This document shows, piece after piece, positions 1-41,975 of a DNA stretch of 41,975 nt (position 1 is the first letter of the stretch; each line of letters starts with the position of its first letter). Under the pieces are notes generated by a model, which did no database searches, was not told where the DNA came from, and saw nothing but the letters and a program-made list of their open reading frames with translations. Origin of the DNA: Desulfobacteraceae bacterium (GTDB taxonomy: Bacteria > Desulfobacterota > Desulfobacteria > Desulfobacterales > JAABTS01); NCBI GenBank assembly GCA_011389735.1, contig JAABTS010000031.1, positions 1-41,975 of the forward strand, in the 5' to 3' direction. The position numbers and the translations under genes are program-made.

Positions 1-45
1 CGACCGGCCGGAAAGATAATCAAGGGGAATAATATGCAAAACAGT

Positions 46-392
46 GGTAGGGCCGTCCCTACGCGGCGGCCGTTCAAAGGGCATTCATAAAGCCGCATGA
101 ATTTTGGGGATTGTCAACCCGTTATGTGCCCGAACATCCTGTGGTAGGGCCGCCCCTACGCGGCGGCTGCGGTAGGGCCGTCCCTACGCGGCGGCCGTTC
201 AAAGGGCATTCATAACGCCGCATAGATTTTGGGGATAGCCAACCCTTTATGGGCCCGAACATCCCCGCCACGTAGGGCGGGTCTACCGGGGGTGTTTGAT
301 TTCGGTTTATGATGTGGTGGGGCCGTTTATGGGGTATTTATAACGCCGCATCAATTTTAGGGATGATGCACCCGTTATGGGCCCGAACACCC
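46..392. repeat. Degenerate direct repeats (about 95-bp unit) with hairpin heads
   Basis: Two near-identical copies start at 46 and 171. Each opens with the short palindrome GTAGGGCCGTCCCTAC and continues through GGGCATTCATAA and CCGAACATCC. A lone copy of the palindromic head lies at 143-170, and a third, diverged copy spans about 316-392. The rest of 1-663 shows no convincing gene; a 71-codon minus-strand frame at 375-590 has no gene-like features. The GTAGGG/CCCTAC head resembles REP-type hairpins found scattered in many environmental bacterial genomes (general knowledge). The arrangement suggests local duplication of an intergenic repeat. Confidence 0.75.
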
Positions 393-663
393 CATTGGTA
401 GGGCTGATGAAACGGATAATTGGAGAATACCCCGGTTTTCAATGGGATGAATGGAATTCCGGAAAGAAGCTGGAACTTCATGGCGTGACGACGGCGAATG
501 CGAAGAAGTATCTGTCATGATTGCGGTTAAACATTTTTGGGGCTTGACAGTCTCGAAGCGATAAGGTCTCAAGCGGCTCAAGCAAATCATGTGTTACGCT
601 AAATCGAATAAGACGATCGCATATAAAAAAATCCATCTAAGACTGAATAAAAAAAGGTAATCA

Positions 664-3417
664 ATGGGCTTCTACAAAAAATTGCATGATTCTTTTATTG
701 GACGTTCCCAGCAAGACTTTTTAACTCATCGGGTTGATCATACCAGAAGTCCTGTTAAAGACGAACGTATTGACTCCCAGGCGACTTCGGCCGACCTGGC
801 GAACGCCATTTGCATTGGGGGCATACGGTGCCCGGGATGTTTTACAGGGACGATACTCAGACATGGAGGCGGCGTGGAACTAAGCCTGAGCGCCGGGCAG
901 AAATTCAAGATGAGCGAAAAAATCAGCGCCGGCGGCAGTGTGGAAGTGAGTTTCGGTTTCACGGCTGAAAAAGCGATCTTTCTGGGGTCCTTTTATCATG
1001 GCCGCGATTTAAGGACGTTGATCAAGAAATTTGAAACTGCGGGACAATCCCTGATGGGCTATAAAAGCTATCATCGCTATGGGCTGTGTATTTTTAACGC
1101 CCAATGCTGGTCGTACAAATATACTCTTAAAGGAGAAGCCTCGGCAGATTTGAAAGTCGGCCTGGGCGGACCGAAAAAGAAAACCGGAAGCCCAACGACA
1201 TCGGGTTCGACATCGTTGACCGCTTTTCGGGACAGCAATGGCTATGAATATGAATTGTTCCGATTCGATCTCAAGGCCCTTGAAGCAAAGGTGGGCGGAA
1301 GCATCACGTATCAAGGAATGCGCTATCTGGACCGGTCGCCGTTTCTGATCGGCGAGAGCGCCTACCTTGAAAGACAACCATCGGTAACCGCATTCGTCGG
1401 CAAGGTGTTTAACAGATATTTGACGATGTCCCTGTCCAATATCGAATCCGTAAAAAAGCCGGACTGGGTGTTCGAAAGCGGGGATAGCGATCATGTAGTT
1501 CTGCTTATCGATGTCGCCGTGACTGATAAAACTTTCAGCGCCAGCGCGAAATTGGGATCGGCGAAATTGACGATGGGCAGTTGTGGAATCACCGACTATT
1601 CGAAGGGTTCCATTGGAGCGGAAGGGGGGCAAGTCCAGGTCTCCGTGGCTAAAGGCGGTTATGAAAAACAGTGGAAAAAAGTGGCCAATTCTTACCACCT
1701 GCCAGGCTATTTTCAAAAGCGGTCCAGCGCTTCGGAAGTCCTTTTTTATCGCAGTTATCGTGTTCAGCAAATGTATTCGACCACAAAATGGTCTTACAAC
1801 ATTTTGTCGTTAAACTTGAAAGCCCTTAGACTGGGGATCGAGCCCGGCTTGCTGCTGTCGGGCAAAAAAGAGGACGCCGGAACTCAGCAATTCGGCAAAG
1901 GCGTCCTGACTCCCGCGGTTCCTTTCAGTTATACGAAACTCCAGGAATTGGACGTACTCGGAATCAAAGAAAAATTTGACAATATCAATAAATATTTGAA
2001 CAAATTAAGCTTCGACGCCTCGTTATTTAAAAATGATTGTTTTAACAATACAATGTCTTATCGTTTTGCCTGGTTGCAATATAAGCTGGATGACCCTCTG
2101 AGTAAAAAAATCAAAAAGAATGAGATCGCCGATGTCGGAACCGGTCATGGTTTAAGTGTCAGTGTCGATACCTTGCAGCATATTCTCCGCTGCATTGTTG
2201 GGCTTAAAATCGCTAAAGGGAATAATGAAACGGCCGTAACCGAAATATTAACGGAAACCGATCATGATTCTTTTATCGACGGCAAAATATTGGCTGACGC
2301 TAGGGACAAAGTTGCGGAAAACCTTTTACGATCCAGAAATCCCGCTAATTTCGCCCCTATCAATGAAAACTATTTTAAAAAGAAAACATACTTGTCAAAG
2401 ACAAGCCGGCGTCCCAGCAAGCTTAAAGCTATCGATAGCGCCATTAGCGCTCTGGAAAGCGCATTGAATGAAAGAGAACCGGATGAATTCGACCCGTTCT
2501 ATCATGAAAAATTAGGCGATATACTGGAACGAATTTTCTTGACGGCGACTGACGTGATGATCGCCCTTAATACCTTCGCCGAAGGGTTGAACCAAAAATA
2601 TGCAGTTGGAGTCCCCGACGGAGCAAATGACCGTTTCAATCGGATCATAAACGGGTTGGAAAATAAAGCCAGCCCCCGATGGGGCAGGAAGGATAATCAT
2701 TTAGAGAGCAGAGAAAGACGCGCTTCTTTAAAAAAACTGAACAGAAATGTAGCTTCGCTGCTAAAATTATTAGTTTCAACTGAAACCCGTCTTTTAATCG
2801 GGATCGGCCACCTTGCCAGATGCAAAAAAACACTGCTGAATCAAGCTGAAAGACTGGCCGATCGCACGGAAAACATTAAATCTCTGCATCAAAAAATCGT
2901 CAAGGAATATGTGCGGGCGAGTGATCTTCTGAATGATGTCATCGAAGATAAAGGTCATAATCCGTCGGGCGTTATCCTCGAAGTTGGTTACGTTTTGCCA
3001 AAACCGAAAGCCAACACAAATTTAGAAAAAATATATAAAGTGAAAGAAATCAAAATCAACGGCAATGAGTCACAATTGAATTTGAAGGAGCCGGATTTGG
3101 ATAATTTGGAACAGATTCAAGATAAAAGGCTCCGCTATATTTGTTTTCGACATCGAACAATAGACAGTTATTCATTTAGCGGTACGTTATTCAGACTGGG
3201 ATTGGATTTCGGCGTTTTTGGAACGTCCTTGAAAGTCGTGATATCGAAAAACTTCCGCAGTGAAGGCTGTATCGACTTGTTCAAAACGGTCTTTGATCAG
3301 AACGGGAATGAAATCCATGTTGAAACCGGTGTCGGAATGATGGGATCAAGGGAGAAACGCGCAATCAGAGAAGAACAAAGCGTGATCATGTGTCCGATGA
3401 TGGGATTCGGGGAATGA
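664..3417 (+). CDS. Large orphan protein of unknown function (917 aa)
   Basis: I do not recognise this protein. The ATG at 664 follows an AAAGGT ribosome-binding-like sequence. There is no signal peptide or membrane helix at the N-terminus. Roughly the first 410 residues are rich in glycine and in alternating polar/hydrophobic segments that look like recurring beta strands (around GGSVEVSFG, LKGEASADLKVGLGG, AKVGGSITYQG, SASAKLGSAKLTMG and GGQVQVSVAKGG). The middle, about 440-800, is lysine-rich and mostly helical, with coiled-coil-like stretches near 630-660 and 720-790. The last 110 residues return to beta-type sequence and end with MCPMMGFGE. It stands alone between a repeat region and a thioesterase gene, and its A+T content looks higher than its neighbours'. 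A beta-shell plus helical layout could suit a surface, secreted or effector-like protein, but that is a guess. Confidence 0.8.
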   Translation: MGFYKKLHDSFIGRSQQDFLTHRVDHTRSPVKDERIDSQATSADLANAICIGGIRCPGCFTGTILRHGGGVELSLSAGQKFKMSEKISAGGSVEVSFGFTAEKAIFLGSFYHGRDLRTLIKKFETAGQSLMGYKSYHRYGLCIFNAQCWSYKYTLKGEASADLKVGLGGPKKKTGSPTTSGSTSLTAFRDSNGYEYELFRFDLKALEAKVGGSITYQGMRYLDRSPFLIGESAYLERQPSVTAFVGKVFNRYLTMSLSNIESVKKPDWVFESGDSDHVVLLIDVAVTDKTFSASAKLGSAKLTMGSCGITDYSKGSIGAEGGQVQVSVAKGGYEKQWKKVANSYHLPGYFQKRSSASEVLFYRSYRVQQMYSTTKWSYNILSLNLKALRLGIEPGLLLSGKKEDAGTQQFGKGVLTPAVPFSYTKLQELDVLGIKEKFDNINKYLNKLSFDASLFKNDCFNNTMSYRFAWLQYKLDDPLSKKIKKNEIADVGTGHGLSVSVDTLQHILRCIVGLKIAKGNNETAVTEILTETDHDSFIDGKILADARDKVAENLLRSRNPANFAPINENYFKKKTYLSKTSRRPSKLKAIDSAISALESALNEREPDEFDPFYHEKLGDILERIFLTATDVMIALNTFAEGLNQKYAVGVPDGANDRFNRIINGLENKASPRWGRKDNHLESRERRASLKKLNRNVASLLKLLVSTETRLLIGIGHLARCKKTLLNQAERLADRTENIKSLHQKIVKEYVRASDLLNDVIEDKGHNPSGVILEVGYVLPKPKANTNLEKIYKVKEIKINGNESQLNLKEPDLDNLEQIQDKRLRYICFRHRTIDSYSFSGTLFRLGLDFGVFGTSLKVVISKNFRSEGCIDLFKTVFDQNGNEIHVETGVGMMGSREKRAIREEQSVIMCPMMGFGE

Positions 3418-3591
3418 GTACAGTTCTTTTATTCTTACCGGGTCGCCGATTACTCGGTCGATTTAATCGTCTCCGCCGCCTCAAATGTCAGTGCGAGTCC
3501 TTTCCGCCCCCTGGCCTGTAGAAAAGAGACGCTACACATAGCCTGTCGCCTTTCAGATGAGAAAAGCCGGTCTAAAAAAAGGAATTTGAAT

Positions 3592-4398
3592 ATGCTTAAT
3601 ACTAAATTTACAACGATGCTTGATAGAGCGCAAAACACGACGGGAGAAAACCAATTCAGCGTACCTGATGATTGGATGCAGGGCCGCACCGCTTACGGGG
3701 GACTTGTTGCGGCAATGGTCTTGAAGTCAATGCGCGGCCATGTGGTTCCGGAACGGAAAGTGCGCAGTCTCTTTTTTTCTTTTGTTGGCCCGGTGAATTC
3801 AGACCCTTTCCGTATTCAAACCGAATTATTACGTTCAGGGAAGTCTGTGACTACGGTCGAGTCTAAATTGATTCAGAATGATAAGATATGCTGCACAGCG
3901 TTGGGAAGCTTCGGTGGCGATCGTGAATCAAAAATAGAGATAAAGCCAATTGAGCGTCCAGAGTTAGTAGATCCTTCAAAGGCGCTTGAGCTGCCCTATA
4001 TCGAAGGCTTAACCCCTGCTTTTACGCGCCATTTTGATTATCGATGGGCGGTTGGCGAATTACCTTTTTCCGGAAAAGGCGGCGATGAAATCGGGGGCTG
4101 GATAAATTTTCGTGAAGAAACAATTTGCCTTACCGAAGAATGGTTGATTGCTTTGGCTGACGCCTGGCCCACGCCCGTACTCTCTCAATTGACAGAACCC
4201 GCCGCGGCCAGCACATTGACATGGGCGTTGGGATTTGTTCATCTGAATCGCCAAACCTGCTCTGAAAACGATTGGTGGGCCTATCACTGCATGATTGACA
4301 GCGCGGAAAGGGGCTACGCTCACGAACGAAGCGCGTTATGGGACCCTGAAGGAAAACTGGCGTTGATGAGCCATCAGACGACAACTGTATTCGCCTGA
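3592..4398 (+). CDS. Acyl-CoA thioesterase family protein (double hotdog)
   Basis: This 268-residue protein has the length and layout of TesB-like thioesterases made of two fused hotdog domains, which hydrolyse acyl-CoA to free acid and CoA in the cytoplasm. An N-terminal hotdog shows QGRTAYGGLVAAMVLKSM, the long-helix signature of the fold, followed by RSLFFSFVGPVNSDPF. The second domain carries FVHLNRQTCSENDWWAYHC and ends with ALWDPEGKLALMSHQTT, typical of the TesB C-terminus. I chose the ATG at 3592, which has AAAGGA eight bases upstream; a TTG at 3586 is in frame but closer to that site. It stands alone, with a 174-bp gap before it and a MITE-like element after it. The substrate cannot be told from sequence. 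Confidence 0.75.
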   Translation: MLNTKFTTMLDRAQNTTGENQFSVPDDWMQGRTAYGGLVAAMVLKSMRGHVVPERKVRSLFFSFVGPVNSDPFRIQTELLRSGKSVTTVESKLIQNDKICCTALGSFGGDRESKIEIKPIERPELVDPSKALELPYIEGLTPAFTRHFDYRWAVGELPFSGKGGDEIGGWINFREETICLTEEWLIALADAWPTPVLSQLTEPAAASTLTWALGFVHLNRQTCSENDWWAYHCMIDSAERGYAHERSALWDPEGKLALMSHQTTTVFA

Positions 4399-4432
4399 TA
4401 TTGAATTTCTGTTTTCATGTTGTCGCCGTAAA

Positions 4433-4663
4433 GCTTGGTTCTAAGATCGGCCGGAGCGCCAGGGTAAGCCGGGGGTCGCAAACCCCCTCTGAGCGGGTCT
4501 TTTGCTCTGAGCGGGTTTGTAGCCCGCGACTTACGAAGCGCGGTCTCCGGCTTTGGCGCTCCAACCCGAGAGAGCGCAACGGGTTGTTTTCTCCCGTAGG
4601 TTGGATTAGTGCAGCTTAATCCGAAATCCGGCAAAACCAGACTGGCCGAAGTTAGAACCAAGC
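4433..4663. mobile_element. MITE-like element (family B) with terminal inverted repeats
   Basis: The ends are inverted copies: GCTTGGTTCTAAGATCGGCC on the left, and on the right the complement of GCTTGGTTCTAACTTCGGCC. Inside is a second inverted pair, GGAGCGCCA at about 4453 and TGGCGCTCC at about 4553. There are also three small palindromes: GGGGGTCGCAAACCCCC, GCGGGTTTGTAGCCCGC, and GGATTA with TAATCC near 4605-4622. No transposase is encoded and no clear target duplication is visible. The frames at 4401-4619 and 4374-4667 lie in this element and are not genes. The palindromic modules match motifs at 10615-10680 and 12035-12060, so this is one member of a modular repeat family. Confidence 0.75.
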
Positions 4664-5015
4664 CCAAATAGGCATTATGGTTAATTTGGTAGAGGCCAAA
4701 AACCGGACAAAAATAATCGCCAAAAACGGCATTTTTAGAGGGCCCAGGTTTAACCTGTTCTACGGGGTTGAAACAGGCAAGGATGCCTGTTTTACGGGGG
4801 AGGCCGACTTTATCGAGCTAAATAGGACAAACAAAAACCTTTTATGCCGCTGTGATTCTCTCAACGCTTCATACAGCGGCAAAATCCCAAGCCGAACTCG
4901 CGCAACCCGACGTTGACGGTTGCAATGATTCCATTCAGCCGGCTTCAACCGCGTAAAACAGACTGGCATCTCACGGGTGACATAGTGAAACGAATTTCCG
5001 GAAAATGATACACTC
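4664..5015. other. Gene-free spacer with two hairpins
   Basis: No gene is visible. There is a perfect 9-bp stem with a 4-base loop at 4771-4792 (AAACAGGCA / TGCCTGTTT), and an 8-bp stem, GCCGCTGT / ACAGCGGC, at 4846-4853 and 4873-4880. Neither is followed by a clean T-run. They could act as weak terminators between the thioesterase gene (plus) and the phosphoesterase gene (minus), which converge here. Confidence 0.4.
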
Positions 5016-6164
5016 TTATGGTGCTTCGTCGGGGGAGACGGGTGAAGATTTTTTCTCCAGATCGATGATCGTTATTTCCGGGGGCGATCCCAGTCTCATG
5101 GGAGGCCCCCACAAGCCTGTCCCGCGGCTGGTGTAGACGGCGCTCCCGCCGCCGATTTCATGATACCCTCTGGCGTACCGGTACCGCATATGAACCGGTA
5201 TGGTGAACGGAAATATCTGGCCTCCGTGGGAATGGCCCGAGAGTTGCAGGTCGAAACGGCCTACAAGGCGTTCATCGACTTCGGGCCGATGTTTTATGAG
5301 AATGGTAAAGTCGTCCGCCGGGGCGTTGTTCAATAACGGCCGGATCGGTTTTCTGTTTTCATAATGCCGGTCGTCTTCGCCGATCACCGCGATATTTCCC
5401 TTGATTCGTATTTTTTCGTCTCTAAGGACTTTAAAACCGGCGTTCCGCAGATTGGTTACACTCAAGGCGGTTCCTCTGTAAAATTCGTGATTTCCGAGAA
5501 CGGCGAATTTTCCCATGGGAGCGTCGATGACCCGGAACAATCTCGTCAGGCCCTCGACATGCGATGTCGAACCATCGATAAAATCCCCGGCGTTGATAAC
5601 GATGTCCGGTTGCAATGCTTGAATCTGATCCACGATTTCTCTGATTTTGGATTCTCTGCTCAACAATCCCAGATGAACATCCGAAATCATTACGATCCGA
5701 ACCCGGCCGGCCTCACTCTCGATTTTTTCGGTTTCGACGGTTAAGTGTTCAATACGGATATTCGACGCCTCGAACACGGCCCATACCGATAACCAGAAGG
5801 ATATGAAAATGACGCCATAGGCGATGAATCCGCCGGATGGAGATCCGGAACCGCCGGCGCCGGAAAAATGTTTATAAACAAATATGATTATATGATAAAT
5901 CGACGCTGGAACGGAAAATGTCAAGGAGATGAGCACAAATCCCATCCAGTAGTATCCGATATATCCAATCACGGAAGCCGCCAGGTCATGTCCTGAATGT
6001 TCGAGCATCCGGCAGATGACCGGAGCTAGAATCAAAAACAGCGTCGTCACGAAAATGATCCCGTGAACAAGTTTTCCCGGAGGGATGAGATCTTTTATTG
6101 CAAACAAAAATACGGCGTGCATTCCTCCGTAAATCAACAAGAACATCAACAAAAACATCGACAT
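5016..6164 (-). CDS. Membrane-anchored metallophosphoesterase (YkuE/YaeI-like)
   Basis: This 382-residue protein has about four hydrophobic segments in its first 140 residues, followed by a calcineurin-like phosphoesterase domain. All metal-site motifs are present in order: ISDVHLG, NAGDFID, LGNHEFY, IKHRPE and SGHSHGGQ. Such proteins hydrolyse phosphoester bonds using two metal ions; relatives in this subfamily act on lipid pyrophosphates or other membrane-linked substrates, but the substrate here is unknown. The ATG at 6164 is preceded by AAAGGA at a good distance; an upstream in-frame TTG at 6188 is less likely. It is divergent from the phosphatase-fold gene at 6558, with two family-A repeats between them. 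Confidence 0.85.
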   Translation of the reverse strand: MSMFLLMFLLIYGGMHAVFLFAIKDLIPPGKLVHGIIFVTTLFLILAPVICRMLEHSGHDLAASVIGYIGYYWMGFVLISLTFSVPASIYHIIIFVYKHFSGAGGSGSPSGGFIAYGVIFISFWLSVWAVFEASNIRIEHLTVETEKIESEAGRVRIVMISDVHLGLLSRESKIREIVDQIQALQPDIVINAGDFIDGSTSHVEGLTRLFRVIDAPMGKFAVLGNHEFYRGTALSVTNLRNAGFKVLRDEKIRIKGNIAVIGEDDRHYENRKPIRPLLNNAPADDFTILIKHRPEVDERLVGRFDLQLSGHSHGGQIFPFTIPVHMRYRYARGYHEIGGGSAVYTSRGTGLWGPPMRLGSPPEITIIDLEKKSSPVSPDEAP

Positions 6165-6300
6165 CGTGGAGTTTCCTTTCTCAACCAAACCTTATGAAGC
6201 CTTCCGGAAAGTTCATTTCTGAAAACCGATACCTGTTCACTCCAATTAAAATATCCATTGAAATCACGGGATCAATCCTGTATGGTGCCTTTTTTTATGC

Positions 6301-6408
6301 TATAGCCTTTCAGATATTGAATTTCAGTGCGTTATCGGTCGGAGATATACAACTTGTATTATCCCCTCCCTCTATCCTTCTGAAATGTAATATCTGAAAA
6401 CCCATATA
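6301..6408. repeat. Family-A palindromic repeat, copy A1 (reverse orientation)
   Basis: Outer arms TATAGCCTTTCAG and CTGAAAACCCATATA enclose a shorter inner arm pair with CAGTGCGTTATCGG on the left. It is degenerate relative to the best copies, especially in the right arm. It lies in the divergent gap between the phosphoesterase and the phosphatase-fold gene; a short palindromic remnant of the same arms is at about 6195-6232. Confidence 0.7.
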
Positions 6409-6437
6409 TCATGATATTATGATACACGCCTTTGGAA

Positions 6438-6545
6438 ATATCCAGATTTTCAGAAATAAATTTCACAAGGAGGCGGGCCCGGGATGATATTATTCGTATA
6501 TCCCGGTAGGATAACGCAGTGAAATTGATTTTTGGAAGACTATAT
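6438..6545. repeat. Family-A palindromic repeat, copy A2
   Basis: A near-complete copy in the forward orientation: arm ATTTTCAGAAATAAATTTCAC, inner GGGCCCGGGAT, loop GATATTATTCGTAT, inner ATCCCGG, then ACGCAGTGAAAT and the closing arm. It overlaps the spurious upstream start (6519) of the following frame, which shows that the gene there starts later, at 6558. Confidence 0.85.
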
Positions 6546-6557
6546 CTACGGAAGAAT

Positions 6558-7577
6558 ATGAGTCCTTTCTTTGATCCTTATAAAAACCAGCCGTTTAAGC
6601 GGGTTATGGTCTGCGTGGTAATTTTTTTTTCCGTTGCCGTTTTGTGGTACGCCGGAATGCGAGTCATGAGTCCTCATTTCAAGGTTCAAATCATTGAGTT
6701 GAGCATGTCCGGCCCCGCGGAAGAGAATACGGAGAATCCCAAAACCGGCCTTGATATCGGATGCTGGAATATCGCTCACGGCCGGGGAGACGAACAGGAC
6801 ATAAGCAATTTCAGGGGCGGTGATATCGGAATGAAAATCAGACGGCTGCTCGATATCGGAACTGTTTTCAAGGAAGCGGAACTCGATATCGTGGTTTTGA
6901 ACGAAGTCGATTTTCAATCGATCTGGAGCAAGCATGTGAACCAGACTGATTTTATCGCCCGCACAGGACAATTTCCATACACGGCCAGGCAACGCAACGT
7001 GGATATTTCCTTTCCATTCTGCCATTTCAAATTCGGTAACGCTATACTCAGCAAATTCCCCATTGTCAAGGCCGAAGCCATAGAATTCGAACCTTATTCC
7101 CGGCTTGAAAAATGGACGGCGGGCAATCATGACGGGATTGTATGCACGATCGAACCGCCGGAGGGAACAAGGATTCGGGTTATCGCCGTTCATCTTGAAT
7201 CCCGGAGCGGCGCCGTTCGGGTTCGATGTGCAAGAAAATTGATAAAAATCGTGAAATCGTCTAATTTGCCGGCGATTGTTATGGGAGATTTCAATTCTAC
7301 GTCGAAGGGCTTTCCCGGACATCGAACCGGAGCGTCAAACCGGAGCGCAATGGACATACTTTTTCAAAGCGGCCTGTTTGATCCGGCGCCGATGCGAATC
7401 GCCTCGACGCCTGATAATTTTACCTTCCCCTCGACCGACCCGGCCCGCGCAATCGACTGGATTTTAGTGACAAAGCCTCTGAAAATCTTTCAATATAATG
7501 TTTTGAACGAGAAATTGTCCGATCACCGGCCTGTTACAGCCAAAATTATTCAACACTCCGGGCTTGCGGATAAATAA
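6558..7577 (+). CDS. Endonuclease/exonuclease/phosphatase-family protein, membrane-anchored
   Basis: This 339-residue protein has one N-terminal membrane segment (about residues 12-32) and then an endonuclease/exonuclease/phosphatase domain. The motifs are DIGCWNIAHG, VVLNEVDF, GNAILSKFPI, VIAVHLESRSG, VMGDFNST, IDWILV and SDHRPVTA, so the Asn, Glu, Asp/Asn and final Asp-His catalytic set is complete. The family includes DNases, sphingomyelinases and inositol phosphatases; the anchor places the domain outside the cytoplasm, which favours a lipid or phosphoester substrate over DNA repair (inference). The start at 6558 is used because the upstream in-frame residues are encoded by repeat A2. Confidence 0.85.
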   Translation: MSPFFDPYKNQPFKRVMVCVVIFFSVAVLWYAGMRVMSPHFKVQIIELSMSGPAEENTENPKTGLDIGCWNIAHGRGDEQDISNFRGGDIGMKIRRLLDIGTVFKEAELDIVVLNEVDFQSIWSKHVNQTDFIARTGQFPYTARQRNVDISFPFCHFKFGNAILSKFPIVKAEAIEFEPYSRLEKWTAGNHDGIVCTIEPPEGTRIRVIAVHLESRSGAVRVRCARKLIKIVKSSNLPAIVMGDFNSTSKGFPGHRTGASNRSAMDILFQSGLFDPAPMRIASTPDNFTFPSTDPARAIDWILVTKPLKIFQYNVLNEKLSDHRPVTAKIIQHSGLADK

Positions 7578-7600
7578 AATTTCAAGCTGCGGCGGGATCG

Positions 7601-7702
7601 ATATAGCCTTCCGGAAATCAAATTTCAGTGCTTTGTCGGCCTGGGATATGCGAATCGTATGATCCTGCGCCCGCAGCCTTGTGAAATTTGATTTCCGCAA
7701 GA
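7601..7702. repeat. Family-A palindromic repeat, copy A3 (reverse orientation)
   Basis: Arms GGAAATCAAATTTCA and TGAAATTTGATTTCC pair almost perfectly, with a loop around GGGATATGCGAATCGTATGATCC. It sits between the convergent ends of the genes at 7577 and 7709 and could act as a bidirectional terminator. Confidence 0.85.
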
Positions 7703-7708
7703 TTTTTT

Positions 7709-8863
7709 TCAGGAACGCCTGTCCTTCAAAATATTATTGGATATCACGATCCGCTGAATCTCCGAGGTCCCTTCGTAAATGGTGAACACGCGCGCATCGC
7801 GATACATCCGTTCGATCGGATAGTCCCTGGTGAAACCGTAACCGCCATGAATTTGAAGCGCTTTTCCGGTGATTCGATTGACCATTTCGGATGCAAATAA
7901 TTTGGCCATCGAGGCCTGTGTCGAAAATCGTTCTCCCATATCCTTCATGGCCGCCGCATAGAACATGAGATGCCGGGCCGCCTCGATTTCCGTGGCCATG
8001 TCCGCGATGGTCCATCGGATTCCCTGAAATTTGGATATTTTTTGACCGAATTGCTCGCGTTTTTTCGCGTATTTGACCGCGGCGTCCAGGCAGGCCTGGG
8101 CCACGCCCACGGACTGGGCGGCGATCCCGATCCGGCCGCCGTCAAGAGCGGTCATGGCGACTTTAAATCCATCTCCCTCTTCTCCCAGCCGGTCTTCGAC
8201 GGGCACGATACAATTTTCGAACATCAGATCGGTTGTATCCGAAGCTCTCAGCCCCATTTTGTCTTCTTCACGGCCTACGACCAAACCGGGATTGTCCTTA
8301 TTGACAATGAACGCGCTGATCCCTTTGTGCCGGGCGGACTCGTCGGTTTTAGCCGTTACGATCACCAGTCCGCAGTTCTTCCCGGATGTGATAAAGCGCT
8401 TGGTTCCGTTCAGGACATAGTGGTCGCCTTTTTTGACTGCCGTGGCGGCCTGGGACACCGGATCGGAACCGGCGTGAGGCTCGGTGAGCGCAAACGCTCC
8501 GATTTTTTCGGCGGAAGCGAGTTGGGGAAAGTAGCGGCTTTTTTGGTCTTCGTTCCCAAACCGTTTGATACTTTCACACACAATTGAATTGTGAACCGAC
8601 ATGACCACCGCCGTGGAGGCGCAGGAATACGCGATTTCCGAAAGCGCCAGCACGTAGCTGATGGTGTCGGCTCCTTCACCGTTGTATTCCAGGGGAACCA
8701 TCATGCCCATCAAACCGAGTTCGGCCATTTTTTCGAGATTTTCCCTGGGAAATTCTTTTGTCTGATCCCGTTCCGCCGCGGTCGCCCCAACGACTTTTCG
8801 GGAAAACTCCCTGACCATGCTCTGGATCATTAAATGCTCGTCGGTGAGCCTGTAATATGACAT
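7709..8863 (-). CDS. Short-chain acyl-CoA dehydrogenase
   Basis: This 384-residue FAD enzyme matches the butyryl/short-chain acyl-CoA dehydrogenase group, which oxidises acyl-CoA to trans-2-enoyl-CoA and passes electrons to electron-transfer flavoprotein. It has the family signatures AFALTEPHAGSDP and QIHGGYGFTRDYPIERMYRDAR, and the catalytic glutamate in IYEGTSEIQR (E364). The ATG at 8863 follows GGAAGGAAAG. It is the last gene in a co-directional block with a cupin regulator, 3-hydroxybutyryl-CoA dehydrogenase, thiolase and acyl-CoA mutase, which supports a role in butyrate or isobutyrate oxidation. Preference for butyryl- over isobutyryl-CoA cannot be settled from sequence. Confidence 0.92.
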   Translation of the reverse strand: MSYYRLTDEHLMIQSMVREFSRKVVGATAAERDQTKEFPRENLEKMAELGLMGMMVPLEYNGEGADTISYVLALSEIAYSCASTAVVMSVHNSIVCESIKRFGNEDQKSRYFPQLASAEKIGAFALTEPHAGSDPVSQAATAVKKGDHYVLNGTKRFITSGKNCGLVIVTAKTDESARHKGISAFIVNKDNPGLVVGREEDKMGLRASDTTDLMFENCIVPVEDRLGEEGDGFKVAMTALDGGRIGIAAQSVGVAQACLDAAVKYAKKREQFGQKISKFQGIRWTIADMATEIEAARHLMFYAAAMKDMGERFSTQASMAKLFASEMVNRITGKALQIHGGYGFTRDYPIERMYRDARVFTIYEGTSEIQRIVISNNILKDRRS

Positions 8864-9029
8864 ATGTCTTTCCTTCCATTTCGAAATTTCCCGTCCGTTT
8901 CGAAAAACAGGATCGTTCGTTACAAGATTTCAGAAAACAGTTACAATACGGCGGAATGGGAAATTACCGGCGATCGCTTTTCCCGGCGGCGAAATTGAAT
9001 TTCCGGAAGGCCGGGAAATCATGAAATCA

Positions 9030-9581
9030 TCAGGCGCTGTAGATCACCACAATAAGCTCGGACGTTTCTTCCCCGACATTTCGCAATTGATGGCGAATAC
9101 CGGAATTGAAATGAAGGGACTCACCGGTTTCCAGATGATTTACATGGTCGCCGACCGTGATTTCGATACCGCCGGAAAGCACATAAACAAACTCCTCGCC
9201 TTCATGACAATATCCGACGCCCTCATGTTCCTGCTGTGGCTCCACGGTAACACGGAACGCTTTTAAATGCTTGTTTTCCGCGCCGGGCGTCAATGTCGTA
9301 TATGCGTAGTTGTCCGTTCTGCTGGTATACGCCTTGACCCGTTTTTCAAGTTTTTCCTCCTGGTTTTTCAAAAACTGTCCGGAATCGATTTGAAGCGCCT
9401 TGGCGATCTGAATCAATGCGCCGACCGGTGGAATCGCTTTTCCGGATTCGATGTCCTTGAGGTAATCGACAGCACACCCGGTTTCATTGGCGACCTGATC
9501 CAGAGTGATTTTTTTATCGGTTCTCGCCTTTTTGATCCGTTTTCCGATGGAAACCGTTTTATCCGCTTGTTTTTTCGGCAT
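9030..9581 (-). CDS. XRE-family regulator with C-terminal cupin
   Basis: This 183-residue protein has an N-terminal helix-turn-helix of the XRE/Cro type (about residues 10-65, ITLDQVANETGCAVDYLKDIE) and a C-terminal cupin barrel (about 110-180, with CHEGEEFVYVLSGGIEITVGD and GESLHFNSGIRHQLRN). Proteins of this type sense a small ligand or metal in the cupin and act as transcription factors. It sits 54 bp after the 3-hydroxybutyryl-CoA dehydrogenase gene and 166 bp before the acyl-CoA dehydrogenase gene, so it probably regulates this module. A GGAGG ribosome-binding site lies directly before the ATG. Confidence 0.85.
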   Translation of the reverse strand: MPKKQADKTVSIGKRIKKARTDKKITLDQVANETGCAVDYLKDIESGKAIPPVGALIQIAKALQIDSGQFLKNQEEKLEKRVKAYTSRTDNYAYTTLTPGAENKHLKAFRVTVEPQQEHEGVGYCHEGEEFVYVLSGGIEITVGDHVNHLETGESLHFNSGIRHQLRNVGEETSELIVVIYSA

Positions 9582-9635
9582 AAGCCCTCCTTTCGATATT
9601 GTTTTGGGCTCGTTTGAATTGTGAAGGCGGGCGAA

Positions 9636-10484
9636 TCAATAGGTGTAAAATCCTTTGCCCGATTTTCGCCCCAGACGACCGGCTTCCACATATTTTCGCA
9701 GAAGAGGGCAGGGGCGGTATTTTGAATCGCAAAATCCGTTATAGAGTGTTTCCATGATCGCAAGGCAAGTGTCCAATCCGATCAGATCCGCAAGCGCCAG
9801 AGGGCCCATAGGATGGTTCATCCCAAGTTTCATGACCGTGTCGATCGCTTCGGCGTCGCCTACGCCGTGATATAAACAATACACCGCTTCGTTGATCATC
9901 GGCATGAGTATACGGTTGGCGATAAATCCCGGAAAATCGTTCGCTTCGGCCGGTGTTTTGCCGAATCGGACGGACAAATCCCAGGTCGATTGAAAGGTTT
10001 CATCGGACGTTTCCAGCCCACGGATAATTTCCACCAGCTTCATCACCGGCACTGGATTCATGAAATGCATGCCGATCACTTTTTCAGGCCGTTTGGTTCG
10101 GGCGGCGACCCGTCCGATAGGGATAGACGACGTGTTGGTCGATAAAATGGCGTGCGGCGGACAAAGTTTGTCCAGATCTTCAAACAATTTGAATTTGATC
10201 TCCTCGTTTTCAGTAGCCGCTTCGACGACAAAGTCTGCGGCTTCCATTTCATCCAGGATCACTGTTTTTTTGATTCGGCTCAAGACCGCGGTCTTGTCGT
10301 CCTCGGACATCTTTCCTTTATCAACGCTTCGGCTCAGATTTTTCGTGATAGTATCGATCCCGCGTTGAACAAATTCCTCCTTCACGTCGGCCATAATGAC
10401 TTCAAGTCCGCTCATGGACGCGACTTGAGCGATCCCGTTACCCATTTGCCCGGCCCCGATCACGCCGAAAGTCTTAATTTCCAT
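9636..10484 (-). CDS. hbd: 3-hydroxybutyryl-CoA dehydrogenase
   Basis: This 282-residue enzyme is the standard length for the bacterial Hbd family, which oxidises (S)-3-hydroxybutyryl-CoA to acetoacetyl-CoA with NAD(P). The N-terminal Rossmann motif is GVIGAGQMGNGIAQV. The catalytic region has STNTSSIPI and GMHFMNPVPVMKLVEI, followed by DFPGFIANRILMPMINEA, and the protein ends in RKSGKGFYTY. The ATG is preceded by GGAGGAAAGAG. It lies between thiolase and the cupin regulator on the same strand. It supplies the third step of short-chain beta-oxidation; the second-step enoyl-CoA hydratase is not in this window. Confidence 0.93.
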   Translation of the reverse strand: MEIKTFGVIGAGQMGNGIAQVASMSGLEVIMADVKEEFVQRGIDTITKNLSRSVDKGKMSEDDKTAVLSRIKKTVILDEMEAADFVVEAATENEEIKFKLFEDLDKLCPPHAILSTNTSSIPIGRVAARTKRPEKVIGMHFMNPVPVMKLVEIIRGLETSDETFQSTWDLSVRFGKTPAEANDFPGFIANRILMPMINEAVYCLYHGVGDAEAIDTVMKLGMNHPMGPLALADLIGLDTCLAIMETLYNGFCDSKYRPCPLLRKYVEAGRLGRKSGKGFYTY

Positions 10485-10523
10485 CTCTTTCCTCCATTTG
10501 TCGCCGGTTGAGAGTTTGTACGC

Positions 10524-10757
10524 TTATATCCTTCGGGAAATCAAATTTCAGAAGGGTAGGGGGAGGCTATAATTCAGCTCGTATCTTGTGGCTGAACGAA
10601 AACCTTCTCACGCTCCCAGGGGATTTGCAATCCCCGTTGGCCGCAAGAGGGGACACGCGGGTTACAAACCCGCTCAGAGCCTCTTTTTGATACTTTTCGT
10701 TCAAGCACTATCTTTCCGACTGATAACGCACTGGAATTTAATCTCCGAAAGACTATC
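10524..10757. repeat. Family-A copy A4 interrupted by a family-B-like element
   Basis: The left arm (GGGAAATCAAATTTCAG near 10535) and right arm (ACGCACTGGAATTTAATCTCC near 10725-10745) are family A. Between them, about 10589-10703, is a second element bounded by TGAACGAAAA and TTTTCGTTCA. It carries the palindromes GGGGATTTGCAATCCCC and GCGGGTTACAAACCCGC, the same module types as in the element at 4433-4663. The repeat fills the 306-bp gap between thiolase and 3-hydroxybutyryl-CoA dehydrogenase; no gene is present there. Confidence 0.75.
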
Positions 10758-10790
10758 ATCCCCCTGGGAAAGCGTTGTTGTTATTGCATA

Positions 10791-11969
10791 TCAATCCCGT
10801 TTAACGATCATGGCCACGGCTTCGCCGCCGCCAAGGCAAAGGGACGCCAGCCCCTTGTGTTTGTCCTGTCGGATCATTTCGAATAAAAGGGTCGTCAGGA
10901 CTCTGCAACCGCTGGCCCCGATAGGGTGGCCCAGCGCTACAGCTCCGCCGTTGACGTTCACTTTCCGGGGATCCAGCCCCAGTTCCCGAATCACCGCCAC
11001 CGTGGAACCGCTGAAAGCCTCGTTGACTTCATACAAATCGATCTCGTCGGTCGTAAGGCCTTCTTTTTTTAAACATTTCGGAATCGCCCACATAGGCGCG
11101 ACCAGAACGTATTTCATATCGATTCCATAGGACGCCTGGGCTCCTATGGAACATAACACTTTGCAACCCAGAGATTCGGCCTTTTGTCTCGACATGACCA
11201 CCACGGCGGAGGCCCCGTCGCTGATGATCGATGCGTTCCCGGCCGTCCCGGTTCCGTCTGATTTGAATGCGGAGCGCATTTTCGAAAGCATGTCAAAGCT
11301 TGTTTCTCTGGGGCATTCATCCGTGTCGAAAACCAATGGATCGCCTTTCTTTTTGGGGATTTGCACCGGAACGATCTCATCCTTGAATCTGCCGGCCGCA
11401 ATTGCCTCCATCGCTCTTTTATAGGATTCCTCAGCGTACAGGTCCTGGTCTTCCCGGGATACGTTATACCGTTCGGCGCACAATTCATTGGAAAGGCCCA
11501 TATGAAAATCATTGACGATATCCCACAAACCGTCGTGAATCATGTGATCCTGAAGCGTTCCCGCCCCCATGCGATAACCGAACCGCGCTTTTTCAAGATA
11601 GTACGGCGCAAGGCTCATGGTTTCCATGCCGCCCGCCACGATTACATCTGCGTCGCCGGTTTGAATCGCCTGCGCCGCCAGCATGACCGATTTGAGGCTT
11701 GACCCGCACACCTTGTTAACCGTGATACATTCAGCCTCCCAGGGCATGCCTGCGAGCACCGCAGCCTGTTTGGCCGGATTCTGGCCGTATCCGCAAGGCA
11801 GCACCTGCCCCATAATCACTTCATTGACATCTTCTTTTTGAATGTTCGCCCGTGTAAGGGATTCTTCGATAACCAGCGCGCCCAGACGGGTCGCTCCGAT
11901 TTCGCTCAAGGTTCCGTTGAACGCTCCAAGCGGCGTTCGCACGGCGGAAACTATTACCGCTTCTCTCAT
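10791..11969 (-). CDS. Acetyl-CoA C-acetyltransferase (thiolase)
   Basis: This 392-residue protein is a typical biosynthetic/degradative short-chain thiolase, cleaving acetoacetyl-CoA with CoA to two acetyl-CoA (reversible). The nucleophilic Cys is in NKVCGSSLKS (C88), the His in GGAVALGHPIGASG (H348), and the second Cys in CLGGGEAVAMI (C378). An AAGGAG ribosome-binding site precedes the ATG. It lies between the double-ACT gene and the 3-hydroxybutyryl-CoA dehydrogenase gene, and would supply the final step of butyrate oxidation in this block. Confidence 0.94.
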   Translation of the reverse strand: MREAVIVSAVRTPLGAFNGTLSEIGATRLGALVIEESLTRANIQKEDVNEVIMGQVLPCGYGQNPAKQAAVLAGMPWEAECITVNKVCGSSLKSVMLAAQAIQTGDADVIVAGGMETMSLAPYYLEKARFGYRMGAGTLQDHMIHDGLWDIVNDFHMGLSNELCAERYNVSREDQDLYAEESYKRAMEAIAAGRFKDEIVPVQIPKKKGDPLVFDTDECPRETSFDMLSKMRSAFKSDGTGTAGNASIISDGASAVVVMSRQKAESLGCKVLCSIGAQASYGIDMKYVLVAPMWAIPKCLKKEGLTTDEIDLYEVNEAFSGSTVAVIRELGLDPRKVNVNGGAVALGHPIGASGCRVLTTLLFEMIRQDKHKGLASLCLGGGEAVAMIVKRD

Positions 11970-11989
11970 AAATCTACTCCTTGTTATGG

Positions 11990-12180
11990 CTGTTGCCTTT
12001 CAAATATTAATCCGAGTGTTCCGTCCCGAGGCCGACGTGGATTGCAAATCCCCTGTGAGCTTAGGCAGGTTCCCTCTCGTGGCCCAAAGTCACAACATAC
12101 TATCGGCATATCCCGGGCCGACAACGCAGTGAGATTTAATTTCCCGAATACTATTGATTGTCTGAAAACCTGTATATGGT
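11990..12180. repeat. Family-A copy A5, rearranged
   Basis: The right half is well preserved (ATATCCCGGGCCGACAACGC, then AGTGAGATTTAATTTCCCGA). The left half is only recognisable at its tip (GCCTTTCAAATATTAAT), and the middle contains GGATTGCAAATCCCC, a family-B palindrome. A further CTGAAAACCTGTATA tip lies at 12161-12175. It occupies the gap between the ACT protein and thiolase genes. Confidence 0.65.
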
Positions 12181-12191
12181 TTCAGGCTGAG

Positions 12192-12674
12192 TTATTCTTC
12201 AAAAATTTTGGACGCCGCATCGATATCCTCGGGACAGAACACGAACAGGCATTTTTCGTCCGGGGATGACACGGATCCGTACACATAATTGATATTAACG
12301 CCTTCTTCGCCCATTTTCATGGCTACTTCAGCCATTGCTCCCGGCTTGTTTTCCAGGTGTATGGCGATGACCGGCATAATATCGAAAATGTAATCGTGTT
12401 TGGATAAAAGATCGATCGTTTTATCGGTTTGATCGACCAGAATTCGAATCAGGGCGAATTGCGCCGAATCCTTGCGCATGGAATTATAACTGGCGCTAGA
12501 TGCAATCCGTTTGAGGGATCTTCCCCGGGCCTTGAACAATTCCTGAACGTAAGCGGAGGCGTCCTGGATTGTCAGCGCGTCGATATTGATGTTTTCATTG
12601 GACAGAAGCGTCGATAATTTACCAAGCTCGCCCGGTTCGTTTTTCAGGAATAAAGAAATTTCCGTTTTTACCAT
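12192..12674 (-). CDS. Tandem ACT-domain protein
   Basis: The protein has 160 residues and two ACT domains. The first begins KTEISLFLKNEPGELGKLSTLLSNENINIDAL (about 3-70) and the second FDIMPVIAIHLENKPGAMAEVAMKMGEEGVNI (about 95-155). ACT domains bind amino acids or similar small molecules and regulate enzymes or transport; free-standing double-ACT proteins are common near acyl-CoA and keto-acid metabolism genes in anaerobes. It starts 27 bp after the acyl-CoA mutase gene, so the two are probably co-transcribed. It could sense a branched-chain amino acid linked to isobutyryl-CoA, but that is inference. GGAGAAGG lies upstream of the ATG. Confidence 0.85.
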   Translation of the reverse strand: MVKTEISLFLKNEPGELGKLSTLLSNENINIDALTIQDASAYVQELFKARGRSLKRIASSASYNSMRKDSAQFALIRILVDQTDKTIDLLSKHDYIFDIMPVIAIHLENKPGAMAEVAMKMGEEGVNINYVYGSVSSPDEKCLFVFCPEDIDAASKIFEE

Positions 12675-12701
12675 GATTTGCCTTCTCCATTTTTTTTCCG
12701 T

Positions 12702-15989
<3,288 letters not shown>

Positions 15990-16090
15990 TCCCTCCTCCT
16001 TGAACCGCTTTTTTATATACGATTCCGGTTGTCGTGGTTCCCTCGGCCGGTGATTGCTTGTAACAGGCCGCACCGCCTTACGGATATTTA

Positions 16091-16300
16091 TATAGCCTTT
16101 CAGGCATCCTTCATCTGTCACATCTGTCAGTTTACACTTTGAAATCGGGATCGCTATCGAGAGCGAATTGTTTCGATCCCGATAGCGATCCCGATCCCGA
16201 TCCCGACTTGGAAAGTGTCAACCACTTTCCTGGGTTTATGAAGGACGCCGCCTTTCAGATATTGAAATTCACGAAGCGGCGGGCCGGAGGTTACATTGTT
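16091..16300. repeat. Family-A copy A6, split by a family-D element
   Basis: The left tip TATAGCCTTTCAG (16091-16103) is family A and is interrupted by the family-D element at 16103-16249. Family-A sequence then restarts with a duplicated GCCTTTCA and continues ATATTGAAATTCACGAAGCG to GGCGGGCCGGAGG. The right half of the palindrome is missing or degraded. Confidence 0.75.
16103..16249. mobile_element. MITE-like element (family D) with 8-bp target duplication
   Basis: The ends are GGCATCCTTCAT (left) and ATGAAGGACGCC (right), inverted repeats with one mismatch. Both flanks read GCCTTTCA (16095-16102 and 16250-16257), a perfect 8-bp direct repeat that looks like a target-site duplication inside a family-A repeat. 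The interior is a long inverted repeat: GTTTACACTTT followed by GATCGG-type hexamers, pairing with GATCCC hexamers followed by AAAGTGTCAAC. It has no coding capacity, so it would have been moved by a transposase encoded elsewhere. A related copy is at 29520-29654. Confidence 0.8.
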
Positions 16301-16338
16301 CAAACACTCATTCGGGGTCGTGATCATAAATGAAAACG

Positions 16339-16372
16339 ATCCCGATCCCGATCCCGATCCCGATCCCGATTA
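16339..16372. repeat. GATCCC hexamer tandem array
   Basis: Five and a half uninterrupted copies of the hexamer CGATCC. The same hexamer builds the stem of the family-D elements at 16103 and 29520. It may be a truncated family-D remnant just downstream of the TetR gene. The remainder of the 406-bp gap between the mutase and TetR genes holds no gene. Confidence 0.7.
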
Positions 16373-16395
16373 GCTAACTTCTCTGAAAACATGGA

Positions 16396-17055
16396 TCACT
16401 CCGATGAACCATATCGATTCTTTTCAAACATCATGTTCAAAATGAACTTTGTTTGAAGCTCGGTATACGTTTCAATACTGTAGTGACGCGCCAGAAACCA
16501 TCGCCTGAAAGTCCACATGTGGCCCAGAACGGTAATGTCATGCGCATATAGTTCGATTTCCCGTTCGTTCAGATCAAGACGCCCGGTTGCAGCCAGATTC
16601 GCCAAAACGCGAACAAAAATGCCGGTAATGGCGACTTCGTTTTCGAGGATTTTCTTTTTCCACTGATGCGGCAGAGAACGGGTCTCCTGATAAATCAAAA
16701 GAATATGGTCTCCCCATCGATGGCACACCATAAAATATTCCCGAATGACTTCGGACAATAAATTTTTATCATCGCTAGTTCGGGAAAGCGCTTCGGTCAC
16801 GCCCTGCTCGACCTCGGCGTGAATGTCGTCACAAACCATGTATAAAATATCTTCCTTGGAAGCAACGTATTCATACAGCGAACCGATTGAAAAACCGGCG
16901 GCCCTGGCGATTTCCCGAGTCGTAGTCTTATGAAAACCGTTCTTGATAAACAGCTTGACTGCGGCGTCCACAATTTGACGGCGCCTGCGATTCACCAACT
17001 CGACGTTTTTCACCTGAGTCGGTATATCGGTTGTTCTGGCGGGTTGTCGTTTCAT
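16396..17055 (-). CDS. TetR/AcrR-family transcriptional regulator
   Basis: The 219-residue protein has an N-terminal TetR helix-turn-helix (about residues 22-70: RRRQIVDAAVKLFIKNGFHK, TTTREIARAAGFSIGSLYEYV, ASKEDILY) and an all-helical ligand-binding C-terminus. TetR proteins next to acyl-CoA genes usually bind acyl-CoA and repress the pathway. It lies upstream of icmF on the same strand and has a candidate TetR-type operator in its own upstream region at 17205-17222, suggesting autoregulation. I take the ATG at 17055 as start because it begins MKRQPARTTD just before the DNA-binding domain; the 59 upstream in-frame residues are not family-like. Confidence 0.88.
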   Translation of the reverse strand: MKRQPARTTDIPTQVKNVELVNRRRRQIVDAAVKLFIKNGFHKTTTREIARAAGFSIGSLYEYVASKEDILYMVCDDIHAEVEQGVTEALSRTSDDKNLLSEVIREYFMVCHRWGDHILLIYQETRSLPHQWKKKILENEVAITGIFVRVLANLAATGRLDLNEREIELYAHDITVLGHMWTFRRWFLARHYSIETYTELQTKFILNMMFEKNRYGSSE

Positions 17056-17204
17056 GTATCGAAGTGTCCGGATGCGATTGAATGATTGACGGACGTTCAA
17101 ATATTGCGTTGAAACGCCCTGGCGGCCGACGGGACCCGTGTTTTTTCCCGTCAACCTGCTGAAATGCTTAAATCTGAATAACGAAACCGATCGCCCGTCA
17201 TTAC

Positions 17205-17222
17205 TGAACGAGCGCTCAGTCA
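17205..17222. promoter_or_regulatory. Candidate TetR operator
   Basis: TGAACGAGCGCTCAGTCA is an imperfect palindrome: 7 of 9 positions pair about the GAGC/GCTC centre, with TGA/TCA ends. This layout is common for operators of TetR regulators of fatty-acid and acyl-CoA genes. It is 150 bp before the TetR start codon. I saw no second copy before icmF in this window. Confidence 0.5.
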
Positions 17223-17268
17223 TCAATACCACGCCAAATTTTGTATTGTCAAGTCTTTTTATATATTG

Positions 17269-17534
17269 TATAGGTTTTCAGAAATTAAATTTCACAAGGC
17301 GGCAGGCCCGGGATTGTTGCATTTTGTGTTGAGTGCTGAATTAAGGGTACAGGCTTCAGGGGGCAGGTTCAAGGAAGCAGGTTGGAACCAGAATTATGAA
17401 AAAGCCTCCACCTTGCACTCTGCACTCTGCACCCTGCACCCTCACTCAACATTCAACATTCAACATTCAACACAATAAAATTCGCATATCCCCGGGCCGA
17501 CAACGCAGTGAAATTAATTATCTGAAAAGCTATA
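17269..17534. repeat. Family-A copy A7 carrying a family-C loop
   Basis: The left arm runs TATAGGTTTTCAGAAATTAA to GGCAGGCCCGGGATTGTTG. The right arm runs ATCCCCGGGCCGACAACGC to AGTGAAATTAATTATCTGAAAAGCTATA. The normal loop of about 15 bases is replaced by about 170 bases with two low-complexity runs, CTGCACTCTGCACCCTGCACC and repeated ATTCAACATTCAAC. No gene is seen between 17056 and 17697. Confidence 0.85.
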
Positions 17535-17540
17535 GCATCC

Positions 17541-17632
17541 GGAGATGTTATCGGTTTTCAGAAATTCAAGTTCTGAAAACCGATATATTCGACCGATAAC
17601 GCGCTGGAATTCAATATTTAGAAAACGATATC
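17541..17632. repeat. Family-A-derived short palindrome, copy A8
   Basis: A compact perfect hairpin, ATCGGTTTTCAGAA and TTCTGAAAACCGAT (17550-17586), is followed by a family-A right half (CGATAACGCGCTGGAATTCAA, then TTTAGAAAACGATA). It lies just before the small membrane protein gene. Confidence 0.7.
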
Positions 17633-17697
17633 CGGTGCGCTGCTTTTTTTAAACCGTGCGTTGTATATCGATCCAATTTTTGCGGGGAGTGTGTTTT

Positions 17698-17886
17698 ATG
17701 TGGGACATTGTCAGGCTGTTGCCGGTGTTGATCGCCGCCGTTATTCTCGGGAACTGGTTTATGAAGGAACTTCAAATCGCACGGGCGAAACAGGCGCCCT
17801 GGTACGCGCCTTACAAGACCCTGCCGGGGATTATCATTCTGGTCTGCATTATCGGCCTGCCTCTTCTGGTTTGGTTATTGCAATAG
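17698..17886 (+). CDS. Small two-helix membrane protein (62 aa)
   Basis: The ATG at 17698 follows GGGGAG at a suitable distance, which decides it over the upstream in-frame start. The protein has two hydrophobic helices, about residues 5-20 (LLPVLIAAVILGNWF) and 44-61 (IIILVCIIGLPLLVWLL), joined by a polar loop with QIARAKQAPWYAPYKTLPG. I do not recognise a family. It is convergent with the 77-aa gene that follows. Confidence 0.7.
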   Translation: MWDIVRLLPVLIAAVILGNWFMKELQIARAKQAPWYAPYKTLPGIIILVCIIGLPLLVWLLQ

Positions 17887-17929
17887 GAGCGGAAATTCAA
17901 CGGCGGCGTGGTTCGGACCGGTCAACCCG

Positions 17930-18163
17930 TCAGGCGTTTTTCAGTTTTCCTTTGCACCAGAATTCACGAATCAAATTTTCGTAAAAGTTTAAAATAAGGT
18001 TCAGATTGACGACGTCGTTTATTTCGATTTCCACTTTTTTCAGGGGGAAAGGTATGATTCCGGCGTCAAGCAGGATGCTTGAATCCTGAAATTCTATGGT
18101 CATTATATTGCCCGGTGCATCCGTTCCGTTTTCCAGGATAGTGGTGTGTTCTTCATCAGTCAT
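17930..18163 (-). CDS. Hypothetical protein (77 aa)
   Basis: A GGAGG ribosome-binding site eight bases before the ATG at 18163 supports this start (an in-frame codon at 18190 lacks one). The protein is acidic in its first half, has alternating hydrophobic positions suggesting beta strands (IMTIEFQDSSILLDAG, VEIEINDVVNLNLILNFY), and ends with a basic tail containing one Cys. No family is recognised. It lies on the same strand as, and downstream of, the J-domain gene. Confidence 0.6.
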   Translation of the reverse strand: MTDEEHTTILENGTDAPGNIMTIEFQDSSILLDAGIIPFPLKKVEIEINDVVNLNLILNFYENLIREFWCKGKLKNA

Positions 18164-18260
18164 GAGTTGAATCCTCCGTTGCCGTGACATTTAAGTTAGG
18201 GGCCGAATGATTTCCTTGCCGGCGGCCAGTGTCGGCGAATTCCGTGGAGGCGATTGCGAG

Positions 18261-18449
18261 TTAAAATCGACGCCTGAACAACGGAGTTTTGGCCTTCTCC
18301 GGATCGCCGGTGAATGCGGCTTTCCAAAATTCCATAGTATGTTGTATTTGTTGCAAATCGGCGGGTGAAACGCAATAGGGTGGAAAAGGTAATAACCGGT
18401 GGGAATCCCCTACTTCGGAACCTACTGAAACAGGAAAAGACGGATTAGT
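18261..18449 (-). other. Coding-like stretch in frame past the J-domain stop codon
   Basis: On the minus strand, the frame directly after the TAA of the J-domain gene (18450-18452) stays open for 62 codons to a TAA at 18261. It reads like real protein: SFPVSVGSEVGDSHRLLPFP, then SPADLQQIQHTMEFWKAAF, then TGDPEKAKTPLFRRRF. The only ATG is 24 codons before the end, and no good ribosome-binding site is seen. It may be a small gene with an unusual start, a C-terminal extension cut off by a nonsense change, or a readthrough product. Confidence 0.4.
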
Positions 18450-18917
18450 TTATCCGGGTCTTTTTGAATTGTAATAGGTTTCGAGGCGGTCGAACGCGGC
18501 GTTGTAAATCTGCATGATCTCTTTGGATGTCTCCATTTTTTTGGGTTCGTTCATGAACCGGTCGGGATGATATTTATTGATTTCCCGATTTCTGGCTTTT
18601 CTGACTTCGTCCAGGGAAGCAGGCGGTTTCAGATTGAACACCCACAGATCGTCCACAACCTGTTTTGGATAATCGGCGTATTCGGAGCCCGGCCTGTCTT
18701 TTGGCGTTTCCCGGCTGGATTCCCGGAATCCGCCGCCTGCGCCCGGCTCGAAATCGTCGAATTCCGTTTCTTGGGAGGACGCCCTGTCATAATAGGATTT
18801 GAACCGTTCTGAGTAGGCGTTCATCCAGTCGTCGACATCGACGTCGGGTTTCAAGAAACCGGCTTTGTCCAATATGCTGGACCGGGCGATATTGTAAATT
18901 CTATTGATTAGTCCCAT
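18450..18917 (-). CDS. J-domain (DnaJ-like) protein
   Basis: In this 155-residue protein the J domain is C-terminal (about 88-150): LWVFNLKPPASLDEVRKARN, REINKYHPDRFMNEPKK, then helix IV up to LETYYNSKRPG. The HPD tripeptide needed to stimulate DnaK-type ATPases is present. The N-terminal 85 residues are acidic and partly disordered, with a glycine-rich patch. There is no zinc-finger or substrate-binding domain, so it is a specialised co-chaperone rather than DnaJ itself. It starts just after family-A copy A9, and its frame continues open past the stop codon (18261-18449). Confidence 0.85.
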   Translation of the reverse strand: MGLINRIYNIARSSILDKAGFLKPDVDVDDWMNAYSERFKSYYDRASSQETEFDDFEPGAGGGFRESSRETPKDRPGSEYADYPKQVVDDLWVFNLKPPASLDEVRKARNREINKYHPDRFMNEPKKMETSKEIMQIYNAAFDRLETYYNSKRPG

Positions 18918-18938
18918 AAACTCATTCGCTTTGCATAT

Positions 18939-19047
18939 TTATAGCTTTTCAGGAATTAAATTACACAAGGCGGCGGTCCCGGGATAATACTATTCGTATA
19001 TCCCGGGCCGGCGACACAGTGAAATTTGATTTCTGAAAACCTGTATA
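18939..19047. repeat. Family-A palindromic repeat, copy A9 (best full copy)
   Basis: A complete forward copy: TTATAGCTTTTCAGGAATTA, ACACAAGGCGGC, CCCGGGAT, loop AATACTATTCGTAT, ATCCCGGG, CCGGCGACACAGTG, then AAATTTGATTTCTGAAAACC and TGTATA. The arms pair along nearly all their length. It lies between the J-domain gene and the GGDEF gene, both on the minus strand. Confidence 0.9.
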
Positions 19048-19071
19048 AGTTGTCAAAATTAGTCAGGTGTT

Positions 19072-20346
19072 TCATTCGGACACTACCCGGTTTCGGCCTT
19101 CGTCTTTGGCGCTATACAAAAGCTGGTCCGCCCGGTTTATCATGGTTTCCATCGTGTCTCGAGGCTGATTGGCGATTCCGACGGAAACAGTCATCCGGAT
19201 CACCTGGTCATGATAAACGATTTCGCTGTTTTCAATTTTTACCCTCAGATTTTCAAACTTTTCATACACTTTGTCATCGTCGAGGCCGCAAACAAGGATG
19301 CAAAATTCCTCGCCTCCAAACCGGGCCACGATATGCGGTTTATCAAAGGCCTGAGTCAAAACGCCGGACATAAATTTCAGCACGTTGTCGCCGGCGTCAT
19401 GGCCAAGGGTGTCGTTGATTTTTTTGAAAAAATCGATATCCACCATGCCGACGGCTACGGGCCGATTCTTTTTCCGGTATTCAGTGAACATTTGATCGCC
19501 TTTTTCAAAATAATAGCGCCGGTTGTATAGCTTGGTCAACGGATCCCGCGTGGCTGTCTCTTTTAATTCCGAAATATATTCGAGCACTTCGATATTCTGG
19601 CTCACCCGGGCGTAAAATTCTTCTCTTTCAAAGGGTTTGGTCAAGAAATCATTGGCTCCTGATTTTAAAAATTTGGCGGATAACAGGCCGCCGCCCTGAG
19701 CCGAAATGCCGATAATGGCGAGTTCATTTTTGTCATATTTTTTTCTCAGCCGGGACACCAGTTCAAATCCGTCCATTTTCGGCATGTTGTAATCCGTAAT
19801 GACCATACGGGTGTCAGGATTTTTGTCGATCGTAGCAAGCGCCATAATCCCGTCTTCGGCTTCCACCACATTGAATTTGTGCGTGGTCAGCAGTTTCCGG
19901 TAATAATTCCGGAATCCCCGGCTGTCGTCGACCACCAAAACTTTTATATACTGGTTCCGGTATATCCTGCGGATTAAATCGTTGATGTGTTTCAAACTCT
20001 GCAAACCGTCCTTGATCATGTAATCGATGACGTTCTTGTTTAGAATGTCTTCCCTTACTTTTTCATCGAACGTCGCCGTCAAAACCACCGAAGGGATTTT
20101 TTTGGACAGTACGTAATCCACGATTTCTCCGTCCGGAGCGTCGGGGAGGTTCAGGTCGAGCAGGGAGATAAAGAAATCGGTCTCCGCAGTCAATATTTCT
20201 TTGGTTTCGGCAAACGATGAAGCCGAAACGGTTTCCATGCCCAATTTGGATTCAATCTGCCTGCATATAAAATTGGAAATGGATTTAACGTCCTCGACGA
20301 TTAAAATCCTACGAAATGTTTTTCGATCGTCAGCATCCGTCGCCAT
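19072..20346 (-). CDS. Response regulator with two receiver domains and GGDEF (diguanylate cyclase)
   Basis: The 424-residue protein begins with two receiver domains, both with intact phospho-acceptors (D64 in SLLDLNLP and D185 in VITDYNMP), followed by a GGDEF domain (about 262-422) with an intact GGEEF (344-348) and the metal aspartate in VDIDFFKKIND. It should make cyclic di-GMP when activated. The RxxD inhibitory site normally just before GGEEF is not present (the segment reads DKPHIVARF), so product inhibition may be absent. It is the last gene of the minus-strand signalling block and is separated from the preceding regulator by 320 bp holding two family-A repeats. The start codon has only a weak ribosome-binding site. 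Confidence 0.92.
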   Translation of the reverse strand: MATDADDRKTFRRILIVEDVKSISNFICRQIESKLGMETVSASSFAETKEILTAETDFFISLLDLNLPDAPDGEIVDYVLSKKIPSVVLTATFDEKVREDILNKNVIDYMIKDGLQSLKHINDLIRRIYRNQYIKVLVVDDSRGFRNYYRKLLTTHKFNVVEAEDGIMALATIDKNPDTRMVITDYNMPKMDGFELVSRLRKKYDKNELAIIGISAQGGGLLSAKFLKSGANDFLTKPFEREEFYARVSQNIEVLEYISELKETATRDPLTKLYNRRYYFEKGDQMFTEYRKKNRPVAVGMVDIDFFKKINDTLGHDAGDNVLKFMSGVLTQAFDKPHIVARFGGEEFCILVCGLDDDKVYEKFENLRVKIENSEIVYHDQVIRMTVSVGIANQPRDTMETMINRADQLLYSAKDEGRNRVVSE

Positions 20347-20405
20347 TTTACCGTATCCGTTCTTGATGGAGGTTTTTGTGAATTACAGTTTCATCGATGA
20401 TGAAT

Positions 20406-20511
20406 ATACAGGTTTTCAAAAATTGATTTTTCAAGGCGGAAGGTCCGGGATCGTATGTTCGTCTATCCCGGGCCGGAAACGCAGTGAAATTCGATTTCTG
20501 AAAAACTATAC
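20406..20511. repeat. Family-A palindromic repeat, copy A10
   Basis: A full forward copy with arms CAGGTTTTCAAAAATTGA and TCGATTTCTGAAAAACTATA and inner GGTCCGGGAT / ATCCCGGGCC. Together with A11 it fills the 320-bp gap between the GGDEF gene and the next regulator. A small stem at about 20529-20556 (TATATGAAA / TTTCATACG) lies between the two copies. Confidence 0.85.
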
Positions 20512-20561
20512 CAGTTTTTTGTGTGATCGTATATGAAAAAACAGGTTTGTTTCATACGGTT

Positions 20562-20671
20562 TTATATCGGTTTTCAAACATTAAATTTCACAAGGCGGAA
20601 GGCCGGGGGATAATCCGATTGGTTTATCCGGGGCCTGCGGCATGGTGAACGTTCATTCCCGGAAAGCTATG
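20562..20671. repeat. Family-A palindromic repeat, copy A11
   Basis: A forward copy with TATATCGGTTTTCAAACATT, then AATTTCACAAGGCGG, GGGGGATAATCC, and a diverged right arm. Its right edge touches the stop codon of the regulator gene at 20667, so the repeat directly abuts coding sequence. Confidence 0.75.
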
Positions 20672-21461
20672 TCTCGTCTTCCGGTTCCTCTGAATCATCC
20701 AGTTCCGGGTACAAGATTTTTCGGCATTCGGGACAAATACCGTGACTGAATTTTGCTTCCGATTTGCGGCTGATAAATGTTTCCAGATCCTCCCATCGAT
20801 CGTTTTCGTCCCGGATTTTTTTACAATTCGAACAAACAGGGAGAAAGCCGTGCAAGGTTTGAATGGTTTCAACCGCCCCTTTCAACTCTTGATTGACCCG
20901 TTCCAGCTCCCTTTTGTGCTGAAGCGCGTTTTCATAGGCGGACATCAGCAAATCCAGAATTTGAATCCGGTCGGAATTTATGAAATGGCGCTTTCCGGCG
21001 AAATAAATTTCGATCCCCATGTCGGATCGTGGATTCCGGCGGATTTCCTGATTCACCAGAATGTAATTGATTCGCTTGATCAACAACGTTTCGTCATATG
21101 GCTTGGTCAGGAAATTGTCCGCGCCGCTTTCCAGCCCCCGTATAATGTCCTCTGGTTCCGACAGCGCCGTTAAAAGGAGAACCGGGATAAAGTTGAGCCG
21201 GTCGTTGGAACGGATATGGCGGCACAATTCAAGACCGTCCATTTCGGGCATCATCACGTCGCTGATAATCAGGTTGGGGGTGAAATCTTCGAGGATCGCC
21301 ATGGCTTCGACGCCGTTTAACGCAATGGAAATCCGATAGCCGTGTTTTTCCAGAAGAAGCCGCAGTTTTCTGGCCTGAATGATACTGTCCTCGACCACCA
21401 GAATATCAGCGTTGTTTTTAGATTTTTCGCCGCCGCGATCATGCATTTGGAAATCTCCCAT
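20667..21461 (-). CDS. Response regulator with C-terminal Cys4 module
   Basis: The 264-residue protein has an N-terminal receiver domain (about 17-135) with an intact acceptor (D68 in IISDVMMPEMDG) and a K120-P switch. A helical linker (about 165-205, likely coiled coil) leads to a compact C-terminal module with two CxxC pairs (C210/C213 and C243/C246) around LPVCSNCKKIRD, WEDLETFI and FSHGICPEC. This module recurs at the end of signalling proteins in deltaproteobacteria; its function is not established and it may bind zinc. An in-frame ATG at 21446, preceded by GGGAGA, may be the true start. It follows cheB by 76 bp. Confidence 0.85.
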   Translation of the reverse strand: MGDFQMHDRGGEKSKNNADILVVEDSIIQARKLRLLLEKHGYRISIALNGVEAMAILEDFTPNLIISDVMMPEMDGLELCRHIRSNDRLNFIPVLLLTALSEPEDIIRGLESGADNFLTKPYDETLLIKRINYILVNQEIRRNPRSDMGIEIYFAGKRHFINSDRIQILDLLMSAYENALQHKRELERVNQELKGAVETIQTLHGFLPVCSNCKKIRDENDRWEDLETFISRKSEAKFSHGICPECRKILYPELDDSEEPEDET

Positions 21462-21537
21462 GATTAAACGCGTCTTCCTCTTTCATCGTATCTACTGGTT
21501 TCCATTAGTTCCGGCGATCCCCTGTTGTTTCGAGCTT

Positions 21538-22644
21538 TCATTTTCGGGAGGCATTATGATGCAATCTGTTCAATAATTCAACAATTTTCGAAGGGGGGAG
21601 CACATATTTGGCTGTATTCAAGCGCACCGCCTCGCCGGGCATTCCGAAAATGACGGAGCTGTCCTTGCTTTGAGCCACCGTCAGCCCTCCTTTTTCCTTG
21701 ATTTTTCCCAGCTCCGCGGCTCCGTCGACCCCCATTCCGGTCAACAAAACGCCGGCGACCCGGCTTGAAAAAGCATCGGCGGCGGAATTGAACAAATATG
21801 AGGCGCTCGGTTTGACGCTGTTGATACTGGGGCCGTTTTCAAGCAGAATTTCGCCCCGGGCGGTCACGCCCATATGTGAGCCGTCCGGGGCGAAATAGAC
21901 GTGGAATTTATAAATCGGATCGCGGTGTTTGGGTATTACGATCCGCAGCGGGGTATCGTTGGCCAGCCATCGAACCATGCCGTTCAGGAATCCCGGAGAA
22001 ATGTGCTGTACTATGAGGATCGGGAGGTCGAATCCCCGCTCCAGCCCGGAAAGAATTGTTTTTATCACCGGAGGTCCCCCGGTCGATGCGCCGATGGCGA
22101 TAATGCGGATATTTTTAACTTCATCGTCCGGAATTTGATCGACCCGGTGAAAACCGTTGTTTTTTTCTTTTTGGCGCCGTTCCTCCGGTTCGAGACGCCC
22201 GCTTTTCAATCGAAGCCGGTTTTCTACGTCAATGCGAACGATCATGTTGATCGTGGACACCATTTTATTCATTTTGCATGTGCGATCGCCTTCGTCCGGC
22301 GCGGCCGGGTTGTCGACCGCCGCCACCGCTCCCGCCCGGATCGCCCGGAACGCTTTAGCCACCTCCGGGGGCGACTTTCGAGATCCGGTGATGATCACGG
22401 GTATGGCTTTTTTGTGAAGGATTCTGCGGGTGACAACGGGCGCTTCGCCGCCGGGAATATTGACGCTTAAAACAACCACGTCCGGTTCGATACGCTCCGC
22501 CAGTTCAACGGCTTCATCGCCGTTTCCGGCTGTGCCCGCCACCACGAAATTGGTTTCCCGATCCAGCGCGCGACGGATAATGTCTACCGCGCCGGGGTCG
22601 CCGTCAGCGATTAAAATTCTAATGAGTCTGGATTTGTGTTTCAT
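21538..22644 (-). CDS. cheB: CheB-type protein-glutamate methylesterase with degenerate receiver
   Basis: This 368-residue protein has a receiver-like N-terminus (about 7-125) and a CheB methylesterase domain (about 178-365). The catalytic triad is present: S187 in GASTGGPP, H214 in QHISPG and D307 in TGMGVDGA. The receiver is unusual: the phospho-acceptor position is Ser (S60 in VVVLSVNIPGG) and the conserved Lys-Pro is replaced by Asn-Pro. Control by phosphorylation from CheA is therefore doubtful. It overlaps cheR by four bases, so translation is probably coupled. CheB removes methyl groups from chemoreceptors, or acts on a dedicated partner in alternative systems. Confidence 0.92.
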   Translation of the reverse strand: MKHKSRLIRILIADGDPGAVDIIRRALDRETNFVVAGTAGNGDEAVELAERIEPDVVVLSVNIPGGEAPVVTRRILHKKAIPVIITGSRKSPPEVAKAFRAIRAGAVAAVDNPAAPDEGDRTCKMNKMVSTINMIVRIDVENRLRLKSGRLEPEERRQKEKNNGFHRVDQIPDDEVKNIRIIAIGASTGGPPVIKTILSGLERGFDLPILIVQHISPGFLNGMVRWLANDTPLRIVIPKHRDPIYKFHVYFAPDGSHMGVTARGEILLENGPSINSVKPSASYLFNSAADAFSSRVAGVLLTGMGVDGAAELGKIKEKGGLTVAQSKDSSVIFGMPGEAVRLNTAKYVLPPSKIVELLNRLHHNASRK

Positions 22645-24227
22645 GAAACCGGCCGGTTTTTGAGGTTTTCAAGCAGTGTTTCCGTAACGCCGACAAAGGT
22701 TTTTACGGGCGCGCCTGTTCCGTGAGGCAGCACCGTATCCGGCGGCATGGCCGTCAGCAGATCCAACGCTTTTTCAAAATGACGCCTGGATTCGTTTGTT
22801 TTACCTTCCTGCCTCATAAGATTGCCGATCGTAAAATGGGCGGGCGCAAATTCCGGGTCCAGAAAGAGGACATGCCTGAGGGTGGTTTTGGAATCTTCGA
22901 ATCTACCGATTTCCTGATACAAGGTGGCCAGAAAATAATGAATTTCCGGATTGACATGGTCCGCAGCCGCGGCTTTTTCACACCACAAGACGGCTTCAGC
23001 CGTTTCACCGGTCGCTCCCAGAGCCCTGGCCGCCAAATACATTATTTTGGCCGAATGAATCGAGGCGCCGTTTTTTAAGCTTGCGGATTCGAGCAGAGGG
23101 CGGAGCGAATCCACTGCGGCTTGAAACGATCCGGTTTCGAAACAGGTGATCGCTTCAAGATAGACGTCCGGCGGCGGTTCAACGATATCTACGGGATCGG
23201 GCCGTCCGCGAAACGATTTGCTCTCGACTGAGGACCTTTCAGATCTTGAGGCTCGATCCAGCTTTACGCCGCCGCCGACTTGAAACGGTTTTGCACCCTC
23301 CATGGTTTTTCGGAACATGAGCACTCCGGAAAAATTTACCGGATTGAGCCGCACATGTTTTACATACCCGCTTTCGCTGGGGCTGATTACGAACCAGCCT
23401 CCTTTTTTCAGGGAGGATGCAAAACAATCGATGGTCCGGTGTCTTTGTTCAGGCTTGAAATACATCATCACGTTTCTGCAAAACACAATGTCCATGTCCT
23501 TGAATGTGCCGTCAGGGTCGAGCCGTCCGTTTTCGGCGAGATTGAGCTGCATGAAATCGACCATTCGCTTGATTTTCGGTACGATACGATACCTGCCCCC
23601 GGCCGATTTGGTGAAATAGGCGTCGAGCGCCCATTTGGGGGTTTCCCGAAAGGACCAGGTCGTGTAAACTCCTTCTCGAGCCCGTTCGATAAACGCCGTG
23701 TTGATATCGGAGCCCATGATCTTGATATTCCATGTATACCTGTCGGCCAGCATTCGATCAAGTAAAATTGCAAGCGTGTACGGTTCCTCGCCCGTGCAGC
23801 ATCCGGCGCTCCAGAACCGCAGCCGTTTGCCTTCATAGCGCCGTTTCCGGATAATTTCCGGCAGCACGGTGTCCCGTAGCACGTCGAACAGATGCATGTC
23901 CCTGAAAAAATAAGTTTCGCCGATAGTCAATCGTCTGGCGAGAACATCGAGAATCTCGCTGGTCGGCGGCTGCGATAAAAGACGGTTGATAAATGTTTCC
24001 ATGTTCGGAGGATCTTTTCCGGTTTCGTCCAGATCCCTGGCCGCCGCCGCCATGCTCCGCTTCAAGGCCCGCCACCGGTCTTTGGGGAAATAGAGCCCCA
24101 GGTTGTCGTTGATGTATTCGCTGAGTTGATTCAGCAAATATTCAGGGACATGGGCGTCGGTTTTGTCCGTTTCCGTATTTAACGGCGATTCGATCCGAAT
24201 TCCTGGAAACTTTACGGCTTCTTTCAT
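22641..24227 (-). CDS. cheR: CheR-type methyltransferase with TPR domain
   Basis: In this 528-residue protein residues about 28-310 form the CheR fold, with an all-helical N-terminal part followed by the SAM-binding motif SAGCCTGEEPY (140-150), DINTAFIERAREGVY and MDIVFCRNVMMYF. CheR methylates glutamates of chemoreceptors using S-adenosylmethionine. The C-terminal 170 residues contain TPR-like repeats (AVLWCEKAAAADHVNPEIHY, ATLYQEIGRFEDSKTTLRHV, PAHFTIGNLMRQEGKTNESR). CheR-TPR fusions are typical of alternative chemosensory systems. It overlaps the metallo-beta-lactamase gene upstream and cheB downstream by four bases each. No receptor, CheA or CheW is in the window. Confidence 0.93.
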   Translation of the reverse strand: MKEAVKFPGIRIESPLNTETDKTDAHVPEYLLNQLSEYINDNLGLYFPKDRWRALKRSMAAAARDLDETGKDPPNMETFINRLLSQPPTSEILDVLARRLTIGETYFFRDMHLFDVLRDTVLPEIIRKRRYEGKRLRFWSAGCCTGEEPYTLAILLDRMLADRYTWNIKIMGSDINTAFIERAREGVYTTWSFRETPKWALDAYFTKSAGGRYRIVPKIKRMVDFMQLNLAENGRLDPDGTFKDMDIVFCRNVMMYFKPEQRHRTIDCFASSLKKGGWFVISPSESGYVKHVRLNPVNFSGVLMFRKTMEGAKPFQVGGGVKLDRASRSERSSVESKSFRGRPDPVDIVEPPPDVYLEAITCFETGSFQAAVDSLRPLLESASLKNGASIHSAKIMYLAARALGATGETAEAVLWCEKAAAADHVNPEIHYFLATLYQEIGRFEDSKTTLRHVLFLDPEFAPAHFTIGNLMRQEGKTNESRRHFEKALDLLTAMPPDTVLPHGTGAPVKTFVGVTETLLENLKNRPVS

Positions 24228-25129
24228 GTATGCCCGGACGCCTTTTTAAACAGGTATTTCAGCATTTGACGCACCACCATGTGAACAATTTCTCTGGGCA
24301 TAGCCCCGGTTAAAGATTCAGTCATGAATTTGTCTGTCGCCTGATTCGCGGCGGCTTCGACATCGCCGGTTTCGGCCAGAATCCGTTCCAGCAGGGTCCG
24401 GGTTTCAGCCGCCGACGCTTTTGATCTCTCGAAAAACGTTTTTGCATCGTCTCCGGCGACCGCGCCGTAATGTTCGGGAAGAAACAGTTCGATATCCAGT
24501 TTCGACATCCGCTCCAAACTCTCCATGTATTGATCGAAATTGGAATTGGCGGCCGTAAACACCTTTTCCCCCAGTGGAAAACCGCCTGCGTCCGATGCAA
24601 ACAGCGCTTTCAATTCCGGAACATAAACCGCCGCCGAGCAGGACGAATGCCCCGGAACCTCGAGTATCCTCATCGTCAGATCGCCGCACGGCAATTCGTT
24701 TCCGTCGGACAAGATCTTTTCGACCTTGATATCGAATTCGAAAAGATTCATGGATTCAGCGATATCCCCCATATTCCACTTGTCAATCAACATTTTGTTC
24801 AAAGACCGGATCGAATCGACCACTCTGGGCGTTTCGAGCAATAGAGCGGCGCGCTCGGATGCGCAAACCTCAGCCCACGGCCATTTCCGCTTGAAATAGG
24901 GAATGATCCCCACATGATCGAAATGAGAATGCAAAATCATCAATTTCCGGATTTTGCGTCCATCCACTCCCGATTCGCTTATCCAATCCGCCACATCGGG
25001 CGTAATATGAATCATGCCGCCGCCTATCAGCGCATATTCGGTTCCGCCGTCGAGCAAATATACATTGGATTCTTCTCTGCCGAGCAATACAATTCGTTCC
25101 GTAATTTTTCCGGGCTTGCTTATAATCAC
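24224..25129 (-). CDS. Metallo-beta-lactamase-fold hydrolase
   Basis: The 301-residue protein has the metal-site motif LHSHFDHVG (HxHxDH), followed by EVPGHSSCSAAVYV and FASDAGGFP, giving the ligands of a two-metal hydrolase; EHYGAVAGDD follows later. It starts with GTG at 25129, preceded by AGGAG. The gene heads the cheR-cheB block and is translationally coupled to cheR (ATGA overlap). Metallo-beta-lactamase-fold proteins in signalling clusters may be redox sensors or hydrolases of small molecules; the sequence does not tell which. No flavodoxin domain is attached, so it is not a flavodiiron protein. Confidence 0.85.
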   Translation of the reverse strand: MIISKPGKITERIVLLGREESNVYLLDGGTEYALIGGGMIHITPDVADWISESGVDGRKIRKLMILHSHFDHVGIIPYFKRKWPWAEVCASERAALLLETPRVVDSIRSLNKMLIDKWNMGDIAESMNLFEFDIKVEKILSDGNELPCGDLTMRILEVPGHSSCSAAVYVPELKALFASDAGGFPLGEKVFTAANSNFDQYMESLERMSKLDIELFLPEHYGAVAGDDAKTFFERSKASAAETRTLLERILAETGDVEAAANQATDKFMTESLTGAMPREIVHMVVRQMLKYLFKKASGHT

Positions 25130-25142
25130 GTCTCACTCCTTG

Positions 25143-25248
25143 TTCAGGCTTCCGGAAATCTGATTTCACCGCGCCGTCGGCCCGAAAGACAAGCATATGC
25201 TTATCCGGAGAAACCCGCCTTGTGAAATTCAATTTCCGAAAACCGGTA
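25143..25248. repeat. Family-A palindromic repeat, copy A12 (reverse orientation)
   Basis: Arms TTCCGGAAATCTGATTTCA and TGTGAAATTCAATTTCCG enclose CCGTCGGCCCG, a loop with AAGCATATGCTTATC and CCGCCT. It sits directly upstream of the GTG-started gene at 25129, so the transcript leader of that operon may include it. Confidence 0.8.
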
Positions 25249-25318
25249 AAAATTAAAAAGGATAACAACCAAAAAAGATATATATCACATAACCGGTTTG
25301 ACGAAAAGGCGCAGCGTA

Positions 25319-25436
25319 CTATAGTTTTTCAGGAATTTAATTTCACGATGCGGCAGGCCCGGGATTGTTGGATTTTATGTTGAATGTTGAATGTTAAATG
25401 TTAAATGAGGGGACTCACATTCAACATTCAACAATT
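25319..25436. repeat. Half family-A copy A13 fused to a family-C hairpin
   Basis: The left half TATAGTTTTTCAGGAATTTA to GGCAGGCCCGGGATTGTTG is family A. It passes into ATTTTATGTTGAATGTTGAA, and a stem between TTGAATGTTGAATGT and ACATTCAACATTCAA ends the element; the family-A right half is absent. The junction GGGATTGTTG-ATTTT is the same as in copy A7. No gene lies between 25130 and 25580. Confidence 0.8.
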
Positions 25437-25580
25437 TTCCGGATTATTTTTTTTTGACGGCGTTTTGTCATTTCGGGATTGATTTACAATTGTTTCTTTG
25501 GTAGCTTCGTTTTTTTGGAAAAGTGGTTTTTAAATGGCTTGCCCATTGTGTTTTATATTTCAAAATCGGAGGTTAAAGTT

Positions 25581-26411
25581 ATGTTCAAAATTGTTAAGCG
25601 GGAAGAGATGGCTGAAGGCACAGTGGTCTTAAACGAGATCGAAGCGCCGCTCATTGCGAAAAAAGCCAAACCGGGCCAGTTTGTCATATTGAAAGCCAAT
25701 GAAACCGGTGAACGGATTCCATTGACCATGGCGGACACGGATCCGGACAAAGGCACGATTACGATCATTTATATGGTTGTCGGCAAGAGTACGGCGTTGT
25801 TCAAGACGCTTGAAACAGGAGACGAATACCAGGACGTGATCGGCCCCCTCGGCAAACCGACTCATATGGAAAAAGTCGGCAAGGTGGTTTGTGTCGGAGG
25901 CGGCACCGGTATCGCCGTGCTTCATCCGATTACACGAGGCCTTAAACAGGCCGGGAATCAGGTTACGTCCATTATCGGCGCCCGGAGCAAGGATCTGCTG
26001 ATTATGGAAGATGCAATGAAGGCCGCTTCCCATGAACTTCATGTATGCACTGACGACGGATCATACGGCCGTAAAGGATTTGTCACCAATGTATTGAAGG
26101 AAATACTGGACCGGGAGAAGATCGATCTTGTGGTCGGTATCGGACCGGTTCCCATGATGAAATTTGTGAGCGCGATGACCAAAGAATACGGAGTGAAAAC
26201 CATCGTGAGTTTGAACCCGATCATGGTTGACGGCACCGGAATGTGCGGCGGATGCCGCGTCACGATCGGCGGTGAAACCAAATTCGCCTGTGTGGACGGA
26301 CCGGAATTCGACGGCCACCAGGTGGATTACGACGAACTGATGAACCGGTTGCAGGCCTATTGCGAAGACGAAAAGGAATGCTACGACTCTTTTTGCACCA
26401 TGAATGCATAA
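25581..26411 (+). CDS. nfnA: NfnA subunit (ferredoxin-NADP oxidoreductase alpha / sulfide dehydrogenase beta-like)
   Basis: The 276-residue protein has an FAD-binding ferredoxin-reductase fold (RIPLTM near 45-50), an NAD-binding region (VCVGGGTGIAVL near 103-114) and a C-terminal [2Fe-2S] site (GTGMCGGCRV with a further Cys in KFACVDGPEFDGH). This is the small subunit of NfnAB, the cytoplasmic flavin-based bifurcating enzyme that couples NADH, NADPH and reduced ferredoxin. The ATG at 25581 follows GGAGG and replaces an upstream in-frame start with no family match. It is followed 38 bp later by nfnB. Confidence 0.92.
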   Translation: MFKIVKREEMAEGTVVLNEIEAPLIAKKAKPGQFVILKANETGERIPLTMADTDPDKGTITIIYMVVGKSTALFKTLETGDEYQDVIGPLGKPTHMEKVGKVVCVGGGTGIAVLHPITRGLKQAGNQVTSIIGARSKDLLIMEDAMKAASHELHVCTDDGSYGRKGFVTNVLKEILDREKIDLVVGIGPVPMMKFVSAMTKEYGVKTIVSLNPIMVDGTGMCGGCRVTIGGETKFACVDGPEFDGHQVDYDELMNRLQAYCEDEKECYDSFCTMNA

Positions 26412-26449
26412 GGGCGGATATTTATAAATATTACATTTCGGAGGAAGTT

Positions 26450-27862
26450 ATGGCGGATACAAAAGCGAAAAAAGAAAAAATTCCAAGGCATGCAATGCCT
26501 GAGCAGGACCCGGATATACGTAAACGAAATTTTTTGGAAGTGCCCACGGGATACACTGTGGAGGCGGCCATGCAGGAGGCCGGTCGGTGTCTGCAATGCA
26601 AAAAGCCGAGCTGTGTGGAAGGCTGTCCGGTGCAGGTGGATATCCCTGGGTTTATCGCATTGATCAGGGAAGGCGATTTCAATGGCGCCGTCAGAAATTT
26701 ATGGACCAAGAACAGTCTTCCGGCCGTTTGCGGCCGAGTTTGCCCTCAGGAAATTCAATGCGAAGGCAAATGTATCGTGGGTAAAAAGGACGATCCGGTG
26801 GCGATCGGTAATCTGGAACGGTTCGCTGCGGATTACGCCCGAATGAACCCTACCGGCGAATTGCCCCCGAAACAGAAATCCACGGGCAAGAAAGTGGCTG
26901 TGGTGGGGTCCGGGCCGTCGGGGCTGACTGTTGCGGGCGATTTGATCGTCAAGGGCCATGAGGTGACGGTGATGGAGGCCTTTCATAAGCCGGGCGGCGT
27001 TCTGGTCTATGGTATCCCTGAATTTCGGCTGCCCAAGGAAATTGTCTTTTCAGAAGTGGCGTTCCTCGAAAAACTGGGCGTCAAGGTAGAATGTAACGCG
27101 GTTGTCGGCAGGACGGTGTCGCTCGATGAGCTGTTCGAGGAAGGGTATGACGCTGTTTATATCGGGGTCGGCGCCGGTCTTCCTCGGTTCATGAACATTC
27201 CCGGAGAGAACCTGATCGGGATTCTTTCCGCCAACGAATACCTCACCCGGGCGAACCTTATGAAAGCCTACCTGTTCCCGGAAGTTGACACGCCCATTCC
27301 GCGCGGTAAGAACGTGGTCGTACTCGGCGCCGGCAACGTGGCCATGGACTCGGCCAGAACCGCCATGCGTCTGGGCGCCGACAGCGTCAAAATCGTGTAT
27401 CGCCGGTCCAGGGACGAAATGCCCGCCCGGAAAGCCGAAATTCATCACGCCGAGGAAGAAGGGATCGAAATGATGCTGCTGACCAATCCCACAAAATATA
27501 TCGGCAATGAAAACGGACGGCTGACCGGCATGGAATGTTTGAAAATGGAGCTGGGCGAACCCGATGCGTCGGGCCGCCGGAGACCCGTGCCCATCGAGGG
27601 ATCGGAATTCAATATCGACACCGACCTGGTGATCGTGGCCGTGGGATCGGGCGCCAACCCGCTGTTGACCCAAACCACAAAGGATATGCAGCTCAATGAC
27701 TGGGGCTACATCATCGCTGATCCGGAAACCGGGAAAACGACCAAACGGGGCGTTTGGGCCGGCGGCGATATCGTTACGGGCGCCGCCACGGTCATCCTCG
27801 CAATGGGAGCCGGCAGAAAGGCGGCGGATTCAATTCACCAATACCTCTCCTGGGGGTGGTAA
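26450..27862 (+). CDS. nfnB: NfnB subunit (NADPH-dependent GltA-like flavoprotein)
   Basis: The 470-residue large subunit of NfnAB is related to the small subunit of glutamate synthase. The N-terminal domain has two Cys clusters for [4Fe-4S] centres (CLQCKKPSCVEGCP and CGRVCPQEIQCEGKC). An FAD Rossmann motif (VAVVGSGPSGLTVAGDL), an NADPH Rossmann motif (VVLGAGNVAMDSARTAMRLG) and the closing flavin motif VWAGGDIVTGAATVILAMG follow. In the enzyme this subunit carries the bifurcating flavin. The ATG at 26450 is chosen because GGAGG precedes it. No glutamate synthase large subunit is nearby, which, with nfnA upstream, favours Nfn over GltBD. Confidence 0.93.
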   Translation: MADTKAKKEKIPRHAMPEQDPDIRKRNFLEVPTGYTVEAAMQEAGRCLQCKKPSCVEGCPVQVDIPGFIALIREGDFNGAVRNLWTKNSLPAVCGRVCPQEIQCEGKCIVGKKDDPVAIGNLERFAADYARMNPTGELPPKQKSTGKKVAVVGSGPSGLTVAGDLIVKGHEVTVMEAFHKPGGVLVYGIPEFRLPKEIVFSEVAFLEKLGVKVECNAVVGRTVSLDELFEEGYDAVYIGVGAGLPRFMNIPGENLIGILSANEYLTRANLMKAYLFPEVDTPIPRGKNVVVLGAGNVAMDSARTAMRLGADSVKIVYRRSRDEMPARKAEIHHAEEEGIEMMLLTNPTKYIGNENGRLTGMECLKMELGEPDASGRRRPVPIEGSEFNIDTDLVIVAVGSGANPLLTQTTKDMQLNDWGYIIADPETGKTTKRGVWAGGDIVTGAATVILAMGAGRKAADSIHQYLSWGW

Positions 27863-27880
27863 CGTAAAGGAGGCGTCATT

Positions 27881-29506
27881 TTGGCCGAAAAACACAAAAC
27901 ATACAAAGCCGACGTTACGATTATCGGAGGCGGTTTGGCGGGTATCGTCACCGCTTATGAATTATTAAACCATAATTTAAAGGTGGTTCTTTTGGACCGG
28001 GACACGGAAGACCGGTTTGGAGGGCTCGCCGCAGAGTCGTTCGGAGGCGTCATGATGGTGGGAACGCCGTTGCAAAGACGCCTCGGAATAAAAGACACTC
28101 CTGAACTCGCGTTATCGGATTGGCTCAGTTTTGCTGAATTCGGCCAGGATGACCACTGGCCTAGAAAATGGGCGGAAACCTACGTGGAAACGTCCATGGA
28201 AAATATTTACCGCTGGCTCGCCAAACGGTCGGTCAAGTTTTTACCGGTGGTGAACTGGCCGGAACGAGGACTTTTTCAGCCTGGAAATTCGGTTCCCCGG
28301 TGGCATATAGCCTGGGGAACCGGATACGGGCTTATCGAAGGCGTTCTCAAACATTTGAACAAGCACCCGAAACGAAACAACCTGACGATTCATTTCAATC
28401 ACCGGGTGGACCGATTGATCGGCCGGAACGGAACGGTCGTGGGATGCGGCGGCGCCCTTGAAAACAACGGTGAAGAATTTTACGCCTATTCGGACGCGGT
28501 CGTGGCTGCCTCCGGAGGCGTTTGCGGAGGAAACCTGGGCCGGGTTCGCAAAAACTGGTATAAAGAATGGGGGGCTCCGCCGGATAATCTCCTCAACGGT
28601 TCCCATCGATTCGCGGACGGCATTCTTCACGATTTAATTCGGGAGCTGGGCGGCAAAGTAACGCATCTATCTCTGCAATGGCATTATGCGGCGGGGATTC
28701 ACCATCCGAATCCGGATCGCCACATGCACGGCCTCAGCCTGGTTCCCCCTCGAAGCGCCCTATGGGTGAACGCCCATGGACGCAGGATCGGCCCCATTCC
28801 GCTCATGGGCTATACGGACACCCGCTATGTGGTCGAACAAATTCTCAAGCAGCCCGGACAATATTCATGGCAGGTTTTGAATTGGAAGATCGCGCTCAAG
28901 GAACTCGCGGTTTCCGGAAGCGATTACATGACCTCGTATCGGGAAAAAAAGAAGATCCGGATGTTGATGGAGTTGTTGATGGGAAACCGGGAGCTTGTTG
29001 AACGGCTTACCGGCGAATCCGGGGATATCGTCGTGGCGTACAACCTGTCCGAGCTGGTTTATAAAATGAACCGCCTGAGCGATGAACACAAAGTTGATCC
29101 GGAGCTGCTCGAATCCGAAATCAAGAAGTACGATGAACGGATAGACCGGGGGGCGCCGTATTTCAATGACGACCAGTTGCGCCGGATCGCAAATTTCAGG
29201 ACATATCGAGGAGACCGGATCAGAACATGCCGGTTTCAGAAGATTTTGGACACGGGCGCGTTGCCGCTGGTGGCGATTCGTGAATTTATCCTGAGCCGGA
29301 AAAGTTTGGGCGGAGTTCAAACCAATCTCGACTGCCGGGTGCTAAGGGAAGACGGCGAACCGATTCCAGGACTCTATGCGGTCGGAGAAACCGCCGGATT
29401 CGGCGGCGGCGGGATTCACGGAAAACGATCCCTGGAAGGCACGTTTCTGGGAAGCTGCATTCTTACGGGCCGCCTGGCGGCCGATGCGATCGGCAAAGGA
29501 AGATAA
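27881..29506 (+). CDS. FAD-binding dehydrogenase (KstD/fumarate-reductase-like flavoprotein)
   Basis: This 541-residue flavoprotein has the dinucleotide-binding start VTIIGGGLAGIVTAYELLNH, a glycine-rich FAD loop (LAAESFGGVMMVGTPLQRR), SVPRWHIAWGTGYGLIEG, and the C-terminal signature GLYAVGETAGFGGGGIHGKR. It matches the family usually annotated 'FAD-binding dehydrogenase', related to 3-ketosteroid dehydrogenase and flavocytochrome c, whose substrate is mostly unknown. It starts with TTG at 27881, seven bases after AAAGGAGG, and follows nfnB by 18 bp, so it is co-transcribed with nfnAB. An NADPH- or ferredoxin-linked reduction is possible (inference). Confidence 0.88.
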   Translation: MAEKHKTYKADVTIIGGGLAGIVTAYELLNHNLKVVLLDRDTEDRFGGLAAESFGGVMMVGTPLQRRLGIKDTPELALSDWLSFAEFGQDDHWPRKWAETYVETSMENIYRWLAKRSVKFLPVVNWPERGLFQPGNSVPRWHIAWGTGYGLIEGVLKHLNKHPKRNNLTIHFNHRVDRLIGRNGTVVGCGGALENNGEEFYAYSDAVVAASGGVCGGNLGRVRKNWYKEWGAPPDNLLNGSHRFADGILHDLIRELGGKVTHLSLQWHYAAGIHHPNPDRHMHGLSLVPPRSALWVNAHGRRIGPIPLMGYTDTRYVVEQILKQPGQYSWQVLNWKIALKELAVSGSDYMTSYREKKKIRMLMELLMGNRELVERLTGESGDIVVAYNLSELVYKMNRLSDEHKVDPELLESEIKKYDERIDRGAPYFNDDQLRRIANFRTYRGDRIRTCRFQKILDTGALPLVAIREFILSRKSLGGVQTNLDCRVLREDGEPIPGLYAVGETAGFGGGGIHGKRSLEGTFLGSCILTGRLAADAIGKGR

Positions 29507-29519
29507 ACATCCAAACCAG

Positions 29520-29654
29520 GGCATCCTTTATTTCTTGTTTACAGTTTCATCAAAATCGGGATCGGGATCGGGATCGTAATAATTCGATACCGATCCCGAT
29601 TTCGATACCGATTTGGAAAGTGTAAACTGTTTATCAGCATTTATGAAAGACGCC
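29520..29654. mobile_element. MITE-like element (family D), second copy
   Basis: Ends GGCATCCTTTAT and ATGAAAGACGCC are inverted, and match the ends of the element at 16103-16249. The flanks CAAACCAG (29512-29519) and CAAAACAG (29655-29662) agree at 7 of 8 positions, consistent with an aged 8-bp target duplication. The interior has repeated GATCGG hexamers pairing with GATCCC-type hexamers, then TTGGAAAGTGTAAACTG as in the first copy. It lies between the FAD dehydrogenase gene and the TPP-enzyme gene. Confidence 0.78.
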
Positions 29655-29680
29655 CAAAACAGTATATAATAAGGAAACAA

Positions 29681-31414
29681 ATGAAAAAAACAGGCGCATG
29701 GCTTTGTGTTTATGCATTGGAACAGCTACCCGTGTCCCATACTTTCGGCATTCCTGGATTGCAAAACACGGAAATTTACGACGGGTTGAACGTATCCGAA
29801 AAGATAACGCCCGTTCTGGTGACCCATGAAGGCGGAGGGGCGTTCATGGCTGACGGCGTGAGCCGCACCAGCGATACGATCGGAACATTGGTGGTGGTTC
29901 CGTCGGCCGGCGTGACACACGCCATGAGCGGTATCGGCGAAGCCTTTCTCGACGGAATTCCCATGCTGATCATTTCAGGCGGGATCAACCGTGATCTGGG
30001 GAAATCCTTTCAGCTTCACGAATGGGACCAGCATCGATTTTTATCGAGCATAACCAAGAAAACCTGGCTGATCGAACGGCATGACGAAATCGTTCCAACG
30101 ATTTTCGAAGCCTACCGCGTGGCTGTGAGCGGGGAACCGGGGCCTGTGTTTATCGAAATTCCGGTCAATATTCAGATGTTCCGAGGGGAAGTCGCGGAAC
30201 TGCTGACGTTCGAGTACGAAAAACCGGCTACGCCGCCTGAACCGTCCTTGATCGAAGAGGCTGTCGCCATGCTGGCGGCTGCGGAATCGCCGGGACTGTT
30301 CGTGGGATGGGGTTGCAGGGATTGTTCCGGCGCCCTTGTCGCTCTCGCCGAAAAACTGGAAGCGCCTGTTTCGACCACGCTTCAGGGGCTGAGCGTTTTT
30401 CCGGCCGACCATCCGCTGCATACGGGCATGGGGTTCGGCCCCAGCGCCGTTCCCGCGGCCGAAAACGCCTTCAAGGGCTGTGATTGTCTTCTCGCCGTAG
30501 GAACCCGGTTCGGGGAAATACCGACCGGAAGTTTCGGAGTCGATCCTCCCGAAAATTTGATCCATGTGGATATAAATCCCAACGTGTTCAATAAAAATTT
30601 TCCGGCCAAAACTGCGATCGAAGGCGACGCCGGCCTGGTTCTGGCCGCAATTCTGGAGGCCCTCGAGCATTCAGGGTTTGTGACCGGCCGCAAACAAAGT
30701 GATCTGAGAGATCGGATCAAAAAGGATAAGGCGGCCTATATCGACGAATGGAAAGCGCATAGAAGCGATTGCGTCAATCCGGCTTTGTTTTTCGAGGCCC
30801 TTCGCAAGGCGCTTCCGGATGACGGAATCCTGGTCGTTGACGACGGAAACCACACCTTTCTCGCGGCTGAATTATTCCCCGTGCATAAATCCCGGCATTT
30901 TATTTCCCCTACGGATTTCAACTGCATGGGCTATTGTATTCCCGCCGCTGTCGGAGCCAAACTGGCGAACCCGGAAAAACGGGTAATCGGCGTGGTGGGC
31001 GACGGCGCGTTCTTGATGACCTGCATGGAAATTTTGACCGCATCGACCTTGAACCTGGGCGTGGTGTATTTTGTGTTTCATGACGGAGAACTGTCCCAGA
31101 TTTCCCAGGGACAGCAAATACCCTTCAACCGGAAAACCTGTTCAATACTAGGCGATATCCGGCCCCAGGGCGTTGCGACAGCCACCGGAGCCGCGTTTTA
31201 TGAACTTTCGAACAATGAAGATATCGAAGAAACCATTCAAAAAGCGTTCGACACCTCGGATAGAGGCCAACCCGTGATCGTGGACGTTAAAATCGATTAT
31301 TCCAAACGCACCAGGTTGACCAAAGGGGCGGTCAAGACAGTGTTGAAAAGGTTTCCGCCGGGAGAGAAAGCCAGGTTTATCGGAAGAGCCGTTTTAAGAA
31401 GGTTTACCGGATAA
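29681..31414 (+). CDS. Thiamine pyrophosphate-dependent enzyme (acetolactate synthase-like)
   Basis: The 577-residue protein has the three-domain layout of the acetolactate synthase/pyruvate decarboxylase superfamily. The cofactor-activating glutamate is E50 (VTHEGGGAFMADG). The central domain has a nucleotide-like fold without a clear FAD requirement. The C-terminal TPP motif begins VGDGAFLMTCMEILTAS and ends VFHDGELSQISQG, where the usual second Asn metal ligand is Asp. The last residues, about 530-577, are basic. AAGGAA precedes the ATG. It follows a family-D element after the nfnAB-FAD dehydrogenase genes. It is unlikely to be the biosynthetic acetolactate synthase, because no ilvN or ilvC is adjacent; a 2-keto acid or 2-hydroxyacyl-CoA substrate is more likely. 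Confidence 0.85.
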   Translation: MKKTGAWLCVYALEQLPVSHTFGIPGLQNTEIYDGLNVSEKITPVLVTHEGGGAFMADGVSRTSDTIGTLVVVPSAGVTHAMSGIGEAFLDGIPMLIISGGINRDLGKSFQLHEWDQHRFLSSITKKTWLIERHDEIVPTIFEAYRVAVSGEPGPVFIEIPVNIQMFRGEVAELLTFEYEKPATPPEPSLIEEAVAMLAAAESPGLFVGWGCRDCSGALVALAEKLEAPVSTTLQGLSVFPADHPLHTGMGFGPSAVPAAENAFKGCDCLLAVGTRFGEIPTGSFGVDPPENLIHVDINPNVFNKNFPAKTAIEGDAGLVLAAILEALEHSGFVTGRKQSDLRDRIKKDKAAYIDEWKAHRSDCVNPALFFEALRKALPDDGILVVDDGNHTFLAAELFPVHKSRHFISPTDFNCMGYCIPAAVGAKLANPEKRVIGVVGDGAFLMTCMEILTASTLNLGVVYFVFHDGELSQISQGQQIPFNRKTCSILGDIRPQGVATATGAAFYELSNNEDIEETIQKAFDTSDRGQPVIVDVKIDYSKRTRLTKGAVKTVLKRFPPGEKARFIGRAVLRRFTG

Positions 31415-31492
31415 TCCGGGAATTGAACGGCTTGATTTCAAAATGCGGCCGTCGGAAATGTCAAAACTCGCTTTACCGAAACGAAATTTGAA

Positions 31493-31699
31493 ATGATTGT
31501 CATCAAAATTAAAAATTCAATGGAAATAGCTAAAAAGGAATCTTTTTTGGCAAAGACGATCGGTGATTTCACTCCCAAACTGGTTCATCGGAAGGTGGAG
31601 GAGGGGGTTGTCCGGAGTATCCGGGAAAGCTTCCGCGAAAGAGGTCTCGAGGCCGATTTCACCATCGAAAACGATTTTGAAAAACCGGGCGGAACTTAA
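31493..31699 (+). CDS. Possible small protein (68 aa)
   Basis: The frame gives a protein-like sequence with a likely amphipathic helix (KVEEGVVRSIRESFRERGLE) and an acidic end. There is no strong ribosome-binding site; an internal ATG at 31520 is an alternative start. No family is recognised. It lies 78 bp after the TPP-enzyme gene on the same strand. Confidence 0.4.
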   Translation: MIVIKIKNSMEIAKKESFLAKTIGDFTPKLVHRKVEEGVVRSIRESFRERGLEADFTIENDFEKPGGT

Positions 31700-31789
31700 A
31701 TGCAGTGCGAATTTCGGGCACACAATAATTCATTATGCTGCTTTGCGCATAATTATAGTTCATCGCAAATGAATTGATTCTCCTTCATG

Positions 31790-31844
31790 CTCTTAATCTT
31801 GCTCTTGCTCCGACTATGGAATCGAGCAGGAGCAAGATTAAGAG
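31790..31844. repeat. Long perfect-type hairpin built from a CTTGCT/AATCTT pattern (family E)
   Basis: The arms are CTCTTAATCTTGCTCTTGC(TC) (31790-31810) and GAGCAGGAGCAAGATTAAG(AG) (31824-31844), pairing at 20 of 21 positions around a 13-base loop. Further AGAGCAAG copies follow to 31855. A smaller A+T-rich inverted repeat lies at about 31724-31775. It lies 130 bp before the NarL-type regulator and could be a terminator, a processing site or another mobile hairpin. Confidence 0.75.
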
Positions 31845-31976
31845 CAAGAGCAAGAAAAATGGTATCAACTCAATTGCGACAAACTATTAGTATTGTGTCC
31901 CCGGAATTCCAGGCGACCGGCCGGTTTCGAGCTATTACGATAAACAAGCAAGGAAACCTTTTATTGAAGTGGGAAT

Positions 31977-32624
31977 ATGCTAAGAATTCTATTGGCGGAC
32001 GATCATAAAATTATTAGAGACGGATTACGATCCCTGCTCAACGCTCAAAACGGCATGGAGGTCGCCGCCGAAGCGGAAAATGGACGGGCTGCGGTAAAGC
32101 TGGCCCGGAAATTGAAACCTGATGTAATCATTATGGATATCAGCATGCCGGATTTAAACGGGATCGAAGCGAGCCGGCAGATCGTCGAAGAGAATCCAGG
32201 CGCTAAAATCATAGCCCTGTCCATGCATGTGGACAGGCGTTACGTAGTGGGTATGTTCGAGGCCGGGGTTTCTGGGTATCTTTTGAAAGACTGCGCCTTT
32301 GAAGAGCTGTCCACAGCCATCCACACCGTTATGAAAAATCAGGTTTATCTCAGCCCGAAAATCACGGGAACGGTGATCAAGGATTATGTTTATCATCTAT
32401 CAAACGATAAAAATTCCTTTTCCGTGAAATTGTCGCCCCGGGAACGAGAAGTTCTGCAATTGATAGCGGAAGGAATAAACACGAAAACCATCGCCTCCCG
32501 GCTCAACCTCAGCATCAAGACCGTGGAAACCCATCGGCGGAACATCATGGAAAAACTGGACGTCCACAGCGTCGCCGAATTGACCAAATTCGCCATCCGC
32601 GAAGGACTCACAACAGTCGAGTAG
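31977..32624 (+). CDS. NarL/LuxR-family response regulator
   Basis: This 215-residue two-domain regulator has a receiver with LADDH at its start and an intact acceptor (D54 in IIMDISMPDLNG), plus a C-terminal LuxR-type helix-turn-helix (about 150-210: LSPREREVLQLIAEG, TKTIASRLNLSIKTVETHRR, NIMEKLDVHSVAEL). Such proteins activate transcription when phosphorylated by a sensor kinase. No kinase is adjacent. A GTGGGA sequence precedes the ATG. Confidence 0.93.
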   Translation: MLRILLADDHKIIRDGLRSLLNAQNGMEVAAEAENGRAAVKLARKLKPDVIIMDISMPDLNGIEASRQIVEENPGAKIIALSMHVDRRYVVGMFEAGVSGYLLKDCAFEELSTAIHTVMKNQVYLSPKITGTVIKDYVYHLSNDKNSFSVKLSPREREVLQLIAEGINTKTIASRLNLSIKTVETHRRNIMEKLDVHSVAELTKFAIREGLTTVE

Positions 32625-32664
32625 ACGGAATTCGAGATGCGAACAAGCGCCATGCTTTTTCAAT

Positions 32665-32692
32665 TTGCAATTTTATGAAAATTTGATATATT
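32665..32692 (+). promoter_or_regulatory. Candidate sigma-70-type promoter
   Basis: TTGCAA and TATATT separated by 16 bases lie about 70 bp upstream of the exported STN/PDZ protein gene. The region is A+T-rich. This is pattern matching only. Confidence 0.3.
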
Positions 32693-32764
32693 CCGAAAAT
32701 AGTTATTATTGACGAAGCTTCAGAAAGGCGATTTCGGAAAAACCATAACAGCGGTCGTGATGCA

Positions 32765-33466
32765 ATGAACCGGATTTCAATGGATGAGTCGTTTAAAATG
32801 AGAACCTTGCTGATATTGTTTGTTCTGGCGGGAGGGGCGGGCGTATTTGATATCGCCGCCGCGCCTTCGCCTGTGATAACATATCAAAACGATACGTTGA
32901 TCATTGAAGCGAAAGATCTGACGGTTCAGGAACTGGTCGGAGAACTGGAACGGGAATGCCGAATTACTTTCAAGGGACTCGATGAAAAATTAGATGAAAA
33001 AATCAGCTTTGAATATGAAGGAGAATCCCTTGAGGACGCCGTCAAACTCATGCTTCGGAATATCGGAGAGAGCAATTACGTTTTCGAGTACGGCCGGAAT
33101 TATTTGATCCGTGTTTCGGTCATGCCGTCGTCAAAACATGCGCCTTCGCGCGCGGTTCCGCAGGATCGGAACCGGCCGCCCGTTCACGGACGCGCCGTGC
33201 GCGTGGTTTCAGTTATCAATAACAGCCAGGCTGAATCCCTGGGATTGAAACCGGGAGATCTGATCATCGAATATGACGGCGTTCGCATTGAAAGTTCTCA
33301 GCAGTTGATCCGGGAAGTCAAAAATAAATCCGATTTGAACCAGGTGGAAATGGTTGTCGTCCGGGATGAATCGCCTATCCGGTACTATCTCAAGGGGGGC
33401 CTGATCGGCGTTCGAATCAACACCATGCGAACGCCTCCGGGAAAAATGGAACAATATTTCCGATAA
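32765..33466 (+). CDS. Exported protein with secretin-type N domain and PDZ domain
   Basis: In the 233-residue frame a signal peptide (MRTLLILFVLAGG, then AGVFDIAAA) is followed by an STN/secretin-N-like module (about 38-118: LIIEAKDLTVQELVGELEREC, ISFEYEGESLEDAVKLMLRN, YVFEYGRNYLIRV), a proline-rich linker, and a PDZ domain (about 145-215: VVSVINNSQAESLGLKPGDL, IEYDGVRIESSQQL). The pair resembles the periplasmic parts of type II secretion (GspD N0 plus GspC PDZ) but lacks any secretin pore. It is probably periplasmic. The start may be 32765, 32780 or 32798; only the last begins right at the signal peptide. Confidence 0.78.
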   Translation: MNRISMDESFKMRTLLILFVLAGGAGVFDIAAAPSPVITYQNDTLIIEAKDLTVQELVGELERECRITFKGLDEKLDEKISFEYEGESLEDAVKLMLRNIGESNYVFEYGRNYLIRVSVMPSSKHAPSRAVPQDRNRPPVHGRAVRVVSVINNSQAESLGLKPGDLIIEYDGVRIESSQQLIREVKNKSDLNQVEMVVVRDESPIRYYLKGGLIGVRINTMRTPPGKMEQYFR

Positions 33467-33529
33467 CCGGTTGTTCGTCTTGATAAATCCGCTTGCGTTG
33501 AAGCGCTGATTCGGTATAACCGTAAAGAT

Positions 33530-33617
33530 CATAGGTTTTTCGGCGATTAGATTTAACAATGCGGCGGGTTTGGAATAATACTGTTCGTATATCCCGGGCC
33601 GACAAGGCGTTTAATTC
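33530..33617. repeat. Family-A copy A14
   Basis: A forward copy: ATAGGTTTTTCGGCGATTAG, AATGCGGCGGG, AATAATACTGTTCGTAT, ATCCCGGGCCGACAA, and a truncated right arm. It lies between the genes for the two exported proteins. Confidence 0.8.
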
Positions 33618-33704
33618 ACCCCCGGCTCGGAAACAAGCAGTAAATACGGCATATATAGGCTTGTAAACAAGAAAAAGGGTGAAAATTTCGATCGGGAGGT
33701 ATAC

Positions 33705-34055
33705 ATGAAACGGTTATTGCTTTTATCGTGTGTGTCAGGTTTGAGCCTGCTCATAATTTGCGGGATGGTTTCGGCTGAATCCAAAGCTCGGGAAAATTTC
33801 TGGATTTCCGGCAGGGTTGCGGGAAATATTCATTCTCAGGTCATTACTCTTGAACTGGTGAGCATCAGTGGAAGCACCTCTTATGAAACCGTCACTTCAG
33901 TCAATAAATACGGGTGGTACGCCTTTTCCGACGAAGGACAGGGAGATCCGTCCAATTTTAAGCTTGTCGTATACAAAGGAAAAAGAGTCGTCAAGGAAGT
34001 AAGCCTGTCCAATGTCAAACGGGGAGGACGCGTTCCTGATATCCGGATTCCATGA
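33705..34055 (+). CDS. Small exported beta-sandwich-like protein (116 aa)
   Basis: A clear signal peptide (MKRLLLLSCVSGLSLLIICG to VSAES, about residues 1-25) precedes a 90-residue domain of alternating strands: FWISGRVAGNIHSQVITLEL, then YGWYAFSDEG and NFKLVVYKGKRVVKEVSL. This pattern (a 'VxGRV...ITLEL', a 'Y.F....G' turn) resembles carboxypeptidase-regulatory or CNA-B-like folds. GGGAGG precedes the ATG. It may be a periplasmic partner of the STN/PDZ protein upstream. Confidence 0.7.
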   Translation: MKRLLLLSCVSGLSLLIICGMVSAESKARENFWISGRVAGNIHSQVITLELVSISGSTSYETVTSVNKYGWYAFSDEGQGDPSNFKLVVYKGKRVVKEVSLSNVKRGGRVPDIRIP

Positions 34056-34064
34056 TACATGGTT

Positions 34065-34178
34065 TTATACGGGTTTTCAGATAATTGATTCCACTGCGTT
34101 GTCGGCCGGGGATGAATTTTATTATGTTGAATGTTGAATCCCCTAATTTAACATTTAACATTTAGCATTCAACATAAA
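34065..34178. repeat. Half family-A copy A15 (reverse orientation) fused to a family-C hairpin
   Basis: TATACGGGTTTTCAGATAAT and CACTGCGTTGTCGGCCGGGG are family A. The sequence then passes through GAATTTTATTATGTTGAATG into the TTGAATGTTGAAT / ATTCAACATA hairpin. The junction matches the right-hand junction of copy A7, read on the opposite strand. Confidence 0.8.
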
Positions 34179-34195
34179 TAAGGAACCTGTGGATT

Positions 34196-34660
34196 TTAGA
34201 AGGTTGAAGGCGGGGTCTGAGCTTTTTCAGTTTTCAGCAAGGCGTCGGAACTGGAGACCAGGTATGAAATCGTGATATTGTCCAATCGTTCGAACATGGC
34301 GGCTCCGGCCTCCACCCACACCCATCGGGAAAGACATTCTCCGGCGCGGTTGCATACGCCGCAAATTTTTGATTCGCTTTCCGCGCAGTCTGTAATAGCG
34401 GTGCTTTCTTCGAGAATTCGCACCAGTTCACCCACCGTGATATCTTTGGGATCTTTGGCCAGCATATGGCCGCCGAACGGACCCCGGCGACTTTTTATGA
34501 TTCCGGCGGCTTTTAATTTACGAATGAGTTTTTCGAGATATTTAGGGGAGATATTCTGACGCCTGGCTATATCGCCGAGCGTCACGGGCCTGTCTTTTGA
34601 AAAGATCGCAATATCAAGCACTAACCGTGTGCCGTAGCGGCTTTTAGTTGTCAGTTTCAT
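34196..34660 (-). CDS. rrf2: Rrf2-family transcriptional regulator
   Basis: The 154-residue protein begins MKLTTKSRYGTRLVLDIAIF, the Rrf2-family start, with a winged helix-turn-helix (DIARRQNISPKYLEKLIRKL, AAGIIKSRRGPFGGHML). Cysteines at 92, 100, 103 and 109 (DCAESESKICGVC, then RAGEC) are in the region that binds [2Fe-2S] in IscR and NsrR, so it may sense redox or iron-sulfur state. It lies after the hmc genes, as rrf2 does in Desulfovibrio, where it regulates hmc expression (established). The ATG at 34660 is used; 14 upstream in-frame residues are not family-like. Confidence 0.88.
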   Translation of the reverse strand: MKLTTKSRYGTRLVLDIAIFSKDRPVTLGDIARRQNISPKYLEKLIRKLKAAGIIKSRRGPFGGHMLAKDPKDITVGELVRILEESTAITDCAESESKICGVCNRAGECLSRWVWVEAGAAMFERLDNITISYLVSSSDALLKTEKAQTPPSTF

Positions 34661-34982
34661 GGCGTATTTTCTCGATTCGTCAAATTTCGAATGTTTAGCC
34701 ATCTATCCCAAATATTCCGTGGTTTGTCAAGCCGGAGCCCTGGTTGTGGGGGAAGAACCACATTCCGCAAGCCGCCGTCGATGGATTCTCCGGCCCGCCG
34801 GTTGGCTTGATCAAATTTTCATGGTCCAAGGAAATTTGCAATCCCCGCCGACCGGGCCTTGAATATGTTGAATGTCGAGTCCCCTCATTTAACATTTAAC
34901 ATTCAACATAAATAATTTAGCATTCAACATAAATAATTCAGAGGCGCCGTCCGTGTTACGATGGGTGAGAAGATGCAAAACG
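34661..34982. other. Spacer between kinase and rrf2 genes with family-C hairpin
   Basis: No gene is visible. A family-C hairpin lies at about 34863-34938: TATGTTGAATG pairs with CATTCAACATA, and the downstream part TAGCATTCAACATAAATAA is repeated. A family-B-like fragment (GGAAATTTGCAATCCCC) lies at about 34829-34845. The 322-bp gap suggests that rrf2 may have its own promoter rather than being read only from the hmc operon. Confidence 0.5.
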
Positions 34983-36494
34983 CTATTGACGACGGTCGGT
35001 CTTTGACCAGGGACGGAGATAGTGTTCGCTGTCTTTCTTTTCACTGGATCGAAAACGGGGGATACGGACCGTAAAAGCGGTTCCCTGTTCAGGTTCCGAT
35101 TCTACATGAATATTTCCGCCGTGCTGAGTGATCACGTGGTTGGCGATGAACAGTCCCAGACCGGTTCCTTTGGAACCTTTGGAGGAAAAAAACAGCCGGA
35201 ATATCTTGTTACGATAATCCGTGTTCATGCCTATCCCGTTGTCTTGAATCTTGAAAATCAGGGATTCTCCATCGGCCAACACTTCAAAATCCACCCGGTG
35301 TTCGGATTTTTGGGCGTCGCTTGCGCAGGCGTCGACCGCGTTTTCCAGGATATTGACAATCGCCGATTGAAACCAGTTCGGGTCAACATCGAATGGGCCC
35401 GATTCACGAATTTGAGATACAAATTCCACTCCGCGTTTTTCAGCCGCCGGTTCAATGGTGGAACAGATGGACAGAGCGAATTCCTGGATGTCGCTGACCT
35501 GATAATCGAGTTCACGGGATTTGGCGTAATATAAAATATCCAGCACCATTTTTTTAATCCGCTCAGCAACCTGCTTGAGGGTATTGAAAGCATTTACCGT
35601 CCTCTTTTCGTCATTGCGGTTCAGTCCGGTTTCAAGTTGATAAATGCTTCCGTCCAATGCGGTCAGCATGCCTTTTACTCCATGGGACATTGATCCGAGC
35701 ATCATTCCCATAAACTCCAGATGGTTTTGGAGCTGCCGGAGCAAGGTAATGTTGGTGGACATTTCCATGACCTGGGTTATGACGCCGTTTTCATCCCGTA
35801 TGGGCGCGGTCCAGGTCAGAACATGGAATTGTTCTCCATCCTTGGAAACTACGATTTCTTCCGTGGAATGTTGTTTTCCGTCTTCAAAGGTTTCCGCGAC
35901 CGGGCACACCGTACACGGACCGTTCCGGTGCTTATAGATTTCATAGCAACATTCTCCGACTCCGTCCCCGAAATGAATGTTGAACATCCGATTGCTTGCG
36001 GTGATTCGAAACTGGCGGTTCTGAACGGAAATATAACAGGGTACTTCGTCAAACAATTGCTGATATAATGAGTTGGCGTGGTGTAAATCTCCCAGCTTGT
36101 TGGTGTATTTGTTCAGTTTCTTTTGAAGATGCACCCAATCCCGGGCGTGATCCAGCACAAGTTCCAGCTCGGTCGAATTGACCGGTTTCGTGAGATAACC
36201 GAATGCATCGCCTCTCATTCGTTCCATCACGTCGTTTCTGTCGGCGGGATCGGTCAAAATAACGATCCGGAGCATGGGCATGGATGCCTTGAAGCCCATC
36301 AGCAAACCAATTACGTCGAAATCGGGCAGATTCGTCGCTGATACGATGTACTCAGGCGCGATATGATCCATTACCACCATGATTTCGTCTTGAGTCGCGG
36401 CGATATGAACCTCGAAAAGCCGCCGTTCGATAAAAGCGGCCAGGGCGTCGGCGTAGCTTTTTTCTTTATCTATGATCAGAAGGGAACGGGTCAT
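34983..36494 (-). CDS. Sensor histidine kinase with degenerate N-terminal receiver
   Basis: The 503-residue protein starts with a receiver-like domain (about 4-120), then a PAS-type sensor (about 145-255, with the Cys-bearing segment GECCYEIYKHRNGPCTVCP), a phospho-acceptor helix (SMSHGVKGMLTALDGSIY, with the likely His) and an ATP-binding domain (NILENAVDAC, IQDNGIGMN, FFSSKGSKGTGLGL). The receiver has Ala at the acceptor position (A53 in VSATNLPDFD), so it is not phosphorylated in the usual way, although TKP is kept. The Cys pattern CCY...CTVCP in the PAS may hold a redox centre. It lies between the single-receiver gene and rrf2, so it is the likely kinase for that regulator. Confidence 0.9.
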   Translation of the reverse strand: MTRSLLIIDKEKSYADALAAFIERRLFEVHIAATQDEIMVVMDHIAPEYIVSATNLPDFDVIGLLMGFKASMPMLRIVILTDPADRNDVMERMRGDAFGYLTKPVNSTELELVLDHARDWVHLQKKLNKYTNKLGDLHHANSLYQQLFDEVPCYISVQNRQFRITASNRMFNIHFGDGVGECCYEIYKHRNGPCTVCPVAETFEDGKQHSTEEIVVSKDGEQFHVLTWTAPIRDENGVITQVMEMSTNITLLRQLQNHLEFMGMMLGSMSHGVKGMLTALDGSIYQLETGLNRNDEKRTVNAFNTLKQVAERIKKMVLDILYYAKSRELDYQVSDIQEFALSICSTIEPAAEKRGVEFVSQIRESGPFDVDPNWFQSAIVNILENAVDACASDAQKSEHRVDFEVLADGESLIFKIQDNGIGMNTDYRNKIFRLFFSSKGSKGTGLGLFIANHVITQHGGNIHVESEPEQGTAFTVRIPRFRSSEKKDSEHYLRPWSKTDRRQ

Positions 36495-36522
36495 AAAGGT
36501 TTACCATGATACTAAAAAGCGT

Positions 36523-36879
36523 TTATTCCATTAAAACATCCTTGACGATTTTCATCAATTCATCTCTGTCGAACGGTTTTGTAATGGTTGCGGCGGCTTT
36601 CTGGATCGCATACTGGTTGCCCGACAGAGCGCTGATGACAATGACCGGGATGTTCTTCAGCTCATCGTCCTGGCTTAATTTTCGGTAAAAACGAGGTCCC
36701 CATTCGGTCGGCATTTCCAGGTCCAGGGTCACCAGATCGGGCTTTTCAGCTTTAGCGACCTCATAGCCTGTATTGACATCATTGGCCGAACAAACCTCAT
36801 ATCCATTGTTTTCGAAAATAGTAGTCAGATAATCCGCAATATTCGGATCATCATCAATGACGAGAATTTTTTTTGGCAT
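36523..36879 (-). CDS. Single-domain response regulator (Rrf1-like)
   Basis: This 118-residue receiver domain stands alone: ILVIDDDPNIADYL, an intact acceptor in VTLDLEMPTEWG, VIVISALSG and TKPFDRDELM. A strong AAGGAGG before the ATG at 36879 fixes the start; the frame upstream is not family-like. Position and size match Rrf1 of the Desulfovibrio hmc operon. It is 28 bp upstream of the kinase gene, and 47 bp after the universal stress gene. Confidence 0.88.
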   Translation of the reverse strand: MPKKILVIDDDPNIADYLTTIFENNGYEVCSANDVNTGYEVAKAEKPDLVTLDLEMPTEWGPRFYRKLSQDDELKNIPVIVISALSGNQYAIQKAAATITKPFDRDELMKIVKDVLME

Positions 36880-36926
36880 ACATTCCTCCTTACGAAGAAT
36901 AAAAGGGTGTTTAGCGTAATTCGTTG

Positions 36927-37844
36927 TCAATTTTTGGCCATTTTGCGATTCACGCTTATCACGGGACATGTCGACCTCATGATGACCTGTTCCATGTTGC
37001 TTCCAAGGCGCGCATTTTCAGCATCCACATCTTTAGTGCTATAAGCCATGACGATGAGGTCGGCCTGTTTTTCACGGGCGAATTTGACGATTTCCACATA
37101 GGGCAGGCCCTCCCATACTTCCATGGAATATTTTTCAAATCCTTCCAAATTGGCGACATATTTATGGCGGATTTTTTTGCGGGCTTCACGGATTTTGTCT
37201 TCAATTTCTTCCTGGGAAAGAGACAACCCTGTATGCACCGGGCCTATATCCATTGCATGGAAGATATGCAGTTCACAACCGGGGATGGATGCAGCGACTT
37301 TTTTTGCAAATTTGAAAGCCGCATCCGACGCTTTTGAAAAATCGGCCCCGAACACCACACTGGATATACCGCCCCAAAACGAGGCGGCGGGCCGGCTGAC
37401 AAGCAGAACCGGGCACAGAGCGGATTTCGAAACCAGTTGAATTGTTGATCCCGCAACAATTTTTTTATACGCCGATCCCTCGTTTTCCTCGGTTGGGCCG
37501 CCCAGGACGATCAAATCCGGATTTGAATTCCTGGCTTCCCGAAGAATTTCACGGTGCGGATGCCCGACGCACACGTGGATGGAATAATCATTGCACTTTT
37601 CCAATTGTTTCGCGTAATATGTTTTTATTTCTTCTTCGACCCAGGCTTTGTAATCATCATCGATCACCACCTGCTCCCCTGTGCGGACATCTTCCGCCAG
37701 ATAGCTGAACCCCCGTGAAGGGACTCCCAGAACATGAACCAGTCGAAGATGGGCGTCGAAACGTCCAGCCAGTTCAAAGGCGACGCGTGCAGCGTAGTCG
37801 CCTGCGGGCGATGCGGAAGTGCCGAACAAAATGTCTTTAAACAT
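36927..37844 (-). CDS. Tandem universal stress protein (two UspA domains)
   Basis: This 305-residue protein has two UspA-type domains (about 1-150 and 157-303). The second ends with DLIVMAYSTKDVDAENARLG and SNMEQVIMRSTCPVISV, close to the G-2x-G-9x-G(S/T) ATP-binding signature; the first has DLIVLGGPTEENEGSAY and VAGSTIQLVSKSALCPVLLV. The role in redox complexes is unknown. It lies between hmcF (37-bp gap) and the Rrf1-like gene, where Desulfovibrio hmc has no such gene, so it is an insertion in the operon order. GAGAGG precedes the ATG. Confidence 0.88.
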   Translation of the reverse strand: MFKDILFGTSASPAGDYAARVAFELAGRFDAHLRLVHVLGVPSRGFSYLAEDVRTGEQVVIDDDYKAWVEEEIKTYYAKQLEKCNDYSIHVCVGHPHREILREARNSNPDLIVLGGPTEENEGSAYKKIVAGSTIQLVSKSALCPVLLVSRPAASFWGGISSVVFGADFSKASDAAFKFAKKVAASIPGCELHIFHAMDIGPVHTGLSLSQEEIEDKIREARKKIRHKYVANLEGFEKYSMEVWEGLPYVEIVKFAREKQADLIVMAYSTKDVDAENARLGSNMEQVIMRSTCPVISVNRKMAKN

Positions 37845-37881
37845 GGTACACCTCTCGATTTTGCTGTTTTCGAATTCCGGA

Positions 37882-39264
37882 TCATTCCTCGACTTTGAGA
37901 TGGTCGGGAGGGATCGCCATTTTGATAAGGAGCGGTTTCAGAAACGACCACCGTATTCCGGCGTGATAGACTTCCTCCATATCCCTGATGGCGTCCCAGC
38001 AATTGTGACACGGCGATATCACGAGTTTTGCGCCGGTGTCGAGAATCTGATCCAGCTTGACCTTGAGCCCGACATTGCGCTGTTCCCGGTAACGGCCCAT
38101 CCCATTGAATCCGCCGCCGCCGCCGCAACAAAAATTGTGCTCCCGGTTGGGAGTCATTTCGCGGAAATCTTCGGCGATATAGCTCATGATTTCACGAGCC
38201 ACGTTTTTCAGTCCGGCGTTTCTGATATAGTTGCATGAGTCTTGATACGTGACCGGTTCCTTGATTTTTTTGGCCGGATCGATTTTGATTTTACCGGTGC
38301 GAAGCGCCTCGGCGACCCATTCCACATAATGAATGCTTTCCACGGGCGGCCGGCCGTCTTTTAATCCCGCCCAGTAAGGGCCTTCGATGACCGTGGCGCG
38401 ATAGGCGTGGCCGCATTCGGTCACCACCATGCGTTTGGGTTTGAGCCGATGCATGGCGCCGTAAACTTCTTCGACTTGCATTTTGCAGGCGCCCCAGTCG
38501 CCGGCGAACATCGCGAGGCTTGTTTCTTCCCAGCCTTTGCTGGGAACAGTCCAGTTTTCTCCCGCCATATGAAACAAAATCGCCGCCTCGGCGATATCCT
38601 CGGGATAATGCTTCGGCTCCCTGGCGTTGACCGTATACATGATATCGGCGTTTTCCTTGTCCACCGGAATGGCGAGGCCCGGCCAATCATCCTCGTACTC
38701 CTCCGCCATCCATTCGCAGGTGTCCACCCAGTCTTCGACCGTCACATCCATCTGGGCCTTGTATACTCGATGCATTCCGGAACCGATCTTGAGTTCCCAC
38801 GGGACGAATCCTTGAGAAAAACACAGGCCTCGCAGATAGCCGAACATGATCCCCATGTCGATTCCGAAAGGGCAAAAAGAACCGCAGCGGCAGCAACAGG
38901 TGCATTTTGACCAGGCAGTGTCCATGACCATCCGCATGAACTCGTTGTTTACCTTGCCTTTCCGTTTTACGATTTCGCCGAGTGTTGACTGTATTTTATA
39001 GGATGGAACCTGAGTCGGGTCCCGGTCGTTCGCCAGATATAGAAAACAGGCGTCGGCGCACATGCCGCAGTGGGCGCAGATCTCGAGCCATGTGCGCAAT
39101 CTTGACCGCAAAGTCGATTTAATACTCTTCCATAGCTTGTCCGTATCGACGTCAAGTTTCTCCATTTCAGAGTAATACTGTTTCCCGCTCTTGTCCGCCA
39201 GAAGTGCGTTCAGATATTCCTTGGTATCGACTGTTTGTTTATTGCAAAGTGTTCCTTCGGGCAT
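37882..39264 (-). CDS. hmcF: HmcF-like iron-sulfur (HdrD-type) subunit
   Basis: This 460-residue protein of the Hmc complex is related to heterodisulfide reductase HdrD. The N-terminal part holds two [4Fe-4S] motifs of the CxxCxxCxxxC type (C63/66/69/73 and C121/124/127/131). The C-terminal part has two Cys-rich regions, each typical of a CCG domain: [10 protein letters not shown] with [11 protein letters not shown], and [13 protein letters not shown] with [10 protein letters not shown]. It is cytoplasmic and would deliver electrons from the membrane subunits to an acceptor. It follows hmcE by 43 bp. The dehydrogenases TmcB and QmoC share similar motifs; the order of the neighbouring genes indicates HmcF. 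Confidence 0.9.
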
Positions 39265-39307
39265 TTTTCCCCCTGTTATTCGTTCAGATTCACGGAATTC
39301 CTAAAAG

Positions 39308-39985
39308 TCACCAGGAAAATTTAGTTCCTTTCATACCGCCGCGCTTGATTCCGAAATCCATGCCTAACTGCGCCCTCGAGCAGAAAAAAAGGACCGAGTG
39401 GGACAGCTTGGTGAACGGAATGGCGACCAGCATGATTTCTCCGCAAATGATGTGCAAAATCAGCCAGAATTCATAATTAGAATAGTGATGAGCTGCGATA
39501 AATCCCGTGATGAAAGGGGCCACGGATATCGCCAGCAACAAATAATCATAAGCTGTGGTGAGAATGCGAATTTCCGGATAGGCGATACGGCGCAGCACCA
39601 GAAATAGGGCGGCCACAATCATGAGTATGGTAAGCGTGTCCGCTGTAGCGTCGGATATGGTCCATAGACTGAAACCCCATCGCTCCCGAAGCAGAATATT
39701 GTGCGCCTGCAAAAAAATGGGCGTAACCACCAGCCCGATATGAAAAACGAAAAAAAGGATGGTCATAAACGGTTTTGACCGCCATCCCACCGACCCAAAA
39801 GGGACAAGCCATAAAAATATCGAACGTATGGCGCCCTTGATACCGTATTTAAGATGAGCGTTGTAGGCCACTCTGTCCATCTGCCAGTGAAGCCCTCGAA
39901 AATACCACACGATACGGTAAACCACGCCGAGGAAAAACACAATGAAGGTCAGCCACGCCAACGGGCCTGTTACAAATTCATACAT
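39308..39985 (-). CDS. hmcE: HmcE-like membrane cytochrome b subunit (NarI family)
   Basis: The 225-residue membrane protein has about five hydrophobic helices: near 8-28, 72-95, 110-132, 145-168 and 175-198. Histidines in FHIGLV, QAHNIL, AAHHYS and ILHIICGEIM lie in or at the ends of helices, as expected for haem b ligands in the NarI-like family. It is thought to pass electrons between the periplasmic and cytoplasmic iron-sulfur parts. GGAGAG precedes the ATG. It is 14 bp after hmcD. Confidence 0.88.
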   Translation of the reverse strand: MYEFVTGPLAWLTFIVFFLGVVYRIVWYFRGLHWQMDRVAYNAHLKYGIKGAIRSIFLWLVPFGSVGWRSKPFMTILFFVFHIGLVVTPIFLQAHNILLRERWGFSLWTISDATADTLTILMIVAALFLVLRRIAYPEIRILTTAYDYLLLAISVAPFITGFIAAHHYSNYEFWLILHIICGEIMLVAIPFTKLSHSVLFFCSRAQLGMDFGIKRGGMKGTKFSW

Positions 39986-39999
39986 CTTTCTCTCCTTGA

Positions 40000-40131
40000 T
40001 TATTTCTTGTCCCTGTCGGTCAAAAAGCTCCAGAATCCGGCCGTCCCCGCCAGAATGACCGGAATCAACAGGTATATAACGCCTTTGGTGTAAGTATAGA
40101 ATTCTTGAAGCGTGTGTATTTCATTTTCCAT
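40000..40131 (-). CDS. hmcD: HmcD-like small membrane subunit (43 aa)
   Basis: This gene is easily missed. A GGAGG ribosome-binding site precedes the ATG at 40131, and the frame codes MENEIHTLQEFYTYTKG, then one membrane helix (VIYLLIPVILAGTAGFWSFL) and a TDRDKK end. In Desulfovibrio, hmcD is likewise a very small one-helix gene between hmcC and hmcE. It lies 21 bp after hmcC and 14 bp before hmcE. Confidence 0.85.
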   Translation of the reverse strand: MENEIHTLQEFYTYTKGVIYLLIPVILAGTAGFWSFLTDRDKK

Positions 40132-40152
40132 TTCAAATCCTCCGATCGATTT

Positions 40153-41340
40153 TTAATGCGCCTCGTAATCCGGATGTTCATAAAGAACCGGCATCCGAGT
40201 GACAATAAACCGGAAAATAATGACACCCACCGTTACCAGAAATACGGATATAACTATTTCCATCCAGTGCGGAAAATATTTCTGGTCTGAGGGCAGATAC
40301 CAGTTGAAAGCGATCAAACATATATTGAACCGGTTGAGTACGATTCCAAGCACTGTCAGAGCCGACGTCCATTTGATCAGTTTGATATTTTTGTCCCGGA
40401 CGCCCACGGCGTATAGATAACACGGAAGCCCAACGAATCCGAGGAGTTCCACCAGATACCAGATCCCGTAATTGGTGGCCAGCAAGTTCCAGTGATTTCC
40501 GGCCGCGATTCCCATGACTTTGATTGAAAAATATCCGAACAATACAAACGCGGCGGCTTTGCCGAACCCGAGCGTCACCCCTTCCGCCTCTTTTTTGTGG
40601 GTGTCGTCCATTTTATGTCCCAGATAGCGATGGGACATGGCGCTTTCAAATATCACCATGGACAGCCCTGCGATGATGCTCGTGATAAAAAAGTATACCG
40701 GCAGGTAATTCGAATACCAGAGCGGGTGAAGCTTGGACGGTGCGATTAAAAACAGCGCTCCCAGGGACGATTGATGCAATGTGGAAAGAATTACCCCGAA
40801 TATGGTAAGAATCATGGTCAGCTTGACTACAATGCGCCGGGCCCGGCGAAGCCCAAGCCATTCCATCGCGGCGGGCGAAAATTCGATAAAAAGCACCGTG
40901 AGATACAGCGCTACGCAGGCGGCGACTTCGAACAGAACCGACGTGGTTCCCTGCTGCATGATAAACGGGTAGGGCAGACGCCAGGGCCGGCCCACATCGT
41001 AATGAAGCGCGACGACAACGAGCGCATATCCCAGAAAACCTGTTAGAATGGCCGGCCTGACAGCCGAATGAAATCGTTTCATCCCGAAAATATAAACTGC
41101 GGCCGACGTGACATATCCGCCCGCCGCCAGAGCCACCCCCGCCAGAAGATCGAAACCGATCCAGATTCCCCAGGGATAGTTATTATCGAGATTCGTTACG
41201 GACGCCAGCCCGCCGGTGAATCTCAAAAGAGTCACCAGCCCGCCGGCGATCAGAATAACCCCGCAGATCATATTGAACGGCGTATAGAACGATTTGTCCC
41301 GGAAAACATTGATTTTCCAGGCGGCAGTTACCTCGGACAT
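40153..41340 (-). CDS. hmcC: HmcC-like integral membrane subunit (NrfD/PsrC family)
   Basis: The 395-residue protein has about ten hydrophobic helices and the NrfD-family features: NYPWGIWIGFDLLAGVALAA near 55, RPWRLPYPFIMQ, and TLHQSSLGALFLI. NrfD proteins anchor a periplasmic iron-sulfur protein and handle quinone or proton movement without a haem. The start codon overlaps the stop of hmcB (ATGA), so translation is coupled. It precedes hmcD by 21 bp. Confidence 0.92.
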   Translation of the reverse strand: MSEVTAAWKINVFRDKSFYTPFNMICGVILIAGGLVTLLRFTGGLASVTNLDNNYPWGIWIGFDLLAGVALAAGGYVTSAAVYIFGMKRFHSAVRPAILTGFLGYALVVVALHYDVGRPWRLPYPFIMQQGTTSVLFEVAACVALYLTVLFIEFSPAAMEWLGLRRARRIVVKLTMILTIFGVILSTLHQSSLGALFLIAPSKLHPLWYSNYLPVYFFITSIIAGLSMVIFESAMSHRYLGHKMDDTHKKEAEGVTLGFGKAAAFVLFGYFSIKVMGIAAGNHWNLLATNYGIWYLVELLGFVGLPCYLYAVGVRDKNIKLIKWTSALTVLGIVLNRFNICLIAFNWYLPSDQKYFPHWMEIVISVFLVTVGVIIFRFIVTRMPVLYEHPDYEAH

Positions 41341-41975
41341 CAGGATTCCTCCTTTTCCTCTTGTTGCGTGGCGGCTTCTTCAAGCGCTTTCTTGACGGCC
41401 AGTTCTTTTTCCTTGCCCGCTTTTTGCATTGCAGCCGACAGATTTTGTTCCGCTTTGGCTTCGGCGGTTGCAACAGCTTCAGCCACGGCCTCAGCCCGCT
41501 CTTCCGCGGCGATTTGATCTTTCCGTCTGGATATGGCGTAAATTCCGGTAAGAAGTATGGGCCAAAGCGCCACGACCATCGGCACCGCCCCCAGGGCTCC
41601 GGATGTCAATTCAGGCGCGGAAACGACCCCGAGATCTTCTCTCATGCCGATTTCTTCGAAAGGCAATCCTGAAAGGTACAACCAGCTCGTCCCGCCCATC
41701 TCGTGTTCCCCGTATATGTGATCCACATACCTGTCCGGACGCCTGCGAATCCTCTCCCTGGCGGTTTTCAACAAATCGTCCCGGGTTCCGAACGTGAGAG
41801 CGTCGACCGGACAGGCCTCAACACATCCAGGCAGCTTCCCCTCCATCAGACGGGGATAACACATGGTGCATTTCATCACTCTTGGAGAAAACGCACTATC
41901 ATACTCATAGGCCGGAATATTGAAAGGACAGGCCACCATACAATACCGGCAGCCGACACAAACCGATGGGTCATA
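41340..41975 (-). CDS. hmcB: HmcB-like periplasmic iron-sulfur subunit (3' part, cut by window edge)
   Basis: Only the last 211 codons are in the window. The visible part begins within a [4Fe-4S] motif ([12 protein letters not shown]), followed by CTMC and CVEACP motifs, as in the DsrO/NrfC/HmcB ferredoxin family. A membrane helix follows near the C-terminus ([18 protein letters not shown]), then a long alanine-, glutamate- and lysine-rich tail likely to form a coiled coil. The tail after the helix should lie in the cytoplasm if the iron-sulfur part is periplasmic. The start, and hmcA, are beyond the window. Confidence 0.9.

Follow-up and report, generated by a model that had tools for sequence, protein, structure and literature searches.

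Target duplications of 8 bp are produced by ISs of the IS1595, ISL3, IS66, IS1 and IS6 families, and of 8-9 bp by IS256. Among short elements, the hupL MITE of Candidatus Thiomargarita nelsonii is bounded by 10-bp direct repeats and a 19-bp inverted repeat and gave hits on 260 of 439 contigs, and its authors found no likely parent in ISfinder (PMC4853749). The element studied here lies on a contig of a Desulfobacteraceae bacterium (JAABTS010000031.1, assembly GCA_011389735.1), in a stretch of 41,975 nucleotides analysed as a whole and hereafter called the window. It resembles the hupL MITE in being short, with inverted ends, direct-repeat flanks and many copies, but differs in its 8-bp duplication, in asymmetric ends that recur in 26 genera and in a probable parent found in another genome (PMC4853749).

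The short elements of this type, which form two subfamilies (D1 and D2), are very probably MITEs of an apparently unnamed IS group, moved in trans by the DDE-type transposase of that IS.

Structure of the window element and its copies in the host genome

The D1 element of the window interrupts an arm of another repeat, family A. Its features, together with an uninterrupted arm and a second element in the window, are as follows.

6301..6325, +, uninterrupted family-A arm with a single GCCTTTCA, a paralogous empty site
16091..16272, +, family-A arm TATAGCCTTTCAGATATTGAAATTCAC, split by the D1 element
16095..16102, +, left copy of the 8-bp target duplication, GCCTTTCA, identical to the right copy at 8/8 positions
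16103..16249, +, MITE of subfamily D1, 147 bp including a 9-bp tandem duplication
16103..16114, +, left tip GGCATCCTTCAT; the tip on the 1,923-bp IS (L368) is identical
16112..16129, +, CATCTGTCA in two tandem units (16112-16120 and 16121-16129)
16130..16139, +, left inner box GTTTACACTT, a putative transposase binding site
16146..16159, +, left hexamer arm (CGGGATCGCTATCG), its unit number differing among copies
16174..16205, +, right hexamer arm (GATCCC/GATAGC units), its unit number differing among copies
16213..16222, -, right inner box GTTGACACTT, 27 bp off the right tip
16238..16249, -, right tip GGCGTCCTTCAT (forward-strand letters ATGAAGGACGCC)
16250..16257, +, right copy of the target duplication, GCCTTTCA
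29520..29654, +, second related element, subfamily D2, 135 bp, with flanks CAAACCAG and CAAAACAG (7/8)

The original prediction described a 147-bp segment flanked by a perfect 8-bp duplication, with ends forming inverted repeats and a large hexamer stem inside, and each part was recovered: GCCTTTCA stands at 16095-16102 and 16250-16257, 11 of the 12 tip bases are complementary, and the single strand folds as DNA into a long central stem (-38.3 kcal/mol, z -7.9, with 0 of 200 shuffles equally low). It had further placed family A before D in time. The joined flanks of the window element read as a family-A arm and the intact arm at 6301 has GCCTTTCA once, so that this order of events holds and the empty site with a single octamer exists, as a paralogous arm within the window. 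Another family-A copy, at 18940-19045, has TATAG-type inverted arms on both sides and looks like a separate MITE family.

The second CATCTGTCA unit sets the window copy apart. Among the best blast matches in its own genome (at least 168 bits), 38 of the 39 others begin at query base 27 or later, mostly exactly at 27, because the second unit begins there, and aligned copies starting at that base carry a single CATCTGTCA after the tip. Without the tandem duplication the plain length would be 138 bp; with it, the left inner box lies 27 bp from the tip instead of about 18, which copies the spacing of the right end. The element is 98% identical to three other copies over 129 bp, and its insertion may be recent, as had been proposed, this identity and the perfect duplication being the two features that speak for it.

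The ends recur in the host genome (6.5 Mb, 477 contigs) far above chance. The tip pattern (up to 2 mismatches), in which both subfamilies are mixed, gave 187 matches compared with 2 for a reversed control, the D1 right end gave 90 compared with 0, and the D2 left end gave 98 compared with 0. These counts correspond to about 190 elements or remnants in the two subfamilies. Lengths ranged from 88 to 174 bp among 70 distinct tip pairs, plus one nested copy of 264 bp, and strong hairpin folds were found in the elements. The nested copy (L021, 1096-1359, duplication TTTCCGGA) is D2-like and, by eye, holds a further insert of about 130 bp. Both window elements are short (147 and 135 bp) and have no transposase inside. 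Overall, the family combines short length, inverted repeats, a constant 8-bp duplication and many dispersed copies, and the window element is a MITE, one of roughly 190 non-coding copies in the genome.

Target sites, ends and interiors across the order

Duplications were scored by pairing each left tip with the nearest right tip within 400 bp, regardless of the flanks and counting a tip only if an inner box followed; the paired loci comprise the first listed copies plus chosen stretches, a subset of the copies of each genome. The flanks of 126 of the 164 resulting pairs matched at 7-8 of 8 positions (90 at 8/8, one at 9/9), and the 38 pairs with no duplication were retained in all pair counts. 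The host genome contributed 70 distinct pairs (55 at 7-8/8, 40 of them perfect, one equal over 9 bp, and 15 below 7/8) and other genomes 94 (71 at 7-8/8, 50 of them perfect, none equal over 9 bp). Random re-pairing of flanks yielded about 1.4 such matches in the 70 host pairs (mean 1.36, maximum 4) and a mean of 0.98 in a smaller set of 49 pairs from other genomes. Duplications thus flank other copies too.

Read from the end of the shorter box spacing (the 18-type end), the duplicated octamers are rich in A and T: position 2 is A, and positions 6 and 7 are T, in at least half of the 55 host elements and likewise of the 71 others. Eleven of the 57 host elements whose flanks agree in 6 or more of 8 bases sit in family-A arms, as recognized by a loose pattern of up to 6 substitutions (13 hits, two elements being counted on both strands); the same pattern covers only 635 of the 41,975 window bases. 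One family-A arm segment was targeted by the window copy and by those at L008 and L021.

Inner boxes (matches to GTTTACACTT with up to 2 mismatches) lie 17-18 bp from one tip and 26-28 bp from the other in 156 of the 164 pairs. The window copy is an exception in having both boxes at 27 bp, the one such 27/27 pair found.

Of 389 genomes in the order, 49 had the 28-bp left end (up to 3 mismatches), as did 26 of 150 genera, with 0 control-pattern matches among the matches listed, and all listed relatives came from other families of the order. Perfect 8-bp duplications were observed in G006, G034, G040, G048, G114, G129, G143, G165, G176, G218, G237, G269, G298 and G362 and in one contig of a named Desulfobacterales MAG. 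A scan of a contig collection with one end variant, in a set that possibly leaves out the host genome, returned 2 contigs, both of one Desulfobacterales MAG. The three end patterns had 0 matches in viral contigs, and blastn of the window element gave E values of at least 2 for all six phage records and of at least 0.03 for the best 20 of 28 plasmid records.

Interiors vary far more than ends. In the 42 D1 copies parsed by pattern, the left arm measures 8+6n bp in all 42 and the right arm 20+6n bp in 39, and the two lengths vary independently, from 8/62 to 56/26 bp. Interiors also differ by lineage, with hexamer arrays here, GTGTCAG-type arrays in G176 and G237, AACAATTTTGCAAATTGTT hairpins in G006 and additional palindromic interiors in other genomes. 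A GATCCC array at 16337-16370 lies outside any D element, perhaps within the same family-A repeat, and so hexamer arrays are not limited to D elements. Inside L203 there is a GTCATTGCGAG...CTCGCAATGAC palindrome, and inside L202 a comparable inverted pair; on visual inspection, both resemble resident REP-type repeats that became enclosed by D ends. In G034, a 674-bp segment (L183, 2268-2941) has D-type ends and the duplication CAAAAATG, with no ORF of at least 50 aa wholly inside.

A full-length element with the same ends

The original prediction had also pointed to a transposase acting in trans and proposed looking for a full IS that shares these ends. Stretches of up to about 4 kb (less where the contig ends) were read inward from 60 further ends, and one IS-length pair was found, at 247-2169 of L368 in the related, single-contig genome G114. 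This element measures 1,923 bp, has 18/27 ends and a perfect 8-bp duplication, AATTTCTC, on either side, and carries one long intact ORF (397-1998, 533 aa). As the short copies share their ends with this full-length element of a related genome, an enzyme of its kind probably mobilized them; together with the 8-bp duplications at other copies, the element supports action in trans. The tips, the asymmetric 18/27 inner boxes and the 8-bp target duplication are common to this element and to the short elements of many genera.

Two further genomes carry relatives of the gene. In L422, an 18-type end is followed by a homologue of the L368 protein (44% identical over 158 aa) that runs up to the contig end. 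In L397, a 529-bp element with no duplication, a 41-aa match (46%) to the first residues of the protein comes first, then a hairpin, then the right end. All three genomes have the 18-type end on the upstream side of the gene. L368 is the only intact IS-length copy with a duplication that was found: three more left ends in G114 (L367, L370, L372) lacked a homologue as well as any right end within about 3.6 kb, and the host-genome loci examined, a set smaller than the genome, contained no homologue of the L368 transposase. Viral contigs yielded no confirmed transposase relative and phages no transposase match. Two plasmid proteins labelled hypothetical, from Acaryochloris (WP_012167171.1) and Burkholderia latens (WP_209822859.1), are 23-26% identical to the L368 protein over the aligned parts; both share its DEIF and D-x2-H motifs, and WP_012167171.1 also has SSLVE-NS. 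Literature searches listed no paper that pointed to these ends or to this transposase. A separate lead in G131, where contig ends cut off all seven identical copies so that 122-141 bp are visible and a 33-codon open frame lies near the tip, was dropped because an open frame so short is expected by chance; the frame matched no Pfam or NCBIfam family, and outside G131 had only weak matches (E of at least 0.011).

No Pfam or NCBIfam model passed for the L368 protein, PHROG gave no match at E up to 10, and solved structures matched only at E of at least 0.041. For IS256 it scored 12.3 bits with the Pfam model (cut-off 21) and 12.9 with the NCBIfam model (cut-off 150), so that it is not a member by either. 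A profile comparison with hhalign, made with alignments of 6 and 2 sequences, the 2 being IS256 proteins, matched residues 98-246 to IS256/Mutator (probability 86%, E 4.8e-6), compared with a probability of 0.3% for IS1634. The protein has DEIF at 164, the D of VTAD at 178, VSDEG at 216, DTYH at 239 and SSSLVE at 450, motifs arranged as in DDE enzymes, for which catalytic roles are putative. It shares with IS256/Mutator the 8-bp duplication and D, D-x2-H and E-like motifs in similar order, and, judging from the remote match, may be a distant relative of those transposases despite falling under both cut-offs.

Alignment of 13 MITEs from other genomes with the IS confined similarity to the ends: each of the 13 aligns with at least bases 1-28 of the IS, and 10 align with 35-40 bp at its right end, where L192, L201 and L202 align over only 12-19 bp. 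The other matches were short (best 27 bp at 85%, E 0.012). The MITEs would then be non-autonomous derivatives in which about 29 bp survive from the left end of the IS and at most some 40 bp from its right end, and the DDE-type transposase of that IS would move them in trans. The enzyme may bind tips and inner boxes, cut at GGC and make target cuts staggered by 8 bp where the DNA is AT-rich; a preference for family-A arms may arise from their supply of such sequence. The interior, whether hairpin or hexamers, could be replaceable filler acquired on loss of the IS interior, L397 may be a 529-bp derivative in which the gene start persists ahead of a hairpin, and hexamer number may subsequently have been altered by slippage.

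The chances seem evenly balanced that the 1,923-bp element is the founding member of an IS family not yet described, placed on a remote Mutator/IS256 branch. Its left and right ends would differ in function, with inner boxes about one helical turn apart, and its MITEs would repeatedly repackage between those ends the palindromes or tandem arrays of each lineage. If so, the copy in the window, whose boxes both stand at 27 bp, would be a naturally occurring mutant in end spacing. Testable predictions of how the enzyme distinguishes the ends and how MITEs gain interiors follow from the strict 18/27 asymmetry, from the orientation of the AT-rich target and from the fact that interiors can be interchanged. 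The result would be an order-wide set of orphan MITEs tied to a transposase that the searched family models miss, and automatic annotation would therefore leave both unlabelled.

Other possible sources of the short elements

It is unlikely that a better-known family duplicating 8 bp (IS1595, IS256, ISL3, IS66, IS1 or IS6) made the MITEs and that the L368 gene is a passenger. The duplication length would suit these families, including IS1595-type ISs and their MITEs, and MITE-like ends could in principle enclose a passenger gene. However, the models PF12762 (IS1595) and PF00872 (IS256) had 0 matches in the host genome, on which ground both transposases were set aside as parents, and PF12762 did not match the L368 protein at E up to 10. 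Moreover, the L368 gene, or its start, lies just inside the same ends in two more genomes, and its product combines DDE-like motifs with the remote IS256 profile match.

The strong hairpins and the several palindromic interiors in other genomes would also suit fold-back repeats that multiplied through recombination or along a single-strand (REP/RAYT-like) pathway with no DDE transposase, but the exact 8-bp duplications and the conserved asymmetric ends make this highly improbable; Y1 enzymes are not known to duplicate their targets.

Parentage by IS1634-type (DUF4277) elements, raised by a matching end about 100 bp from an IS1634-type reading frame in G155 and by IS1634 profile matches in 42 of the 49 end-bearing genomes (32 over the cut-off), is barely credible and was dropped, as an intact relative in G341 (three near-identical copies) has other ends (CTGACCTTTCGC and CTTGGGTTTCGC) and 6-bp duplications, the IS1634 end in G155 starts within D-type sequence, so that one had inserted into the other, and the only IS-length pair near the scanned IS1634 loci (997 bp in L282, degraded tips, 7/8) looks like chance. 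In G155, the IS1634-type element lies in or beside the D-type end at about 1420-1472 of L243. A DUF4277 element on a Nostoc carneum plasmid (L310, 1700-4316) has 85-nt inverted arms with GTGTAATACA-type motifs, and this relative was set aside, its arms being unlike the tips here. The three IS1634-type copies of G341 (L361-L363), with their 6-bp duplications, are identical over at least 1,858 bp.
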